Part shown: positions 1-64,000 of the stretch, in pieces
Position numbering within the stretch: the first letter of the stretch is position 1
Layout of the letters: every line of letters begins with the position of its first letter
Assembly: GCA_900258555.1 (NCBI GenBank)
Contig: LT984857.1
Coordinates: 121,768-185,767 of the forward strand
Source of the DNA: an uncultured Desulfobacterium sp.
GTDB taxonomy: Bacteria; Desulfobacterota; DSM-4660; Desulfatiglandales; Desulfatiglandaceae
Reading direction: 5' to 3'
DNA length: 64,000 nt
Notes under the pieces: generated by a model
Databases searched by the model: none
What the model was told of the DNA's origin: nothing
Seen by the model: the letters and a program-made list of their open reading frames with translations, nothing else
Translations under genes and position numbers: made by a program

Positions 1-2033
1 TTCTCTCCAGGGTCACCTTTTATGAGGCCCCGTCACATGGCGTTCAGGCCGCTGCCTGATGTCATGGATAAGATTCCAGGAAAGGAGGTGAGAAGAAGAT
101 CTGTTGTGGCGTCCGTAGGAGAAAGACAACTTTAATGGAGGAGGATTAGGAATGAACACCAATTACTTTTTTAAGGGTAAGACGTGGCTGTTTTTTTTCC
201 TGTTTTTCTTTTCAGGAGTAACCGTCAGCCTGGCTGAGATAGAGCTTATTGGGGAAACACTCACTGTGACAGGCTTTATAAGACACCAGACCGTATTCAA
301 TATGGGTGAGAAAAATCCCTATAACAGCAATCCGCAATATGATACAAACGGCTATTTAGCCTCCCCTCCCAAAAAGACCGGTTACGGTGTACAGCAAGAC
401 AAGAACTGGTGCAATCTGAACAGGACATGGTTTGTGACCGAGTGGAATTACAGGCCTGCCGATATATTCAAGCTCTACTCGAAGATAAGGGTGATAGAGG
501 ACTCGACCACAAATGTTGATGGAGATCTTTATGAGTATAATGCGCTTGCACTGAGCACCGACCATTATGGGAGCACCGGAAGGCTTGGTCATGACAACCA
601 TGTCACGGCGGAGATCTGGGAGATGTACGGTGATCTTGACCTGGGAAACCTCTGGCTAAGGCTAGGCAAGCAGCAGATCGTGTGGGGTGAGATGATATCG
701 GCAAGGATACTCGATGTTGTAAACCCCCTTGATAAGAGCTGGCATTTTACCTGGGAGCCCGAGGAATTTGAAAATATCAGGATCCCTCAGTGGATGCTTC
801 GCGCTGTGTACAATATAGAGCCCGGTTCGTTGCCATTGCTGGACGAGCTTTATGTTGAGGGCTTTTTAAACCCTGGTGATATAGTTCCGACCAACGACCC
901 CCAGATCGGTAATCCTTACAGACACAACTACCAATATGAATACAACCCGAACAACCCGGATGAGTGGGGCGGCATCTGGAGGACGACTGAGGAAAACGAT
1001 CGAAGGGGTGACCGGGAATTCGGATTCAGGCTGGGGTATAAGCTTGGTCAGTTTGCAGGCACCTTAAACTATGCGCACCTGTTTAGTGATGATGCCATTA
1101 GTAAGACCACCAGGCTCTACGGCACTATCCCAGCACCGTGGGCAAGATATCTTGGGGATGCGGAAAAGGACTATCCCAGGATTGATATATATGGTATGAG
1201 CATGAACTATGCCTTTGATCAGCCCGTAAACACGGTTATGACCATTGAGGCCACCTATATCCCCAATGCCCCGTGGTATACGATTGACTGTTTTTACTTT
1301 CCCGCGGGCGTTCCCCCTGTGAGTCTTCTGCCTGTTGTAGGTATGGATTATATTGACACCAGGGAATTTAATTATGCCATAAACCTCCAGAGGTTTTCAA
1401 ACATCATCCCTGGCCAACAGTTTATGAATGTCACCTTTCAGTATCAGGGAAAGTATGTGCCGGAGGCCGACGATGTCAAATGGACCCCCGGTGCCCCACC
1501 GCCATCTTATCAAAACCCCAGGGGTGATTACGGGACCAATACAGGCAACATTGTTGAAAAGATCAATACCGATGCCTTTGTCTTAAGTCTTTCTCAGGAT
1601 TTTGCATACAAGACCTACAAGGCTTCGTGCCTGATCATATGGCAGCCTGACGGGGCCTATCGTATAAACCCGGGCTTTGCCTACACACCGGGAGATCACT
1701 GGCGCTTTGATGTATTTGCCAACTGGTGGGGAGGAAACGCCTATGACAATAACAATAAGAGTTGCCTCAATTACTTCTATTACCAGGATGAAGTAATGGC
1801 CAGGATAACCTATCAATTCTAAGGGAGGGATAAGCAATGAACAGACAAAGTGAAATAAAATGCTCTTATTTTTTGGTGCTGTTGATCTCCCTTCTTTTTT
1901 TGTTACCTTGTGCAAATTCTGTTACGGGTGCTGAAATCCCCACTGCCTGGGATGTGGCCTCCAGAAAGGCAGAGCTGCCCACCATAGAGGATTTGACGGC
2001 AGGTAAGGTAAAAAAAGGCGATGTCATTGATAA
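1..2033. repeat. Long direct repeat, left copy
   Basis: This stretch reappears at 6877-8909 with an offset of 6876 bp, and no difference was found wherever the two were compared. Matching stops at 2034 (A here, G at 8910), inside the DUF1329 gene; after that the two genes are only moderately similar. The left edge is the window start, so the copy may extend further. The unit includes the leader, the entire DUF1302 gene and about 66 codons of the DUF1329 gene. No transposase or terminal inverted repeats are seen, so recent duplication or gene conversion is more likely than an insertion sequence. Confidence 0.95.
152..1822 (+). CDS. DUF1302-family outer-membrane beta-barrel protein, copy A
   Basis: A 556-aa protein with a signal peptide (Lys-rich start, long Leu/Phe core, cleavage near SLAEI around residue 29) and a C-terminal phenylalanine (ARITYQF), the usual BAM-recognised end of an outer-membrane barrel. 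The body is rich in alternating aromatic and polar residues (KLYSKIRVIED, YKLGQFAGTLNYAH), typical of DUF1302 proteins. These are commonly encoded beside DUF1329 proteins in hydrophobic-substrate loci. The start follows a strong GGAGGAGGATTAGGA ribosome site. The stop is 14 nt before the DUF1329 gene, so the two are an operon. An identical protein is encoded at 7028-8698. A transport role for lipophilic compounds is inferred, not shown. Confidence 0.85.
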   Translation: MNTNYFFKGKTWLFFFLFFFSGVTVSLAEIELIGETLTVTGFIRHQTVFNMGEKNPYNSNPQYDTNGYLASPPKKTGYGVQQDKNWCNLNRTWFVTEWNYRPADIFKLYSKIRVIEDSTTNVDGDLYEYNALALSTDHYGSTGRLGHDNHVTAEIWEMYGDLDLGNLWLRLGKQQIVWGEMISARILDVVNPLDKSWHFTWEPEEFENIRIPQWMLRAVYNIEPGSLPLLDELYVEGFLNPGDIVPTNDPQIGNPYRHNYQYEYNPNNPDEWGGIWRTTEENDRRGDREFGFRLGYKLGQFAGTLNYAHLFSDDAISKTTRLYGTIPAPWARYLGDAEKDYPRIDIYGMSMNYAFDQPVNTVMTIEATYIPNAPWYTIDCFYFPAGVPPVSLLPVVGMDYIDTREFNYAINLQRFSNIIPGQQFMNVTFQYQGKYVPEADDVKWTPGAPPPSYQNPRGDYGTNTGNIVEKINTDAFVLSLSQDFAYKTYKASCLIIWQPDGAYRINPGFAYTPGDHWRFDVFANWWGGNAYDNNNKSCLNYFYYQDEVMARITYQF

Positions 2034-3153
2034 AACCAATGTGGACCTGGTCAAACAGTATTTAAGCGCCGGGGTACTTGAAGCTGTAAATCAGGGGATG
2101 AAAATGATCATGGGTTCGCAAATGCCTCCAGATAGTGGGATACCTGAAACCAGTATTGAAGCCACAGAAAGGAACAAGGGTAAGGCCGTCATGGATGAAA
2201 ATGGCACTGTTTACTATGAAAAAATAGGAACTCCCTGGCCTGGGGGCATCCCATTTCCTGAGCCCAAAAGCGGATTGGAGGTAATGGCAAATAAAAAGTT
2301 TGGCTCAGGAGTGGATGATTATTTTATTTTTTCGTCGATTATATTTGTTAACCAACAAGGTAAAAGTTATAAGAAAGTTATGGCAGAACTTCAATACCTG
2401 TTTTGTAGCACAAGAACCGAACTACCTCCTTTTGGAACATACCCAGGATATGAAGATATCATGTACAAAAGGACATCCATATTAGTGTCACCATTGGAGG
2501 TCAAAGGGTTCGGCCAGTATAGCGTAAGATACTATGACGATTCAAAGAACTATGACACAGGATTTGCTTATTTTCCCGCATACAAAAGAACTCTGCGTAT
2601 TAGTGCTACTACTTGGCAGGATAATGTAGCGGGAAGTGATTTGACCTATGGTGATGGGAATGGGTTTCAAGAACCATATTCAGTTTGGAGTTTCAACCTC
2701 CTTGGGACGCAATACATCTTAATGGCCGAACCTAAGGCTCCATTCCCACTTGCAGATGATAATGGAATTTGCAAAGGGGTAATCCTTGACGTGGGTGAGA
2801 AATATCCCAGAATTGGATGGGCTATAACCCCAATCCATGTAGTCGAGGCGATACCAAAGGTGTCCCATATATATGGAAAAAGAATTTTGTATATCGTATC
2901 AGCGCCTTATTTTAATCCAGACATTCAGGTCGTGATCGCAGATAACTATGATCGGCAGATGAAACTATGGAAGGTTTATCTTTCTTTTAATGGCGATTAC
3001 AACGAGAGGGAGCATTATTATATGCAATATGGCTGTCTTATGAATGATCTCCAGACAGGCCATATGACTCAATACTGGAGTAAAATGCATCTCAATAAAG
3101 GTCTCAAACCGGGTGATATCAGTCTGAAGGAATTGACTGCAAAGGGGAGATAG
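1837..3153 (+). CDS. DUF1329-family periplasmic protein, copy A
   Basis: A 438-aa protein with an N-terminal signal sequence (hydrophobic LVLLISLLFLLP, cleavage near TGAEI around residue 32), followed by a DUF1329-type body of repeated beta-strand segments (YYDDSKNYDTGFAYFPAYKR, RISATTWQDN, PRIGWAI). The family is thought to adopt a lipoprotein-localisation-like fold and is nearly always paired with DUF1302 barrels. GGGAGG precedes the start, 14 nt after the barrel gene. The first 66 or so codons match the copy at 8713 exactly; the rest is clearly related but divergent, so the mature domains may have different specificities. The C-terminus ends DISLKELTAKGR, a tail also found in a decayed third copy at 13502. 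Periplasmic ligand carrier is inference. Confidence 0.82.
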   Translation: MNRQSEIKCSYFLVLLISLLFLLPCANSVTGAEIPTAWDVASRKAELPTIEDLTAGKVKKGDVIDKTNVDLVKQYLSAGVLEAVNQGMKMIMGSQMPPDSGIPETSIEATERNKGKAVMDENGTVYYEKIGTPWPGGIPFPEPKSGLEVMANKKFGSGVDDYFIFSSIIFVNQQGKSYKKVMAELQYLFCSTRTELPPFGTYPGYEDIMYKRTSILVSPLEVKGFGQYSVRYYDDSKNYDTGFAYFPAYKRTLRISATTWQDNVAGSDLTYGDGNGFQEPYSVWSFNLLGTQYILMAEPKAPFPLADDNGICKGVILDVGEKYPRIGWAITPIHVVEAIPKVSHIYGKRILYIVSAPYFNPDIQVVIADNYDRQMKLWKVYLSFNGDYNEREHYYMQYGCLMNDLQTGHMTQYWSKMHLNKGLKPGDISLKELTAKGR

Positions 3154-3188
3154 ATGGAAAGCCTTAATTGATGCACAGGTTACAATTC

Positions 3189-3307
3189 AATGTCATTAAC
3201 TTAACAACTCTTAATAAGTAAAAGGAATTGAATTCGCTGTCGTAAAGGAAATATTTTGAACCGTGACCCCCGGGGTTATAACTAAGTACCCAATGTCATT
3301 AACTTAA
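3189..3307. repeat. Partial copy of a MITE-like dispersed repeat
   Basis: The 256-bp gap between the DUF1329 gene and the first UbiD gene contains AATGTCATTAACTTAA twice (3189-3204 and 3292-3307). The sequence after the first copy (about 3189-3268) matches the left part of the element at 60421-60500, including the ACTCTTAATAAG and AAATATTTTG blocks. The right half of that element is absent. It looks like a truncated miniature element; no coding content is visible. Confidence 0.7.
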
Positions 3308-3409
3308 GAAAGAGGTTTGTAACATAAAAAATATTTTCTACTGGAAGCCAAATGGCGTCTGGGATATTTTCGGCCTGGTCTAATTGGTTCAATTGTTAGG
3401 AGGTATGAT

Positions 3410-4864
3410 ATGGCATTCTTAGATTTAAGAGAGTTTTTAGAGAAGCTGGAAGAAGAGGGTGAGCTTGTAAGAGTAAAAAAACTTGTTGATTGGAATCTTG
3501 AAGCCGGTGGTATTGCAAGAAGGGCAACAGAACTCGGAGAGCCTGCTCCTCTATTTGAAAATATCAAGGACTACCCCGGTTATAGGCTTTTAAGCGCTCA
3601 GGTTGGTCCCAGCAATAAAGAAAATCGTTATTATTGCAGGATGGCCATGGCCATGGGTATGAAGCCTGAGTCAGGTCCTGATGAAATTATTGAAGAGTAT
3701 CTTGAAAGGAAGAAGTTTCCGATAAAACCGGTTCTTGTCCCAGAAGGGCCCTGCAAGGAAAATGTTTTTATTGGAGATGAAGTGGATTTAGAAAAGCTGC
3801 CGGTTCCTATTATTCACGGAGGGGATGGCGGAAGATTTATCGGTTCATGGCATGCAGTTGCTACAAAGGATCTGGATACTGATTGGGTTAACTGGGGAAT
3901 GTATAGACTTATGGTTCATGATAAAAATACTATGGGAAGTGTGATTGTTCCGCCTCAACATATTGGGAGAATGTTTTTTCAGAAATATGAGCCAAAAAAT
4001 TTGCCAATGGAATTTGCTGCTATAATCGGCGCAGAACCTATTACCCCTATGTTATCAGGGAGTCCAATCGCAGCAGGTGTAAATGAGATGGATATAATAG
4101 GAGCTATAAGAAAGGAACCTCTACAGGTGGTAAAGTGTGAGACTGTTGATCTTCTGGTTCCAGCAACTGCAGAAATCGTTATAGAAGGTGAAGTAGTTCC
4201 TAATATGAGAAAAGATGAAGGTCCATTTGGAGAATATGTCGGCTATAGGGCCAGCAAAAGGTCGCCAAAGCCGGTATTAAAAGTGAAGGCCATTACCCAT
4301 CGCAACAATCCAATTCTTACGATGTGTGCTTTAGGTGTCCCTGTTGATGAAGGCCACTTGTCAGTAGCTACAATCTGGGCTGCAGAAATTTTAGAAACAT
4401 TAAGAAAGCACGAATTTCCTGTCAAAATGGTATTTATACCACCTGAAGGAGTAACACATATGGTTATTGTTTCAACAAAAATCCCATATCCAAATTTCGC
4501 AAAAAGGATAGCGGATGCTATTTGGGCATCACCTGCCGGAATCTTTTCTTATTATGTCGTGGTTGTCGATGATGATGTCGATGCAACAAATATGGATGAA
4601 GTCTTATGGGCTTTTACAACTAGGTGCCATCCTAAAAGGGACATTTTTGTCCAGGAAGGTTCACCTGTGTATCCAATTTTAATTCCTTTTTTAGAACCAA
4701 AAGACAGGCTTATCGGAGATAATGGGGCAAATGTTTTGTTCGATTGCACTTGGCCGTATCACTGGGATAAAGAGGACATACCTACAAAGGCATCATTTGA
4801 TGTACTATGGCCAAAGGAACTCCAGGAAAGCATTATTAATAACTGGAAGGAATATGGATTCTAG
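3410..4864 (+). CDS. UbiD-family prenylated-FMN (de)carboxylase, paralogue 1
   Basis: A 484-aa UbiD-family enzyme. Such proteins use prenylated FMN made by UbiX to decarboxylate, or in some pathways carboxylate, aromatic or unsaturated substrates. Compared with the well-studied fungal Fdc1, the prFMN metal ligands are N161, H184 and E226, and the catalytic Arg-Glu-Glu set is R166 (NWGMYR), E270 and E275 (DEGPFGEY). All are present, so this copy looks competent. The start follows TTAGGAGGTATGAT, the same leader as paralogue 2. UbiD2 is the closest relative here. Within the island it probably acts on the compound handled by the DUF1302/DUF1329 pair (inference); the substrate is unknown and no ubiX is visible in the window. 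Confidence 0.88.
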   Translation: MAFLDLREFLEKLEEEGELVRVKKLVDWNLEAGGIARRATELGEPAPLFENIKDYPGYRLLSAQVGPSNKENRYYCRMAMAMGMKPESGPDEIIEEYLERKKFPIKPVLVPEGPCKENVFIGDEVDLEKLPVPIIHGGDGGRFIGSWHAVATKDLDTDWVNWGMYRLMVHDKNTMGSVIVPPQHIGRMFFQKYEPKNLPMEFAAIIGAEPITPMLSGSPIAAGVNEMDIIGAIRKEPLQVVKCETVDLLVPATAEIVIEGEVVPNMRKDEGPFGEYVGYRASKRSPKPVLKVKAITHRNNPILTMCALGVPVDEGHLSVATIWAAEILETLRKHEFPVKMVFIPPEGVTHMVIVSTKIPYPNFAKRIADAIWASPAGIFSYYVVVVDDDVDATNMDEVLWAFTTRCHPKRDIFVQEGSPVYPILIPFLEPKDRLIGDNGANVLFDCTWPYHWDKEDIPTKASFDVLWPKELQESIINNWKEYGF

Positions 4865-4958
4865 CGTTTTGATCTCAATATGCCGACTGGGAAGAATAAA
4901 ACTTCTTCAACGGGTGATTTTTTGGGGCTTACTTGAAACCATAAATGGAGGTGTATGA

Positions 4959-5108
4959 ATGAAAGATGTATACGACGTGATTGTTATTGGCGGAGGAGTA
5001 AACGGCTTGTGTGCGGCTGGTTACATGGCGAAATGCGGTTTGGATGTAGCCGTGTTTGAATCCCGCAATGAAGTGGGCGGCATTGGAAAAACTGGAGATA
5101 GCCTTTAA
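4959..5108 (+). pseudogene. Truncated N-terminus of a FAD/NAD(P)-dependent oxidoreductase
   Basis: A 49-codon frame begins with a textbook Rossmann dinucleotide-binding segment: VYDVIVIGGGVNGLCAAGY, a following helix, then VAVFESRNEVGG. It stops at 5106-5108 after KTGDSL. A full phytoene-desaturase-like or related flavoprotein would be about 450-550 aa, so this is only the first tenth. A good ribosome site (GGAGGTG) is retained, so the fragment may still be translated. No continuation was recognised before UbiD2. It suggests that a flavin oxidoreductase once sat between UbiD1 and UbiD2. Confidence 0.75.
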
Positions 5109-5262
5109 AATGCCCAACTTAACAATTTAATGAACCACCCAATAGCAAAAGCTACAGGGTAGAGGAAAAACTAACTTTTCTGGTAACTGTTCAGCAATAC
5201 ATTTACAAAAAATGGGTTTTCTAACAAAATCCCAAAAAAATTCCTGTGCTAGGAGGTATGAT

Positions 5263-6693
5263 ATGGCATTCTATGATCTCAGACAATTTATTGATAAGCT
5301 TAAAGAAACTGGGGATGTTGTTTATATAAATCAGGAGGTTGATTGGAATTTGGAGGCCGGAGCAATTATGCGGAGATGTAACGAAACATCTGCCCCGGCT
5401 CCTTTTTTTCAGAGGCTTAAGTCTTATCCGCAGGGATATAGGCTTTTTGGAAGCCCAATGGCTACTTTTAGAAGATTAGCTATCGCCATGGATATGGAAC
5501 CGGATACTCCCTATCAGAGTTTTTTGGAGGAATTTAAGAAAAGAACAAAAAACCCAATAAAACCCATCCTGGTCTCGGATGGTCCATGTAAGGAAAATAA
5601 ATTATTTGGTGAGGATATCGATGTGTTAAAGTTTCCTGTTCCCCTCATACACGAAGGAGATGGCGGACGTTATATTGGAACCTGGCACATATCCGCCACT
5701 AAGGATCTGGGTACGGAATGGGTTAACTGGGGAATGTATCGCTTGATGATTCATGATAAGAATACGTTAGGTGGACTGATGGTGCCCACTCAACATATTG
5801 GTATGATACTAAATAAATATGAAGCGATGAACAAACCCATGGAGATTGCCGTAGCTATCGGCACCGAACCTGTAACTGCCATTATAGGGACATGCGGGGT
5901 CCCCACAGGAATAAATGAGATGGATATTATTGGCGGATTCAGGAGGGCACCTCTAGAGGTGGTTAGATGTGAAACGGTAGATTTAGTGGTGCCTGCTACT
6001 TCCGAAATTGTTATTGAGGGAGAAGTTTTGCCAAATCAACGAAAGGATGAAGGACCTTTTGGGGAATATACCGGATATCAGGCCGGAGGAAGGGGCCCAA
6101 GGCCCGTTGTAAAGGTAAGGGCGATAACTCACCGAAATGATCCTATCTTAACCTCTTCAAATATGGGTGCCCCCATTGAGGAAAGTGATATATGCATGAA
6201 TGTTGCTTGGGCTTCTGATATCTGGATGCAATTGTTAAATGCAGGCTTTCCAATTACCGGTGTTTGCATACCAGTTGAATCCAGTGGTACGATCGTCGTG
6301 GTAGCAACTAAAAAGCCCTACAACAGTATCGCAAATGGTATTGCAGCTTCGGTCTGGTCCACAAAAAATGGTAAACATATCCCAAGGGTGGTCGTCGTTG
6401 AAGAGGATGTTGATCCTTATGACTTGAAGCAAGTAATTTTTGCTTTAGGCACCAAGTGTCATCCGGTTAGGGGGACTACAGTTTTTGATAATATGCCCCA
6501 TTCACCATTAATTCCTTTTCTGGACATGAAAGAGAAAACATATTTTTCCTCTGCAAATGTGGTTTATGATTGTACATGGCCATTGGATTGGGATACAGAA
6601 AATGTGCCTAAGCTTGCTTCTTTTAAAGCTATTTATCCAAAGGAAATGCAAGAGAGGGTTCTTTTAAATTGGAAGAATTATGGTTTCAAATAA
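5263..6693 (+). CDS. UbiD-family prenylated-FMN (de)carboxylase, paralogue 2
   Basis: A 476-aa UbiD-family protein. The start at 5263 (MAFYDLRQF) is preferred over an upstream in-frame codon at 5212 because AGGAGGTATGAT lies just before it and the N-terminus then aligns with UbiD1. Conserved sites are N155, R160 (NWGMYR), H178 (TQHIG) and the Glu pair in DEGPFGEY, so both metal ligands and the acid-base set are intact. It is the nearest relative of UbiD1, with long shared blocks such as TEWVNWGMYRLM and VNEMDIIG-like, which suggests a tandem duplication. The pair could form a hetero-oligomer or act on two related substrates. The next 333 bp (6694-7027) hold only the start of the long repeat and a leader. 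Confidence 0.88.
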   Translation: MAFYDLRQFIDKLKETGDVVYINQEVDWNLEAGAIMRRCNETSAPAPFFQRLKSYPQGYRLFGSPMATFRRLAIAMDMEPDTPYQSFLEEFKKRTKNPIKPILVSDGPCKENKLFGEDIDVLKFPVPLIHEGDGGRYIGTWHISATKDLGTEWVNWGMYRLMIHDKNTLGGLMVPTQHIGMILNKYEAMNKPMEIAVAIGTEPVTAIIGTCGVPTGINEMDIIGGFRRAPLEVVRCETVDLVVPATSEIVIEGEVLPNQRKDEGPFGEYTGYQAGGRGPRPVVKVRAITHRNDPILTSSNMGAPIEESDICMNVAWASDIWMQLLNAGFPITGVCIPVESSGTIVVVATKKPYNSIANGIAASVWSTKNGKHIPRVVVVEEDVDPYDLKQVIFALGTKCHPVRGTTVFDNMPHSPLIPFLDMKEKTYFSSANVVYDCTWPLDWDTENVPKLASFKAIYPKEMQERVLLNWKNYGFK

Positions 6694-6876
6694 CTGTGGA
6701 ACCTAATGTGATTTTGAATTGAAACGAGTAGAACAGGAGAAAATAAGACCAAGCCATGTTACATACTACATGGGTACAATTTATTTGTAACTACTCAGGT
6801 CAATGTTTCAGAGAAGGGAAGCGATTGTGCATGAAAATGTGTATAAATTGCTCGAATAGGCTTGTAGGTACTTCCC

Positions 6877-8909
6877 TTCTCTCCAGGGTCACCTTTTATG
6901 AGGCCCCGTCACATGGCGTTCAGGCCGCTGCCTGATGTCATGGATAAGATTCCAGGAAAGGAGGTGAGAAGAAGATCTGTTGTGGCGTCCGTAGGAGAAA
7001 GACAACTTTAATGGAGGAGGATTAGGAATGAACACCAATTACTTTTTTAAGGGTAAGACGTGGCTGTTTTTTTTCCTGTTTTTCTTTTCAGGAGTAACCG
7101 TCAGCCTGGCTGAGATAGAGCTTATTGGGGAAACACTCACTGTGACAGGCTTTATAAGACACCAGACCGTATTCAATATGGGTGAGAAAAATCCCTATAA
7201 CAGCAATCCGCAATATGATACAAACGGCTATTTAGCCTCCCCTCCCAAAAAGACCGGTTACGGTGTACAGCAAGACAAGAACTGGTGCAATCTGAACAGG
7301 ACATGGTTTGTGACCGAGTGGAATTACAGGCCTGCCGATATATTCAAGCTCTACTCGAAGATAAGGGTGATAGAGGACTCGACCACAAATGTTGATGGAG
7401 ATCTTTATGAGTATAATGCGCTTGCACTGAGCACCGACCATTATGGGAGCACCGGAAGGCTTGGTCATGACAACCATGTCACGGCGGAGATCTGGGAGAT
7501 GTACGGTGATCTTGACCTGGGAAACCTCTGGCTAAGGCTAGGCAAGCAGCAGATCGTGTGGGGTGAGATGATATCGGCAAGGATACTCGATGTTGTAAAC
7601 CCCCTTGATAAGAGCTGGCATTTTACCTGGGAGCCCGAGGAATTTGAAAATATCAGGATCCCTCAGTGGATGCTTCGCGCTGTGTACAATATAGAGCCCG
7701 GTTCGTTGCCATTGCTGGACGAGCTTTATGTTGAGGGCTTTTTAAACCCTGGTGATATAGTTCCGACCAACGACCCCCAGATCGGTAATCCTTACAGACA
7801 CAACTACCAATATGAATACAACCCGAACAACCCGGATGAGTGGGGCGGCATCTGGAGGACGACTGAGGAAAACGATCGAAGGGGTGACCGGGAATTCGGA
7901 TTCAGGCTGGGGTATAAGCTTGGTCAGTTTGCAGGCACCTTAAACTATGCGCACCTGTTTAGTGATGATGCCATTAGTAAGACCACCAGGCTCTACGGCA
8001 CTATCCCAGCACCGTGGGCAAGATATCTTGGGGATGCGGAAAAGGACTATCCCAGGATTGATATATATGGTATGAGCATGAACTATGCCTTTGATCAGCC
8101 CGTAAACACGGTTATGACCATTGAGGCCACCTATATCCCCAATGCCCCGTGGTATACGATTGACTGTTTTTACTTTCCCGCGGGCGTTCCCCCTGTGAGT
8201 CTTCTGCCTGTTGTAGGTATGGATTATATTGACACCAGGGAATTTAATTATGCCATAAACCTCCAGAGGTTTTCAAACATCATCCCTGGCCAACAGTTTA
8301 TGAATGTCACCTTTCAGTATCAGGGAAAGTATGTGCCGGAGGCCGACGATGTCAAATGGACCCCCGGTGCCCCACCGCCATCTTATCAAAACCCCAGGGG
8401 TGATTACGGGACCAATACAGGCAACATTGTTGAAAAGATCAATACCGATGCCTTTGTCTTAAGTCTTTCTCAGGATTTTGCATACAAGACCTACAAGGCT
8501 TCGTGCCTGATCATATGGCAGCCTGACGGGGCCTATCGTATAAACCCGGGCTTTGCCTACACACCGGGAGATCACTGGCGCTTTGATGTATTTGCCAACT
8601 GGTGGGGAGGAAACGCCTATGACAATAACAATAAGAGTTGCCTCAATTACTTCTATTACCAGGATGAAGTAATGGCCAGGATAACCTATCAATTCTAAGG
8701 GAGGGATAAGCAATGAACAGACAAAGTGAAATAAAATGCTCTTATTTTTTGGTGCTGTTGATCTCCCTTCTTTTTTTGTTACCTTGTGCAAATTCTGTTA
8801 CGGGTGCTGAAATCCCCACTGCCTGGGATGTGGCCTCCAGAAAGGCAGAGCTGCCCACCATAGAGGATTTGACGGCAGGTAAGGTAAAAAAAGGCGATGT
8901 CATTGATAA
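6877..8909. repeat. Long direct repeat, right copy
   Basis: This is the second copy of the 2,033-bp unit at 1-2033. Its left edge is undetermined because the first copy starts at the window edge; its right edge is at 8909/8910 in the DUF1329 gene. The absence of detectable changes, synonymous sites included, means the duplication or a gene-conversion event is very recent, or that an assembler used the same reads twice. Confidence 0.95.
7028..8698 (+). CDS. DUF1302-family outer-membrane beta-barrel protein, copy B
   Basis: Identical in protein and apparently in DNA to the 556-aa barrel protein at 152-1822, including the signal peptide, C-terminal ARITYQF and ribosome site. It sits 14 nt before a DUF1329 gene whose mature part has diverged. 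An unchanged barrel with a variable partner suggests that the channel is generic and any specificity lies in the DUF1329 protein and the downstream UbiD enzymes (inference). Two identical copies may also raise expression. Confidence 0.85.
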   Translation: MNTNYFFKGKTWLFFFLFFFSGVTVSLAEIELIGETLTVTGFIRHQTVFNMGEKNPYNSNPQYDTNGYLASPPKKTGYGVQQDKNWCNLNRTWFVTEWNYRPADIFKLYSKIRVIEDSTTNVDGDLYEYNALALSTDHYGSTGRLGHDNHVTAEIWEMYGDLDLGNLWLRLGKQQIVWGEMISARILDVVNPLDKSWHFTWEPEEFENIRIPQWMLRAVYNIEPGSLPLLDELYVEGFLNPGDIVPTNDPQIGNPYRHNYQYEYNPNNPDEWGGIWRTTEENDRRGDREFGFRLGYKLGQFAGTLNYAHLFSDDAISKTTRLYGTIPAPWARYLGDAEKDYPRIDIYGMSMNYAFDQPVNTVMTIEATYIPNAPWYTIDCFYFPAGVPPVSLLPVVGMDYIDTREFNYAINLQRFSNIIPGQQFMNVTFQYQGKYVPEADDVKWTPGAPPPSYQNPRGDYGTNTGNIVEKINTDAFVLSLSQDFAYKTYKASCLIIWQPDGAYRINPGFAYTPGDHWRFDVFANWWGGNAYDNNNKSCLNYFYYQDEVMARITYQF

Positions 8910-10032
8910 GTCCAACGTGGACCTGGTCAAACAATGGTTAACCCCTGGTACTATTGAAGCCATAATGCAGGGAATGATCTTGACCATGGGAACGAATTCA
9001 AATCCTTATGATGGTGTCCCCAAGGAGTATGTTGAGGCTACAGAAAAAAACAAAGGAAAGGCAGTCATGGATGAGAATCGTGCCGTCTATTATGAGAAGA
9101 TAGGTACACCCTGGCCCGGAGGTATTCCATACCCAGAGCCTAAGAACGGGGATGAAGTGATGGCGATCCTAAAGTATGGTGTGGGGATAATTGATTACGT
9201 AACCGATGGAGTACTGCGTTTTGTTAACCGAGATGGAAAAGTCTATAAAAATGTTGGCATGTCGACAACTCAGGTCTGGGTTAGTAATAGAATATTTCCT
9301 CCTTTAGGAACATATCCTGGTTATGAGGGTCAGATGTTCAGGAGGGTCTCTACATTAACCTTCCCGGTTGAAATCAAAGGACAGGGGCAGTTTGCCATCA
9401 GGTATTACGACGATTCAAAACAATATGATTCCGGCTTTGCTTATTTTCCCGCATACAAAAGGACGTTGCGGATTAGCACCACTACCTGGCAGGATAACAT
9501 CGCCGGAAGCGACCTGACAAACGGGGATTCAGAAGGGTTTAGGGAACCATATGCGGATTGGAAGTTCAAGCTCATCGGTACGGAATATCTCCTAATTCCG
9601 GAACACCGTGCCCCTTTCCCATATATAAGCAACAAGGGAATGGATTGTGATCCGAGGCTCAAATGGGACGTGGGAGTAAGATTTCCCCGGATAGGCTGGG
9701 CAGTGTTCCCCGTGTTTGTCGTGGAGGCAGTGCCGACGGTGAAACATATATATGGGAAAAAGATACTGTATCTTGGTACTCCACCCTATCTTCTTTCCTC
9801 TGGTGCGGCTGAGATCATGGAGTCTTATGATCGCCAAGGGAATCTGTGGAAATATTATGTTAACATCAACGGCCTTTTTGTCGAGAAATGGCATTCAAGT
9901 ATTCCATTTGGCGTTGTTATGACAGACCTTCAGTCACAACATACTACGCAGTTCTTATTTAATTACACGATCAATCAGAATGTAGATCCGGCGAGGTGCT
10001 CATTAAAGGAATTACTGGCGAGAGGAAGGTAG
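8713..10032 (+). CDS. DUF1329-family periplasmic protein, copy B
   Basis: A 439-aa homologue of the protein at 1837-3153. Signal peptide and first 66 residues are identical, then the two diverge (for example LVKQWLTPGTIEAI against LVKQYLSAGVLEAV) while keeping the framework motifs YYDDSKQYDSGFAYFPAYKR, TTWQDNIAGSDLT and PRIGWAV. It ends CSLKELLARGR. The abrupt change from identity to divergence inside one gene indicates a recombination junction. Codon use is GC-richer than in copy A, for example GTCGTGGAGGCAGTG. Same inferred role as copy A: periplasmic partner of the DUF1302 barrel. Confidence 0.82.
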   Translation: MNRQSEIKCSYFLVLLISLLFLLPCANSVTGAEIPTAWDVASRKAELPTIEDLTAGKVKKGDVIDKSNVDLVKQWLTPGTIEAIMQGMILTMGTNSNPYDGVPKEYVEATEKNKGKAVMDENRAVYYEKIGTPWPGGIPYPEPKNGDEVMAILKYGVGIIDYVTDGVLRFVNRDGKVYKNVGMSTTQVWVSNRIFPPLGTYPGYEGQMFRRVSTLTFPVEIKGQGQFAIRYYDDSKQYDSGFAYFPAYKRTLRISTTTWQDNIAGSDLTNGDSEGFREPYADWKFKLIGTEYLLIPEHRAPFPYISNKGMDCDPRLKWDVGVRFPRIGWAVFPVFVVEAVPTVKHIYGKKILYLGTPPYLLSSGAAEIMESYDRQGNLWKYYVNINGLFVEKWHSSIPFGVVMTDLQSQHTTQFLFNYTINQNVDPARCSLKELLARGR

Positions 10033-10117
10033 GCCGTCTGGCCTAATAAAAATTGGTTTCTATTTAGCGAAGTCCTTAACGGGGGATATTCAATTCCCCG
10101 AGGCGGTTAAGGGGGGT

Positions 10118-10150
10118 GGTTAGGGTGGGACCTTGAGTTTCACCCTAACC
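10118..10150 (+). other. Intergenic hairpin before UbiD3
   Basis: A 10-bp perfect inverted repeat, GGTTAGGGTG at 10118-10127 and CACCCTAACC at 10141-10150, lies between the DUF1329 copy B gene and UbiD3. It has no T-run, so it is more likely an mRNA processing or stability hairpin that separates expression levels within the operon than a terminator. Confidence 0.5.
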
Positions 10151-10188
10151 ATGCTGTTGACTGTTGATAATTGTAATTTGAGGTAGAT

Positions 10189-11670
10189 ATGGAATACAAT
10201 GATTTGCGGGATTTTTTGCGCCTTCTTGAAGAAAAAAACGAGCTTATCCGGATACGACAACTGGTTGATTGGGATATAGAGCTAGGAGCCATTTCTCAAG
10301 AGTCTATCAATAGAATTGGTGCTGCTTTTATTTGTGAAAACATCAAAGATTACGGCAATACGTCCTGTAAAAGAGTCGCAATGAATTATTTGGGCAATTG
10401 GCGAAGAATTGCTCTTGCGCTTGGCATGAATCAAGATGCACATCCAAGGGAAATGGTTCATGAATGGCGCAGGAGGCACAAGGAGTTAATCAAGCCTGTG
10501 CTGCTGGAGACCGGCCCGTGCAAGGAAAACGTTGTAAAGGGTAAAGATGTTGACCTTCTACAATTCCCTATTCCAAAGCTTCACGCAAGGGATGGTGGAC
10601 GTTACGCACTTACTTGGCACATTGTGGTAACGCGTGATCCTGAATCCGGATGGATGAATGTGGGCACTTACAGAGGGATGCTTCTTGATAAGCAAAACAT
10701 AGGGATGTTACTTTCCCCATTTCAGAATTGGGGCATTCATGCAGAAAAATACCTCAATCGCAATATGAAGATGCCTGTATCTGTTGCTTTGGGGGTTGAT
10801 CCTATTACTATTATGACATCTGCAACGCCTTATCCAGCAGGAATTTGCGAATATGATGTGATAAGCGCTGTTAGAAAGGAACCTATACAGCTTGTTAAAT
10901 GCGAGACAAATGATCTTTTGGTTCCTGCAAGGGCTGAGATCATTCTGGAGGGAGAAATTAGCCTGGATTCCTCAACATTTCGTATGGAGGGGCCATTCGG
11001 GGAATATCCCGGATATTACTCATCGTTTGATTCAACTCCTAAACCTGTATTCAACGTAAAATGTATTACATTTCGGGATGATCCCATTTTTACAAGCGGA
11101 CTGATTGGTTGTGGGCCCCATTCGAAAGCAGCAGACTGTGATTATATGGGGGCTGTAACTTTAAGCGCCGTTACTTGGGATCAGTTAGAACTTAACAGGG
11201 TGCCCGGTGTGAAAGATGTATGGTTTGATGAAGACATATGGGGGACCAATGTATTTGTAAGTATTAATAAGGCATATTACGGTCATCCCCGACAGGTGGC
11301 CTTTGCTATATGGTCGCCTCCATCCGGTGTTTATGTTGGGAAATATGTTGTAGTTGTTGATTCTGATATAGATATCCATAATCCCAAAAAAATTTGGGCT
11401 GCCATTGCAAATCGAACTAATCCCAGTAAAGATATTGTGGTGATTCCCCACACCGGCGGAGGGCCTCTTGATCCGTCGGTTCATCCTGACATAAAGATGG
11501 TGACCGGAAAAATCGGAAGATGGGATAGAGTTCTGATTGATGCCACCTGGGATGACACGTGGGAAGAGCGCCCTGAATGGGGTGGCATCAATCATCCTCC
11601 TTCTTGTCTGTCAGGAGAGGACGAAGTCCAAATTGTCAGAAAAAAATGGAGGCAATATGGTTTTATATAA
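10189..11670 (+). CDS. UbiD-family protein, paralogue 3, with His-to-Asn change at the metal site
   Basis: A 493-aa UbiD-family protein, start after TTGAGGTAGAT. R162 (NVGTYR), N157, E222 and the Glu pair E268/E273 (MEGPFGEY) are kept. The position that normally holds the metal-binding His is Asn (N180 in SPFQNWG); spacing to R162 (+18) and to E222 (+42) matches Fdc1 exactly, so this is not an alignment slip. The mutation would weaken Mn binding at the prFMN phosphate. The protein may be a structural or regulatory partner of UbiD4, as in multi-subunit carboxylases such as phenylphosphate carboxylase, or may bind the cofactor differently. It is the most divergent of the five, with a distinct Gly/His-rich C-terminus. 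Confidence 0.85.
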   Translation: MEYNDLRDFLRLLEEKNELIRIRQLVDWDIELGAISQESINRIGAAFICENIKDYGNTSCKRVAMNYLGNWRRIALALGMNQDAHPREMVHEWRRRHKELIKPVLLETGPCKENVVKGKDVDLLQFPIPKLHARDGGRYALTWHIVVTRDPESGWMNVGTYRGMLLDKQNIGMLLSPFQNWGIHAEKYLNRNMKMPVSVALGVDPITIMTSATPYPAGICEYDVISAVRKEPIQLVKCETNDLLVPARAEIILEGEISLDSSTFRMEGPFGEYPGYYSSFDSTPKPVFNVKCITFRDDPIFTSGLIGCGPHSKAADCDYMGAVTLSAVTWDQLELNRVPGVKDVWFDEDIWGTNVFVSINKAYYGHPRQVAFAIWSPPSGVYVGKYVVVVDSDIDIHNPKKIWAAIANRTNPSKDIVVIPHTGGGPLDPSVHPDIKMVTGKIGRWDRVLIDATWDDTWEERPEWGGINHPPSCLSGEDEVQIVRKKWRQYGFI

Positions 11671-11741
11671 GGCCTGTTGTAAACATCTACGAATTACAAT
11701 GCATGCTAATTAATTCTTAAGATTGTGAAAGGAGGATAAGT

Positions 11742-13133
11742 ATGCCTTTTAGAGATTTAAGGGAGTTCTTAGAGATTTTAAAGAGAGAAGGCGAACTGTT
11801 AGTTATCGATAAAGAGGTCGACGCTCATCTTGAAATTGGAGCAGTAGGGTATTTGACGAGGATGGGCCCGGCAGTCCTTTTTACGAATGTCAAAGGGTCT
11901 GACAAATCAGTGGCTATAAATATATTAGGAACACGGAAAAGGGTGGGACTGGCACTTGGCGCCACCGCAGATGGGTTAAATGAGGCAATAGCCAAGGGGA
12001 TCAACAACCCGATAAAACCGGTTCTTGTTTCTGATGGCCCCTGCAAGGAGAATATCTTGCAAGGAGATGATGTAGATTTAAATATTTTTCCTATTCCCCA
12101 ATGGAATGATAAAGATGGTGGCAGATTCATCGATTTCGGCAATGTCATTACCAAGGATGCGGAGACAGGGATTCAAAATGCTGGAATGTATCGGATGCAT
12201 GTGACAGGGAAAAATAAAACGGGTGTCTATGTTGCGGACAGACAACATATTGGCAGACATTACAAGAAGGCGAAAGAACTTGGTAAAAAGGAACTTGAGA
12301 TGGCTGTTGCCATAGGTATGGACCCGGCAACTAATCTGGTGGGGCCTCTGCCTGCTGAATATGGGGTTAACGAGTTGGATCTTGCGGGAGGATTGAGGGG
12401 AGAGCCTGTAGAGGTGGTTAAATGTGAAACCGTTGATCTTTTGGTTCCGGCCTCAGCAGAGATCATATTGGAAGGGAAGATTCCTTTGGGTGTCCATAAA
12501 ACAGAGGGGCCTTTTGGGGAATTCACTGGTTATTATTCCGGGACATATGAGCATCCTGTTTTTGAGATTTCTGCTATTACTTACAGAAATGATCCAATAT
12601 TCCAGGGCACCTATTTGGGAAGGCCTCCAACCGAAGGGCATATCGCTGGCGAAATTCCAATGGAAACCCTGACTTATTTGGAGGCTAAAAAAAAGCTCCC
12701 CGAATTGAGGGGAGTGCATATTTTAGAAGGAACGGGATGGATTATCTTTGTTGCCTCCATAAAAAAGGAATACGAGGGCCAGGTGCAGCGGGTCGCAAAT
12801 GTAATCTGGAGCACTCAAGTCGGCGACTATGGAAAAGTGTTAGTCGTTGTTGATGATGATATAAATCCCTATAATGTAAATGACGTGATATGGGCAATTG
12901 CAACACGCTATCAGCCGGAATTTGATACATATATCACACCAAGGGTGGCTGGTTATGGACTTGATCCCTCAGAAATACCAGTTTCCGCGGCACGAGGCAT
13001 TGAAACCGGCGGTACTTCTTGTATGACGTCGAGGGTTGTAATTGATGCCACTGTATCATTTGGGCGAATAATGGGAGAACCTGTTAAAGCCCCAGCAATA
13101 ACGGAGGAAGTAAAAAAGCGGTTGGCACTCTGA
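11742..13133 (+). CDS. UbiD-family prenylated-FMN (de)carboxylase, paralogue 4
   Basis: A 463-aa UbiD-family enzyme beginning MPFRDLREFL after GAAAGGAGGATAAGT. N146, R151 (NAGMYR), H169 (DRQHIG) and the Glu pair in TEGPFGEF are all present, so it looks catalytically complete. It is shorter than its neighbours and ends in a different tail (EEVKKRLAL). It lies 71 bp after UbiD3, which lacks the metal His, so the two may form a catalytic plus accessory pair (inference). UbiD proteins of this subtype resemble the 4-hydroxybenzoate and phenylphosphate carboxylase groups. Confidence 0.87.
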   Translation: MPFRDLREFLEILKREGELLVIDKEVDAHLEIGAVGYLTRMGPAVLFTNVKGSDKSVAINILGTRKRVGLALGATADGLNEAIAKGINNPIKPVLVSDGPCKENILQGDDVDLNIFPIPQWNDKDGGRFIDFGNVITKDAETGIQNAGMYRMHVTGKNKTGVYVADRQHIGRHYKKAKELGKKELEMAVAIGMDPATNLVGPLPAEYGVNELDLAGGLRGEPVEVVKCETVDLLVPASAEIILEGKIPLGVHKTEGPFGEFTGYYSGTYEHPVFEISAITYRNDPIFQGTYLGRPPTEGHIAGEIPMETLTYLEAKKKLPELRGVHILEGTGWIIFVASIKKEYEGQVQRVANVIWSTQVGDYGKVLVVVDDDINPYNVNDVIWAIATRYQPEFDTYITPRVAGYGLDPSEIPVSAARGIETGGTSCMTSRVVIDATVSFGRIMGEPVKAPAITEEVKKRLAL

Positions 13134-13185
13134 GTTGTATCAATTTTTTATAGTAAGGCAATCGGCCAATAATATAAGCAGCAAA

Positions 13186-13386
13186 ATGGACATAGATATT
13201 CTAAATGATCCTGATCTCTACAGGGCTCTCGTGAAAAATAGCCTGTCAGACTTTTTATCGTCAAAGAAACTGCCATCGTCCAATGATAAGGAGAAACCTC
13301 TCCGTATTTGCGTTCATAAGGGTGTAGAGTCAGCTCAGACAACCGGATTTGTAAATTTTTATCTTATTAATAACCCAATACCTTAG
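13186..13386 (+). pseudogene. Unrecognised small ORF, probably a decayed gene piece
   Basis: A 66-codon frame (MDIDILNDPDLYRALV...) ends at TAG 13384-13386. The same frame then continues without interruption for 38 codons to a TGA at 13501 and encodes a hydrophobic tail (ALFIILPMTGGLIFLLKLIE). This looks like a membrane-anchored protein interrupted by one stop codon. The family was not recognised, and no convincing ribosome site is present. Confidence 0.3.
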
Positions 13387-13501
13387 ATAGCATGTAAAGA
13401 TATCAATGCGTCTTGTGAATTTTTTGGAAAGGTTACTTCTGCGCTATTTATCATCCTGCCAATGACAGGTGGGTTGATCTTTCTGCTCAAATTAATTGAA
13501 T

Positions 13502-13609
13502 GATCCCCAGCCAGGTCATATGACTCAATATTGGTATAAACTTAATATGAATCAGGGTCAAAAACCATAGGACATCAGCCTAAAGGAATTGATGACTAAG
13601 GGGAGATAG
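13502..13609 (+). pseudogene. 3' remnant of a third DUF1329 gene
   Basis: Thirty-six codons align with the last 35 residues of the DUF1329 protein at 1837-3153: PGHMTQYWYKLNMNQGQKP, then an in-frame TAG in place of Gly, then DISLKELMTKGR and the TAG stop. The parent reads TGHMTQYWSKMHLNKGLKP, then DISLKELTAKGR. Even the GGGGAGATAGA end is shared. The rest of the gene is missing. It shows that a third DUF1329 gene once stood before UbiD5, so the island grew by module duplication. Confidence 0.85.
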
Positions 13610-13657
13610 ACGATAAAAGCTAACGTTTTTAAAACAGTTCGAAAAAAGGAGTCGGCA

Positions 13658-15079
13658 ATGAGCCATAAAGACCTGCGTGAATTTATCGGTAAACTGGAAG
13701 CTGCAGGGGAGCTGCATCGAATCAAAACTCAAGTAGATTGGGATCTGGAATTAAGCGCGATCATGAGGAAGGTCTTTGAAAAGGATGGCCCTGCATGCCT
13801 TTTTGAAAATGTCAAGGGCAGTGACTTTCCTGTGTTTTCCGGAGGCTTCTACAAGGCCAAGAAGTACGGGATTGCTGTTGGTGCGCCCCCGGATATTCGG
13901 TCCATCCTGAAAAAGATGCTAAGGGCCACTGAAAACCCAATCCCACCTGTGATGGTGTCGAATGGTCCTTGCAAGGAAAACATTGATCTGGGAGACAAAA
14001 TCAATCTGGAAAAATTTCCCGTGCCCAAATGGTTTCATCTTGATGGCGGAAGATACATAGGGACCCTTGGGACCATAATAACAAAAGATCCTGACACAGG
14101 GATCAGGAACATGGGGGTGTATAGGCAGCAGATTGCAGGAAAAAACAGGCTTGGGATGCTTGCGACTCAACAGTGTGGCATCAACCTACAAAAACATCGT
14201 ATCAGAAAAATTCCAATGCCAATAGTTACTGCCATAGGGGTGCCGCCATCTGTGCTTGCTGCTGCAATCGTCAGGGCCCCTTACGGAGAAGATGAACTGG
14301 GCATTGCTGGCGGTATCATGGGCGAGCCCATCCCCCTTGTAAAATGTGAGACTGTAGACCTGGAAGTCCCTGCAAATTCTGAGATTGTAATAGAGGGAGA
14401 AATTCCTCCCGATGCAGATTTGTGGGTAGAGGAGGGACCTTTTGGAGAATTTACCGGCTATTGCAGCTCTGTCCATTCAGAAATAAAACCTGTTGTTAAT
14501 GTCACCGCTGTCACATACAGAAATAATCCAATTTTTCAAGGGTGCTCACCTGGTATTCCGCCTAATGAAGAAACCACGTTTCGAGAAATCGGTTCTACTG
14601 TCGGTGCCTGGCGAAGTATACTTAAGGCGGCCGTTCCTGGTGTCAAAGAGGTCTACGCAACTGAAATGGGATGTGCTGAATTCGTGATCGTAGTCTCAAT
14701 GGATCAGCAGTATTATATGGGAAACGCCCGTGAGGTCATAGAGGGGGTGTTTGCAACTGTAGGCAAGACGACAAAATGGGTAATTGTTGTGGACGATGAC
14801 ATTGACATCTTTGACAGGGGCCAGGTGGAATGGGCGCTTTCTGTCAGGGTGCAACCCCATAGGGATATTATTATTACAGATGACAGACATTCAGGAAATC
14901 CCCTTGACCCATCGATCCATCCCAGTCTGCGGCGACACCCCCTTTTGGCCCGTACGTCACGCATAGGAATTGATGCCACGACCAAAAATAAGGATTTTGA
15001 TTTTCCGCCCCTCGTAAAGTCCACCGAAGAAATGGAAAGGCTTGTTGAAAAAAGGTGGAGAGAATATGGCTTCATTTAG
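13658..15079 (+). CDS. UbiD-family protein, paralogue 5, lacking the metal-site His
   Basis: A 473-aa UbiD-family protein, start MSHKDLREFI after AAAAAAGGAGTCGGCA. N151 and R156 (NMGVYR), E213 and the Glu pair in EEGPFGEF are kept. In the loop where UbiD1, 2 and 4 have QHIG, it reads QQCG (171-174) with a short deletion, so the metal-ligand His is missing. Like UbiD3 it is therefore an atypical member. It stands alone behind a destroyed DUF1329 gene and may have lost its barrel and periplasmic partners. It may still work as a subunit with another paralogue. Confidence 0.85.
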   Translation: MSHKDLREFIGKLEAAGELHRIKTQVDWDLELSAIMRKVFEKDGPACLFENVKGSDFPVFSGGFYKAKKYGIAVGAPPDIRSILKKMLRATENPIPPVMVSNGPCKENIDLGDKINLEKFPVPKWFHLDGGRYIGTLGTIITKDPDTGIRNMGVYRQQIAGKNRLGMLATQQCGINLQKHRIRKIPMPIVTAIGVPPSVLAAAIVRAPYGEDELGIAGGIMGEPIPLVKCETVDLEVPANSEIVIEGEIPPDADLWVEEGPFGEFTGYCSSVHSEIKPVVNVTAVTYRNNPIFQGCSPGIPPNEETTFREIGSTVGAWRSILKAAVPGVKEVYATEMGCAEFVIVVSMDQQYYMGNAREVIEGVFATVGKTTKWVIVVDDDIDIFDRGQVEWALSVRVQPHRDIIITDDRHSGNPLDPSIHPSLRRHPLLARTSRIGIDATTKNKDFDFPPLVKSTEEMERLVEKRWREYGFI

Positions 15080-15157
15080 CCCCTTCTTAACAATATAGGC
15101 ATAGGACTCCTTTCGCGGGAATTTTCTATGATCAGAAAGAGAAAGGAAATTGGTGTC

Positions 15158-15186
15158 TTGGAGCGGGATAGCTAATCCCGCTCCAA
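15158..15186. other. Perfect 12-bp inverted repeat after UbiD5
   Basis: TTGGAGCGGGAT (15158-15169) and ATCCCGCTCCAA (15175-15186) are separated by 5 nt. The hairpin lies 79 bp after the UbiD5 stop and could end or stabilise the UbiD transcript, though no T-run follows. The rest of the 493-bp gap (15080-15572) holds no gene that I can support. Confidence 0.5.
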
Positions 15187-15478
15187 TCCCCTTGCGCATT
15201 AACCTGTAGGCAACCTCTCCTCTTAGCTTCCTATAAGTTCCAATGCCAATTTTTTTTGTGCCTGCCGGATCACATCTGCCGCTGGCAAGCTTGGGTATTC
15301 CCCGTGTTTCCACCAAGGCGGCAGGCATCATCAATGTATTGACTTTATCTCGTAGACTTTGTTTCAATTCTGAAAGGTCTTCCTGGCCTGTAACAACAAC
15401 CACTGAGGCGGAGTCAGCATAAACATATAAAAAAAGATTGTGGGTGCTCAGACAATCTTGAGTAATTAGTGTGTTAGG

Positions 15479-15580
15479 ATGTATAAAAAGTACAGAGCCA
15501 TTGAGGAAGTCGCACGCAGGGCCAATCTGGATAGACGGACAGTTAGAAAGTATATAAATTTTGGTAAGGTCCATGGATAA
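15479..15580 (+). pseudogene. Short helix-turn-helix frame, likely C-terminal remnant of a sigma-54 regulator
   Basis: Thirty-three codons read MYKKYRAIEEVARRANLDRR and then TVRKYINFGKVHG. The AIEEVARRANLDRRTVRKYI part has the form of a Fis-type recognition helix pair at the end of NtrC-class activators. Upstream in the same frame are TILSN, a TAG and CVR, as if a longer protein were interrupted by a stop. It overlaps the nitrilase start by 8 nt. A free 33-aa peptide is possible but less likely. Confidence 0.4.
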
Positions 15581-16409
15581 TCTAAAAATCGCAGCCGTAT
15601 GCATGAACTCCAGGCCTCGAAGGGTTAAGGAAAACCTTGAGCGGATCAGGTCCTTTGTGCTTGAGGCCTCCAGCAATAATGCGGACATTGTCTGTTTTCC
15701 AGAGCTGAGTGTTACCGGCTACACTTTAATAACCCCCCGAGATATTTACAACAATGGCCCGAATCAGACACATGCAATAGAGCGGCTGGTCTACATGGCC
15801 AAAGAAGCGAACTTGATCATCCTTGCAGGCCTCACTGAGGATTCCGGAAATTCAGATCCATTCATCTCCCATATTGTTGCAGGGCCTGAGGGTATAATGG
15901 GCATTTATCGCAAGACACATCTTTCACCCCACGAAAGAAACATCTATCGGGCAGGGGAAAAGATTGAGATCTATCATTATAATAAGACCTTATTTGGAGT
16001 CCAGTTGTGTTACGAGGCCCATTTTCCAGAGATCAGCACTGTAATGGCCATCATGGGTGCGGATATCATCTTTTTGCCCCATGCCTCTCCCAGGGGAGAT
16101 TCAAATGGAAAACTAAACAGCTGGCTAAGGCATCTGAGCGCCAGGGCCTTTGACAATGGCGTTTTTGTGGTAGCCTGCAACCAGGTGGGAGAGACTGAAG
16201 AGGGCTTTTCCTTTCCAGGGGTAGCGGTTGTTCTAAGTCCTAATGGCCAGGTTTTGGCAAAACAGACAGGGGACAGAGAAGCGATCCTCTACTGTTCACT
16301 TGAGGCAGAAATGATCGAGGGCACAAGGAACCACAGGATGAAATACTTTATTCCCCAGAGGAGGCCCGAGTTGTACAGAAAAATAATACAACAGGGAACG
16401 AATGAATAG
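15573..16409 (+). CDS. Carbon-nitrogen hydrolase (nitrilase superfamily)
   Basis: A 278-aa protein with the nitrilase catalytic set: E44 in FPELSVTGY, K114 in IYRKTHL and C146 in GVQLCYEAHFPE. These enzymes hydrolyse amides or nitriles through a Cys thioester. Length fits the omega-amidase or N-carbamoyl-amidase branches rather than true nitrilases (about 330 aa). The start MDNLKIAAV is preferred to the upstream TTG at 15561 since GGTAAGG lies just before it. It is the last + strand gene of the island and converges on dsrC across a shared terminator. The substrate is unknown; a link to the UbiD genes is only positional. Confidence 0.85.
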   Translation: MDNLKIAAVCMNSRPRRVKENLERIRSFVLEASSNNADIVCFPELSVTGYTLITPRDIYNNGPNQTHAIERLVYMAKEANLIILAGLTEDSGNSDPFISHIVAGPEGIMGIYRKTHLSPHERNIYRAGEKIEIYHYNKTLFGVQLCYEAHFPEISTVMAIMGADIIFLPHASPRGDSNGKLNSWLRHLSARAFDNGVFVVACNQVGETEEGFSFPGVAVVLSPNGQVLAKQTGDREAILYCSLEAEMIEGTRNHRMKYFIPQRRPELYRKIIQQGTNE

Positions 16410-16410
16410 A

Positions 16411-16448
16411 AAAGGCACAAAGGCCCTTCTTCTGGCCCTTGTGCCCTA
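16411..16448. terminator. Bidirectional terminator between nitrilase gene and dsrC
   Basis: GGCACAAAGGCC (from 16414) pairs with GGCCCTTGTGCC (ending 16445) around a short loop, with an A-rich left flank and a CTATT right flank. It sits between two convergent genes and can serve both. Confidence 0.7.
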
Positions 16449-16470
16449 TTAATACCTGCCTGGCGCTGGA

Positions 16471-16788
16471 TCAGACGCAACCAGTGGGTTTCGGAAGCCC
16501 TGCCATCTTACAGGCGCCCTTACCCGGTCCTGATGGAAACAATTCATAGATGTATTTCAGCTTGAATTTTGTGACCTTGGAAAGGATACGGACCATTGGG
16601 GCGATCCCGTTCTTTCTGTAATAGTCCTGAAGAACATTGATGACCTCTTTGTGCTCTGCGGTCAACTCCTCAATTCCTTCCTGTGTCTTTACATACCTCA
16701 TCCAGCCTTCATCCCAGTTTTTGAAGTCATCTATGAAGCCGTCTTCATCTAGGTTGTAGGTTTTTCCCTCAAATTCTATTGATGCCAT
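16471..16788 (-). CDS. dsrC: DsrC, sulfur-carrier protein of dissimilatory sulfite reduction
   Basis: A 105-aa DsrC/TusE-family protein. Cys93 and Cys104 (GACKMAGLPKPTGCV) match the two cysteines of the flexible C-terminal arm that carry the trisulfide produced by DsrAB and later reduced by DsrMKJOP. The N-terminus (MASIEFEGKTYNLDEDGFI) and the DYYRKNGIAPMVR core are typical. GGGAGG lies ahead of the ATG. It is in the cytoplasm. dsrC is often distant from dsrAB in sulfate reducers, but here it is only about 2 kb away. A sigma-70-like promoter is seen 240 bp upstream. Confidence 0.97.
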   Translation of the reverse strand: MASIEFEGKTYNLDEDGFIDDFKNWDEGWMRYVKTQEGIEELTAEHKEVINVLQDYYRKNGIAPMVRILSKVTKFKLKYIYELFPSGPGKGACKMAGLPKPTGCV

Positions 16789-17028
16789 ATTACAAACCTC
16801 CCTTATGTTAGTCTTCTAAGGCAGTTACAAAACGCCCCCTTTTGCCCAATATCATCCTCAGGCCTGACCCCGCCCCAGGGGCCGATATGGCCTTTGTTGT
16901 CTGTTGGAAAGAATTGAACGTTTTGAAACTGCCCCCTTTCCTTTATGGTTAGATATTCATAACATCCGCATATCCCTACACATTAATGGGCCAAACATGC
17001 ATGTGGGACACACTAATTCAAGCGAGCG

Positions 17029-17057
17029 ATCTTAATTAAATATTTTTGCCTTGTCAA
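17029..17057 (-). promoter_or_regulatory. Candidate sigma-70 promoter for dsrC
   Basis: On the minus strand TTGACA (17057-17052) is followed after 17 bp by TAAGAT (17034-17029). Transcription from here would give dsrC a leader of about 230 nt. The remaining part of this 362-bp gap shows no gene. Confidence 0.5.
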
Positions 17058-17150
17058 TTACTGTTTTTAGGTTTCCCTCAAAAAATATCTAACCTGTTTA
17101 GGAACCAAGAGCCAGGAACCAGAATTGGAATGGCATATGGCTTTCACAGA

Positions 17151-18551
17151 TCAAGGAGTTCTGAATTTGTAATTCACGGCCACTCTATAGATGTTCTGAG
17201 CCCATTGAGGGTTGCCGCCGGCATGGATGTGAGTATAAGTGGCAAGGACATTTTTCCTGCAAATACCATCTCTTAAATCGTATATCCCACTCCCGCGATC
17301 CATTGTGAAAACGAAATCCCATCCTTCACGGCTGGTTATGACCGGCATTGAATAATGAAATTCATGGCCTTTGATTGTCTCGCCGACCTCATAATAGGGA
17401 TTTTGACGGTCCACCTTCAAGACCGTGTATCCATGACCCTGAGGTCTTTTTTTTAGTGTAAAAACGATTGGAAGCTCTCCGACCATTGGATAGGTATTTC
17501 CTTCCACCAGGAGGGATTCCCCCAAATACATCAACCCACCGCATTCAGCATAGACCGGAAGGCCATTCTCGATTTTTCTTTTTAATGAAGTCCTGAATGT
17601 CACATTTTCCGCCAGGGCCAAGGCCTGTGTCTCGGGAAATCCGCCTCCGATATAAAGGGTGTCAATCTCCGGTAGTTCTTTGTCGGTAAGGGCATTTATC
17701 TCCACAAGTTGGCCACCCATCTGTCTTAGATGATCCAGGTTCTCAGGATAATAAAACCAGAAAGATTTATCCAGGATAAAACCGATCCTTGGCCTCTCCT
17801 GGGCAGGTCTGATCTCATACAAGGTCCTTTTGGTCGAGCTTAATCTCCCCAGATCTGCTCCACGGTGTGCCAGATCCCAGATCTGATCGAGGTCAAGGTA
17901 TTTTTTTACAATAGACTTGGTCCACATAACCGCCTTTTCAGCCTGATCCCTTTCCTGAAAAGGTACAAGGCCCATGTGTCTTTCAGGAAATGGATTGTCC
18001 TTGAGCCTTGGGACCGACCCCACAACCGGAATGCCGCAATATCTCTCAATCGAATCCCTTATCAGATTTTCCTGCCGGGGACCCGCAACCCTGTTGAGGA
18101 TAACCCCGGTGATATTTATTTCAGGGTCAAAAACCTGGCAGCCTTTGACGACAGAAGCAACTGTGCGGGTGGACATGGTAACATCAACAATGAGCAACAC
18201 CGGGCAGTTAAGCAGTCGCGCCAGTTCTGCGGTGCTGCATGAGCCTTCAACGTCAAGCCCGTCGTAAAGTCCCCGGTTGCCTTCAATCAGGCAGATGTCC
18301 GCATCAGGGGAATTGGTCAGGAAAGAGTCCAGCATTTGTTCCGGATTCATCAAAAAGGGGTCCAGGTTATGGCACTGACTTCCTGCAGAAAAAGTCAGCC
18401 AGCCTGCGTCAATAAAATCCGGCCCCTTTTTAAAAGTGGCTATCTTGTATCCCTTTTCCAGCCATGCAGCCGCAAGCCCCAGCGAAAGGATGGTCTTACC
18501 AGAACCCCCTCTTAAGGCGGCAATTATTATTCGAGGGTAATTAAACAACAT
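17151..18551 (-). CDS. dsrN: DsrN / CbiA-type glutamine-dependent a,c-diamide synthase
   Basis: A protein of about 466 aa of the cobyrinate a,c-diamide synthase family. It has an N-terminal ATP-binding domain (ALRGGSGKT), the downstream CLIEGNRGLYDG segment, and a C-terminal class I glutamine amidotransferase domain with nucleophile Cys in YAECGGLMYLG and a His in GHEFHYS. In dsr loci this protein is called DsrN and is thought to amidate siroheme to siroamide, the cofactor of DsrAB. Adjacency to dsrA supports that role over B12 synthesis. I chose MLFNYPRI (18551) because family members start right at the P-loop strand; an in-frame ATG at 18593 would add 14 residues. It is transcribed divergently from dsrABD. 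Confidence 0.88.
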   Translation of the reverse strand: MLFNYPRIIIAALRGGSGKTILSLGLAAAWLEKGYKIATFKKGPDFIDAGWLTFSAGSQCHNLDPFLMNPEQMLDSFLTNSPDADICLIEGNRGLYDGLDVEGSCSTAELARLLNCPVLLIVDVTMSTRTVASVVKGCQVFDPEINITGVILNRVAGPRQENLIRDSIERYCGIPVVGSVPRLKDNPFPERHMGLVPFQERDQAEKAVMWTKSIVKKYLDLDQIWDLAHRGADLGRLSSTKRTLYEIRPAQERPRIGFILDKSFWFYYPENLDHLRQMGGQLVEINALTDKELPEIDTLYIGGGFPETQALALAENVTFRTSLKRKIENGLPVYAECGGLMYLGESLLVEGNTYPMVGELPIVFTLKKRPQGHGYTVLKVDRQNPYYEVGETIKGHEFHYSMPVITSREGWDFVFTMDRGSGIYDLRDGICRKNVLATYTHIHAGGNPQWAQNIYRVAVNYKFRTP

Positions 18552-18644
18552 GATATCCAAGACTCCAAAAAAATGTCCTGGGAATAGGGACATGGATTGA
18601 TAGGATTGTCAATAATAAACTCATGGATTTTTGGGGTTTTTTTG

Positions 18645-18674
18645 TTGACATTTAAAAATCAATTCTACTATAAA
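18645..18674 (+). promoter_or_regulatory. Candidate sigma-70 promoter for dsrABD
   Basis: A perfect TTGACA (18645-18650), an 18-bp spacer and TATAAA (18669-18674) lie about 215 bp before dsrA, giving a leader near 205 nt. The leader contains a second strong ribosome site (GGGAGGAGGTG near 18800) followed by a GTG frame of only 13 codons, possibly a leader peptide. Nothing else is seen in the dsrN-dsrA gap. Confidence 0.55.
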
Positions 18675-18887
18675 TGCAAACTTGTGTTTTTTCGTGATTA
18701 TCAATCCATTCTAATGTTAGAGAGTTTGGAAGAACACAGTGCTCAGATTAGTGATTTGATCATTAATGATAAGGACATAAATTACGAATAATGTTTTAGG
18801 GAGGAGGTGAAACATCAGCAAAATATTTTCTTTGGATTTACTCCTTGAACGATACCATTTCTCACTTATTAGAAGGAGGCATATATA

Positions 18888-20303
18888 ATGTTTGAGCCAA
18901 ATGAGGAACAAAGTGAACTGAAATATCAAGAACTTCGGATCTACAGCGACGAAGAGCTGCACAACTATACCGAAGAGGAACTCAAGAACTTCAAGTGCAA
19001 GCATGACATCCCGGACTTGGACGATTTGGAAAAAGGCCCCTGGCCCAGCTTTGTAGCGGATGCCAAGAGAGAGGCCCTGCACCGCAGGAAGCTTACCCAA
19101 GACAGGATGATGATCGAGAGAGATGTCGTGGAAGATATGCTGGGACAGGTGCAGATATCTTTTGATGAAGGTGAAACCCATTGGAAGCACGGCGGCATCG
19201 TTGGTGTGTTCGGTTACGGCGGCGGCGTTATCGGCCGGTATTCCGACCTGCCTGAAAAATTTCCTTCCATCGCACATTTTCATACAATGCGCATCAATCA
19301 GCCTTCGAGCAAGTTCTATAACTCAGATTATCTGAGGACAGTCTGCGATCTCTGGGAATACAGGGGAAGCGGCATGATGAACATGCATGGCTCCACAGGC
19401 GATATTATCTGTCTGGGGACCTTTACCGAGCAATTGGAGCCCATTTTTTATGAGCTGACCCATGTCCTCCAGCAGGATCTTGGCGGGTCAGGCTCAAACC
19501 TGCGTACACCCGAGTGCTGTGTCGGCAGGGCGCGCTGTGAATATGCCTGCATTGACACCCAGGCCATGTGCTATGAACTGACCCACTTTTATCAGGATGA
19601 ACTCCACAGACCTGCATTCCCCTATAAGTTCAAATTCAAATTTGACGGTTGCCCAAATGGTTGTGTGGCCTCCATTGCCAGGTCTGATATGTCTTACATC
19701 GGGACCTGGAGAGATGATATCCGGATTGATCAGGCGGCAGTCCAGGCCTATATAGGCGGCGAATTTAAACCCAACGCGGGCGCGCACTCTGGAAGAGATT
19801 GGGGCAAGTTTGACATAGAAAAAGAGGTGATTGGTCTGTGCCCGACAAAGTGCATGAGGATGAATGGCGGGAAGCTTGAGATAAACAACAAGGAATGCAC
19901 CCGCTGCATGCACTGCATCAATACCATGCCAAGGGCCTTAAGACCAGGCACTGAAACAGGCGTAAGCATACTGTTCGGCGCAAAGGCCCCCATCCTTGAC
20001 GGCGCGCAGATGTCAGTCCTGACCATTCCTTTTATGGAGTGTGAGCACCCCTATGACAACATCAAAGAGGTCGTGGAAAAGATATGGGAATGGTGGCCTG
20101 AAGAGGGCAAAAACCGTGAGCGTTTGGGTGAACTGATCCAGCGCCAGGGCTTAACCAAGCTCTTGCAGGTGCTTGAGGTTCCACCGATGCCGCAGATGGT
20201 CAAAGAACCCAGAAGCAACCCCTATATCTTCTGGAAGGCGGAAGACGTTCCTGGCGGATGGGAACGGGACATCAACGACTATCGCTCAAGACACAAGAGA
20301 TAG
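18888..20303 (+). CDS. dsrA: Dissimilatory sulfite reductase subunit alpha
   Basis: A 471-aa DsrA. Conserved blocks include [35 protein letters not shown] and [12 protein letters not shown]. The siroheme-[4Fe-4S] cysteines are in CVGRARC and CPNGC, and a ferredoxin domain carries CPTKC and CTRCMHC. With DsrB it reduces sulfite in the cytoplasm and loads sulfur on DsrC. The usual length is about 437 aa; here some 35 extra acidic residues precede the ordinary EKGPWPSF start, and the MFEPNEEQ start is supported by AGAAGGAGG. Direction and gene order are the standard dsrABD of sulfate reducers. It is not distinguishable as oxidative type, but DsrD presence argues for reductive use. Confidence 0.97.
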
Positions 20304-20316
20304 GAGGTATCAATCA

Positions 20317-21504
20317 ATGACATTATCTACAGAAAGATTCGGATTGTATAACCCGGAAAAACCCATGGAAAACAGGCTGACGGACTTAGGTCCCAGGCAT
20401 TTTTGGGAGTATTTTCCTCCTGTCATCCAGAACAATTACGGAAAATGGAAATATCACGAGATCCTGGAGCCTGGCGTCCTGGTCCACGTTGCGGAAAGCG
20501 GAGATAAGGTCTTCACAGTCCGCTGCGGCGGTTGCCGTTTCATGACCGTGGAGAACATTCGTGAGATCTGCGACATTGCAGACAAACACTGCGGCGGCTA
20601 TCTGCGGTTCACCACTCGAAATAACATCGAATTCATGGTGGACAGCCAAGACAAGATGGAGGCCCTGAAAAAGGACCTTATGAGCAGAAAACACGTCTCA
20701 GGGAGCTACAAATTCCCCATAGGCGGCACCGGCGCCGGCGTGACCAACATTGTCCACACACAGGGATATATCCACTGCCATACACCTGCAACCGATGCAT
20801 CCAGTATGGTAAAGGCCGTGATGGATGAACTTTTCGACTATTTCCAGGGGATGGCCCTTCCGGCCCAGGTCAGGGTGTCCATGGCATGCTGTCTTAACAT
20901 GTGCGGTGCTGTACACTGCTCTGACATAGCACTTTTGGGCTATCACAGAAAACCGCCGATCGTTGACAGTGAAGTCCTTGAGAAGGTATGCGAAATACCG
21001 CTGGTCATTGCTGCGTGCCCGACCGCTGCAATTTCGCCCTCCAAGACGGATGACGGTAAAAAGACGGTCAAGATCAAGGGCGAACGATGCATGTTCTGCG
21101 GCAATTGCTATACCATGTGCATGGCGCTGCCGCTTTCCGACAAGGAAGGCGACTGTGTGACCGTGCTGGCAGGCGGCAAGATCTCCAACAGGATCAGCCC
21201 CCCGAAGTTTTCCAAGGTCGTAATACCGGCCCTCCCCAATAACTTTCCCAGATTCCCAGAGGTGTGCGAATCTGTGAAGAAAATCATTGAGGCCTATGCA
21301 GCAGACGCCAACAAATATGAGAGGGTTGGCGACTGGGCCGAGAGGATCGGATGGGAGAAATTCTTTGAGAAATGCGATGTCCCATTTACTGAGCATTTAC
21401 TTGATGACTATCGCCTGCAGTATGATACTTACAGGACATCCACCCAGTTTAAGTTCACTGAGGCGGCCTGGGATGTCTCAAGGGCGATCGGCGGCATCGA
21501 ATAA
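20317..21504 (+). CDS. dsrB: Dissimilatory sulfite reductase subunit beta
   Basis: A 395-aa DsrB, starting [20 protein letters not shown] after TAGGAGG, 13 bp after dsrA. Expected marks are [14 protein letters not shown], the cysteine cluster [11 protein letters not shown] and a ferredoxin domain with [11 protein letters not shown]. It carries the catalytic siroheme in the alpha2beta2 enzyme. A longer in-frame extension back to 20173 would overlap dsrA and is not believed. Confidence 0.97.
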
Positions 21505-21594
21505 AAAGCTTATAGGCTTCCGGCTGGAAACGCATCCGGATGATAACAGCGGATGAAACCGTTTCCCGCGGAAGCCCCCAAAAGGAGCGAGGTT

Positions 21595-21825
21595 ATGGAA
21601 GACATAAAGAAGGCCATTTTGGAGTTTGCCCAGACCAGCAAGAAGAGCAAATTTTATTACAATGACATTCAAAAGGCGGTTCAAGAGGTCCTTCCCGACG
21701 CCAAAGGCAGGGATATCAAAAAGGCTGCGACCGCGCTGATTAATGAAGAAAAATTGATCTATTTTTCCACCGGCAGCAGTACGATGTATGGCCTGAAAGG
21801 CAGAGGACAAACAGAGGATCATTAG
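21595..21825 (+). CDS. dsrD: DsrD, winged-helix activator of DsrAB
   Basis: A 76-aa DsrD beginning MEDIKKAILEFAQ, with AAATALINEEKLIYFSTGSS, the winged-helix wing characteristic of the family. DsrD is restricted mainly to organisms that reduce sulfite and has been shown to stimulate DsrAB. The ATG at 21595 has GGAGCGAGG ahead; an earlier in-frame ATG at 21553 is unlikely. It is the third gene of the dsrABD operon and is followed by a strong terminator. Confidence 0.95.
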   Translation: MEDIKKAILEFAQTSKKSKFYYNDIQKAVQEVLPDAKGRDIKKAATALINEEKLIYFSTGSSTMYGLKGRGQTEDH

Positions 21826-21871
21826 CATCCGCCGGGTGTCGCTGCTAAATTAGATCTCAAATTGATAGCAG

Positions 21872-21908
21872 AAGAGGCCGCTGTCCACGCAGGATTGCGG
21901 CCTCTTTT
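21872..21908 (+). terminator. Rho-independent terminator after dsrD
   Basis: AAGAGGCCGC (21872-21881) pairs with GCGGCCTCTT (21897-21906), followed by TTTTT. This GC-rich stem with a T-run ends the dsrABD transcript. Confidence 0.85.
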
Positions 21909-21943
21909 TATGTTATATACTATAAGATGTTTTGAGGTGTGTT

Positions 21944-22564
21944 ATGAAGACCCCGCAGGGTTCCGAAGAGTTTATCGCCCAACAGAAACTCCTGGAAAAA
22001 GAAGAAACCGAGTGCGCCAACTCAAGTTACAACCTTGGAGTTTCCCTTATGGAGCAAGGCAGACTGGATGAGGCCATTGTGGCCTTCAAGGATGCGATTG
22101 CAAGCAGCGGCAGGATGTTTGAGGGATATGTCAACCTGGGTTATATCTATTTTAAGAGAGGAAACCTTGAGGAGGTTGTGGAGGTCAACCAAAAGGCAAT
22201 CCAGATAGAGCCAAGATACGCAAGGGGCTATGCCAATCTGGGTTTTGCCTATCTGCAGATGATGAAGACTGATGAGGCGATTGAGGCGCTTAACAAGGCC
22301 ATAGAACTCAATCCGGAAATCGTCCAGGCCTGGAGTAACCTGATAAACGCCCACCTCCAAAATGACGACGTAGAGAAGGCCATTGAAGTTGGGATTAAAA
22401 CCGTGGAACTGGCACCGGATTTCGGTCTTGGTCACAACAATCTCGCATCTGCCTATTACAACAATGGTGACTACAAAAAGGCCATAGAACATCTGGACAG
22501 GGCTATGGAGCTGGGATTCATACCCCATCCAGAATTTTTAAAGGCATTGGAGCCACATCGTTAA
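21944..22564 (+). CDS. Tetratricopeptide-repeat protein
   Basis: A 206-aa protein of about four to five TPR units (SYNLGVSLMEQGRLDEAI, GYVNLGYIYFKRGNLEEV, GYANLGFAYLQMMKTDEAI, GHNNLASAYYNNGDYKKAI). No signal peptide or membrane segment, so a cytoplasmic scaffold is likely. The start MKTPQGSEEF has GAGGTG ahead; a TTG at 21932 is less likely. The stop touches the next start (22565), so it is cotranscribed with the YkgJ-type gene. Its position behind dsrABD suggests a link to sulfite reduction, but nothing in the sequence proves it. Confidence 0.85.
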   Translation: MKTPQGSEEFIAQQKLLEKEETECANSSYNLGVSLMEQGRLDEAIVAFKDAIASSGRMFEGYVNLGYIYFKRGNLEEVVEVNQKAIQIEPRYARGYANLGFAYLQMMKTDEAIEALNKAIELNPEIVQAWSNLINAHLQNDDVEKAIEVGIKTVELAPDFGLGHNNLASAYYNNGDYKKAIEHLDRAMELGFIPHPEFLKALEPHR

Positions 22565-23206
22565 ATGGACTTTACATACCTGTTTGAACCTTACGACAAG
22601 CTGGTGACAAACGCAGATAATGCCTTTCAGAGAATGCTGAACGAGTTCACTGACTGCATAAACTGCAAGCCTGGGTGCTCAGATTGCTGTCATGCTGTAT
22701 TCGGACTCTTTATAGTGGAGGCAGCCTTCCTTAAGCACGATTTTGACAGATTGGATCCAGTTGAAAGGGAGGCTGCCTTGCAGAGATGCGATCAGTCTGA
22801 TAGGGAGTTAGAAAAACTGGAAGGAATGCTTAAGGCCTTTGAAAATGACCCGGCGATGAGGGCCTATTCTTTGGCCAAGGCCAGGGTTAGGTGTCCACTT
22901 TTAAGCGACCACCACGAGTGTATTTTATACCCATATAGGCCGATTACATGCCGGGTCTATGGCATACCCACCGCGGTAAACGGAATGGCAAGGGTCTGCG
23001 GAAAGGCCGGATTTAAAAAAGGGAGCATCTATCCTGTATTTGATCTGGATGGGGCTCAACGGGAACTCTATCAGATGTCCAAGGGGCTCGTGGAAAGGAT
23101 GGGCGGAAAAGATTCCGAAAGGGCCTCACTCTTGATATCAATATCTAAGGTAATTAAGACCCCTATTGAACAACTTCTTTCCGCAGATACTGGTGCAGCA
23201 ACCTGA
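22565..23206 (+). CDS. YkgJ-family cysteine-cluster protein
   Basis: A 213-aa protein with the YkgJ metal-binding signature: CINCKPGCSDCC near residue 36, then CPLLSDHHECILYPYRPITCR near residue 110. The family is predicted to bind zinc or an iron-sulfur cluster and has no defined reaction. It starts directly after the TPR gene stop. Its 3' end overlaps the convergent 384-aa gene by 44 bp. Confidence 0.85.
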   Translation: MDFTYLFEPYDKLVTNADNAFQRMLNEFTDCINCKPGCSDCCHAVFGLFIVEAAFLKHDFDRLDPVEREAALQRCDQSDRELEKLEGMLKAFENDPAMRAYSLAKARVRCPLLSDHHECILYPYRPITCRVYGIPTAVNGMARVCGKAGFKKGSIYPVFDLDGAQRELYQMSKGLVERMGGKDSERASLLISISKVIKTPIEQLLSADTGAAT

Positions 23207-24317
23207 TGTGGGTTCCCATATTTTCTTTTATCAAGGCATAATCTGCCGGGGTGTCTTCCTGATAAAGACAGGACAGAGGCTGAAAGAGGGCCTCAAGTTC
23301 CTCCTCTTTAAATGATCCTAATAGTGAAATCAGATCCTTTACCCTTACAAGGCCATACCTTCCTTGTTTCTCCATCGTTTCTAGGGCATCAAAGAAGCCC
23401 CTGGTGACGGCCTCCACCGAAAAATCCCCCGCCCATGTGGTTTCTCCCACGCCGTCAAGCCTGTCCAACCTCATCCTGACTGTCATGTTCAGAAAAAAGT
23501 AGATGATGGCTATGACAGGATTTACAAAATCCACTGAAAAATAGTCCATCAAAGAACAATATCCTCTCGCGGTTGTGAGCCTGACATCAATGTCTCCCTC
23601 TTTGCTTCTGACGATAAAATCCCCTGCCGCATGGTGCCATGGATGGATCTGGTAAAAATTACTTGTGTCATAATATAGAGTAAGGATCATGGCCGCTTGT
23701 CTGAAGATCTCAAATGCCTCCTTTGGTGAGGCCTGACGATTTCCATTTATGTGATCCCAGATACAGATCTTTTGCATGTTATCTCGCTGATCAATAGTCA
23801 TATGCCATTCATGGAAGCTTTCAAACCACTCAGATAGAAGCATCAGCAGAGACTCACACATTTGGCCTCTCTGACATGTTACCTCGGCCCGGTAAAAGAT
23901 CTTTGGAAGATAGGGGAGGTTAAAAGAGGCATTCAACTGATTCAGTATTCCATCTTCACGATCAAGCCATTGTCGGCCATGTCCTGAGATCGCTGTGCTG
24001 ATTGCCAGCTTCAACCGTTGAGAATTAGAAAAGACCTCCACACTGGCAAGGTGGTAGAGTACACCATGTTTTTCACTGCGGATCAGTATCTTCTCAATGG
24101 GATCGAGATCATGGCTGTTTACTGATCCCTCCCTTGAAGAGCAGATTGATTGTATGGCAGTCTCACTGAGTATAAAGGCCTTAAGAGAGTTGAAGTAGTC
24201 GGCAAGAGTAAGAAATGGATGGGACTGTGATGGTGTTATCAGGAACGGCCTTTCCAGGTCTTGGGCTCCAAGGGGGATATCGCCATCAGGGGAAGAGAAG
24301 AGAAACTCTGTGATCAT
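23163..24317 (-). CDS. Conserved protein of unknown function (384 aa)
   Basis: A 384-aa soluble protein, no signal peptide or transmembrane segment. It has segments such as KICIWDHINGN and FYQIHPWHHAAGDFIV, whose His/Asp pattern faintly recalls kinase-like or phosphotransferase folds, but I do not recognise the family. Its start overlaps the stop of the upstream zinc-ribbon/HEAT gene by 4 bp, so the two are translationally coupled. It converges on the dsr-side TPR/YkgJ genes. Confidence 0.75.
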   Translation of the reverse strand: MITEFLFSSPDGDIPLGAQDLERPFLITPSQSHPFLTLADYFNSLKAFILSETAIQSICSSREGSVNSHDLDPIEKILIRSEKHGVLYHLASVEVFSNSQRLKLAISTAISGHGRQWLDREDGILNQLNASFNLPYLPKIFYRAEVTCQRGQMCESLLMLLSEWFESFHEWHMTIDQRDNMQKICIWDHINGNRQASPKEAFEIFRQAAMILTLYYDTSNFYQIHPWHHAAGDFIVRSKEGDIDVRLTTARGYCSLMDYFSVDFVNPVIAIIYFFLNMTVRMRLDRLDGVGETTWAGDFSVEAVTRGFFDALETMEKQGRYGLVRVKDLISLLGSFKEEELEALFQPLSCLYQEDTPADYALIKENMGTHIRLLHQYLRKEVVQ

Positions 24318-25414
24318 AGCCTGGTCAGGGCCTCGGATGCCACTTGGCCGACTGTTTTTCTCTGAATAACCCCTTCCTTATAGATCTCAATCTCTAGAGA
24401 TTCATCCACGAGCGTCTGAAGATCCTGCCTTGCCTCGTAGGCCCCAAGATTACCCATAAGCAACGCAGCATACCCCCTGACCCTGGCATCCGGGTCTTTT
24501 AGAAAATCGAAGAAATAAAAGGTATGCTTACGAAGCAGGGCCGGCCCGGACTTGGCGATCCTGGCCAGGGCCTCAAGCGCATCAGCCCTTCGTGTCCTAT
24601 CCCCCAAAAATTGGTAGATCTGCGGGGCGTATCCTCCAAAAAGGTCTGGCCTATGGCCGATTATCTCTCCGATGGCCTCAAATGCCCCCAAAGGAAAGGC
24701 GGCGGTATCGGATAAGGAATAGAAGAGGCCCTGCAGGAGTTTTGAAACGAGAGAAGGGTCGGTTTCACCAATCAAGGCGCATGCCTTACCTAGGGTATCC
24801 GCGGCCCTACGGCGAAAAAGGTCATCGCCTGAATAGAGCAGGCGCTGTATGTATCTGATGATTTTTTTGTCTTTCTTAGCTGCGGCCAGTATTGGTTCAA
24901 TCTGGTAGGCCTTAACCGACTCCTCGACCATGGCCTTGGACAGGGTCTGTTTTTTTGAACCCCTGCTTCGAATTTGTGTCTCCTGGGGATGAATTGCCTT
25001 TGTGAGCCTTTTTTCGATCCCTTCTGCTGTCGCATCCAGCACATCTTTATGAAGTCTTACAAAATACAAGGCCCCAGATGTCTTTCTGCCTTCATAGGAA
25101 CCGCTTGAGACAATAAGATGGGTTTGCAGGTCATAGTTTTCAACAATCTCCTGTTGGTAATCTTCTCCAGGAAAGAGGCCCCAGGCCAGATCCCAGTCCA
25201 TATTGCACCCGAATACCAGGGCCTCTATCATGGCCGAGCCCAAGTTGTGCCCTGTTTCATCGCATGAGTAAACTGCCCCACATGAACAAGAACCCACGGG
25301 CATCTCTCCCTGCCGCCTGGTGCTCAATTCCTTTGGTCTTTCAATCAGAGATGAACAAAAAGGGCAAGTCGGTCTTTTTACAGGTTCTCTGCCAAAGAAT
25401 TTATTCTGAAACAT
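24314..25414 (-). CDS. Zinc-ribbon and HEAT-repeat protein
   Basis: A 366-aa protein. The N-terminus has a zinc ribbon (CPFCSSLIERP with CSCGAVYSC, residues 17-50). Residues about 180-345 form helical PBS-lyase/HEAT-like repeats (RRRAADTLGKACALI, TRRADALEALARIA, ARVRGYAALLMGNLGAYEAR). Such repeats usually mediate protein contacts. It overlaps the 96-aa gene upstream by 14 bp and the 384-aa gene downstream by 4 bp. Conserved architecture near dsr genes hints at a role in sulfate-reducer metabolism (inference). Confidence 0.78.
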   Translation of the reverse strand: MFQNKFFGREPVKRPTCPFCSSLIERPKELSTRRQGEMPVGSCSCGAVYSCDETGHNLGSAMIEALVFGCNMDWDLAWGLFPGEDYQQEIVENYDLQTHLIVSSGSYEGRKTSGALYFVRLHKDVLDATAEGIEKRLTKAIHPQETQIRSRGSKKQTLSKAMVEESVKAYQIEPILAAAKKDKKIIRYIQRLLYSGDDLFRRRAADTLGKACALIGETDPSLVSKLLQGLFYSLSDTAAFPLGAFEAIGEIIGHRPDLFGGYAPQIYQFLGDRTRRADALEALARIAKSGPALLRKHTFYFFDFLKDPDARVRGYAALLMGNLGAYEARQDLQTLVDESLEIEIYKEGVIQRKTVGQVASEALTRL

Positions 25415-25691
25415 CTGTTGTTACCTTAGCCGGCTTACGCTGGGCCGCCAAGGGAAAGCCCCTGGAATCTTCATCATATTCAAATCCTACAATCTCTAAG
25501 CCGAAGCGATTGGACCTGAACTCAATCACCCAATTTCTGTACTGGTCACCTGCAAATTCACAGCTTATGTTACCAATCCTCGCGTCCATACTGATCAGCC
25601 TTGGCACAATGTCTTCATTGAAGATCTCGATAATATGGATTTTATCATCATCGCTGAGCGTTGGTAAAACTGGATGGTCTTTTCCGGCCAT
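25401..25691 (-). CDS. Conserved protein of unknown function (96 aa)
   Basis: A 96-aa acidic protein (MAGKDHPVLPTLSDDDKIHI, FNEDIVPRLISMDARIGNI) with no transmembrane segment. The FEYDEDSRGF segment and the overlap of its end with the start of the zinc-ribbon/HEAT gene support it as a real first gene of a three-gene operon. Family not recognised. Confidence 0.7.
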   Translation of the reverse strand: MAGKDHPVLPTLSDDDKIHIIEIFNEDIVPRLISMDARIGNISCEFAGDQYRNWVIEFRSNRFGLEIVGFEYDEDSRGFPLAAQRKPAKVTTDVSE

Positions 25692-25746
25692 GGTAAGAGA
25701 TCCATAAAAACATATCAGCTCAATACGGGGAGTTTATGAACAGAGT

Positions 25747-25995
25747 CTATCTTGATGGTCCCGGCAAATCAAGGGTCATGCAGCGATTTGATCCCCCGCC
25801 ACATGTTTTTTCTGTGATTTTTGCCTGATTTCCTGCAGCACCAGCTCCAATGGAATAGTTGGTTCTGCTTACAACACGCTCAAGGTCGGCAGACCGGCAA
25901 TCGGGGCAGTTAAGATCCACCTCTTCGTTTGAATTGATGAACAGTTTTTCAAAAACATTGCCACATTCAAGACACTTGAATTCAAATATCGGCAT
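25747..25995 (-). CDS. FmdB-type zinc-ribbon protein
   Basis: An 82-aa protein beginning MPIFEFKCLECGNVFEKLF, the standard FmdB/CxxC_CxxC_SSSS opening, with a second knuckle CPDCRSADLERV. The C-terminal part is Gly/Ala-rich with extra cysteines (TCGGGSNRC). The start at 25995 is chosen since AGGAGT lies just ahead and the family starts here. A putative regulator or metal-binding factor; no known substrate. Confidence 0.85.
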   Translation of the reverse strand: MPIFEFKCLECGNVFEKLFINSNEEVDLNCPDCRSADLERVVSRTNYSIGAGAAGNQAKITEKTCGGGSNRCMTLDLPGPSR

Positions 25996-26046
25996 TATGG
26001 TTACTCCTATATTAAAATACAATCGAATTTATAGTCATCACGAGCA

Positions 26047-26068
26047 CAAAAGTCAATTTTGACTTTTG
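26047..26068. promoter_or_regulatory. Perfect palindrome upstream of the FmdB-type gene
   Basis: CAAAAGTCAA and TTGACTTTTG form a 10-bp perfect inverted repeat with a 2-nt centre, 52 bp upstream of the FmdB-type start. It could be an operator. The remaining 295-bp AT-rich gap (26023-26317) contains no gene. Confidence 0.45.
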
Positions 26069-26317
26069 GTAAAGGCTTCACCCTCTACATAGACTCAGCA
26101 ATGGCATAGATGTTGCTAAATAAAGGTTAAAGATTATGCAGGCACCTTACGTGGCTTTTCTTTAAAAATGAACATAACACTTTGTAATAATAAGATAATT
26201 TATTATTATGGCTTTGATGAAATAGTCATTTGTATCCGTTCAGCATGTCTACCAATGAGCAAAGCGTATTAAAAAAGATAAGAATTTCTTTTAATATATA
26301 TAAGGGGTTATACTGTT

Positions 26318-26722
26318 ATGAGTAATGAACCAAGTATTGAGAGACGAAAAGAGAAGAGACATCCAATTTGTATGGATATCAAGGTTATTGCACCCAAGAC
26401 TTCTTTCCCGGCCTTTGCGACAAATATCAGTGGGGGGGGGCTTGAAATCAGCACGCCCACGGGAATCAATCCCCAAACAAAGCTGATGATCTTTCTTCAA
26501 CTGGAGGAGGAATTCGTATTTCACGGGACTGTGATCTGGGCACTTGGAGACTTTGTCAACAAAAAGTGGATTTACAGGGCAGGAATCAGGACCGACACAA
26601 TTGCATTTAAAAACAGGCAGGCCAATACGGCAGCAGAAAAGGCGGAGGTCATAAAAAAGATCCTTCCACAAATCAGAGATAGAGAGGCAGGGATGAATGA
26701 GCTAAAAAAGATGTTCGCATAA
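26318..26722 (+). CDS. PilZ-domain protein
   Basis: A 134-aa protein with the PilZ c-di-GMP-binding marks RRKEKRH (residues 10-16) and NISGGG (about 42). It has no other domain and ends in an acidic-basic helix. Single-domain PilZ proteins usually transmit c-di-GMP signals to motility or exopolysaccharide systems; motAB and another PilZ protein are located 2-4 kb away. Confidence 0.85.
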   Translation: MSNEPSIERRKEKRHPICMDIKVIAPKTSFPAFATNISGGGLEISTPTGINPQTKLMIFLQLEEEFVFHGTVIWALGDFVNKKWIYRAGIRTDTIAFKNRQANTAAEKAEVIKKILPQIRDREAGMNELKKMFA

Positions 26723-26743
26723 CAGTGGAGGTTGCAAAAGAAG

Positions 26744-27217
26744 TTATCCCTTTTCACCTTCTATTCTCTCCCTGAGGCTTAATACAGGAACCGGACAATG
26801 GCGGAATACCTTTTCCGCCGTGGAACCAAATAGTACATTGGCGAGGTTTGTGCGGCCCTTCGAACCCATTACTACCAAATCAACACCCTCTTCCTTAACT
26901 ATATTGATCAACTCGTTGAAGGGCATGCCGATGCGAAAAATCGTCTTTACATCAAGTTCCTTGCACTCGGCCTGCTCCAATAATTTCTGTACCTTTTGAG
27001 AACGCTCTGCTTTTTCTCTTTGAGCGTATTCGTTTACTGTAAGATCAATATTTGTCTGTAGTACCGACCTCATGGCCGCAATGTCCCTCTGATTGACCAC
27101 ATTTGCGACTATCAACTGAGTGCCCAAAGAATTTGCCAGATTAGCGGCATACCTTAGTGTGTATTCAGAATAAGCTGAAAAATCAATAGCAACCATAATC
27201 TTTGTTATCTGTTCCAA
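26744..27217 (-). CDS. Universal stress protein, UspA family
   Basis: A 157-aa single-domain Usp. It begins with [19 protein letters not shown] and contains the nucleotide loop [16 protein letters not shown] (G-x2-G-x9-G-S/T), so it belongs to the ATP-binding subclass. It ends at a position convergent with the PilZ gene. Confidence 0.92.
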
Positions 27218-27309
27218 TGTTTTTGTCCGTCCTTTATTTATTTCTTGCTGAGCCGAATTTGATTCTAAGTGAAAATTTCCAGCCGACTCTGCTTCTCACC
27301 GTTCGCAAT

Positions 27310-27798
27310 CTAGTGTCTTTTTGCCAGGTGAGAAATCGAAAGATCAGGGTATATCCTATAAATCTTGTCGAACAAGAATACTTGTATTGCGAATAATGTC
27401 CAGAAAAGATCTTTAGTTATATGCCACCAGTTAATCGGGTCGCCGGCGTTTTCAAAACACCCACAACTGATAGGCACCCCCTTGATAAGGTTTATTGTCT
27501 GGCCTATGGCAAAGCATATCAGCAGCAGTGCAATAATGGATGATGCAGCCCTTGTAGACAGACCGATAATCAGGAACAGACCGCAGGTGAGTTCAACCCA
27601 CGGTAGATAGACCGCTATAAAGTTTAGAATCCAATAAGGAACCAACTGATAGGAGGCCAGGGCCTCTGCAAACTCCGCTGGATAAGGAATCTTGGACATA
27701 CTGGCGTACAGGAACAGAATGCCCAAATAAAACCTGAGGATGAGCGAGAGATATTCACTGGTAATAGCTCGTCTTACAATTGACCGTTTATCATTCAT
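27310..27798 (-). CDS. MauE/DoxX-family membrane protein
   Basis: A 162-aa integral membrane protein with about four helices (ILRFYLGILFLYASMSKI, WVELTCGLFLIIGL, SIIALLLICFAIGQTINL, LFWTLFAIQVFLF) and the conserved CGCF pair in PISCGCFENAG. MauE-type proteins are thought to pass reducing equivalents or disulfides across the membrane. It starts 4 bp after the stop of a secreted thioredoxin-like gene, so the two form an operon and probably a thiol-redox pair (inference). Confidence 0.85.
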   Translation of the reverse strand: MNDKRSIVRRAITSEYLSLILRFYLGILFLYASMSKIPYPAEFAEALASYQLVPYWILNFIAVYLPWVELTCGLFLIIGLSTRAASSIIALLLICFAIGQTINLIKGVPISCGCFENAGDPINWWHITKDLFWTLFAIQVFLFDKIYRIYPDLSISHLAKRH

Positions 27799-27802
27799 TG
27801 AG

Positions 27803-28402
27803 TTATTGAGTATTCTGGTTTTTATGAAATTCCTTTATCTTTGAAAAAAATCCTTCCATGTCATCGATTACTCCAAAGTGGACTGCCAGCACCTCACCGC
27901 TCTTGGACAAAATGATAAGGCACGGAAGCCCCGGCCTGCCTAACTTCTTCCAGATAGAAGTATCAGTATCCCTAAACAATGGGAAGGGGACATGCATAGA
28001 CGATTTCCACAAGTCAGTTTTATCCTTATCCGTACCAATGGAGAGGCCTAGTATTTTTACCTCATTAGACAGTTTTTCATCTTCTCTGATAAAATTATAG
28101 AGCTTGTTTAAGCCGGGGGCTTGGTTCCTGCAATGAGGACAATAGAAGCTGAAGGCTTCCATTATGATTATCTTGGCGGAAATATTAACGATGGAAAAAG
28201 AGCTCATATCTTTTAACCCTAAATACCTTTGGTCTTCAACAGTATCAGGGGCGTGTAATACAAACTCGGGCATCTTCATTCCGGCTGCAATCAATTTGAA
28301 TTCCACCTGATTGTCATCCCCAAATGCATGCTGGGATGAAATGCAGCTTAAGGCATAGACTAATGTGGCCAATATTAATGCAGTCAGCTTTTTTTTATTC
28401 AT
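27803..28402 (-). CDS. Exported thioredoxin-fold protein (TlpA/redoxin type)
   Basis: A 199-aa protein with an N-terminal signal sequence (MNKKKLTALILATLVYALS, cleavage near HAFG) and a thioredoxin-fold domain with active-site CPHC (FSFYCPHCRNQAPGL) and a cis-Pro segment GLPCLIIL. A periplasmic thiol-disulfide oxidoreductase is likely. I start it at 28402; a longer frame reaches 28723 but has no signal-like sequence and would run into motB. Upstream gene of the MauE pair. Confidence 0.82.
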   Translation of the reverse strand: MNKKKLTALILATLVYALSCISSQHAFGDDNQVEFKLIAAGMKMPEFVLHAPDTVEDQRYLGLKDMSSFSIVNISAKIIIMEAFSFYCPHCRNQAPGLNKLYNFIREDEKLSNEVKILGLSIGTDKDKTDLWKSSMHVPFPLFRDTDTSIWKKLGRPGLPCLIILSKSGEVLAVHFGVIDDMEGFFSKIKEFHKNQNTQ

Positions 28403-28574
28403 TTTTTTCGTCCCATTAAAAAAGACCCTGAAAGGCATTTTTTTATGTAGAATAGGGAGATTGCATTCAGGTGTCAAATAAAAATCGTAATTACTCAGGT
28501 AAATAGACTGATGGCTGAAGACTGAAGCTAAAGTGTCAAGTTGTACACAATTTGAGGTTAAAGGACTGGCATTT

Positions 28575-29504
28575 TCATTTGGGTGGGCTGACCTGTGCAT
28601 TTTTAGTAATCTGTGTTGCATTGACCAGCGGTTCATTAACCGGTGCAATAGCTGGTAGAGATTTTTCGGGCGACTTATAAAGAAGGATGCTGATTCTGCG
28701 GTTTCTGGGATCGTATGGGTCATCTTTGTTGATCAGTTTCTTGTCTGCAAAACCTGTGACCCTGATAATCTGGTTGACATCAAGTCCACTGGCAACCATC
28801 TGCTTGCGCGCTTCAGAAGCGCGTCCGAGTGAAAGCTCCCAATTGGTATATTCCTGAGAGGGGTAGGCTCGTGCGTCAGTATGACCCTCAATAGCTATTG
28901 GACCTTTAAAGTCTCTGACGGTTTCCGTAATCACCCTAAGCACCTCTTGTGCTCTGACAGTGAGCGTTGTGCTTCCAGTGGGAAACATCATGGACCCTTC
29001 GTTATCCACCATCTGAACTCGCACGCAGTTTTTAAAGCCATCAACTATCACCTGTGATTTCACATCGGCAAGTTCTTTCTCGATTATTTTTTTTAGACGC
29101 GACTGGAGTTCTTCTTTTTTCTGCTGCTCGGCAATTATGTCTTTCTTAGACAGAGACCGCTCATTGGCCTGGACTTCTTTACTGCCTTTACTGGCTTTTC
29201 GGTCTTTTTTGGCTTTTTTGTCTTCTCCGTTCGCCTCCTTTTCTGTGACCGATATGGGGGTCATTTTAGTCTGGGAAAGATCAATCAATGAAGAGGATGA
29301 GCTGCTATCAAAGATGCTGAAATATTTGAAATAGGCTGACACTCGCGCCCTTTGTTCAGTGGATGTCATGCTCAAAAGCCAGAGCAAAAGAAAAAAGGCC
29401 ATCATGGCAGTCACAAAATCGGCATATGCCACCTTCCAGGCGCCATGAGAACCGCCATGTTCCTCCGAGTGCTTGCGTCTTACTTTTCTTTTGTGCCCTT
29501 CCAT
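28575..29504 (-). CDS. motB: Flagellar motor stator protein MotB
   Basis: A 309-aa MotB. It has a basic N-terminus, one membrane helix with the proton-binding Asp (YADFVTAMMAFFLLLWLLS), a charged linker of about 80 residues rich in Lys/Glu, and an OmpA-type peptidoglycan-binding domain (EGHTDARAYPS, NWELSLGRASEAR, DPRNRRISI). With MotA it forms the stator. It overlaps motA by 25 bp. Confidence 0.95.
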   Translation of the reverse strand: MEGHKRKVRRKHSEEHGGSHGAWKVAYADFVTAMMAFFLLLWLLSMTSTEQRARVSAYFKYFSIFDSSSSSSLIDLSQTKMTPISVTEKEANGEDKKAKKDRKASKGSKEVQANERSLSKKDIIAEQQKKEELQSRLKKIIEKELADVKSQVIVDGFKNCVRVQMVDNEGSMMFPTGSTTLTVRAQEVLRVITETVRDFKGPIAIEGHTDARAYPSQEYTNWELSLGRASEARKQMVASGLDVNQIIRVTGFADKKLINKDDPYDPRNRRISILLYKSPEKSLPAIAPVNEPLVNATQITKNAQVSPPK

Positions 29505-30340
29505 TGCTTCATTTGCTCTTCAATTTCTTTTGTGGTCGGCCTCAAGGACGAGGGGATTTCCCTGCGTGCAGCCTCGATTGCGACCGTTGGGTTACTGTCA
29601 AATTTATTTATGGCCACCTTAATAACATTGAAAACCACCTGCCGATCTTTGACCTGATATTCCAAATTTGTGGCAATCGGCCCTACGAATCCATAAGCAG
29701 AAAGCACCCCCAAGAATGTGCCCACCAGGGCGGCCCCGATGCAGTGTCCCAGCACCTCAGGGGGCTCACTGATTTTTCCCATGGTTAAGACAACGCCCAA
29801 GACAGCTGCCACTATTCCGAGAGCAGGCAGGGCGTCAGCCACCTTTGCAATGCCCTGGGCGGGGATCATTGCCTCCTTGTAAGAGACCTCCAGATCAATT
29901 TCGATTAATTCGCTGACAATATCTGGGTCTACACCAAGGACAATAACACCCAGATTCTCCTTTATAAAACTAACAGCCTCTTCATCGGCCAGCATTTTTG
30001 GATGTCGGCGGAACAGCTCACTCTTGGCAGGATCTTCAATCTCCTTTTCCAGCGAAAGGATGCCCTCCTTACGCACCTTGACGAGTATGTCGTAGAGGAG
30101 CAGCAAGAGTTCAGAAAAAGTTTCCTTGGACGATCCTTTATGGGAGAAGACTTTTTTGACATCATTAAGGGTTGACTTAATGACATTGCCTGGAGACGAA
30201 ATAATAAAAGCCCCCGCGGCTGCACCATATATTATGACAAGCTCGGCTGGTTGAAAAAGGACGCTCAGATTGCCATGTTCCATTAGGTAACCTAAAATAA
30301 TCATACCAAATAAAACAGCTAACCCGATAATAGTATTCAT
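29480..30340 (-). CDS. motA: Flagellar motor stator protein MotA
   Basis: A 286-aa MotA with four membrane segments: near 5-20 (LAVLFGMIILGYLM), 32-48, 170-190 (ALGIVAAVLGVVLTMG) and 202-222 (IGAALVGTFLGVLSAYGFVG). The cytoplasmic loop between 2 and 3 carries the charged segment used for rotor contact. First motAB gene; a PilZ gene lies 43 bp upstream. Confidence 0.95.
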   Translation of the reverse strand: MNTIIGLAVLFGMIILGYLMEHGNLSVLFQPAELVIIYGAAAGAFIISSPGNVIKSTLNDVKKVFSHKGSSKETFSELLLLLYDILVKVRKEGILSLEKEIEDPAKSELFRRHPKMLADEEAVSFIKENLGVIVLGVDPDIVSELIEIDLEVSYKEAMIPAQGIAKVADALPALGIVAAVLGVVLTMGKISEPPEVLGHCIGAALVGTFLGVLSAYGFVGPIATNLEYQVKDRQVVFNVIKVAINKFDSNPTVAIEAARREIPSSLRPTTKEIEEQMKQWKGTKEK

Positions 30341-30382
30341 AAGATTCCTCGGTAATTATGCCTCTCATCTTCGGAAGAAAAG

Positions 30383-30955
30383 CTAAGAGGCATTTTCCCC
30401 TTTGCCTTCCCCATTGTCTGGGCTGTAGAGATATTCCAGTTGGTTTCGCAGCATGCCGCGCTGGCGTTGCAAAATATGGCGTGATAGCGCCTCTCGAACA
30501 TCATCTTCCATTTCGATGAATGTCACTGCCACTTCAAAGCCCTCTTCCGTCAGCTTCTGCACCCGTTCAACCAGGCCGTAAACCAAGAGCACTGAATAGG
30601 GGATGGATGACAGCATCATCTTGATCTCAAGAATGTCCCCAACGGCATAGGCATCGGGGAGCGTCAAGCAAATGCCACCTTCGCTAAGATTGACCTGATA
30701 GTTCTCAACATTGGTTAAACCGCTGTCCTGGGCCGAAAGCCTTGCCAGGATAAGATTCAGCTTGGCATCTATTGCCGTCAGCATCCTTAACAAATGTGGA
30801 TCGCTCTGCAGATCGTCCTCGGCAAGGACCGGTTCAAATGACGACTGCAACAAGCCGGGAATTATCCTGGCCTTTAGTGCGCTGGTAGAGGGAGGCATTT
30901 TTTGAAGAATCAAGGGGATAACATCGTTGACTCTAAAAAATTGACGTTTTTCCAT
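30383..30955 (-). CDS. PilZ-domain protein upstream of motAB
   Basis: A 190-aa protein opening with MEKRQFFRVNDVIPL (the PilZ basic motif) and with a central NLSEGGICL motif near residue 110. The region between is longer than in plain PilZ proteins and is helical. The position in front of motAB suggests a YcgR-like c-di-GMP brake on the motor, inferred from context. A 271-bp gap upstream (30956-31226) has no gene. Confidence 0.8.
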   Translation of the reverse strand: MEKRQFFRVNDVIPLILQKMPPSTSALKARIIPGLLQSSFEPVLAEDDLQSDPHLLRMLTAIDAKLNLILARLSAQDSGLTNVENYQVNLSEGGICLTLPDAYAVGDILEIKMMLSSIPYSVLLVYGLVERVQKLTEEGFEVAVTFIEMEDDVREALSRHILQRQRGMLRNQLEYLYSPDNGEGKGENAS

Positions 30956-31226
30956 ATGGCTCCAGTTGGGTTGTGATCAGCCTGACAGAGGCTGCCTACG
31001 CTGCATCATTGGGTTTTGCTGACTTCCTAATAGAAAAATTGGCCCTGCGCCCTTTTCTCAATTCGTACACGGTCATATCACGCACCTAAGGTTTTGCAAA
31101 AAGCTTGCCATACAGCTTTGACTGGGCAGAAGAAGGTGTGAAGGAACCGACTCTGATTTATTAGACCGGATATCTAATCTCAATATGGAGATTCATGGAA
31201 GGAAGGAGGCAACTTAACTGGATTTG

Positions 31227-32138
31227 TTATGGTTTGACCGGATAACCATTTTCCATCCAGGCATCTAGCCCATCTTTTAGAATCATTGTATGCTTGTGTC
31301 CGCGGAGATAAAGCTTTTTGGCCACCTGCTCATCATAGTGGCTGCTGAAAGTCCTGCCATATACTATAATATCTTTTTCCTTGTTCATATCGCTAAACCC
31401 CATCATATACATAATATCAAACAAGGCCAAGGGCATATTGACAGCGCCTTCTATGTGCATCATATCATAGAGGGTGGAAGGCCTTGCGTCCACAAAGACG
31501 GCATCTCCGCCCTTGTGTTTTTCCGCCGCTACAGGAGGATCAACCACTAAGACCTCTTTTTCAGCGACAATGTTAGGGATCAGTCTTATCCCGTTGGGAT
31601 TTGAGTTGTTGAATATTATGCCGCACAACAGGCTCACGGAAAAAATGACAAACCAGTCAACCCATGAAGATCTGGACACCTGGAGCCGGTGTTCAGACTT
31701 CTGTTTAATTACCTGAATATTCCTTGCAAGATACTTGGACATCTGTTTGGCAAATGCAAATGAGACACTGGGCCATTCTTTTAGAATTTCGTCAAACTGG
31801 TCTTTGGATAGAACAGTAAGATGAGTTTCATCCATTGTCTCCACATTCACCCACCTGAAATCATCCGTCAGGATAGCAAGTTGGCCGAAAAAATCTCCCG
31901 GACCCAATTTGGCCAAGAGGATCTCCTCCCCCCTCTTGCTTTTCTTGAACAGACGAACCCTTCCGCGATTAATCATGTAAAAACTATCTCCTGGGTCACC
32001 CTCCCGAAATACGATTGTATTAGACGGAAAAACCAGATATTGAGCATCCTTTGCGAGCTCAACCAGTTTGTCTTTGGGCAATTCCTTAAAGAGAGGATTA
32101 TTCGCTAGACAGGTTTCTTTTTGATCAATCAATGTCAT
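31227..32138 (-). CDS. Cyclic-nucleotide-binding / membrane / rhodanese-like fusion
   Basis: A 303-aa protein in three parts: a cNMP-binding domain (about 10-145; FREGDPGDSFYMINRGRVRL, LGPGDFFGQLAIL), one membrane helix (about 163-180, WFVIFSVSLLCGIIFNN), and a C-terminal rhodanese fold (about 185-303; VFVDARPSTLYDMMHIEGAVN, LKDGLDAWMENGYPV). The catalytic Cys of rhodanese is missing: the strand that should end in Tyr-Cys reads IVYGRTFSS. It is therefore probably a sensor or binding module, not a sulfurtransferase. The rhodanese part would be on the periplasmic side if the cNMP domain is cytoplasmic. Confidence 0.85.
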   Translation of the reverse strand: MTLIDQKETCLANNPLFKELPKDKLVELAKDAQYLVFPSNTIVFREGDPGDSFYMINRGRVRLFKKSKRGEEILLAKLGPGDFFGQLAILTDDFRWVNVETMDETHLTVLSKDQFDEILKEWPSVSFAFAKQMSKYLARNIQVIKQKSEHRLQVSRSSWVDWFVIFSVSLLCGIIFNNSNPNGIRLIPNIVAEKEVLVVDPPVAAEKHKGGDAVFVDARPSTLYDMMHIEGAVNMPLALFDIMYMMGFSDMNKEKDIIVYGRTFSSHYDEQVAKKLYLRGHKHTMILKDGLDAWMENGYPVKP

Positions 32139-32473
32139 TATGTCTGCTCAGATAAAGGGGCTTCAATGAGAATCTCTGGGCAGAATGGTCACTTGTGGGC
32201 GGGTAAAAATCAATGGACACAAGTTTCCTCTCATATCCTTATTCAATAAAATTGAACGATACTTTCGGTGCGTACCTATTTGTTCCGACAAAATTCAGGG
32301 GTTCGTCAGACACTCCCCACCGTTGAACTCAGACTCAGGCCATAGCTATCCCTTCCGAAATTGCACTGCCGCAAGAAATAGTAAAGCTGCTTTGAAGAGC
32401 CTGCTATTGGGGATCAGACAAAGACGGCCTGAAAATGAAATGCAAAAAGGGGTGACCGTTTTTCAGCCTTTCC

Positions 32474-32719
32474 CTATTCTGTCCGCCAGACTCGGACGCC
32501 GTTTTCATCACGGTCAAGCAAGGTCTTGAACTTCTTTCCTGTCTTGTCACCGTAATAACGTGCGGCTGGACCAACCACCCTCTTTAGGTTATATAGATTC
32601 TCTTCATTTTCAGCGGCAATGAATACCGAGTCCCCAACGTTCATCTCAGGCCAGGGGTATTTTACCTTTGAGTGCACTTCGGGAATTGCGACCTTCTTCT
32701 CAATCTTACCAATTTTCAT
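32474..32719 (-). CDS. Small conserved protein of unknown function (81 aa)
   Basis: An 81-aa basic protein (MKIGKIEKKVAIPEVHSK, MNVGDSVFIAAENEENLYN, ending NGVRVWRTE). The family is not recognised; similar small proteins occur in phage and host accessory regions. The 335-bp gap downstream (32139-32473) holds no supported gene. Confidence 0.55.
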   Translation of the reverse strand: MKIGKIEKKVAIPEVHSKVKYPWPEMNVGDSVFIAAENEENLYNLKRVVGPAARYYGDKTGKKFKTLLDRDENGVRVWRTE

Positions 32720-32808
32720 TTCTAACCTACAAAAATTAAATTAACAATTTCTGACCGCCCCTTATAATAATAAAATGAGACAGAATCAACCTATTTTTTA
32801 AAGACTTA

Positions 32809-33480
32809 CTAGAGGGCCTGGTTAATCATCTCAAGGTCGAGTATCTTCTCTACCACGGCGGAAAGTGCATTATTGAGTTCCTGTTGAACCCTTTCCGCTG
32901 AAAAGCTTATATGCTTTAACTCAGATGAGCCCTCAATAGTTGAGCGGTACAGTATTTTTTTCTGACGGACATCGCCGAATACGATATTCAACTTTACTCT
33001 GGCCTCATATTTCTCTTGAAATAGACTGCTTCGACATACAACCCCAAGCTCTTCTATTGATCCCCCTATAATGAATTCCCCACAGTCGGCAGGAAAAGAA
33101 TCAGAATCAAGGTCCCAGTCGGCTATATCTTCTCTTACTGTGTAGCCTAAACGCTTTAGATATTCTTTAATGGCGGATACAACCGCATGGTTTGCATCCT
33201 CGAATTGGCTTGTAACGTCAACTTCGCTTCCCCCTGACATCAGCCTTTTTCCCACTAAGGCCTTGTTACTCCAAGACCTGTTGTCCTGAAAACCTGCAAC
33301 AGCAAAGATTGCATTGACAGGGGCTATATCATTATCAATTACATCCTGCTGCGGCACATACTGAAGACTGATAGAATAAAAGGGGGCATGGCCGCATGAG
33401 ATCAGACACAAAGACATCGCACTGAACCATAGCAGATGAACCAGGATATTTGATAACCTGCCTATTGCTTTATGCTCCAT
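32809..33480 (-). CDS. Lipoprotein, YajG-like
   Basis: A 223-aa protein with a lipoprotein signal (hydrophobic stretch, then lipobox LISC near residue 28). The body alternates strands and helices (FAVAGFQDNRSWSN, VSAIKEYLKRLGYTV, RVKLNIVFGDV), resembling the YajG/LPS-assembly-like lipoprotein group. Probably anchored to the outer membrane. No operon partner is evident. Family assignment is tentative. Confidence 0.65.
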   Translation of the reverse strand: MEHKAIGRLSNILVHLLWFSAMSLCLISCGHAPFYSISLQYVPQQDVIDNDIAPVNAIFAVAGFQDNRSWSNKALVGKRLMSGGSEVDVTSQFEDANHAVVSAIKEYLKRLGYTVREDIADWDLDSDSFPADCGEFIIGGSIEELGVVCRSSLFQEKYEARVKLNIVFGDVRQKKILYRSTIEGSSELKHISFSAERVQQELNNALSAVVEKILDLEMINQAL

Positions 33481-33682
33481 AATCCTTCCTCCCTATTGCG
33501 ACACCCCATTTGATAAAAGCAGGTGTGGTTAGCTTGGCTCAAAAATTGTCCTTAATTAATATTTTCCTTTGATAGAAGCAAGGAAAAACCAGGCATAAGG
33601 ATGCTCGCTGTTCAGTCATTTCATTGAACGGACAAACGATAAAATTATCTTTCCTTGTTATTTCGTGGGATGATTCATTTTT

Positions 33683-34243
33683 TCAAATCCCAAACATCTC
33701 TTTTTTATATTCCATATAGTATCTTAAAAAAGCTGCCAAAATTAATGAATGGTTTATCTCTCCTTCCCGTATAAGGCGGGGAACATCTGAAAATGGACGA
33801 AGCAGGACCTCAATATCTTCTTTATCATCCAGGTGCTGTCTTCCTGCAAGATAGACGTCCTTAGCCAAGAAGGTGTGACACCGATTGTTTTGGATAGCGG
33901 GATTGGCAAAGACGCTTCCCAGGGCAATCATTTGCCTGGCCTGATATCCGGTCTCCTCACGGAGTTCATTTATGGCGGTTTCCTCCGGTGTTGCCTTTCC
34001 CTCTACAAGCCCTCCGGGGATCTCAAGGGTCAGGGACCTAATGCCATGGCGGTATTGCCGTATCAGAACGATCTCATTTTCCGGGGTAACAGGTATTACA
34101 TTGACCCATTCAGTGGATTCCAAGACGAAAAAGTCATATTCCTCTCCTGTACGGGGTGAACGCGCCCTGTCTGTTCTAAAACCGAAAATGCCATATGAGG
34201 TTTGATTCCCACTGGAGATCACCTCCCACGGTCTTACAACCAT
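33683..34243 (-). CDS. Nudix hydrolase, ADP-ribose pyrophosphatase-like
   Basis: A 186-aa Nudix protein. The box reads GLVEGKATPEETAINELR and then EETG, keeping the catalytic ELREE part. The first Glu of the consensus is Ala and the Arg before the central Glu is Asn, so metal binding may be altered. RQYRHGIRSLTLEIPGG is typical of ADP-ribose or nucleoside-diphosphate-sugar pyrophosphatases. It starts right at the end of the dinG-like gene, so they are likely cotranscribed. Confidence 0.85.
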   Translation of the reverse strand: MVVRPWEVISSGNQTSYGIFGFRTDRARSPRTGEEYDFFVLESTEWVNVIPVTPENEIVLIRQYRHGIRSLTLEIPGGLVEGKATPEETAINELREETGYQARQMIALGSVFANPAIQNNRCHTFLAKDVYLAGRQHLDDKEDIEVLLRPFSDVPRLIREGEINHSLILAAFLRYYMEYKKEMFGI

Positions 34244-36220
34244 TTAAGCCTCTCCTTTCATATCTTCAAAGAAACTGCTGATATCCGACAGCTTGTGACT
34301 GATCGGGATCTTTGGCAGGCTGTTCAAAAAAAACTTGCCATACCTGCTCTTAATTATCCTGTTGTCCAGGACAGCCAAAACTCCCCTGTCCGTGCCCTTT
34401 CTTATCAGCCTCCCCATACCCTGCTTGAGTGCAATAATTGCAGATGGCAGTTGGTACTCCATAAACGGATTTTTCCCCTGTTCTCGTATGGCATTGATCT
34501 TGGCGGCAACCAGCGGCTCCCCAGGAGAGTCAAAAGGCAGCTTGTCTATGATCAGACAACTTAGCGACTCCCCAGGCACGTCAACCCCCTGCCAGAAACT
34601 GGAGGTGCCAAGTAGCACAGAGTGGATATCATGCCTGAATGAATCAAGCAATACAGATCTGGGCGAGTCACCCTGCTTCAATATGGTGTAAGGGATTTTG
34701 TCCTTCAAGATATTCCACACAAGGTTCATGTTGTGGTAGCTGGTAAATAATACAAGGGCCCGCCCCTGTGTAATCTCTATTAGATCGAGTATCCTTTGGG
34801 CGATTTCAGGCCCGAAATCCGGATGACCGGGTGCGGGTAACTCATCGGGGACATAGAGCAGGGTCTGGGTCATGAAATCAAAGTGCGAGGGGAATATCCC
34901 CTCGATGGCGTCCCCTGGCAGGTCCAGACGTGAGCGGATATAATCAAAATTTCCGTTTGTAGAAAGGGTGGCCGATGTAAATATGATCGTCTGCACCTTC
35001 TGGTAGAGCAGCTCTTTCATCTTTTCAGAGATGTTCAGTGGTGACACGTGTAGCACCAGGCTTTTTTTCCTCTTCTCATACCAGTTGAGCCAGTCAGTGG
35101 ACCTCTTCCACAGTATTTGATCCAGAAGGCGTTCAAGCTCCGCGGCCCTGAGCGCCAATGCATACAAAGAGACATTGCCTTGCGCCAGGACAGCATCAGA
35201 AGAGGGATCGTCATCGCTTAATCCCGTTCCATCAAATAATTCATATAAGGATTTAAGCCCACGGCTTATCCGCCTTGCCGGGCCATTACCTATTGCAGAA
35301 AGTGTTTCATGGTCCAGGATGCCCTTATCAGGCCTCTCATCAAAGAGGGTCTTAAGCTCCTCGATTGCCGCCTTGATGTTAGTAATCTGGATCTTTAGTT
35401 TTCCTTCGGAGGGATCATGGAGCCCCTTTACCCGCTTTTCCAGGTCAGATGTCAAATCTGAAAGCTGGTTCGAGCTGAAGCTTTCGCCTAGATATGTGGT
35501 GCCTATCTCTTCAATGTCGTGGGCCTCATCAAAAAGAGCCGCCTGAAAGCGAGGGATGATTTCACCAAACCCAGACTGTTTTACCTTCAGGTCAGAAAAA
35601 AACAGGTGATGATTTACAATGATGATCCTGGTCTTTGCGGCCTTACTGCGAAGCCTTCCCAAATAGCACTCGGATGCGAATATACACTCCGGTCCCAGGC
35701 ACTGATCTGATGTGGAGGACAGTGCATCCCAGAGGGTGTCATCATCCGCCATCCAGGGAATTTCCGCCCGATCGGCAAAAGAAGTATTAATCAGCCATTG
35801 CTCCAGTCTTTGTTTTACCTCTGAAAGGCCTGTAAAAAGGGATGACTGAGAAAAAAACTGATGGTACTTGTGCAGGCAGAGATAATTTCTTCGGCCCTTC
35901 ATGATCATTGCATCAATACTAAGACCTGTTGCTTCGGCAAGGAGAGGTATATCCTTATGAAAGATCTGTTCTTGTAGATTTTTTGTGCCCGTAGAAATGA
36001 CTGCCTTTTTTCCGCTCAATACAATGGGGACAAGGTAGCCTAAGGTCTTTCCAGTGCCTGTGCCCGCCTCAACTATCGCGGGCATCTTTTGGTCAATAGA
36101 TTCCCATATCAGATTGGCCATGGCCAACTGTGACGGACGGAATTCAAAGCCATCAAGGAATCTCGCCAGAAGCCCGTCAGGGCCAAGGATCTCTTCAATT
36201 GTCATTGGGGTGTCAGGCAT
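34244..36220 (-). CDS. DinG/YoaA-family ATP-dependent DNA helicase
   Basis: A 658-aa superfamily 2 helicase. Walker A is EAGTGTGKTLGY and the DEAH box is ALFDEAHDIEE. Four cysteines suited to an XPD-like [4Fe-4S] cluster lie between (NYLCLHKYHQ, then CLGPECIFASEC). Motifs V and VI (LLGTSSFWQGVDVPGE, QGMGRLIRKGTDRG) close the second RecA domain. Predicted 5'-3' helicase in DNA repair. Length and cluster fit DinG/YoaA. The 355-bp upstream gap holds only the AbiE promoter. Confidence 0.92.
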   Translation of the reverse strand: MPDTPMTIEEILGPDGLLARFLDGFEFRPSQLAMANLIWESIDQKMPAIVEAGTGTGKTLGYLVPIVLSGKKAVISTGTKNLQEQIFHKDIPLLAEATGLSIDAMIMKGRRNYLCLHKYHQFFSQSSLFTGLSEVKQRLEQWLINTSFADRAEIPWMADDDTLWDALSSTSDQCLGPECIFASECYLGRLRSKAAKTRIIIVNHHLFFSDLKVKQSGFGEIIPRFQAALFDEAHDIEEIGTTYLGESFSSNQLSDLTSDLEKRVKGLHDPSEGKLKIQITNIKAAIEELKTLFDERPDKGILDHETLSAIGNGPARRISRGLKSLYELFDGTGLSDDDPSSDAVLAQGNVSLYALALRAAELERLLDQILWKRSTDWLNWYEKRKKSLVLHVSPLNISEKMKELLYQKVQTIIFTSATLSTNGNFDYIRSRLDLPGDAIEGIFPSHFDFMTQTLLYVPDELPAPGHPDFGPEIAQRILDLIEITQGRALVLFTSYHNMNLVWNILKDKIPYTILKQGDSPRSVLLDSFRHDIHSVLLGTSSFWQGVDVPGESLSCLIIDKLPFDSPGEPLVAAKINAIREQGKNPFMEYQLPSAIIALKQGMGRLIRKGTDRGVLAVLDNRIIKSRYGKFFLNSLPKIPISHKLSDISSFFEDMKGEA

Positions 36221-36520
36221 GCGGCAAATATAGTTTCAGGCAAGGATTCAGTCAATGAAGAAGCCGCGGGGACTACATAATATAGGCTTTAGCTCCAATC
36301 CATGCCTGACACCATTAGTTCGTAAGACGGTATGAAAAAATACCTTTTTGTGGCAGTGGCCCTCGTGCATTCAAATGGCCAAAGTCAAAGTCAACCCCCT
36401 TTCCAACTCCCCAAATCGGCATCCAGTTTAAAATTCACCTGTAAAGTGAACATAGGGTTTACAAGATTCAACTTTTGCAGCGATATTTTATGCAAATCAG
36501 ACTTTTAGTAAACAAAAGGT

Positions 36521-36549
36521 TTGTCAAACGTCTTTAATGCATATATAAT
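36521..36549 (+). promoter_or_regulatory. Candidate sigma-70 promoter of the AbiE-like pair
   Basis: TTGTCA (36521-36526), a 17-bp spacer and a perfect TATAAT (36544-36549), 28 bp before the antitoxin ATG. A small inverted repeat (ACAAA/TTTGT) overlaps the -35 box and could be the antitoxin operator. Confidence 0.6.
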
Positions 36550-36576
36550 CCATGCATCCAAGGAGAACTATAAACC

Positions 36577-37356
36577 ATGAACCCCAAATCCGAAAAATCC
36601 CTGGAACAATCCTTACCTGAAGGCCAGTTGGTCAACCGGGCCTGGCTGCGGGCGCGAGGCTTCAGCCGCACCAGGGTGGACTATGCCTTGCGCGCTGGCA
36701 AACTGGAACCCGTGACACATGGGGTTTACCGGCGGCCCGGGCCGCCCCTCAAATGGGAGCATGTGGTCTATTCTCTGAACCAGATGGGTTGTGCCGTTCA
36801 TGTGTGCGGCCGCAGTGCCCTGGAATTGCAGGGGCTTGCACACTACCTGCCGCTCGGAGCCGTGCAACGCATTGACCTTTATGCTACAGTCCGCACTCCC
36901 GCCTGGGTAAAGGACTTTAAGACACCTTTTTTGTTTCGCGTTCACACCAAGCAAATGTTTGATGCGTTGCCCGAGGCTGCAATACATAACAGACCTTTTG
37001 GCGCATGGGACTGGCCAATTCCATACAGCACGCCGGAGCTGGCCATGCTGGAACTACTGTCAGAAGTACAGGATGAGTCTGATTTTTCCATGGCGGACAA
37101 ATTCTTTGAATCCGCCGTTAACCTGCGTCCGGATCTGATCCATGCCTTGCTAGAATCATGCTCTCAGGTAAAGGCCAAGCGCCTCTTTTTGTGGTTCACG
37201 GACCGCCACGGCCACCCATGGCGCCAGGTGCTCAAAACCGACGGCATTGACTTGGGTCGAGGCAAGCGCTTGCTGGTCAGGGCCGGGGCCTTTGATGCCG
37301 CCTATCAAATTACCGTCCCAAGGGAGATGGCCGGTGGAACCGAACAACACTTTTGA
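36577..37356 (+). CDS. AbiEi-type antitoxin of a type IV toxin-antitoxin system
   Basis: A 259-aa protein of the AbiEi family. The N-terminal winged helix (WLRARGFSRTRVDYALRAGK, THGVYRRPG) is the DNA-binding autoregulatory domain; the C-terminal domain (YSTPELAMLELLSEVQDESDF) opposes the cognate toxin. GC content is higher than in neighbouring genes, suggesting horizontal acquisition. Its end overlaps the toxin GTG start. Such pairs can act in phage defence. Confidence 0.8.
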   Translation: MNPKSEKSLEQSLPEGQLVNRAWLRARGFSRTRVDYALRAGKLEPVTHGVYRRPGPPLKWEHVVYSLNQMGCAVHVCGRSALELQGLAHYLPLGAVQRIDLYATVRTPAWVKDFKTPFLFRVHTKQMFDALPEAAIHNRPFGAWDWPIPYSTPELAMLELLSEVQDESDFSMADKFFESAVNLRPDLIHALLESCSQVKAKRLFLWFTDRHGHPWRQVLKTDGIDLGRGKRLLVRAGAFDAAYQITVPREMAGGTEQHF

Positions 37357-38251
37357 GGGACAGGTCCGCCTGCTAATAGCCCTGTTGCCCAGTGTGGCCA
37401 AGCAGACTTGCTTTGCCTTAAAGGGCGGCACGGCCATCAACCTGTTTGTACGCGACATGCCGCGCCTGTCTGTTGATATTGATCTGGCATATCTGCCCCG
37501 TAGAGGACCGCAACAGCAGCCTGGCCAACATTGACACGGCCCTTGGGGCGATTACGGCGGATATTGAAAAACTTTTCCTGGCGTCAATGTAAAGGCATCG
37601 GTGCTGTCGGGCACAGGCAAGCGTTTTAAACTTCTGGTGTGGCAGGCTGATACCAGCGTCAAGATTGAGGTGACTCCGGTGTTACGGGGAAGCGTGTACC
37701 CGGTTGAGAATCGCCGAATGTCTCCAAATGCTGAAAAGAAGTTTGGGTTTGCCCGTGTGCCGGTGTTGAGCTTTGAGGATCTTTACGGCGGCAAAATCTG
37801 CGCTGCCCTGGACCGTCAACACCCGAGGGATTTATTCGACGTGCATTGGCTGCTGGAGCACGAGGGTATTGATGAACGCTTGAAAAACGCCTTTTTGGTT
37901 TATCTGATGGGTCACAACCGGCCAATGGCCGAACTGCTGGTGCCCCAACTCCGGGATATGTCACCTTTGCATATGACAGAACTGGAAGGCATGACCTATG
38001 AGCCGGTCGGCCTCGGCCAGTTGGAGGAAACACTGCCCCGTCTGATCCGTGAACTCAATACGATTATGACAGAAGCAGATCGGCGCTTTTTACTGGCCCT
38101 CAAGGAAGGGACACAGAATTGGAAGGATTTTCCATTGCCCGAGGTGGAGCGGTTGCCTGCCATCCAGTGGAAGATATACAACCTTAATCGAATGAGTCTT
38201 CTCAAGCGGCGGCAGGCTGCGGCCAAACTGGAAAAGATATTTTTCGGATAA
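37334..38251 (+). pseudogene. AbiEii-type nucleotidyltransferase toxin, two compensating frameshifts
   Basis: From a GTG at 37334 the frame reads FALKGGTAINLF and SVDIDLAYLP, the AbiEii/AbiGii nucleotidyltransferase signature. At about 37499 (CCCC run) the sense moves to another frame (VEDRNSSLANIDTALGAITA), and at about 37577 (CTTTTCC) it returns to the original frame (GVNVKASVLSGTGKR) and continues to 38251 (FEDLYGGKICAALDRQHPRD). Read literally, the protein stops at 37534. Either the toxin is inactive or two homopolymer base-calling errors occurred. Expected full length about 305 aa. Confidence 0.8.
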
Positions 38252-38498
38252 ACCATGTCGGGATACCTGCACGTAGAAAAACCTTTTTTGGAACATCTTA
38301 GGGGTGGGAGGTAATAGACTCTACCGTTCCATTTCTTTCATGTTTCCTGTGGTAGTTATTGCTTAGAATAACATCCCTTTTGCTACATATAGATAGCAGT
38401 TAGCATAAGTTTCGAAAAAGTGGAGATTAGGAATGGTAAAGAAAAATTCACCGGGAGCGCGCCGCTTGGGCGATCGGGTGCAGTCTAGTTATAAGGTC

Positions 38499-38958
38499 CT
38501 ATTGCCCCAAAACAATCATTGGAATGTTTCTCTTTTGCCACTCCTTGCCTTCGTTGGATATGTTCGTAATGACCACACCACCTTCTGTAACCAACATGAC
38601 TTTGGGTTTGAGCCGGCTGATCCCGAAAATCGAGCGTGCCGGAAACTATGGTTCCGTACTGGTTCTTCGCTTTAAGTTGGTGTAGGCCTCTTGCAACAAT
38701 CTCTTTTTCAACGACAATGTAGACTTGAGCTTGTGTCAGCACACCGATACCCGCTATGCCTTCAAAAATGCTCACTATATCAAGTGAAGTTCCAGTATAC
38801 TCAAAATGACCCCCGATAGGGGGTTTGTAAGATTTATTATCCACCTTGAATTCTACAGCTATGATCGTCCCATAACCTGTATCAGGGTCTCCGGCAAAAG
38901 ATATGGAGTATGCCCCTAAGAGGAGGGCAAGGCATGGCAGTATTTCCAATCGAGTCAT
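38499..38958 (-). pseudogene. Exported protein of unknown function, apparent frameshift
   Basis: Starts MTRLEILPCLALLLGAYSIS with a signal peptide ending near FAGDP. The open frame runs 157 codons, but after SGTLDF (about 38636) its sense drops to low-complexity residues. The neighbouring frame instead reads GISRLKPKVMLVTEGGVV, then ITNISNEGKEWQKR, NIPMIVLGQ and a stop at 38499. That looks like the true C-terminus, so one base is gained or lost near GATTTTCGGG. Family not recognised. Confidence 0.6.
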
Positions 38959-39096
38959 TTCATTCTCCTTCTAATCGCGGCGCTAACCCGTGGCACGACG
39001 ATCGCTATGCCGAAAGCGCATGCAATCGCGTGACATCTGGAAACGCGAAAGCGGTTCCCGTCGATACTCCAGCGACTTGGTAGGATAATATTTTAT

Positions 39097-39363
39097 TTAA
39101 CAGAAGGAACACCAGACATTACCAAACGTGACCATCACTATTCCTAAGAAACTCGCAACGATTCCAACAAAGAACCATTTATGCCAAGGTCGAGTTTTTG
39201 TTTGAACATTAATCGGGGAGTCGGCCAAATAAAAACCGCTTTTGTTAAAATTCAGGGCTTCATTTATATTTTTTATAATTCCAACTACTTCTTCCCTTCG
39301 CTCATAATCATTCCAAAGTAATGTTAATGCAATTCCAGCACTTCTGCGTGGGAACGCATACCT
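39097..39363 (-). pseudogene. 5'-truncated gene fragment with a membrane helix
   Basis: An open minus-strand frame without a start encodes ALTLLWNDYERREEVVGI, IKNINEALNFNKSGFYLA and then HKWFFVGIVASFLGIVMVTF with a stop at 39097. Codon pattern and the clear membrane helix show that it was a gene. Upstream coding is cut off exactly where a REP-like GCGTGGGAACGC sequence begins (about 39346-39360). Family unknown. Confidence 0.6.
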
Positions 39364-39570
39364 CTACTTCAAACCTGCAACTTACCCGTAGGCAATACAT
39401 ATGACCACTCAGTCCCCACTATTTCGAGTGAACCAATTTCGGGTGACTGGACACAGGAAACCAGAGTAGAATCACCAGATCATGGAGCTCAACGGCGTCG
39501 TTCCAGAATATGAATAACGGCTTTCTCCCATGACCGATTCGCATATGCATTCCCACGCTGGAGCGTGGAG
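39346..39570. repeat. REP-like palindromic repeat pair
   Basis: GCGTGGGAACGCAT near 39346-39359 and TGCATTCCCACGCTGGAGCGTGG (palindrome CCACGCT-GG-AGCGTGG at 39553-39568) are parts of a common dispersed palindrome. They flank about 190 bp with no supportable gene and truncate the fragment at 39097-39363. Confidence 0.5.
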
Positions 39571-39811
39571 CAGCGGTGGTAATAAACTAAATAACTCATA
39601 TTAACCTATGATAATAGTATAGAAAGACATTGGTCTGCTCTTGACTCATCTTTAATAAGATAGCTCGTTAACGCGGTTTTTACTGCTTTGTTAAAAATGA
39701 AGAGTTTGGTCTTTTTTCAACCGGATCGTCCAATCATTCAGGTGCTGCCGATAAACACGGAAAAACTGGGCACTGGAAATAGGAAGATAAACTGACTCTT
39801 TGGAATCTTTT

Positions 39812-39961
39812 ATGAATTTTTATGTAATTGGAGAAATTGAGGAAATTGAAACAATTGCCGCGGGTGGAAATATTCGAGATATAATGCGTCGTCGCAAGCA
39901 GTATAGTTCAGAAAGATTGCATATTGACAATAATTTGTCGTGCGAAAATATATATCATTAA
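39812..39961 (+). pseudogene. Fragment of a small conserved deltaproteobacterial protein
   Basis: A 49-codon frame, beginning MNFYVIGEIEEIETIAAGGN and then IRDIMRRRKQYSSE. This resembles the start of a small family (EIE-x-IA-x-G-x-x-IR plus a basic stretch plus a GKGRWRK-type continuation) that often occurs near toxin or relic genes. The conserved second half is absent. Recognition is from memory of the pattern and is uncertain. The remainder of the 39.57-40.1 kb gap shows nothing. Confidence 0.35.
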
Positions 39962-40138
39962 GTGAAATTATTTTTCACACTTAAAATGATATGTTTTTAC
40001 ATATGTTTAATTCTGTTCACCACGATAGATGTAACTAATTGATAACAGAGCCTAATTATCTTTAGCTGTTCATGCTAAATTTGGCATGCCATTTGCTGTA
40101 TGATTAAGGACAAAATCATAAAGAATGGAGGAACTGCA

Positions 40139-40900
40139 ATGAAAAACATTTTTAAAATTTTTTGGCTCTTGATCATGGTCTGCTTTTTTACGGGTGCAAA
40201 TGCCTTTGCATACGAAATTCTGGACAATTATATCGGAGGAAATCCAACTAGCCCTTCTTATATGGGTAAGGATATAATTGGTGATGCGAACTTATTTGCA
40301 GTTTCCAAAATGGACGTAAATTTTTCTGGCGGTAATATGATTGTCGATATTTATTCTACCTATTTCGACAATATCGGCATGTATGAGACCCAATTAGTTG
40401 ATCTGTTTATCAGCACCGACGGATATCACCCTTATATCGTAAATGGTTCAACAGCATACGACAATTGTTATAATGGTGAGGACTGGGAATATGCCATTGT
40501 GTTAGATAATCATACTACACAAGGATCAGGTATAACAAATGTATATGGAGTAAATCCAAGTAATATTAAATTGTCATATGCTCCTAGCGGATATATTTAT
40601 CGCGCCGGCCAGGAGGTCCAATACAATGGAACAGGCCAAGCTTCCTTGGGCAGCGGCACCTGGGATATTAGTGACGATTATAGCTATCTAAGGATCTCGA
40701 TTGCAATGATGGGCAATAACGGCGCCTACGACTGGACAGATGAAACAGAATTCGGTTTCCATTGGGCAACCGCAACCTGTGGGAATGACGTAATTGAAGG
40801 TTCTGCACCGGCCCCTGTACCTGAACCCTCTACCATGATATTACTTTTTACTGGATTGGCAGGGTTTTTTGGATTTAGAAAAAAGTCCAGGAGGACATAG
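40139..40900 (+). CDS. PEP-CTERM sorting-signal exported protein
   Basis: A 253-aa protein with an N-terminal signal peptide (MKNIFKIFWLLIMVCFFTGA) and a C-terminal PEP-CTERM tripartite signal: VPEPS, a hydrophobic helix (TMILLFTGLAGFFGF) and a basic tail RKKSRRT. Such proteins are processed by exosortase and exported, often into biofilm matrix. The body is rich in Tyr, Gly and Asn. The start follows AATGGAGGAACTGCA; an upstream ATG at 40100 is less likely. No exosortase gene is in this window. Confidence 0.9.
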   Translation: MKNIFKIFWLLIMVCFFTGANAFAYEILDNYIGGNPTSPSYMGKDIIGDANLFAVSKMDVNFSGGNMIVDIYSTYFDNIGMYETQLVDLFISTDGYHPYIVNGSTAYDNCYNGEDWEYAIVLDNHTTQGSGITNVYGVNPSNIKLSYAPSGYIYRAGQEVQYNGTGQASLGSGTWDISDDYSYLRISIAMMGNNGAYDWTDETEFGFHWATATCGNDVIEGSAPAPVPEPSTMILLFTGLAGFFGFRKKSRRT

Positions 40901-40917
40901 TCCATTAGAACAAACAT

Positions 40918-40954
40918 AAAAGGCGGAGCTATTGGCTAGGCTTCGCCTTTTTTG
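40918..40954 (+). terminator. Rho-independent terminator after the PEP-CTERM gene
   Basis: AAAGGCGGAGC (40919-40929) pairs with GCTTCGCCTTT (40940-40950), followed by more T residues; one G-T pair. Confidence 0.75.
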
Positions 40955-41131
40955 TTTGGTTGGTTTGAAATTTCTACTACTGGCCTCTACACGTCGTTCG
41001 GAATTTACCAAAAATGCTTTTCCATTTATATGGTAAGCATAACTTATCCTGCCATGAATATGTGCCGATTCATTCCTCAAATTAAAACCTGAGATCTCTT
41101 GTCTATCCCCCAACCAGGATCAAGGGCTTGG

Positions 41132-41413
41132 CTAATCCCCGGCTCCTCGTTCCAATGCGATCTGTCGCGCCAGGTAAATTTTTGCCAGGCTTTGGTAGGG
41201 GATATCTTTTTTATTCGCAAGGATTTTTAACTCAGCAACCATCGCTTCCGGTAAGCGGATCGAGACGGATCTCAAAGAGGGTTTGAGATTTGGAAATAAG
41301 ACAGGCTTGCTTTCTTTCGAGTCAAAAAAATCAAGCGGTGAATGGGTCGCCCAAAATTCCCGTTCTTCGTCCTCGTTCTTAAGCTTGGGAATTTTACTGA
41401 CTTTGCTTTTCAT
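41132..41413 (-). CDS. BrnA-like / CopG-family antitoxin
   Basis: A 93-aa protein with a basic N-terminus, REFWATHSPLDFF and a ribbon-helix-helix C-terminal part (SVSIRLPEAMVAELKILANK, then DIPYQSLAKIYLARQI). It fits the BrnA/CopG antitoxin group. It begins inside the last codons of the BrnT-like toxin frame, as usual for brnTA. Confidence 0.8.
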   Translation of the reverse strand: MKSKVSKIPKLKNEDEEREFWATHSPLDFFDSKESKPVLFPNLKPSLRSVSIRLPEAMVAELKILANKKDIPYQSLAKIYLARQIALERGAGD

Positions 41414-41698
41414 AAAAAGTCCTTTCTTTATGATTCATATCTCTTGCCGAAATAATACGAATCAGCGAATTTCTTATTGTAAAAACAATTGTTAGAGCCC
41501 TGCCTGCATCTGTCTTACCAAAGGCTGCCCATTTTTTTTCATAAATCGAATGGATCAGATCTTCGAGAACAATTAATGGTTCGTTAAAAAAGAGCTGTCC
41601 ACATTCCCGGTTTCAACATTGTGTTTGGCTGAGTTCCTGTTGATGTTCTCTTTATCCCATTGAAACCCGGTAAGGTTTTCGAAGTCGATTTTCATCAT
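41394..41698 (-). pseudogene. BrnT-like toxin gene with one-base frameshift
   Basis: Starts MMKIDFENLTGFQWDKENIN, keeping the typical W-D-x-x-K opening and KHNVE. A run GGG near 41606 lacks one base relative to a continuous frame. After it the other frame reads CGQLFFNEPLIVLEDLIHS, KKWAAFGKTDAGRALTIVFT and IRNSLIRIISARDMNHKERT to a stop at 41394, a standard BrnT C-terminus. Total 305 nt, one base short of a multiple of three. Either inactive toxin or homopolymer error. Confidence 0.8.
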
Positions 41699-41703
41699 AC
41701 TTG

Positions 41704-41730
41704 CATGGTATATCGTTCCAATATACCATG
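41704..41730. promoter_or_regulatory. Operator-like palindrome upstream of the BrnT/BrnA genes
   Basis: CATGGTATAT (41704-41713) and ATATACCATG (41721-41730) are a perfect 10-bp inverted repeat with a 7-nt spacer, 5 bp upstream of the toxin start, a fitting site for autoregulation by the antitoxin. Confidence 0.7.
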
Positions 41731-41922
41731 TAAGTCAATTTATGCGATCAAAACAACGGCAAAAGCTTGTTGAATCTGAAATTGATGTAATATGAACCGC
41801 CTATGAGTTTGACTCCGCGTTTGTTTTTTGGCATCATCTGGCGGCATAAGGTGTTATGCAAAAGAGCAGTCAGCGGTTGTTAGACAATTGGGGCTTGCTT
41901 ATAATTACGAAAGGTTGCTACC

Positions 41923-42564
41923 ATGGAAAGCCTTAAGAAAAAACAGCAACGGGCGGGACAGATTTTTGATATACTCGACCCGCTCTATACCGAAAAAAAG
42001 ACGGCCCTTGAATACACAAGCCCTTTTGGACTCCTGATCGCTACCATACTATCCGCCCAGTGCACGGACAAACAGGTCAATGTGGTCACAAAGACCCTTT
42101 TTAAAAAATATAAAGGACCTGAGGATTTTATTAAGGCCCCTGTTTCAGAGCTGGAAGCAGACATCCGGCCCACTGGTTTTTTCAGGAACAAGGCAAAGGC
42201 GATAAAGGGCTGCTCAAAGGGACTGGTGGAAATGTATGGAGGCAAGGTCCCTTCCACAATGGAAGAGATGATCAGGCTTCCCGGTGTCGGCAGAAAGACC
42301 GCAAACTGTGTCCTTGGGGCTGCCTTTGATGTGCCTGGGGTGGTGGTGGATACCCATGTGATAAGGCTATCCGCCAGGCTGATGTTGAGTGATAATAAGA
42401 ACGCCGATCTGATTGAAAAGGATATTGAAAGACTCCTTCCCAAAGAAAAATGGCGGCGGTTCTCAGATTTGCTGATTTATCACGGAAGAGAGGTCTGCAG
42501 GGCAAAAAAACCGGATCATGATCGCTGCGCGATCATTCATCTGTGCCCGTCGAGTGGGATATAG
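41923..42564 (+). CDS. nth: Endonuclease III
   Basis: A 213-aa DNA glycosylase/AP lyase. The helix-hairpin-helix is LPGVGRKTANCVLG with the catalytic Lys, and the catalytic Asp is in VDTHVIRLS. It removes oxidised pyrimidines. The C-terminal [4Fe-4S] motif normally reads C-x6-C-x2-C-x5-C; here it is CRAKKPDHDRCAIIHLC, so the second Cys is His. Cluster binding may use a Cys3His set or be weakened. Confidence 0.93.
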   Translation: MESLKKKQQRAGQIFDILDPLYTEKKTALEYTSPFGLLIATILSAQCTDKQVNVVTKTLFKKYKGPEDFIKAPVSELEADIRPTGFFRNKAKAIKGCSKGLVEMYGGKVPSTMEEMIRLPGVGRKTANCVLGAAFDVPGVVVDTHVIRLSARLMLSDNKNADLIEKDIERLLPKEKWRRFSDLLIYHGREVCRAKKPDHDRCAIIHLCPSSGI

Positions 42565-42598
42565 TGTCTGAATGAAAAAACATTCAGACACAATTTTG
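42564..42598 (+). terminator. Terminator after nth
   Basis: GTGTCTGAATG (42564-42574) and CATTCAGACAC (42581-42591) form an 11-bp perfect stem with a 6-nt A loop, followed by AATTTTGAATTTTT. A second short hairpin (AGCCCTATTTTAGGGCT, 42633-42649) lies further on. Confidence 0.75.
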
Positions 42599-42682
42599 AA
42601 TTTTTAATTGTAAGTGTTGAAATAAAGGAAAAAAGCCCTATTTTAGGGCTGAATTTGCAAAACTATTGTCGGAGTATTTAAG

Positions 42683-44578
42683 ATGTTTCAGAATAACCAA
42701 ATAGCCTCAAGTTTTCGCCCCCTTTGCCTATTTGTAATCCTGCTGTGGCCGACACTTTGCTTTGGAACAACCGAGACGGTCAGCCTGCCTGTTACAGTTG
42801 ATTATCCTTTTCTCCGCTCCCTTGTCATTTATCAGTACTACACACTGCCCGGCCAAAAGGCCATGCCTGCTCAAGTTGACGACGGCTGCACCACAGTTGA
42901 GCTATCGGAGCCCAAAATTTCTGCTCAGGACGGCATTATCAGGTTCGAAAACCGGATCAAGATCAGCCTTGGGGCCCCGGTGCTCTCCAGATGCACCAGG
43001 CTGATGGGTTGGGAAGGGTATCTTGAGGTGTTACAGAAGGTCAAATTGGATCATAACACTTCCACCATCAGTTTCCAGACGATTGAATCACGGCTCTATA
43101 ATCTGAACCGTGCCAGGACCACTATAGCAACTGCCATGTGGAACATGGTCGAGGCGAATGTTCTGCCGTTTCTTGACAAAACCACTGTTGATCTTTCCAT
43201 GCCTTTAGATGAGCTAAAAGGGTTTTTGCCCCTCCTTTTTTCTGCTGACGACAAGACACGGGTTGAAAAATGGCTGCAAACCCTCAGGCCCCGCCAGCTG
43301 CGCATTGATGAGGATGCAATCAGGCTGGACCTTTTGATGGATGTGGAACTGTTAGACCAGCCAAAGGATACAGTGGAGGCGCCCACACCCGAAGAGATCG
43401 AGAGGCTTTCAAGGACATGGGAGACCTGGGATGCATATCTGGTCTATCAGATTCAGTCCCTCATGGGAAAGCCCCTTACCAGAGATGAGCGGGCGGATAT
43501 ACTGGAGACCGTCCTTGAGACCAGGCATGGCTTTATAGCCGCCCTCACAGAAAATACCCTCGGCCGCAACCTGGTGGGGGAGCAGTTCATATGGTCCTGG
43601 GAGAGGATTACAGGGTTGTTGAGAAAATACCTGGTCCAGGATATGTCAGGCTCACCCATGTATTATCTCGCCTTTATATCCTCAAGCGACGCCCTGGCGG
43701 TTTTACAGAAAATCGGGCCATCCATCGGGCTTGATATCAGCAGGGAAGGCCTGGTCAGACTGGCCAAAATGATAAGTCAGGGCAAGGCCGAGCCCATGCT
43801 GGAATACTCATACGCAATAGACCCCGGCCTGCGCACGCTCCTGGGCTTCGGTCCTCCGCTGGATGAATCAGGCCCTGCGTTTGATATACAGGAACTGGAA
43901 ATACCCGAAGAAAAAAATGAGGATACGAATACGAACCAAGTTAGCAATTGGCCTGCATTCCTGGTATCATGCGCATGCGCCGGTGTTGCACCACCCGAGA
44001 AACTTGAGGCTATTAAGCCCTGGATACCAAGCGATGAAAAGGATTACTGGGACAGGGTCAAACAGGTTATCGAACTGGCGGTGGTTTCCACCCTTGCAAA
44101 AAACCGTCATGAAGAAAAGGATTATCCCTATTTTCGCCTGCTGTGTCTTGCAACAGCATGGCAGGAAAGTTGCTGGAGACAGTTTATCAAGGAAGGAAGC
44201 AAGGTGCGTTATGTCATATCCTGCAACAACACATCAGTAGGATTGATGCAGGTAAATGAACGCGTGTGGAGGGGGGTGTACAAGCCCGAAAATTTAAGAT
44301 GGAATATCGAGTACAATGCCCGCGCAGGCACTGAGGTTCTGGAGCTGTATCTGCAAAAATACGCGCTAAAGAAGATGGATAAAAAGAACCCCCTGGATCA
44401 CGATACCCTTTGCAGGGCAGTATATGCAATGTACTATGCGGGCCCCGGCGGATTTAACAAATTTTTAAACAGGAACAAGACCAAGACCTATATCAGGCCG
44501 GATGAGCTCTTCTGGGAAAAATATGTCCTGGTAAAGGAGGGCCAGTTCGAAAAGGTCGCCGAAATATCAAGTCATTAA
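42683..44578 (+). CDS. Lytic transglycosylase with C-terminal SLT domain
   Basis: A 631-aa exported protein. The signal peptide is FRPLCLFVILLWPTLCFG. The C-terminal 150 residues form a goose-lysozyme-like SLT domain with catalytic Glu in ATAWQESCWRQF and SVGLMQVNERVW, then YAMYYAGPGGFNKF. The long N-terminal region is helical and may bind a partner. It cuts peptidoglycan in the periplasm; the low-Cys body does not suggest a lipoprotein. It is followed by a 97-aa gene. Confidence 0.88.
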   Translation: MFQNNQIASSFRPLCLFVILLWPTLCFGTTETVSLPVTVDYPFLRSLVIYQYYTLPGQKAMPAQVDDGCTTVELSEPKISAQDGIIRFENRIKISLGAPVLSRCTRLMGWEGYLEVLQKVKLDHNTSTISFQTIESRLYNLNRARTTIATAMWNMVEANVLPFLDKTTVDLSMPLDELKGFLPLLFSADDKTRVEKWLQTLRPRQLRIDEDAIRLDLLMDVELLDQPKDTVEAPTPEEIERLSRTWETWDAYLVYQIQSLMGKPLTRDERADILETVLETRHGFIAALTENTLGRNLVGEQFIWSWERITGLLRKYLVQDMSGSPMYYLAFISSSDALAVLQKIGPSIGLDISREGLVRLAKMISQGKAEPMLEYSYAIDPGLRTLLGFGPPLDESGPAFDIQELEIPEEKNEDTNTNQVSNWPAFLVSCACAGVAPPEKLEAIKPWIPSDEKDYWDRVKQVIELAVVSTLAKNRHEEKDYPYFRLLCLATAWQESCWRQFIKEGSKVRYVISCNNTSVGLMQVNERVWRGVYKPENLRWNIEYNARAGTEVLELYLQKYALKKMDKKNPLDHDTLCRAVYAMYYAGPGGFNKFLNRNKTKTYIRPDELFWEKYVLVKEGQFEKVAEISSH

Positions 44579-44589
44579 AGGGTGAGCAT

Positions 44590-44883
44590 ATGAGCTGGAT
44601 AATAAAGGATGATCAGTGGGTATATGTTGTAATACACGGCCCTGAAGGAAATGAACAGCTTCTGGGCCAGCAGGACGAGGAATATCACATCTCCTTTGTC
44701 CCTGTTTTTTTAAAAAAAGAGGAGGCCGTTATGAACCTGAACCTCCTTGCAAGGGAAAAGGACCACAAATATGATGTTCAGGCCATGCTGTATGAAGACC
44801 TGGTTGCAAGGATTTCAGGGCAGGGCTATATGTTGTTTGTCCTTGACGGCACAGGCAAGGTGCTTGAAAAGATAACGGTGTAG
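44590..44883 (+). CDS. Conserved small protein of unknown function (97 aa)
   Basis: A 97-aa protein (MSWIIKDDQWVYVVIHGPEG, YHISFVPVFLKKEEAVMN) with GGGTGAG ahead of its ATG and 11 bp from the transglycosylase stop, so it is cotranscribed. Strand-rich, no signal peptide. It is not recognised. Confidence 0.7.
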   Translation: MSWIIKDDQWVYVVIHGPEGNEQLLGQQDEEYHISFVPVFLKKEEAVMNLNLLAREKDHKYDVQAMLYEDLVARISGQGYMLFVLDGTGKVLEKITV

Positions 44884-44976
44884 ATTAGTCTTTGTTATTA
44901 ACCACGAACTAAATGAATTTCCTAAAGGTTTTTGATTTCTTTTGCTGCCTTCGTGATCTTCGTGGTGAAATCAGTA

Positions 44977-46062
44977 TCAATCATTCTCCCTCAGAAATAT
45001 CCTCACTTCCTCAATCAACACATCTGCAAGCCTGTCTTCCGGTACCTTTTTTACAACCTCACCTTTCTTAAAAAGAATGCCCTGTCTGCGGCCCCCTGCA
45101 ATACCCACATCAGCCTCTTTTGCCTCACCTGGGCCGTTGACCACGCAGCCCATTATAGCCACCTTTGGGGAGGCCACAATTCCAGACAGGGCCTTTTCCA
45201 CCTTGTCTACAAGAGCAAACAGATCTATCTCGCACCTCCCGCAGGTCGGGCAGGATATGATCTCAGGCCCCCTGTGTCTCAGATCAAGGGCCCTCAGGAT
45301 CTCGTATGCCACCCTGATTTCATCTACAGGGTCCCTGGTCAGTGACACGCGAAATGTATCGCCGATGCCCTGGGCCAGAAGATAACCAATGCCTATAGCG
45401 CTTTTCACGGTTCCTGATATCAGGGTCCCCGCCTCTGTTACACCCAGGTGGAGAGGGTAGTCCACCTGCTCGGACAGGAGTTCGTAGGCCATGATGGTGT
45501 CTGTTACACGAGAAGACTTAAGAGATATCTTGATCTGATCCAGGCCATAGTCTTCGAGGAGCCTTATGTGCTCCATTGCGCTTTCAACCATTGCCTGGGC
45601 GGACGGGCCCCCATGTTTTTTGAGCAGGTCTTTGTGAATTGAGCCTGAATTTACTCCGATCCTGATGGGGGTCTTTGACGCGATGGCGGCCTTTACCACC
45701 TTTTTGACTGCGTTTTTTCCGCCGATGTTGCCCGGGTTGATCCTCAGGCCGTCTGCGCCTGCATCAAGGGCAGCGAGGGCCAGGCGGTGATCAAAGTGTA
45801 TATCTGCAATTAAGGGCACAGACACCTTCAGCTTTATCTTTCCAAAGGCAGCGGCAGCCGCCATATCAGGGACGGCCAGCCGGACGATCTCACAACCTGC
45901 CTCAACCAGCCTGTTGATCTGTTCAATGGTTGTGACAATGTCCCTGGTGTCGGTGTTGGTCATGGACTGGACAACAACAGGCGCCCCATCGCCGATGGGG
46001 ACGTGTCCGACATATATCCTTCGGGTCTTTTTTCTCAATTTATCAAGGGTCATATGATACAC
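44977..46062 (-). CDS. ispG: 4-hydroxy-3-methylbut-2-enyl diphosphate synthase
   Basis: A 361-aa IspG (GcpE), step 6 of the MEP isoprenoid pathway. Marks are VVVQSMTNTDTRD, PLIADIHFDHRLALAA, and the [4Fe-4S] ligands CPTCGRC and GCVVNGPGE. The second in-frame Met (MTLDKLRKKT) may be the real start. Contrary to most operons it stands alone between a small unknown gene and a 59-aa zinc-ribbon gene. Confidence 0.95.
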   Translation of the reverse strand: MYHMTLDKLRKKTRRIYVGHVPIGDGAPVVVQSMTNTDTRDIVTTIEQINRLVEAGCEIVRLAVPDMAAAAAFGKIKLKVSVPLIADIHFDHRLALAALDAGADGLRINPGNIGGKNAVKKVVKAAIASKTPIRIGVNSGSIHKDLLKKHGGPSAQAMVESAMEHIRLLEDYGLDQIKISLKSSRVTDTIMAYELLSEQVDYPLHLGVTEAGTLISGTVKSAIGIGYLLAQGIGDTFRVSLTRDPVDEIRVAYEILRALDLRHRGPEIISCPTCGRCEIDLFALVDKVEKALSGIVASPKVAIMGCVVNGPGEAKEADVGIAGGRRQGILFKKGEVVKKVPEDRLADVLIEEVRIFLREND

Positions 46063-46097
46063 GAAAACTTCTTAAATTTGTAACATGTCAGGAGTGC

Positions 46098-46277
46098 TTA
46101 CCCAATCTGTTCGGAATCGCCTTTTTTCTGTCCCGGAAACTCAAATGGATCCACATCTCCGTCATACAGATAGATCTCCGTGCCGCACATTTCACATTTT
46201 GCAGTACTGCTACCAGATATAAATCTCTCCGGCACACGGCCCACACAACCGCAGTTGGGACAAATCTGGCTCTTCAT
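46098..46277 (-). CDS. Small zinc-ribbon protein (59 aa)
   Basis: A 59-aa protein, MKSQICPNCGCVGRVPERF, then SSTAKCEMCGTEIYLYDG, with two CxxC knuckles. The start has GGGAGGAGT ahead (another ATG 4 bp upstream is out of frame). It is followed by ispG after 35 bp and may be cotranscribed. Role unknown. Confidence 0.75.
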   Translation of the reverse strand: MKSQICPNCGCVGRVPERFISGSSTAKCEMCGTEIYLYDGDVDPFEFPGQKKGDSEQIG

Positions 46278-46363
46278 TCATACTCCTCCCGCAAGTCTTT
46301 CCTCTTCCTTATATCTATATTGCCGGATTGTAAACTGTCAAACAGCAGAGCCATATGGTTTTT

Positions 46364-47787
46364 TTACCTACCCTTGGCCCCTATCCGAAAAAGTCCCATC
46401 AAGGCAGAAACATCGTCCAGCTTTTCAAGTGAAAGGATTATGGTAAGCGCCTTTTCTATTTCCCCGGAGGACAGCAGGGCAGAGGCATTTTCCCTGAATT
46501 TTTCCTGTAGCCTTTGGTCATCCATTACTTTAAGGGCCAGGCCGGCCTCTTTTTCTGTATACCGCCCTTCAGTGCCTGTTTTTCTTTCCTTAACCACAAC
46601 CTCAATAACAGACCTCCTTTCGCCATATCCAGGACTTGCAGGGGTATATATATATTTATCCGCTTCATAAATTCCTTAATCTCAGGCGACATAAAGTTCT
46701 CTGGTTCCTGCCACCTGATGCCCGGCGCAATCCGGTGGGCGGCTGCTGCAAAGACATAGGCCGTGCTGAACTGGGCCTCTATGTGATTGACTAATTGTCT
46801 GTTTTTCCAAAGGGCCAGCTCCGCAAGCAGGTTAAGCACCACATTGAGCTCCATGATATCCTGGGCCTCGATATCAAATTTGTCAATAATGGCGCGGAAT
46901 AAATCAAGTGCGCCCTGCATTGCACCACAACATGGATACCCCTTGTAGCCGACCGTATCTGAAAAAAACCACGATCTTCCAATATCACTTACCACAATAT
47001 CCGGGTGCCACCCGTCTGCTGCGCATGACTTCCAGAAGGCAAACTCCCCATCAAAGACATCTTCGGCACCGGCGTATCCCGTTTGGGCAAGTATGGCCGC
47101 TGTGGCACCTGCCTGTGAAATCCAACCGGAAGGGGCGAACTTGGTCATAGACCCCGGAGTGGTCTGGACAAACTGCATCAGTGTGGGCACGGGGCACATG
47201 GATCCACCGATCCCAAAGGCATGGGCGATCTTATTCGCCGAAAGCCCCATAATCTTCGAAGTCCCTGCAATAGCCCCGAAGATATTCACGCCGTAACCAT
47301 GTATGGGAAGACTTATCGGAATGCCTGTCTCGGTTGTTGTGGTGGTAAGGCGCCTTGGCATGACAAGCCCGGAGGTGATTCTCTGGGTTATCTCATGGGA
47401 AACGGCGATTGCGGTGATCAGGTCCCTGCCATGCGATTTATCGCATTCCGCCATGGCCAGAGGTGCGGACAACACATAAGGGGTAATATGGCCTGAGGGC
47501 GCGCACAGTACATCATAGTCCATGGCATTAAACAGCTCCCCGTTTGCAAAAGCGGCCGCAGGGACAGACGCCTTTTCTCCACCTCCTATTACAGTCGCCT
47601 CAGGGGGAAATCTAAACCTTTCGGAGAATAGAACCGCAATTCTTCCCTTTTGTGTAAAGGTGCCGGCCAGGGCGCAGCCGATTGAATCCATCAGGATTCT
47701 CTTGCATTCCAGGACAATGTCTTGGGGGAGATTGTCAAATCCGACTCGATCAATAAACCCGGCAAGGATGGATGTTGTGTTATCCAT
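46364..47787 (-). pseudogene. MmgE/PrpD-family dehydratase, frameshifted near the 3' end
   Basis: The first 380 or so codons encode a PrpD/MmgE-type protein (ILMDSIGCALAGTF, GHITPYVLSAPLAMAE, GYKGYPCCGAMQGAL). After about 46635 the frame turns to LLLRLWLRKEKQ, while the other frame reads GERRSVIEVVVKERKTGTEG and continues to EKFRENASALLSSGEIEKAL and a stop at 46364, a normal PrpD C-terminus. One base has been lost or gained around GATATGGCGAAAGG. Full length would be about 474 aa. Related to 2-methylcitrate dehydratase and aconitate decarboxylase; exact reaction unknown. Confidence 0.8.
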
Positions 47788-48012
47788 TGCATCTCCTCAA
47801 ATTTTCTAAATGACCTGTTCCACTAACAGGGTAACGTATACCGGTTCAAGATAAAACAAATTTTATTTAGCCACATCTAAAAAAGTCTGTAACCTTTTAG
47901 GAGGTCGTGCGTTTATAAAAACAATTACCATGTAAGGCTGTTAATCATCAGCATAACCTCAAAAGCCTAGATCCTTTTATAAACCGATAAGTTACCATCA
48001 AGGGAGGGAAAA

Positions 48013-48630
48013 ATGAAAAAATACCTTTTTATTGCGCTGGCCTTAATATCTCTTAATTCATTTGCTTTTGCCGGAGGAGATCAAAACCAAAACCAATATG
48101 ATGGCTCATTAGGCCAAGGTCCTACTTATCAGGAACGAAATGACAATCTAACCTTAGATGCCCTGAAAGTGACACAACTCGATGAAAATCAAAAATTAAT
48201 TATTTACAGTATTTATGAAGAAGAAAAGGTAGCAAGAGATGTTTATATCACATTAGGAAACTTGTATCCTGAAGAAACCACATTTGCAAATATTCAATTA
48301 GCCGAGCAGACCCATATGGATGCAGTGAGAAGGCTGTGCGTTAAGTATGGCATTGAGATACCGGATGTTGATCAAGCCGTTGGTGTATTTAATTTACTTG
48401 CCATGAGTGATTTATATGAGGGCTTTATAGATGCTGGGGATGATTCACTGTCAAGCGCATTACAGGTGGGAATAGACATTGAAACAATGGACATAGCGGA
48501 CTTGGGAGAGGTGCTGGAATACCAGAACATGCCGAGAGATGTTCAACGGGTTCTCACTAATTTGATAAGTGGAAGCATTAGTCATTTAGATGCATTTACA
48601 ACTGCCTTGGAAAGAGAAAATATTCAGTGA
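48013..48630 (+). CDS. DUF2202 ferritin-like exported protein
   Basis: A 205-aa protein with a signal peptide (KKYLFIALALISLNSFAFAG) and a DUF2202 domain: IYEEEKVARDVYITLGNLYP, AEQTHMDAVRRL, LISGSISHLDAF. The Glu/His pattern suggests a ferritin-like helical bundle that may bind metal. A ribosome site AGGGAGGG precedes the ATG. It stands alone with its own terminator; the 225-bp upstream gap may hold its promoter. Confidence 0.9.
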   Translation: MKKYLFIALALISLNSFAFAGGDQNQNQYDGSLGQGPTYQERNDNLTLDALKVTQLDENQKLIIYSIYEEEKVARDVYITLGNLYPEETTFANIQLAEQTHMDAVRRLCVKYGIEIPDVDQAVGVFNLLAMSDLYEGFIDAGDDSLSSALQVGIDIETMDIADLGEVLEYQNMPRDVQRVLTNLISGSISHLDAFTTALERENIQ

Positions 48631-48707
48631 TGCGATTCTGAAGCCGATGCCTTTGTTGTCAAAAATCTAATAGCATACCTATAAAAAATATTCATACCTT
48701 ACCTTTT

Positions 48708-48752
48708 AAAAAGCAAGGCATGGTCATTAAAAAGGCCCTGCCTTGCTTTTTG
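48708..48752 (+). terminator. Terminator after the DUF2202 gene
   Basis: AAAAAGCAAGGCA (48708-48720) pairs with TGCCTTGCTTTTT (48739-48751), followed by further T residues. The remaining part of the 295-bp gap shows nothing. Confidence 0.85.
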
Positions 48753-48925
48753 TTTAATTTTTTTTAAATATTTTTAAGATGTTAAACCGGCCTGTGTCTT
48801 TTATAAGTATCGTATTTCTATCCTGCAGCCAGGAGACTTTTTACCTTTTGCATTGTTATCCGAACAGGTCGAAAATTTGAGTCTGCTCCAGAGATCGAGC
48901 AAAAGCGGGCGTATTAAAATTGGGT

Positions 48926-49732
48926 TTACAGTTTATAGTATGTGGCCACGAGCACTGAGCCCAGTGCTATCCTGTACCATGCAAATGGAATAAAGGACCT
49001 GTGAGAAACAAATGCTATCAGCCCCCTTATTACCATTGCCGCCGAAACAAACGACACAACAAAACCGATGGTAAATACAGGCATATCGGCTAGGGTCAGA
49101 CAATGGCGCGCCTCTATCAACTTGATCAGGCTTGCCCCGAACATAGCCGGGATTGCCAGGAAAAAAGAAAACTCCGTCGCCGCTGTGCGGGAAAGCCCAA
49201 GGACCAGTCCGCCCATGATCGTGGCGCCGGAGCGCGAAACCCCGGGAAACAATATTGCGAGGACCTGTATCAGGCCTATTCCAAGGGCCTTTTTTACAGG
49301 GATATGATCAACATCGGTCACATTAACATTATTTGACGACCTTTCGATCAACAATATGGCAAGCCCTCCGGCCACAAGGGCCAATGCCACCGGAAAGGGC
49401 TTAAACAGGTGGGCCTCAATCCATGTATCTGTCGGAAGGCCGATGACGGCCGCCGGAATGGTCCCGACAATGAGATTTATAATCAATCTGCGGGCTTCAG
49501 GGTCTTTAGTCCAGTTCAGGGCAACTCTTAAACACTTTTCGCGGTACAACCAGATGACCGCCAGGATTGCACCCAGTTGGATAAAAATGACAAAGGCGTT
49601 CGTGTTGGCTCCGTTGAAGTTGAGCCAGTCCTTTGCGAGGATCAGATGCCCTGTAGATGAAACCGGTATAAACTCCGTTGCGCCTTCAATCAGCCCCATT
49701 ACGGCTGCCTTAACTAGAGACAGAGCGTCCAT
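48926..49732 (-). CDS. uppP: Undecaprenyl-diphosphate phosphatase
   Basis: A 268-aa membrane protein of the BacA/UppP family, motifs GLIEGATEFIPVSSTGHLI and PGVSRSGATIMGG. It recycles the lipid carrier for peptidoglycan and LPS synthesis. It is the last gene of the operon with aroE and aroK; its start follows the aroK stop directly. Confidence 0.95.
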   Translation of the reverse strand: MDALSLVKAAVMGLIEGATEFIPVSSTGHLILAKDWLNFNGANTNAFVIFIQLGAILAVIWLYREKCLRVALNWTKDPEARRLIINLIVGTIPAAVIGLPTDTWIEAHLFKPFPVALALVAGGLAILLIERSSNNVNVTDVDHIPVKKALGIGLIQVLAILFPGVSRSGATIMGGLVLGLSRTAATEFSFFLAIPAMFGASLIKLIEARHCLTLADMPVFTIGFVVSFVSAAMVIRGLIAFVSHRSFIPFAWYRIALGSVLVATYYKL

Positions 49733-50257
49733 TTAATTTGCCTGATCCTTGACGCCCTTCCAGATCTCAATGATTCTGGCCGCAACCTGGTCCGGGTCCA
49801 TATTGTCGGTGTCAATATCGTAGCTCGCTGCGCCGGAATACTTGGGAAGTCTATTTTCAAGCACCTCCCGCACCTCTTCGGTAAATGATTTCCCATCGGT
49901 CAAGGCAGGGCGATCAGTGCCTGTTTCTATCCTCTTTACTATCATCTCAACCGAGGCCTTAAGCCAGAAGGTCAGGCCGTTTTGTCTCAGGGCCTCTATA
50001 TTTTCAGACCTCTCGATAACGCCTCCCCCTGTATCAACAATTATGTTGTCCATAAGGCCGATTTCTCTGGCAAGATCTGTCTCCATGTCGCGAAACCTTG
50101 GCCAGCCGTATTTCTGTACGATCTCCGGGATAGAAATGCCGGCCCTTTTAACAATCTCTGCATCCATACCGATGCTTTTCATCTGAAGTGCATCGGACAA
50201 TATCTCTGCAACCGCGCTCTTTCCTGTTCCCCTGTACCCTATCAGTACGATGTTCAT
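49733..50257 (-). CDS. aroK: Shikimate kinase
   Basis: A 174-aa P-loop kinase: GYRGTGKSAVAE, Asp in MDAEIVKRAG, the RFRDME segment and DTGGGV. It phosphorylates shikimate in the chorismate pathway. A 4-bp overlap with aroE (ATGA) indicates translational coupling. Confidence 0.94.
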   Translation of the reverse strand: MNIVLIGYRGTGKSAVAEILSDALQMKSIGMDAEIVKRAGISIPEIVQKYGWPRFRDMETDLAREIGLMDNIIVDTGGGVIERSENIEALRQNGLTFWLKASVEMIVKRIETGTDRPALTDGKSFTEEVREVLENRLPKYSGAASYDIDTDNMDPDQVAARIIEIWKGVKDQAN

Positions 50258-51123
50258 GATTTAAGGTGCTCCATGACCACACGGCGCATGACGCCCTCCG
50301 GTGCATTGACACCGGTAAAACGTTCGAATTGGAGTATCGCCTGATTGATGAACATGTCAACGCCTGCAATTATCTTAAGTCCGGAGGCCTCTGCATCTTT
50401 AAGCAACCTTGTTTTAAGGGGCGTATATACCACATCAAAGACCACCTGTCCTGGTCTAAAACACCCCACAGGTACAAGGGAAGAGTCTTCTTTTGGGTGC
50501 ATTCCCACCGGTGTGCAGTTGATGATCAGGTCAGCCCCCTTCATATTAGAGTTTATGGACGCATCCGACATCATATCAGCCCGGATACGGGTCTTGGTGC
50601 CTGCATCGAGATCAGCGGCCAGTTGCTTGATCATGTCCCTGTCAATGTCCAAAAGGGATATCTCCCTTAAGTCTGCGTTTTGTGCGAGGGTAAAGGCGAT
50701 TGCCCTGGAAGCGCCCCCTGCCCCCAGCATCAGGACGGACTTTCCATCCAGTTCAACTCCCGCATCCCTTATGGCCTTAAGCGCCCCAGGCCCGTCCGTG
50801 CCCAGGCCCGTAAGCCTGCCTTTTTCATTTATTACCGTATTGATAGAGCCTATGTGACGATCGAGAGGAGATATTTCATCCATATATTTCATGGTCTCAA
50901 TTTTATGAGGTATAGTAACGCTCATACCCCGAAAATTTTCAAGGGCCCTCATACCGGCCAATGCACTTTTTACATCCTCCACCCTGAATGCCACATAAAC
51001 AAAGTTGAGTCCCATCGCCTCAAAGGCCGCATTATGGATGGCGGGAGAAAGGCTGTGGCTTACAGGGTTTCCTATAATGGCGCAGACCTGTGTGCCCGTG
51101 CTGATTGCAGTTAGTTCTCTCAT
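50254..51123 (-). CDS. aroE: Shikimate dehydrogenase
   Basis: A 289-aa enzyme. N-terminal substrate site GNPVSHSLSPAIHNAAF, catalytic Lys in TIPHK, NADP site LGAGGASRAIAF and C-terminal NQAILQFERF. It reduces 3-dehydroshikimate and pairs with aroK in one operon. Confidence 0.95.
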   Translation of the reverse strand: MRELTAISTGTQVCAIIGNPVSHSLSPAIHNAAFEAMGLNFVYVAFRVEDVKSALAGMRALENFRGMSVTIPHKIETMKYMDEISPLDRHIGSINTVINEKGRLTGLGTDGPGALKAIRDAGVELDGKSVLMLGAGGASRAIAFTLAQNADLREISLLDIDRDMIKQLAADLDAGTKTRIRADMMSDASINSNMKGADLIINCTPVGMHPKEDSSLVPVGCFRPGQVVFDVVYTPLKTRLLKDAEASGLKIIAGVDMFINQAILQFERFTGVNAPEGVMRRVVMEHLKS

Positions 51124-51315
51124 TTATGTTTTTTCCTTTTCGTGATCTGTCTTTTCCTTCATCAACCTCGCCCGATGGATCTCTTCCAGAAACTTTCTTA
51201 CCCTTACAAAATCTTCAAATGTCAAAAGGGTGTAAGGGTTGCGGTTGAGCAATTTTTGGTAATCATCTTTTGCCTTTTTGTACTTGTGCAAGTCAACCAG
51301 TTTTTCCGTCATCAC
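51124..51315 (-). CDS. Small unknown protein upstream of aroE
   Basis: A 63-aa charged helical protein (MTEKLVDLHKYKKAKDDYQK, LLTFEDFVRVRKFLEEIH). The stop abuts the aroE start, so it is the first gene of the aro operon. Function not recognised. Confidence 0.6.
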   Translation of the reverse strand: MMTEKLVDLHKYKKAKDDYQKLLNRNPYTLLTFEDFVRVRKFLEEIHRARLMKEKTDHEKEKT

Positions 51316-51517
51316 TTCCTCTTCCCTGGATAAAGTGATCAGGTCATATAATCCTTTACTCAGACAATATTAGTATAGCATATTATAGTGTCTCTGGACA
51401 GAGTTAACTGACCAAAGGAAAGACAAATATCGCTCTGGATGGAAGTTGGCCCAAACTGAAAAAAGGAATGGAAAAGGATAAAAAATAAGCAGGACGCCTG
51501 TTTTCCCCGGCCCTGCG

Positions 51518-51545
51518 AAAATAAAAGGCCTGTATTACAGGCCTT
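51518..51545 (-). terminator. Terminator after the 42-aa membrane peptide gene
   Basis: AAGGCCTGTA (51525-51534) and TACAGGCCTT (51536-51545) form a perfect 10-bp stem; on the minus strand TTTTATTTT follows. The stem starts immediately behind the stop codon. Confidence 0.75.
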
Positions 51546-51547
51546 AC

Positions 51548-51676
51548 TTAGAACGAAATATGTGGAAGGACATAAACCTTGAAAAGGACAGAAACTGCAA
51601 ATATGGAAACGGCCCAGGCTCCGAGCGCTATAATAAGATCTATCAATTCCCTTGCACCCTGAGAATCTTGTCCCAT
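51548..51676 (-). CDS. Small single-pass membrane peptide (42 aa)
   Basis: A 42-codon gene, MGQDSQGARELIDLIIALGA, WAVSIFAVSVLFKVYV, ending LPHISF. One membrane helix of about 21 residues follows an amphipathic start. It has an excellent ribosome site (GGAGGTAGCC) 5 bp before the ATG and a strong terminator behind, and stands alone. This full set argues for a genuine gene. It could be a small subunit of a membrane complex or a regulator; no family recognised. Confidence 0.7.
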   Translation of the reverse strand: MGQDSQGARELIDLIIALGAWAVSIFAVSVLFKVYVLPHISF

Positions 51677-51833
51677 TGGCTACCTCCATGACGGAAAAAA
51701 TGAAGGTGAATAAGGTAAATTTTTTTATTGGCTAATTTTATTGACAACATTTGGATTGTCAACAAAAAATTGGCTCAAGATGCATGGTTATCTCTGATAG
51801 TTTGACACAATATATTGATTTTCAGGACAAATT

Positions 51834-52469
51834 ATGCACATTTTATTTTTCTTAAAAGGGGCTACCTTGGCCATCTATGCTGCTGTAATGCCCGGCCCTT
51901 TTCAGGCGTATCTGCTTTCTCAATCTCTGAAAAACGGTTGGAGAGAAAGCCTGCCATTGGCCTTAACACCCATCCTTACGGACGGACCGATCATTATCCT
52001 GGTCTTGTTTATCCTGACCCGAATACCCCAGATCATTTTAGAAACCTTAAGCGTCCTGGGGGGTCTTTTTATCCTTTATCTGGCAAGGGCTATATTGCTG
52101 AGCCTGAAACAGCCCTTCCCGGTGATAGGACCGTCTGCGTCAACAAAGGCAAAGGGGTTTGGAAATGCTGTTATACTGAACATATTGAACCCCAACCCTT
52201 ATATATTCTGGGGTGTTGTCTCAGGGCCGATCTTTCTTGCTGCCTGGAGGCAGGCGCCTTATTTAGGGGTCAGCTTTTTAATCGGTTTTTATGGGATACT
52301 AATATTGAGTCTTGCCGCCCTGATTGTCCTTTTTGCAACAATCGGGGGCATTAATACAGGGGTAAACCGCGTAGTCAACATCATTGCGTGCTGCGCCCTG
52401 ATTCTCTTCGGCGCATATCAGTGCCTGGCAGGGTTGATAACCCTGGGATCACGCATTTCTTTCAATTGA
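51834..52469 (+). CDS. LysE/RhtB-family translocator
   Basis: A 211-aa membrane protein with six or so hydrophobic segments and the family motif YAAVMPGPFQAYLLSQSLKN, then LTPILTDGP and LNPNPYIFW. LysE-type exporters release amino acids or similar solutes; the substrate is not indicated. Confidence 0.88.
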   Translation: MHILFFLKGATLAIYAAVMPGPFQAYLLSQSLKNGWRESLPLALTPILTDGPIIILVLFILTRIPQIILETLSVLGGLFILYLARAILLSLKQPFPVIGPSASTKAKGFGNAVILNILNPNPYIFWGVVSGPIFLAAWRQAPYLGVSFLIGFYGILILSLAALIVLFATIGGINTGVNRVVNIIACCALILFGAYQCLAGLITLGSRISFN

Positions 52470-52521
52470 CATTGTGAGTATTGGGGGTTGGAGGGATGGT
52501 TGTAACCAGGAGGAAAATAAA

Positions 52522-52722
52522 ATGTCCATTCGTTTGATAGCAAAAGAAATATACCGTCTGAGACAGCAGGTGGAAGGGTTTGAAGAGCAGCTAAAAAATA
52601 CCCCCCCTGAAAAAAGGCAATGGTTGGAAGATAAGCTTAGGGAACAGAGAGCAGAGTTAACAAAGATGCAGAGGATGCTGGACGGAGCGAAGGAGCCGTC
52701 GCCATATAAAAAACCTCGTTAG
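52522..52722 (+). CDS. Small coiled-coil protein (66 aa)
   Basis: A 66-aa protein, MSIRLIAKEIYRLRQQVEGF and EDKLREQRAELTKMQRMLDG, almost entirely coiled coil. The start follows AACCAGGAGGAAAATAAA; an upstream frame start at 52474 is less likely. Unknown role. Confidence 0.65.
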   Translation: MSIRLIAKEIYRLRQQVEGFEEQLKNTPPEKRQWLEDKLREQRAELTKMQRMLDGAKEPSPYKKPR

Positions 52723-53495
52723 GGGGTTATCATTGCAACAGTCCCAAACCGACCTGTTGTCCCCTCGGCCCGGTAGGAAAAAAACCAATCTGTCTTACAT
52801 TTGGTGCAAATACCTGCTGTTTCTATATGCTCTGGTTTTATGCCGGCCTCAGTAAGCTGCCAGCAACTTACGGCCCACATGTCAAAATGGTTTTCCCTGA
52901 CCATAAACCGGTCAAAGTCCCTTGGAAATATCTCGGCATAGCCCACAAATTCGGCGCAACAGGGGCCGAGAGACGGCCCGATAGCGGCATGAAGGTCTGA
53001 CGGTCGGCACCCGAATTCCTTATTCAGCCTGGATACCACTCCACCTAAGATATTTTGGACGTTTCCCCGCCATCCGCAGTGGACATTGGCGACCACGGCC
53101 TTTTGCGGGTCGTAGATGATCGCCCCCTGGCAATCGGCCTGTTTGATCATCAGCGCGAGTCCTGGGATATCAGTTATCATTGCATCAGCGTCAATTGCCT
53201 CCCCGTTTATACGATCTCCTTTTCGCAGGACATGTATTTCATCTCCATGGACCTGATTCATGTACATCAGCTCTTGGGCCTGAATTACATCTGTTATCTT
53301 GCGGATATTTTCTGTTACATTTTCCTGATGATCCCCGACAGCATAGCTTGTGTTCAGGGTGTCAAAGGGAGGGGCGCTCACACCGCCGTGCCGGGTAAAG
53401 ACCCCATGCGCTAAATTGGGCTCTTGGGATAGACCTGGAAATTGAATATATGGAATTTCTTTTTGAATCCAGCAGGGATCACTCATGAAAGACAA
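52719..53495 (-). CDS. pgeF: PgeF/YfiH-type purine nucleoside hydrolase or laccase-domain protein
   Basis: A 258-aa Cu-oxidase_4 (YfiH) protein with the three-residue His/Cys/His set: NQVHGDE, ADCQGAI and VHCGWRG. In bacteria the family (PgeF) edits peptidoglycan precursors and also has multi-purpose purine nucleoside activity. Either of two Met codons (53495, 53486) may start it. Its 3' end overlaps the coiled-coil gene by 4 bp. Confidence 0.85.
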   Translation of the reverse strand: MSFMSDPCWIQKEIPYIQFPGLSQEPNLAHGVFTRHGGVSAPPFDTLNTSYAVGDHQENVTENIRKITDVIQAQELMYMNQVHGDEIHVLRKGDRINGEAIDADAMITDIPGLALMIKQADCQGAIIYDPQKAVVANVHCGWRGNVQNILGGVVSRLNKEFGCRPSDLHAAIGPSLGPCCAEFVGYAEIFPRDFDRFMVRENHFDMWAVSCWQLTEAGIKPEHIETAGICTKCKTDWFFSYRAEGTTGRFGTVAMITP

Positions 53496-53581
53496 ATCTT
53501 AAGAAGTGCCAAAAACAAAGAATGAAATGATAGTTATGTCCTTCTCCGTGAACACCCGGCTGATGGGCAGCAGAAAGATTT

Positions 53582-53710
<129 letters not shown>

Positions 53711-53733
53711 GAATACATCTTGTTCAGCGTATG

Positions 53734-54012
53734 TTACTCAACATCCACCCTTTCTTTGAGCTCTTTTCCCACCTTGAAAAACGGGAGTCTCTTGGGCGAC
53801 ACCTCGATTATTTCCCCTGTCTTGGGGTTTCTCCCTTTGTAGCCATCGTATTCCTTCACCTTAAAGCTGCCAAGTCCCCTGATCTCCATACGTTCTCCGT
53901 TAATCAGGGCCTTTTCCATCTCCCCAAAAACCGTATTTACCACATCTTCGGCCTTTTTCAAGGGAAGCCCCTCTTCTTTAGCAAGAGCCTCTGTCAATTG
54001 TGATTTGTTCAT
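53734..54012 (-). CDS. HU/IHF-family DNA-bending protein
   Basis: A 92-aa histone-like protein: MNKSQLTEALAKEEGLPLKK, EIRGLGSFKVKEY and GRNPKTGEIIEVSPK, the last being the DNA-intercalating arm with its Pro. The RGLGSF and PFFKVGKEL segments look IHF-beta-like. GGTGGGAAAG is ahead of the start. Confidence 0.93.
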   Translation of the reverse strand: MNKSQLTEALAKEEGLPLKKAEDVVNTVFGEMEKALINGERMEIRGLGSFKVKEYDGYKGRNPKTGEIIEVSPKRLPFFKVGKELKERVDVE

Positions 54013-54211
54013 ATCTTTCCCACCTCGATTATTTGGAATAAAAAAAAGCGGTTATCCAGGTTGATTCCTGAAAAATAAAGGATCAGCCTGCGCAAGTCAA
54101 GTCAAAAACAGTAAAAAAATATTCGGCTTAGGCTTTCCGGGGGAGTTTACATTTTATCGGCCATGGGATATAAGGGCTCAACTCGATTCTATATATGAAG
54201 GAGCATGCCTA

Positions 54212-55297
54212 ATGAAGAGCCTGACCCATCAAGGTGTCGAAGAACTGATCCCTTATCCACCGGGTAAACCGATAGAGGAACTGGAAAGAGAACTGGGGAT
54301 CAAAAATTCCATAAAGCTGGCATCCAATGAAAACCCCCTGGGTCCTTCACCTATGGCTGTCCGTGCGATTATGGACAGGGTGCATGGATTGCATCGCTAT
54401 CCCGATGGAAGCGGTTATTATCTTAAGGAAAGGTTGGGCAGGGAGTTCGGCCTTCCCATTGAACAGATCATCCTTGGCAATGGTTCAAATGAATTGATCG
54501 AGTTGATCGTAAGGACATGCCTGACCTCGGGCGAACACGTGGTCCAGGCCTTTCCCACGTTCCTGGTCTATGAAAAGGTGGTCAAGAGTGCGGGCGCGAT
54601 GATGTCGTCTGCGCCGCTGTCTGATTTCCGGATTGATCTCAATGCGGTTTATGAAAAAATCAACCCAAAGACCAAGATCATCTTCATCAACAATCCGAAT
54701 AACCCTACCGGATCTGTACTAAAAAAAGATCAGTTGCTCGGGTTCTTAAGAAGAATACCTACGGATATTGTCGTGGTGCTGGACGAGGCCTACATTGAAT
54801 TTGTAACTGAAGAAGACGTGGCCCAGGGTTTGGATCTTATGAAAGAATACCCCCTGCTATTTGTCTTAAGGACATTTTCAAAGCTCTATGGGCTTGCAGG
54901 TCTCAGGATAGGTTATGGATTTGCATCTGAAAGACTGATTGATTACATGAATCGGGTGAGACAACCCTTTAATGCAAACTCCCTGGCGCAGGCGGGCGCG
55001 ATAGCGGCCCTGGACGATAGACAGTTCGTGGCCCGCACCTTAAAGTTGGTGCAGGAAGGTCTTCGCTTTTTATATGCGGGTCTCGATGAAATGGGTCTTC
55101 CATTCGTAAGGACCCAGACCAATTTTTTCCTGATCAAGGTTCCTCACGGCGGAAAAGAAATCTACAACAGGATGCTGAAACAGGGGGTGATTATCCGATC
55201 CATGGACAGTTATGGACTACCGGAATTTATCAGGATCAATGTGGGTCTGCCCGAGGAAAATGAGAGATTTATAAGGACATTGAAAAAGGTGCTTTAA
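54212..55297 (+). CDS. hisC: Histidinol-phosphate aminotransferase
   Basis: A 361-aa PLP aminotransferase (class I/II). SNENPLGPSP, INNPNNPTGS, VVLDEAYIEF and the Schiff-base Lys in RTFSKLYGLAGLRIGYG. It acts in histidine biosynthesis. It is followed 15 bp later by cmk. Confidence 0.92.
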   Translation: MKSLTHQGVEELIPYPPGKPIEELERELGIKNSIKLASNENPLGPSPMAVRAIMDRVHGLHRYPDGSGYYLKERLGREFGLPIEQIILGNGSNELIELIVRTCLTSGEHVVQAFPTFLVYEKVVKSAGAMMSSAPLSDFRIDLNAVYEKINPKTKIIFINNPNNPTGSVLKKDQLLGFLRRIPTDIVVVLDEAYIEFVTEEDVAQGLDLMKEYPLLFVLRTFSKLYGLAGLRIGYGFASERLIDYMNRVRQPFNANSLAQAGAIAALDDRQFVARTLKLVQEGLRFLYAGLDEMGLPFVRTQTNFFLIKVPHGGKEIYNRMLKQGVIIRSMDSYGLPEFIRINVGLPEENERFIRTLKKVL

Positions 55298-55312
55298 TCA
55301 TGGACAGATGCC

Positions 55313-55990
55313 GTGAACACTATCATAACCATTGACGGTCCGGCAGGCTCCGGAAAGAGCACCTTAAGCCGTTTGCTGGCCAGAAGGCTTAATGCTGTAT
55401 ACCTTGATACCGGGGCAATGTACCGAGCAGTGGCGCTTGCGGCAAAAAGGCGGGCAATCCGCCTCGACGACGCAATGGGACTAAAGAACCTGTGCGGGTC
55501 CCTGAATCTTTTTTTTGATTCCAGCTTTGATCCCCCCAGGCTTTTTCTGGGCAATGAGGATGTCACACTGGCTATCAGGAGCCCTGAGATGGACATGGCC
55601 TCATCCGAGGTGTCTGCTGTAAAAGAGGTCAGGCAGGCCATGACCGGGCTTCAGAGGAAGATGGCCGAGCGTTCGGATGTGGTGGCGGAAGGAAGGGATA
55701 TGGGATCGGTTGTCTTTCCCATGGCAAGGTGCAAGTTTTTCGTCACCGCATCTGCCGCAGAAAGGGCGGAAAGAAGATATAATGAAAGGCTTGGCCGAGG
55801 GGAGCCGGTTTCAAGGGAGAGGGTGGAATCCGAGATGAGAAAAAGGGATCAGCAGGACCAGGGTCGTCAGCTTGCCCCATTAAAACCGGCAGAGGGCGCT
55901 ATAATAATAGATACGACCGACCTCTCCATAGAGCAGGTGCTAGAAGAGCTGCTGGAGCATGTCAAGACAGCCTGTCTTGAATCCCCGTAA
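55313..55990 (+). CDS. cmk: Cytidylate kinase
   Basis: A 225-aa CMP kinase starting from GTG: ITIDGPAGSGKSTLSRLLAR, YLDTGAMYRAVAL, and VVAEGRDMGSVVFP, plus RRYNERLGRGEP. A Met upstream is out of frame. Position between hisC and rpsA is common. Confidence 0.95.
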   Translation: MNTIITIDGPAGSGKSTLSRLLARRLNAVYLDTGAMYRAVALAAKRRAIRLDDAMGLKNLCGSLNLFFDSSFDPPRLFLGNEDVTLAIRSPEMDMASSEVSAVKEVRQAMTGLQRKMAERSDVVAEGRDMGSVVFPMARCKFFVTASAAERAERRYNERLGRGEPVSRERVESEMRKRDQQDQGRQLAPLKPAEGAIIIDTTDLSIEQVLEELLEHVKTACLESP

Positions 55991-56155
55991 CCTGTTTCAA
56001 CTCTTCCCATCCCGCAGTACATCATTCAAAGATACTCTTTGTGGCCAAACATGGGCATTTTTATTAAATTATAGTTGAACTCCTATAATATTTTTGATAT
56101 AAAGATTTGCTTCGGCCATTATCAATGGGAAAAAATGCAGGGGGTAATTAACTTA

Positions 56156-58027
56156 ATGGAAAAAACAAACGAGATAACCAAAGACGAAACTATTGGGACA
56201 AATAACAATAAGGCAACCTTCGATAATACACAGAAGTCCCCGGGCAAGGGTGCAGGCGTAACAGAATTGGCAGAGTCTTCTCAAGAAGATATTCCTGATA
56301 GTGATAACTTCATGAAATTATATGAAGAAAGCCTGAAGAGCATCCAGGAGGGGGAGGTAATCAAAGGCCAGATTGTCCAAATAGGCAAAGAACATGTCTT
56401 GGTTGATGTCGGCTACAAGTCAGAGGGGCAGATTCCCATTGGTGAGTTTATTGATCAGGAAGGCAATCTGACCGCAAAGGTTGGAGATGAGGTGGAGGTC
56501 CTTTTGGAGAGAGAGGCCGATGACGAAGGGGGCATCATCCTTTCCAAGGAAAAGGCTGCGAAGATAAAGATATGGGATGATATCAGGGAGATCTATGAAA
56601 ATAACGGCGTCATTCGAGGCATAATTACATCGCGCGTAAAGGGCGGCCTTGCGGTTGACATAGGTTTACAGGCCTTTTTGCCCGGCTCCCAGGTGGATCT
56701 CAGGCCGATCAGGGATATGGATTCCCTTGTCAACAAACAGATGGATTTCAAGATAGTTAAATATAACAAGCGCCGTGGAAATATAGTTCTGTCCAGGCGG
56801 GCACTCCTTGAGTCGGAAAGACAGGCCCTGAGAGAAAAGACTTTGGGATCCCTTGAGGAGGGCACGGTCTTAAAGGGTGTGGTCAAAAATATTACCGATT
56901 ACGGCCTGTTCATTGACCTTGGGGGCATCGACGGCCTTGTGCACATTACCGATATGTCCTGGGGGAGGGTCGGACATCCGTCTGAGCTCCATCAGATCGG
57001 TGATGAGATCACTGTCAAGATCCTCAGTTTTGACAGGGACAGGGAGAGGGTATCTCTCGGCATAAAACAACTGGCTTCGGACCCCTGGACGGACGCTGAG
57101 TCAAAATTTCCGGTAGGGCAAAAGGTAAGGGGCCGTATTGTCAGTCTGACCGATTACGGGGCATTTGTAGAGGTGGAAGAAGGAGTGGAAGGCCTGATCC
57201 ATGTCTCCGAGATGTCGTGGACGAGAAAGATCAGGCACCCATCACAGATCGTAAGCGTTGGTGATGTGATAGAGGCAATGGTGCTGAATCTCGATGTGGC
57301 AAAGAAAAGGATCTCCCTGGGTCTTAAACAAGTGGAGCCCAATCCGTGGGATATAATTGCAGAGAAATACCCTGTGGGGACCATAATCGAGGGAAAGATA
57401 AAGAACATAACCGACTTCGGAATATTTATCGGCATTGATGAAGGGATAGACGGTCTTGTCCACATATCCGACATCTCCTGGACCACCAGGATAAAACATC
57501 CCTCAGAGGTATATAAAAAGGGCCAGGAAGTCCAGGCCGTGGTATTGAATATTGATAAGGAAAACGAGAGATTTTCTCTCGGCATCAAGCAGTTGGCGAC
57601 AGACCCCTGGGATGAAATCCCGGAAAGATACAAGCCCGGCACCAGGATAACCGGCACAGTGACAAATGTGACTGATTTCGGCATCTTTGTTGAAATCGAG
57701 GAAGGCATAGAAGGCCTTGTCCATATCTCTGAGATATCTACAGACAGACGCGGCAATCCTTTGGCCCAGTTTCAGGTGGACGATGTTATACAAGCCAAGG
57801 TATTAAATGTCTCACGCAAGGATAAGAAAATAGGCCTTTCCATCCGAAAACTCGATGAGGTCAGTGAAAAGGATATCTACAGAAGCTATCTTGATAATCC
57901 GCAAGAGGCCACATCCAACCTCGGCACCCTTTTAAGAGAGGAGATGCTGCATCTGGAGCAGCAGCAAAAGGCCTTGGCCGAGGAACAGGAGCCTAAGGAG
58001 GAGGGATCTGAGGACAATCCCTCTTAA
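56156..58027 (+). CDS. rpsA: 30S ribosomal protein S1
   Basis: About 623 aa with six S1 repeats: VIKGQIVQIGKEHVLVDVGY, VIRGIITSRVKGGLAVDIG, TVLKGVVKNITDYGLFIDLG, KVRGRIVSLTDYGAFVEVEE, IIEGKIKNITDFGIFIGID, RITGTVTNVTDFGIFVEIEE. The Met at 56156 follows GCAGGGGGTAATTAACTTA. Upstream in-frame starts (56135, TTG 56075) are possible. The C-terminus is acidic (EEGSEDNPS). Cytoplasmic mRNA-binding protein of the 30S subunit. Confidence 0.95.
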   Translation: MEKTNEITKDETIGTNNNKATFDNTQKSPGKGAGVTELAESSQEDIPDSDNFMKLYEESLKSIQEGEVIKGQIVQIGKEHVLVDVGYKSEGQIPIGEFIDQEGNLTAKVGDEVEVLLEREADDEGGIILSKEKAAKIKIWDDIREIYENNGVIRGIITSRVKGGLAVDIGLQAFLPGSQVDLRPIRDMDSLVNKQMDFKIVKYNKRRGNIVLSRRALLESERQALREKTLGSLEEGTVLKGVVKNITDYGLFIDLGGIDGLVHITDMSWGRVGHPSELHQIGDEITVKILSFDRDRERVSLGIKQLASDPWTDAESKFPVGQKVRGRIVSLTDYGAFVEVEEGVEGLIHVSEMSWTRKIRHPSQIVSVGDVIEAMVLNLDVAKKRISLGLKQVEPNPWDIIAEKYPVGTIIEGKIKNITDFGIFIGIDEGIDGLVHISDISWTTRIKHPSEVYKKGQEVQAVVLNIDKENERFSLGIKQLATDPWDEIPERYKPGTRITGTVTNVTDFGIFVEIEEGIEGLVHISEISTDRRGNPLAQFQVDDVIQAKVLNVSRKDKKIGLSIRKLDEVSEKDIYRSYLDNPQEATSNLGTLLREEMLHLEQQQKALAEEQEPKEEGSEDNPS

Positions 58028-58081
58028 TGGGGTTTTTTACGGCCTGACGTAACGTATGGGCTGTATTTTTACGACCGTAAT

Positions 58082-58972
58082 ATGGCAGACAAAAAGCACC
58101 CTATCCTGACAGCAGTGGTCATACTTTTGGCCATTGGCCTGTTTTTGTGCATTTCCATGTTCATTGTCATTAAGATGGTGGACCCTGCCTCGAAATTAAC
58201 CTTTTCAGACAAGATAGGAGTTATCCCTGTTGACGGTGCAATCCTTGACTCCCGCTTGATGTTGGATCAACTGGTCGCCTTCAGGGAAGACAACAATATC
58301 AAGGCGATTATCATACGCATAAACTCACCAGGAGGCGCTGTAGGCCCCAGCCAGGAGCTATACCGGGAAATCCAGAAGACTATACAGACCAAGAAGGTGG
58401 TTGCGTCTCTTGGGGGGGTAGCTGCATCGGGAGGCTATTATATAGCCTCGGCCGCCGACAAGATCGTCGCAAACCCCGGTACACTCACAGGCAGTATCGG
58501 CGTAGTGATGGAATTTTTCAGGTTCGAGGATCTCTTAAACAAGATCGGCGTCAGGCTTGAGGTACTCAAGAGTGGGGAATTCAAGGACATCGGATCTCCC
58601 CACAGGGAGCTTACCGACAGGGACAGGGAAATCATCTCAGGCATTATTGCAGACATCCAAAACCAGTTTGTTCAGGCTGTAGCCAGCGGCAGGAATCTGC
58701 CTGTTGAAAAAGTAAACGAGATCGCCGACGGCAGGGTCTTTTCTGGATCAAAGGCCAAAGAGTTGGATCTGGTGGACGTCTTGGGTAATTTCAATGATGC
58801 AGTAAATCTCGCAAAGGAAATTGCAGGCATCAAGGGGGATGCAATACTTGTCTATCCCAAAAAAAGCAGGCTGGAGATATGGGAGTCTTTTGTTGATGGG
58901 ACCACACAGTCTGTTGCCCGTGCGCTTCAGGCCATCAAACCAAGGCTTGCATATGAATGGTGCGGTTATTAA
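58082..58972 (+). CDS. sppA: Signal peptide peptidase SppA
   Basis: A 296-aa short-form SppA with an N-terminal membrane anchor (ILTAVVILLAIGLFLCISMF). Catalytic Ser in VAASGGYYIASAADKIVANP and Lys in VLKSGEFKDIGSP. It degrades cleaved signal peptides. The 3' end overlaps the convergent tsaC gene by 4 bp. Confidence 0.92.
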   Translation: MADKKHPILTAVVILLAIGLFLCISMFIVIKMVDPASKLTFSDKIGVIPVDGAILDSRLMLDQLVAFREDNNIKAIIIRINSPGGAVGPSQELYREIQKTIQTKKVVASLGGVAASGGYYIASAADKIVANPGTLTGSIGVVMEFFRFEDLLNKIGVRLEVLKSGEFKDIGSPHRELTDRDREIISGIIADIQNQFVQAVASGRNLPVEKVNEIADGRVFSGSKAKELDLVDVLGNFNDAVNLAKEIAGIKGDAILVYPKKSRLEIWESFVDGTTQSVARALQAIKPRLAYEWCGY

Positions 58973-59610
58973 CTGACCTGATGGGTAAAGAAACTCACGT
59001 CCCCTTTTCCTTCTCTGATGACCTCAGGCGCATCGTCAATCAAAGAAACCACACTGGAAGGAACAGGAAAAAGCGTACCTCCGTCAATTACAATGTCAAT
59101 CTGCGATTCATACGCCTCTTTAATGGATTGAGGGTCATCGTAGCCCGCGCTGGTGCTTATGATGGGGCGTCCCAATGTCTGGACGATGGCCAGACAGATA
59201 TTATTATCCGGCACCCTGATGCCCACGGTCTTACGCTTGGTCAGCATGATCTTCGGTACAAGGGTAGTCCCTTCCAGGACAAAGGTGTAAGGACCGGGCA
59301 AGAGCCTTTTCATTGTCTTGTACGCATAATTTGACACAATGGCGTAACGGCTGATCTCTTTCAGACTGTCACATATAAAGGAAAAGGGTTGCTTAAGGGG
59401 CCGGTTTTTCAACCTGTATATGAGCTGTATGGCCTTTTTGTTGTAAAGGTCGCATCCGATTCCATAAAACGTGTCCGTAGGATATGCTATTATCCCTCCA
59501 TTTTCCAGCACCTCACTGACGCGTTTTATCAGACGCTGTTGCGGGTTGTCAGGATTGATGGAAAGTAAAACAGTCTTTTTGCTTTCGCCCATTGAACCGA
59601 GTTTGACCAT
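58969..59610 (-). CDS. tsaC: Threonylcarbamoyl-AMP synthase (Sua5/YrdC/TsaC)
   Basis: A 213-aa YrdC-domain protein: GGIIAYPTDTFYGIGCDLYN, KNRPLKQPFSFI, and VGIRVPDNNICL. It makes threonylcarbamoyl-AMP for t6A at position 37 of tRNA. No Sua5 C-terminal domain, so TsaC-type. Confidence 0.92.
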   Translation of the reverse strand: MVKLGSMGESKKTVLLSINPDNPQQRLIKRVSEVLENGGIIAYPTDTFYGIGCDLYNKKAIQLIYRLKNRPLKQPFSFICDSLKEISRYAIVSNYAYKTMKRLLPGPYTFVLEGTTLVPKIMLTKRKTVGIRVPDNNICLAIVQTLGRPIISTSAGYDDPQSIKEAYESQIDIVIDGGTLFPVPSSVVSLIDDAPEVIREGKGDVSFFTHQVS

Positions 59611-59633
59611 TTTATTAAACAGGGACCATTTAC

Positions 59634-60410
59634 ATGGACATTCAATCGCTTATGGTTGTCTATTCCGCCCTTATAGGGCTTGCCTTGGGGAGTTTCGTTA
59701 ATGTATGCATCTACAGGATTCCCTTAAAAAGATCCATCATCAGCCCGCCCTCCAGTTGCCCCCATTGCGGAAACAGGGTCAGATTCTATGACAATATCCC
59801 CTTAATAAGCTACATCCTGCTCCGGGGCAAGTGTAGATACTGCCGCACTCCCCTTGCATGGCACTACCCGGCAGTGGAGGCCATGATCGGATTATTGAGT
59901 CTATCCCTTTTTATCAGATATGGCGTGAGTTATCAATATTTACTCTGGCTTTTGTTCACATCAGTCTTAGTGGCCATCACCTTTATTGATTTACACCACC
60001 AGATTATCCCGGACGTGATCTCTCTGCCCGGGATTATTGCGGGACTGGCCGCCTCTCTTGCGCCGGGGGCTGCCGTCATGTGGCATGAGGCCATTATCGG
60101 GATCATTGCGGGCGGGGGATGTCTCTACCTGGTTGCAGTTATATACCAGCGTTTAACAGGCAGGGATGGAATGGGCGGCGGAGACATAAAGCTCCTGGCC
60201 ATGATAGGCGCATGGATGGGATGGAGGTCTCTGCCGATTATAATTTTCTTGTCTTCTTTGGTGGGCGCTGTTATCGGGCTTTGTTTCCTGCTGGCCTCAG
60301 GCAAGGGATTGAGGGTCAGGATCCCCTTTGGCCCTTTCCTGTCGCTGGCTGCCCTTGTCTACCTGTTCTTCGGCCCTGAGATTTTAAATTGGTATTACAA
60401 GTTGCTATAG
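59634..60410 (+). CDS. pilD: Prepilin peptidase (type IV leader peptidase)
   Basis: A 258-aa integral membrane peptidase. It has the N-terminal cysteine pairs (CPHCG, CRYCR) and two catalytic Asp residues, in FIDLHHQIIPD and GMGGGDIKLLAMIGAWMG. It cleaves and N-methylates type IV pilins and pseudopilins. No pilin genes are in the window. Confidence 0.93.
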   Translation: MDIQSLMVVYSALIGLALGSFVNVCIYRIPLKRSIISPPSSCPHCGNRVRFYDNIPLISYILLRGKCRYCRTPLAWHYPAVEAMIGLLSLSLFIRYGVSYQYLLWLLFTSVLVAITFIDLHHQIIPDVISLPGIIAGLAASLAPGAAVMWHEAIIGIIAGGGCLYLVAVIYQRLTGRDGMGGGDIKLLAMIGAWMGWRSLPIIIFLSSLVGAVIGLCFLLASGKGLRVRIPFGPFLSLAALVYLFFGPEILNWYYKLL

Positions 60411-60420
60411 ATTGTAAGAC

Positions 60421-60614
60421 AATGTCATGAACTTAACGACTCTTAATAAGCAAAGGAAACCGGATTTGCCGTAGTGAAAGAAATATTTTGGACCGCAGAA
60501 TATCGAACAAGGAAGGTTGAATGTCGAAATAATGAATCGCCATTTTTCTTATACTTACTCCTTAATTCGTAATTCCTTGTTCGATATTGGATATTCTTTT
60601 AAGTTAATGACATT
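60421..60614. mobile_element. MITE-like nested inverted-repeat element
   Basis: A 194-bp element between pilD and arfB. The outer ends are inverted (AATGTCATGAACTTAA at 60421-60436, TTAAGTTAATGACATT at 60599-60614, 1 mismatch). Inside is a 15-bp perfect pair, AATATCGAACAAGGA (60499-60513) and TCCTTGTTCGATATT (60574-60588). The left third matches an intergenic sequence at 3189-3268. No coding frame. A non-autonomous transposable unit or a structured repeat. Confidence 0.7.
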
Positions 60615-60655
60615 GGACTGTAAGAGGTTGATATCGCCTTAGCCGGCCTGAATAT

Positions 60656-61081
60656 ATGATCTACATAAATGACAATATCTCCATAGACGAGCGTGAAATA
60701 TATGAAGACTTTATACACGCCTCAGGTCCGGGCGGTCAGAACGTCAACAAGGTCTCCACTGCCGTGCAACTGCGCTTTCATGTATTGGACTCCCCTTCCC
60801 TCACCGATGATGTTCGCAGCCGTCTCATCCGCATTGCAGGCAAAAGGATAAGCCAGGAAGGGTTTCTTATAATCGAGGCCAGAAGGTTTCGCACCCAAAA
60901 CCGCAACCGTCTGGACGCCCTTGAGAGACTTATTGCACTGATCCGCAGGGCTGCCGAGCCCCCCAAGAAAAGATACCCCACCAAACCCACCCGCTCATCT
61001 AAGATGCACAGGATGGATGAAAAACGCAGGCGCGGCGAGACAAAACGTCTGCGCCATATTGCTTGCTTACCAGAGGACTGA
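60656..61081 (+). CDS. arfB: ArfB/YaeJ-type peptidyl-tRNA hydrolase (release-factor-like)
   Basis: A 141-aa protein with the GGQ motif in ASGPGGQNVNKVSTAVQLRF and a basic C-terminal tail (KMHRMDEKRRRGETKRLRH) that enters the empty mRNA channel. It rescues stalled ribosomes. Codon-recognition domains of full release factors are absent. Confidence 0.92.
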   Translation: MIYINDNISIDEREIYEDFIHASGPGGQNVNKVSTAVQLRFHVLDSPSLTDDVRSRLIRIAGKRISQEGFLIIEARRFRTQNRNRLDALERLIALIRRAAEPPKKRYPTKPTRSSKMHRMDEKRRRGETKRLRHIACLPED

Positions 61082-61204
61082 TGGCATGATACGGGTATAT
61101 TAGAACCCTACGGTCTTTTTGCCTTGACAAAAAAGGCGTTAATGGAATAAGTACGCTCAAAATCATGTATTATTAATTACTAAACAATGTAGAGGCTTGA
61201 TTAT

Positions 61205-61885
61205 ATGAAAAATTCAGCCGAAAAACCATCGAGCATAGTGGTTGCGGCCTTTCCTGCATTGGGAAGATATGTTTCAAAAGGGGGTTGGCTATGCTTCCTT
61301 GCAGGCTTTGTCGGCGCGTTGTTTTTGGGATGGTATGTCTTTCCTAAGCTGCTATACTCCAGTCAGCCCCAGCCCTTTAATTTCAGTCATAAGGTGCATC
61401 TTGAAGAGGCGGATGACCCGGAAGATGTGGAAAGCTGCTTAAACTGCCATGCCTTTCGCGATGACGGGACCTTTGTGGGTATCCCCAGGCTTGACAAGTG
61501 CAAGGAGTGCCATGAAGATCCTGAATCCCCACTGGGTGATTCAGACGATGAGGCGACCTTTTTGACTAATTACATGGCAGAGAAAAAAGAGGTCCCCTGG
61601 CTTTCCTACTCCAGACAACCGGACTGTGTCTACTTTTCTCACGCAGCCCATGTCAAGATGGGAGAGATTGAGTGCAAGACCTGCCACGGCCCTCACGGTG
61701 GATCAGAAGTTTTACCGCTATACAGGGAAAATCGCATAAGCGGCTATCCCATAGGCATATGGGGGGAAAGGATCTCCGGACTTAAGACAAACACATGGGA
61801 CCGCATGAAGATGGATGACTGTGCGGAGTGTCATACTGAAAAGGGTCATGAAGAAAATAACGCCTGTTTCGTCTGTCATAAGTAG
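61205..61885 (+). CDS. qrcA: QrcA-like membrane-anchored multihaem cytochrome c
   Basis: A 226-aa cytochrome with an N-terminal membrane helix (WLCFLAGFVGALFLGWYVFP) that is not cleaved and five CxxCH haem sites: CLNCH, CKECH, CKTCH, CAECH and CFVCH. Distal His ligands include FSHKVH and FSHAAHV. Next to the qrcB gene it is QrcA of the quinone reductase complex, which passes electrons from periplasmic cytochrome c3 to menaquinone. The Desulfovibrio protein is described with six haems; only five canonical sites occur here. Confidence 0.85.
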   Translation: MKNSAEKPSSIVVAAFPALGRYVSKGGWLCFLAGFVGALFLGWYVFPKLLYSSQPQPFNFSHKVHLEEADDPEDVESCLNCHAFRDDGTFVGIPRLDKCKECHEDPESPLGDSDDEATFLTNYMAEKKEVPWLSYSRQPDCVYFSHAAHVKMGEIECKTCHGPHGGSEVLPLYRENRISGYPIGIWGERISGLKTNTWDRMKMDDCAECHTEKGHEENNACFVCHK

Positions 61886-61906
61886 GGGACTATAGAGGAT
61901 TAGATC

Positions 61907-64000
61907 ATGGGAGTAACCAGAAGAAATTTTGTAAAATTTGCGATAGGCGGGGTAGCGGGTCTGCACCTGACCCCACTTCCATATAAGCTGATGGACGACA
62001 TTGCAATATGGACCCAAAACTGGCCCTGGGTGCCGGTGCCGCCGGAGGGTGAATTCTTAAGCGTAAAGTCTGTATGCGGTCTCTGCCCGGGAGGCTGCGG
62101 CATCCAGGTCAGAAAGGTGGACGAAAGGGCGGTCAAGATAGAAGGCAGGACTGACTACCCGGTCAATCCCGGCGGCATCTGCCCTTCGGGTATGGGCGGG
62201 CTTCAACTGCTCTATGATCGGGACCTGCGACACACAGGGCCTATGAAACGCGTAGGACCCAGGGGTTCCGGTGATTTCATGGAAATCACATGGGATGAGG
62301 CCATAAAGACTGTGGCGGAAAGGATCGCATCCCTGAGGAAAAACGCAAAAACCGAGGCCCTTGTTAGTGTGGACGGAAACTCAAAGGGCTCGACCTTGTC
62401 CCTGATGATCGAGCGGCTGACCAAGGCCGCGGGAAGCCCCAATTACGTCAGGATGCCCTCCCTTGAAGACACTTATGAAATGGGCAATCTCCTCATGATG
62501 GGCAATAACGGGCCCATGGCCTATGACCTTGAAAACTCCGATTATGTACTAAGCTTCGGCAGCGGCCTCCTAGAAGGCTGGGGCGGCCCCGGCAGGATTA
62601 TGAACGCCTGGGCTGTCCTGCGGGAAAAGGCTTCAAAGGGCGGGGCCACGGTTGTTCAGATAGAGTCAAGGGCGTCAAACACCGCATCCAAGTCCGACAA
62701 ATGGATTGCTGCAAGGCCGGGCACTGATGCGGCCCTGGCCCTGGGCATCGCCCATGTCATTATCAGGGATAATCTCTATGATCAACAGTTTGTCAGTAAT
62801 TATACCTCTGGCTTTGAAAAGTTCAAAACCATGGTCCTTGGCCAATACAGCCCGGAAAAGATAGTAGACATCACCGGTGTGGGTAAAGAGGCGATAAAGG
62901 CCATGGCCGATGGCTTTGCAAGGGCAAAGGCCCCTGTCGCCATTTACGGCAAAGGCAAGGGCACGTTGAACGGAAGTCTGTTTGAATTCATGTCCGTCCA
63001 GGCCCTAAATGCCCTTAAAGGCAATATCAACAAACCCGGAGGGATTATCATCTCTGATCCGCTCCCCTTGGCCACGCTCCCCGCCATATCTCCGGATGGG
63101 GTTGCGGAAAGGGGCATATTGACGCCGAGGTTTGATCAGGCAGGGACCAACAAATACCCATTTGCAGTAAGTCTGATCAACAACCTGATTGACGTCATAA
63201 ACCACAGCGATAAATCGCCGGTGGACACCCTGCTTGTGTTTTCCGCAAACCCGGCATTCACACTGCCCGACAGCGGCGAGGTCAACAGGGCGCTAAAGAA
63301 GATCCCGTTTATTGTAAGCTTCTCACCGTTTAGGGATGAGACATCATTCATGGCCGACCTTGTCCTTCCCGATCACAGCTATCTTGAAAAGACCGATGAT
63401 ATTGTCCGGCCCAATGGCCTACAGTATCAACTCTACGGTCTGACCAGACCCGTGGTAAAGCCGGTATATAACACCAGAAGCGCGGGAGACACCATAATTA
63501 ACATCGCAAAGGCGGTTGACACTAAAACCGCCTCTTCCTTTCCGTGGAAAGACTACGAATCCGTGCTGAAGATAAGGGCCAAGGGACTTTTTGATTCCGG
63601 TGGGGGACTTGTGCGTTACAAGGGTGCAGAGCCTGCCTGGAAATGGAAGACCGCTTCAGACGGTCCGGATTATAAGTCCTTCGGCGACATGTGGAAGAAG
63701 ATCAAGACAGACGGCCTGTGGTACAGAAAGCTTATGCCTTCGGCCATTGACAGCGGCATCTTTAAGACGGCGAGCAACAGATTTGAGTTTTTCATCTCAC
63801 AACTGGAGCTTGCCGTAAAAGACTATCCAACCGCAGCGCCTGGAGGAAACCGCCTGAAGGAACTTGGAATTACTGTAGAGGGAGATGCGGCCTTTATGCC
63901 CCACTACGAAGGGAACCATCACCATGATGAGCAGTTGCCCCTGACCATGGCGCCCTATGAGATGGTTAATCTTGCAAGCGGTTGGGCCCCGAGTCCGCCG
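61907..64000 (+). CDS. qrcB: QrcB-like molybdopterin-oxidoreductase family subunit (partial)
   Basis: The frame is open for 698 codons up to the window end without a stop. It starts MGVTRRNFVKFAIGGVAGLH, with a twin-arginine export signal (TRRNFVKF). A [4Fe-4S] site is formed by CGLCPGGCG and a later CPSG. The rest matches molybdopterin-oxidoreductase folds (TWDEAIKTVAERIA, GWGGPGRIMNAWAVLRE, DLVLPDHSYLEKTDD). Located 22 bp after qrcA in the order of a qrcABCD operon. In Desulfovibrio the homologous subunit lacks molybdenum and has a structural role; the same is likely here. Confidence 0.88.
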   Translation, partial: MGVTRRNFVKFAIGGVAGLHLTPLPYKLMDDIAIWTQNWPWVPVPPEGEFLSVKSVCGLCPGGCGIQVRKVDERAVKIEGRTDYPVNPGGICPSGMGGLQLLYDRDLRHTGPMKRVGPRGSGDFMEITWDEAIKTVAERIASLRKNAKTEALVSVDGNSKGSTLSLMIERLTKAAGSPNYVRMPSLEDTYEMGNLLMMGNNGPMAYDLENSDYVLSFGSGLLEGWGGPGRIMNAWAVLREKASKGGATVVQIESRASNTASKSDKWIAARPGTDAALALGIAHVIIRDNLYDQQFVSNYTSGFEKFKTMVLGQYSPEKIVDITGVGKEAIKAMADGFARAKAPVAIYGKGKGTLNGSLFEFMSVQALNALKGNINKPGGIIISDPLPLATLPAISPDGVAERGILTPRFDQAGTNKYPFAVSLINNLIDVINHSDKSPVDTLLVFSANPAFTLPDSGEVNRALKKIPFIVSFSPFRDETSFMADLVLPDHSYLEKTDDIVRPNGLQYQLYGLTRPVVKPVYNTRSAGDTIINIAKAVDTKTASSFPWKDYESVLKIRAKGLFDSGGGLVRYKGAEPAWKWKTASDGPDYKSFGDMWKKIKTDGLWYRKLMPSAIDSGIFKTASNRFEFFISQLELAVKDYPTAAPGGNRLKELGITVEGDAAFMPHYEGNHHHDEQLPLTMAPYEMVNLASGWAPSPP

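Follow-up and report, generated by a model that had tools for sequence, protein, structure and literature searches.

Replacement of the metal-site histidine by asparagine or glutamine in two of five clustered UbiD family proteins of a Desulfobacterium species

The window, a stretch of 64,000 nucleotides of contig LT984857.1 from an uncultured Desulfobacterium sp., a sulfate-reducing bacterium, contains five neighbouring ORFs of the UbiD family, which are called UbiD1 to UbiD5 here and are listed with their surroundings in Table 1. UbiD3 ends 71 bases before UbiD4 starts. UbiD3 and UbiD5 both score above the curated cut-off of the UbiD family (TIGR00148, 244.85 bits; PF01977). UbiD1 and UbiD2 do not reach the cut-off of the phenylphosphate carboxylase alpha subunit (TIGR02723), nor do UbiD5 (267.9 bits) and UbiD3 (249.2 bits) reach that of the beta subunit (TIGR02724, 468.95 bits), and no gene for a gamma or delta subunit was recognised between the UbiD genes of the window. 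The genome has 26 UbiD matches and four matches to PF02441, the flavoprotein family that contains UbiX. Among viral contigs, the search with the alignment query yielded a single distant relative, and UbiD5 had no match. Within long reading frames of this genome there are stretches of N, either masked or unresolved (L200 3803-7903 and L196 12150-15329).

Table 1. Features of the UbiD cluster, in positions of the window
Feature	Position	Strand	Evidence
DUF1302 protein, first copy	152..1822	+	PF06980, 72.5 bits
DUF1329 protein, first copy	1837..3153	+	99.5% identical to same-genus copy; start identical to second copy
UbiD1, phenylphosphate carboxylase alpha-like, canonical H184	3410..4864	+	TIGR02723, 425.7 bits (below cut-off, 564.6); tree
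UbiD2, phenylphosphate carboxylase alpha-like, canonical H195	5212..6693	+	TIGR02723, 408.1 bits (below cut-off); tree
DUF1302 protein, second copy, identical to first	7028..8698	+	Sequence comparison
Segment with second DUF1302/DUF1329 pair, UbiD3 and UbiD4	7109..13606	+	Absent in same-genus genome G001, contig L197
DUF1329 protein, second copy, diverged after start	8713..10032	+	PF07044, 129.5 bits
UbiD3, QNWG-type UbiD family protein, 493 aa	10189..11670	+	ORF; TIGR00148, 352.2 bits; UbiD fold
UbiD3 N157 codon (= Fdc1 N168)	10657..10659	+	Alignment
UbiD3 N180 codon (= Fdc1 H191)	10726..10728	+	Alignment, same column throughout
UbiD3 E221 codon (= Fdc1 E233)	10849..10851	+	Alignment
UbiD4, 463 aa, canonical site, H169 in RQHIG	11742..13133	+	ORF, profile, alignment
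DUF1329 3'-end remnant upstream of UbiD5	13497..13610	+	77% identity to window 3041-3154
UbiD5, 473 aa, TQQCG	13658..15079	+	ORF; TIGR00148, 351.4 bits; Foldseek
UbiD5 Q172 and C173 codons at the His position	14171..14176	+	Alignment

The same-genus genome G001 has the order LuxR/PAS regulator, YCF48-like protein, MMPL transporter, DUF1302, DUF1329, UbiD1, UbiD2 and UbiD5. Its contig L197 matches window 1-7108 at 99.6% (L197 6804-13915) and window 13607-15212 at 89.3% (13917-15521), and the first bases of the second DUF1302 gene are fused there to the sequence just upstream of UbiD5. Since window 7109-13606 is absent in G001, UbiD3 and UbiD4 appear to be gained or lost jointly with the second DUF1302/DUF1329 pair, while UbiD5 keeps its place beside UbiD1 and UbiD2. 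Because the identity is 99.6% to the left of the junction (L197 13885-13950) and 89% to its right, the junction may be a mosaic or a join made in MAG assembly, although it shows no long shared sequence. Window 1-2000 and 6877-8876 are an identical repeat of about 2 kb that takes in DUF1302 and the beginning of DUF1329; past about position 2000 in first-copy coordinates the two copies of DUF1329 lose identity and diverge beyond the repeat, as by recombination or gene conversion. Between UbiD1 and UbiD2, window 4959-5108 resembles the start of an FAD-dependent oxidoreductase, which is intact beside another UbiD gene of the genome, L008 (MKDVYDVIVIGGG). Delftia grew less well on phenanthrene once a DUF1329 gene had been deleted, and high expression was reported for a DUF1329/YCF48/MMPL cluster in a benzene degrader (PMC13101534). 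This link of the MMPL/DUF1302/DUF1329 genes to hydrocarbon use suggests, by analogy, hydrophobic aromatic substrates for the window's cluster, although it points to no particular one.

In Fdc1 of Aspergillus niger the Mn-binding residues include N168, H191 and E233, R173, E277 and E282 are cofactor-associated, and Q190 is a cofactor-binding residue (PMC4947166). The earlier note had thus named the metal ligands rightly as Asn, His and Glu, and the translations and alignment bear out its statement that UbiD1, UbiD2 and UbiD4 keep QHIG, with H184, H195 and H169, respectively, all 18 residues after the Arg. The corresponding residues of UbiD3 are N157, R162, Q179, N180 (R+18, in FQNWG), E221, E267 and E272. 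Its N180 was correctly placed in that note, but the metal Glu is E221, 41 residues further on, and not E222 at +42; the same distance is +41 in UbiD2 and UbiD5 and +42 in UbiD1 and UbiD4. In UbiD5 the set is N151, R156, Q172 (R+16), C173 (R+17), E213, E259 and E264, and the protein is two residues shorter before the site than UbiD1-4, which confirms the QQCG with a short deletion. Because Arg and Q172 are 16 residues apart, just as R180 and H196 are in E. coli UbiD, Gln172 takes the place of the His, and Cys173 was rejected as its replacement on alignment and spacing. Therefore, an amide replaces the imidazole in both proteins, giving Asn-Asn-Glu in UbiD3 and Asn-Gln-Glu in UbiD5 instead of the Fdc1-like Asn-His-Glu, while the Arg and two Glu of the catalytic E(D)-R-E network are retained in both, as had been read from the sequence before. 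H184 of UbiD3 (N180+4), invariant in the QNWG clade to which UbiD3 belongs (see below), was considered as a compensating His and rejected on sequence, because a His at +4 occurs also in His-bearing relatives (QHWGHH; H173 of UbiD4).

The predicted structures, made from a shallow alignment of 8 rows (window proteins and other loci), have pLDDT values of 73.7 for UbiD3 and 74.3 for UbiD5. Both models have the two-domain UbiD fold, complete in UbiD3 (Z 44.1, rmsd 3.4 over 438 residues to VdcC, 7ae4) and matching HmfF (6h6v) with a Foldseek E of 9e-37 in UbiD5. A helix starts at N180 and at Q172, respectively, the latter in agreement with the alignment. UbiD3 and UbiD5 share with Fdc1 and E. coli UbiD the fold, the Asn and Glu at the metal, and the Arg and two acidic residues of catalysis, and are unlike them in having Asn180 and Gln172 where those have His191 and His196. 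No description of Asn or Asp at this metal-site position was found in the literature searched, which was covered in part.

The His itself varies widely. It is kept, as the aligned residue, in 13 of the genome's 26 UbiD proteins, and the others have Asn, Gln, Pro, Thr or Phe. A tree of UbiD homologues from which the columns of the site had been left out shows at least 14 switches between His and non-His, the replacing residues including Asn, Asp, Gln, Lys, Arg and Thr. UbiD3 falls into a clade (support 100) with three other proteins of the genome (L004, L006 and L008) and a UBA5623 orthologue (L028), all of which have Asn in a QNWG motif; an identical UbiD is encoded by L028 and a G001 contig. 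The tree neighbours of this clade mostly have His (QHWG, QHGG, THWG), so Asn is derived there, and among the genomes sampled the clade is confined to the window's genus. Its paralogues are 70-79% identical, with dN of 0.14-0.22 and saturated dS, for which reason no dN/dS ratio is given. UbiD5 and its G001 orthologue are 93.2% identical with a dN/dS of 0.07, and QQCG is kept. As far as these comparisons go, the QNWG clade evolves under purifying selection, and the retention of Asn in it and of QQCG in the UbiD5 orthologue exceeds chance. The surroundings of the paralogues differ: in the L006 locus MMPL, DUF1302 and DUF1329 are followed directly by a single QNWG UbiD, L004 has no second UbiD nearby and has DUF1302/DUF1329 close by on the other strand, and canonical UbiD genes and genes for FAD-dependent oxidoreductases occur in the vicinity of L008. 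Of the four paralogues with QNWG, two (L004 and L006) thus have no second UbiD in their loci.

The His is also missing from proteins assigned to known enzymes. Thauera phenylphosphate carboxylase needs two UbiD-like subunits, as does the aniline carboxylase of Desulfatiglans anilini (PMC7500099), and the naphthalene carboxylase of culture N47 has four UbiD genes (PMC12016498). In proteins assigned by family or record annotation, as distinct from the biochemically studied Thauera ones, all seven PpcA fetched over the curated cut-off have Asp (SDMG) at the His position, and among 30 PpcB fetched over theirs His is kept in 12 and replaced by Lys, Arg or Thr in 18. With a few relatives, the PpcB that lack His form a clade of 21 (support 100). 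The annotated ppcA on plasmid pAZKH of Azoarcus sp. KH32C likewise encodes Asp (SDLG), and in the product of KH32C ppcB the His is replaced by Arg and the metal Glu by Asp. Judged from these annotated PpcA proteins, absence of the His alone does not mark a non-catalytic protein, and Asn-His-Glu is no strict requirement of the UbiD family, since other members deviate too. The window's cluster resembles the phenylphosphate carboxylase loci of Thauera, Azoarcus and relatives in having several UbiD genes, in the grouping of UbiD1 and UbiD2 with PpcA on the tree and in the loss of the His, but UbiD1, UbiD2 and UbiD5 lie under the curated cut-offs and the replacing residues are other ones. The best matches of UbiD5 outside the genus include PpcB-like proteins; nevertheless, because it scores under the cut-off and branches apart from the PpcB clade, it was rejected as a true PpcB. 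With the N47 and D. anilini carboxylases, from sulfate-reducing relatives, the cluster shares several UbiD proteins per enzyme or cluster; the ParA/MinD-like and linker genes of the N47 cluster were not seen in it. A further UbiD-type protein (L202 6777-8123; second UbiD ORFs of L160-L163, L165 and L166; L017, L021 and L022 of the window's genome) adjoins ppcA in several phenylphosphate carboxylase loci. It is without all three metal ligands, having Gly/Thr, Pro/Thr and Lys at their positions, and keeps the Arg and two Glu where aligned.

Asn is also found, independently, in the menaquinone biosynthesis decarboxylase. The curated enzyme of the genome, L001 (TIGR03701, 629.7 bits; cut-off, 495.9), and its TIGR03701 relatives in three further genomes, G001, G042 and G045, carry Asn at the equivalent of E. 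coli H196; of 14 members over the cut-off, four have Asn and 10 His. The same-genus enzyme is like UbiD3 in this Asn and in keeping the remaining site residues, but stands on a separate branch of the tree, so that His to Asn arose independently. Searches with UbiD5 and with TIGR03701 returned a single UbiD match in each of G042 and G045 and, if these genomes have no other UbiD, the Asn-type enzyme must do the job. From the family assignment and the absence of other UbiD matches, the Asn-type menaquinone decarboxylase is presumed functional, and this inference is the strongest argument for Asn being compatible with function.

The two proteins do carry the substitution, which is conserved and belongs to a wide variation at the His position and, because that position has changed often, also in presumed working enzymes, UbiD3 and UbiD5 are probably variant enzymes or subunits and not dead copies. 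For UbiD3, activity with a modified metal site is the most likely reading: it would be a catalytically competent prFMN-dependent reversible (de)carboxylase, in which N157, N180 and E221 would hold the metal at the cofactor phosphate and R162, E267 and E272 would carry out the chemistry as in other UbiD enzymes. UbiD5 would be the Gln version (N151, Q172, E213) and would belong with UbiD1/UbiD2 in function, whether as an independent variant enzyme or as the other UbiD subunit in a complex resembling phenylphosphate carboxylase, and the cluster would probably (de)carboxylate some hydrophobic aromatic compound that the MMPL/DUF1302/DUF1329 module handles. This explanation as a whole is somewhat favoured; its direct support consists of sequence, conservation, phylogeny and gene order.

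The earlier note had proposed that the two atypical proteins are non-catalytic subunits or use the cofactor differently. As structural or regulatory partners, UbiD3 of UbiD4 and UbiD5 of UbiD1/UbiD2, they would fit the closeness of UbiD3 to UbiD4 and the joint absence of these two from G001, the company that UbiD5 keeps with UbiD1/UbiD2 in both genomes (a suggestive gene order), the doubly altered KH32C PpcB, and the multi-UbiD aniline (PMC7500099) and naphthalene (PMC12016498) carboxylases. However, UbiD3 and UbiD5 both retain the full catalytic set and the two remaining metal ligands, two QNWG paralogues are solitary, and presumed menaquinone decarboxylases have Asn; we consider such a role for both rather unlikely. 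For UbiD3 the proposal is weakened by the last two points, although a trans-acting partner among the 26 paralogues may be conceivable, and it could still hold for UbiD5, which may be a partner of UbiD1/UbiD2 in view of the known two-UbiD enzymes and the shared retention in G001. The other half of the proposal, a different use of the cofactor, is plausible as a modified metal site. A stronger form, in which the amides prefer a different ion, such as Mg, Ca or a second K, or no divalent metal sits at the cofactor phosphate, so that cofactor loading or oxygen sensitivity is altered and catalysis kept, seems improbable: the His has given way to diverse residues and the ion varies within the family, phthaloyl-CoA decarboxylase being reported with Fe(II) (PMC8379154), but Mn could stay in an amide site because Asn is already a Mn ligand in Fdc1. 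Hardly credible is decay of the two paralogues; the DUF1329 and oxidoreductase remnants do show turnover in the cluster, but the ORFs are full-length, the dN/dS of UbiD5 is low, and the QNWG clade is conserved with low dN, if saturated dS. A more speculative and on the whole unlikely possibility is that of heteromeric aromatic-compound carboxylases with a split of labour between a canonical Mn-prFMN subunit and an amide-ligand subunit with another ion or cofactor state.

The His of the prFMN metal site tempts readers to call UbiD proteins without it inactive, but it is a poor marker of activity because of its at least 14 changes on the sampled tree, some of them in proteins annotated as phenylphosphate carboxylase and in putative menaquinone decarboxylases. 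Should amide-ligand sites prove active, more UbiD enzymes are worth testing for the carboxylation of unactivated aromatic compounds, and the role of the ligand is directly testable by single substitutions (UbiD3 N180H; Fdc1 H191N). Other site residues vary as well: in the adjacent paralogues L023/L024 the catalytic Arg is Cys, and in L025/L026, also adjacent, the second Glu is His, and the two pairs are near-duplicates that lie on contigs C4 and C2 next to genes for PF02441 flavoproteins. In addition, two genomes of the same phylum, G252 and G094, have about 60 UbiD matches each, far above the other genomes sampled.

Follow-up and report, generated by a model that had tools for sequence, protein, structure and literature searches.

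A probable gene for a lineage-restricted, 42-residue membrane protein in an uncultured Desulfobacterium

Small membrane proteins are easily missed. Among those that have been described in Escherichia coli, KdpF is a small single-helix accessory protein encoded within the operon of its client, and Pfam has models for KdpF as well as for AcrZ and CydX. Type I toxins, for example Hok, TisB, Ldr and Fst, form another group against which a short hydrophobic peptide can be compared. CydX is a small single-helix accessory protein that is mostly encoded in the operon of its client, with a few orphan exceptions (PMC4325964), and AcrZ is likewise a small single-helix accessory protein (PMC7267776). Our literature searches on sulfate reducers or their phylum gave no title on small proteins or small open reading frames (ORFs). 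Here we describe such an ORF in a stretch of 64,000 nucleotides of contig LT984857.1 (hereafter the window), which belongs to the genome of an uncultured Desulfobacterium sp. (G000; 5.43 Mb, 98.9% complete).

The ORF, its signals and its surroundings

The features of the locus are as follows.

51548–51676, minus strand: ORF of 42 amino acids, stop included in the coordinates, encoding MGQDSQGARELIDLIIALGAWAVSIFAVSVLFKVYVLPHISF, with a single predicted membrane helix at about residues 11–33
51683–51687, minus strand: ribosome-binding site GGAGG, 6 nt 5' of the ATG
51735–51762, minus strand: sigma-70-like promoter TTGACA-16-TAAAAT, matching 11 of 12 consensus positions
51525–51545, minus strand: terminator-like hairpin of 9 pairs followed by TTATTTT, from a terminator scan
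51834–52469, plus strand: divergent neighbour, a LysE-type exporter gene (Pfam LysE, E 1.2e-13), in the same place in the congener
51124–51315, minus strand: downstream 63-residue ORF, followed by aroE and aroK, with the order of the 63-residue ORF and aroE kept in the congener

The strong ribosome site that the first-pass annotation had pointed out is the GGAGG at 51687–51683, 6 nt from the ATG, and GGGAGGTAG is found before the orthologue too in our two-species comparison. The promoter at 51762–51735 on the minus strand does not appear in that annotation. It is one of four promoter-like sites returned by a promoter scan, against 1.5 expected; in the congener, where both hexamers and the spacing are identical, it is the sole site found by the same scan. 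An operator-like inverted repeat, TTGACAATCCAAATGTTGTCAA, at 51741–51762 spans the −35 region of this promoter, and its right half is not conserved in the congener. At the other end of the gene, the annotated span of 51518–51676 correctly takes in the ORF together with a terminator placed directly behind it. The hairpin of nine pairs with its T-rich tail does stand there (51545–51525), but the scan found one such element against a mean of 0.8 in shuffled sequences, which alone is not above chance. The congener has a GGCCTG/CAGGCC stem at this position from which the T-run is absent, and the same scan finds no terminator there.

Two predictions agree with the earlier description of a single clean membrane helix. 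The best 19-residue hydropathy mean is 2.49, starting at residue 14, and the AlphaFold2 model consists of one helix from residue 3 to 41 with a mean pLDDT of 86.9, so that one hydrophobic membrane helix is predicted. From the acidic N-terminal tail (Asp4, Glu10 and Asp13) and the Lys33 and His39 residues at the C-terminal end, we favor an orientation with the N terminus outside and the C terminus inside. The positions that vary between species lean weakly to one face of the helix, with a p value of 0.02 for residues 8–37 and of 0.07, 0.12 and 0.27 for the three other ranges.

Downstream, the 63-residue ORF has a 62-residue counterpart in the congener that is 66% identical. It matches no curated family above cut-off in Pfam or NCBIfam, and it is possibly another easily missed small protein gene. 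Upstream of it and of aroE lies a block on the minus strand at about 51370–51401 that contains a TATAAT box; 26 of its 30 alignment columns are identical to the congener in a stretch that is otherwise poorly conserved. The aroE operon probably has its promoter in this block. Because a separate conserved TATAAT-box block thus precedes the 63-residue ORF, the peptide gene is most simply read as monocistronic, and we saw no operon partner for it among its neighbors (LysE, the 63-residue ORF and aroE). A functional tie to LysE or aroE was considered and rejected: we scanned the loci of LysE relatives in all 12 other genomes with a match and of aroE relatives in 28 of the 34 other genomes with a match, and among the small hydrophobic ORFs found there behind a ribosome site, none was peptide-like by eye.

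Other features of the surroundings were recorded in passing. The aroE of this genus is 38–48% identical to aroE matches elsewhere in the family, whose scanned flanks lack the peptide; this locus may thus differ in its history between this genus and the others. After LysE, at 52522–52722 on the plus strand, an ORF for a coiled-coil-like protein of 66 residues is preceded by AGGAGG and has sub-threshold family matches only. The ORF at 48013–48630, also on the plus strand, encodes a DUF2202 protein (Pfam E 6.7e-32), the N terminus of which resembles a signal peptide.

Conservation and distribution

The comparison on which the coding assignment rests comprises two sequences, that of G000 and that of one congener, Desulfobacteraceae bacterium UBA5623 (contig DIKH01000323.1). 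The UBA5623 orthologue is also 42 residues long, is identical at 34 of 42 positions and has the same neighbors. At the DNA level, the ORF is identical at 110/129 positions and the flanking sequence at 230/402 (Fisher p 2e-9), and all 11 gap columns of the alignment lie outside the ORF. Of the 18 changes in 42 codons, 4 affect the first, 3 the second and 11 the third codon position (binomial p 0.014), with a dN of 0.093 and a dS of 0.427 by the NG86 method (dN/dS about 0.22). When the same substitutions were placed at random, an equal amino acid identity together with an open frame was obtained in 0.57% of 20000 trials. Counting the stop, the sense frame keeps 35 of 43 positions, whereas the five other frames keep 28–29 of 42–43; one frame on the opposite strand is open in both species. 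The dS of the ORF (0.43) is lower than that of its neighbors by the same method (LysE, 0.93; aroE, 1.16; the 63-residue ORF, 2.02), and it is therefore possible that part of the DNA conservation serves a non-protein role or reflects small-sample luck.

The ORF, which is shorter than about 60 residues, thus has its start, stop and ribosome site conserved between the two species. The first-pass annotation had taken it for a real and easily missed gene for a small membrane protein, to be checked by its conservation without a frame break in relatives. In the single close relative compared, this check is passed, with start, stop, length, frame, ribosome site and promoter all kept. From these sequence data, we conclude that the ORF at 51548–51676 is very probably a genuine gene.

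Beyond the congener, the peptide is rare. In its own genome, the DNA search and the protein search each give a single match. The peptide, or a profile built from the two sequences, is matched strongly in 2 of 99 relatives, 2 of 85 genomes of the order and 1 of 395 genomes in a phylum sample, where the one match is the genome itself and the congener is not among the matches. Pattern searches whose reach is limited to close relatives find one locus in genome contigs and no peptide match in viral contigs. Plasmids give one match at E 8 and phages five at E 2–3; with nothing better than these and no viral-contig locus, an origin from a mobile element was rejected. Searches of PHROGs and PADLOC give no match at E ≤ 10, and Rfam gives none at E ≤ 1. 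The only Pfam match at E ≤ 1 is CARD (E 0.27, under its cut-off) and the only NCBIfam match is FimV_Cterm (E 0.074), whose 13.1 bits fall short of the cut-off of 30.65. We judged both CARD and a match to PEX14 in the PDB (E 0.016) to be chance matches. As far as is visible from such searches, the peptide appears to be an orphan of one genus; for a protein this short, they could overlook more distant homologues.

Interpretations of the peptide

We consider it reasonably likely that the locus is a single-gene transcription unit for a lineage-restricted, single-pass small protein of the inner membrane that packs against a larger membrane protein. Transcription would start at about 51728, so that the leader would measure some 50 nt; the peptide would insert uncleaved as one helix. 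By analogy with AcrZ, KdpF and CydX, this helix would pack sideways on the larger protein and adjust how stable or active that protein is. A gene that appears to be monocistronic does not require its partner to be encoded next to it. The first-pass annotation had suggested that the peptide may be a complex subunit or a membrane-stress regulator; neither a family match nor an operon partner was found that would point to one of these roles.

A short peptide with a single helix and its own promoter and terminator would also fit a type I-like toxin, which an antisense RNA normally keeps from being translated and which depolarizes the membrane once released. We regard this as unlikely. On the other strand, a weak promoter-like site (51361–51389, 9/12) is directed into the gene, but it is not found in the congener by the same scan, and although the congener mRNA folds better than shuffled sequences (z −2.39), the leader (z −0.99) and mRNA (z −0.62) of the window do not. 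The gene is furthermore present in single copy at the same locus in both species; phages and plasmids offer nothing better than E 2, PHROGs and PADLOC are blank at E ≤ 10, and Pfam contributes only the chance-level CARD match (E 0.27). The good folding of the congener transcript also speaks for the proposal that it is a regulatory RNA or leader that keeps the DNA conserved and that the ORF is incidental, as do the low dS relative to the neighbors and the opposite-strand frame that is open in both species. This too seems unlikely to us, given that the sense frame keeps 35 of 43 positions against 28–29 of 42–43 in the other five, that Rfam has no match at E ≤ 1 and that the window transcript shows no unusual folding.

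The sole functional lead, and one that we treat as a lead only, is a sequence resemblance to the last helix of DsrP, termed TMH B, which would make the peptide a derived copy or mimic of that helix that binds the DsrMKJOP complex. Among the 99 relatives, 23 have weak matches to the peptide (E 0.006–0.1 per genome), and every one of these lies in the terminal helix of a DsrP-like protein. Of 16 weak places in the phylum sample, 11 lie in this helix (best E 2.4e-4) and five elsewhere. In the search of the order, one of 12 weak places (G081) is a different, permease-like protein. We also built a profile from 29 DsrP tails that had been picked for their likeness to the DsrP of this genome and not by the peptide. 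It scores the two peptides at 20.8 and 15.7 bits, and 0 and 1 of 5000 shuffles are as good, a count that is not a probability because DsrP had already been singled out as the best-matching family in a proteome. One of the initial 30 tails (L125) had been dropped before the profile was built, as it introduced a long gap in the alignment and its frame was probably wrongly picked. With tails selected by their match to the peptide, plus that of its own genome, hhalign gives a probability of 95.8%, and a reverse search gives E values of 3.1e-4 and 0.049. The reversed peptide matches fewer genomes than the forward one (4/99 compared with 23/99).

The controls are nevertheless divided on this resemblance. 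In the same 99 genomes, the best E value of the reversed peptide (0.0037) is lower than that of the best DsrP match (0.006), and four of its five places lie in other NrfD-family proteins, which suggests that NrfD-family helices catch such sequences by chance; the remaining place is interrupted by three stops within 90 codons and is apparently non-coding. Because DsrP is conserved, the 23 matching genomes are close to a single draw. In an unbiased reverse search with the 29 tails, the window peptide is found in its own genome at E 0.013, but the congener peptide is not listed at E ≤ 0.2. The genome's own protein, identified as DsrP by NCBIfam (E 2.8e-146, above cut-off), keeps its last helix, does not reach the E 0.1 match level and is encoded on another contig. 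We give little credence to a derived copy or mimic of the DsrP helix. Least probable of all, in our view, is the more specific proposal that the terminal part of a dsrP-like gene gave rise to a detached NrfD-type TMH B, now an independently regulated single-helix subunit or inhibitor, which would dock at the TMH B site of DsrMKJOP or Qrc and adjust quinone-linked electron flow in sulfate reduction.

Genes for subunits of both complexes are present in the genome. On contig C1, dsrJ, dsrO and dsrP of DsrMKJOP lie together (L083), all three above their NCBIfam cut-offs. About 1.3 kb past the right end of the window (L084; G000:C4:187098-188027) is a gene for QrcD (NCBIfam E 6.4e-196, above cut-off), the membrane subunit of the menaquinone reductase Qrc, with an iron–sulfur protein gene just before it; the QrcD gene is about 14 kb from that of the peptide. 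In published structural models, TMH B sits at the periphery of NrfD-like subunits and is left out of PsrC (PMC8076601). We also considered whether the peptide replaces a missing NrfD helix and rejected the idea: a PF03916 search at E ≤ 0.01 gives two proteins, DsrP and QrcD, and each of them has a C-terminal hydrophobic helix by eye.

Comparison with known systems

To judge by its sequence, the gene is a well-delimited orphan, with a promoter and a ribosome site, that is probably translated. If its partner were a respiratory complex, sulfate respiration would be subject to a previously unrecognized point of control.

Among the systems compared, type I toxins share with the peptide its short length, hydrophobic single helix and own promoter. 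The peptide gene differs from them in being single-copy, in that the scan finds no antisense promoter common to both species and in matching no curated family. The likeness to DsrP TMH B amounts to 29–50% identity over about 24 residues among the weak matches in relatives, and to 13/24 for the best match of the phylum sample (L087), counted by eye. The pattern E/D...G.WA...F....L.K is common to both, and the two helices would share the same orientation, with the C-terminal end inside. In contrast to TMH B, the peptide is the product of a standalone 42-residue gene, has another C-terminal tail and coexists with an intact DsrP, and its best E value is no better than that of the reversed-sequence control in the same genomes.

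AcrZ, KdpF and CydX are of the same size class and likewise consist of one hydrophobic helix. The peptide matches none of these families (Pfam, E ≤ 1; NCBIfam, above cut-off), and in contrast to the client-operon location of CydX and KdpF, its gene stands alone beside LysE, the 63-residue ORF and aroE. By analogy with these three proteins, the peptide probably serves a larger membrane protein as an accessory helix; its kind, a small single-pass membrane protein, is ordinary, and the member is new.
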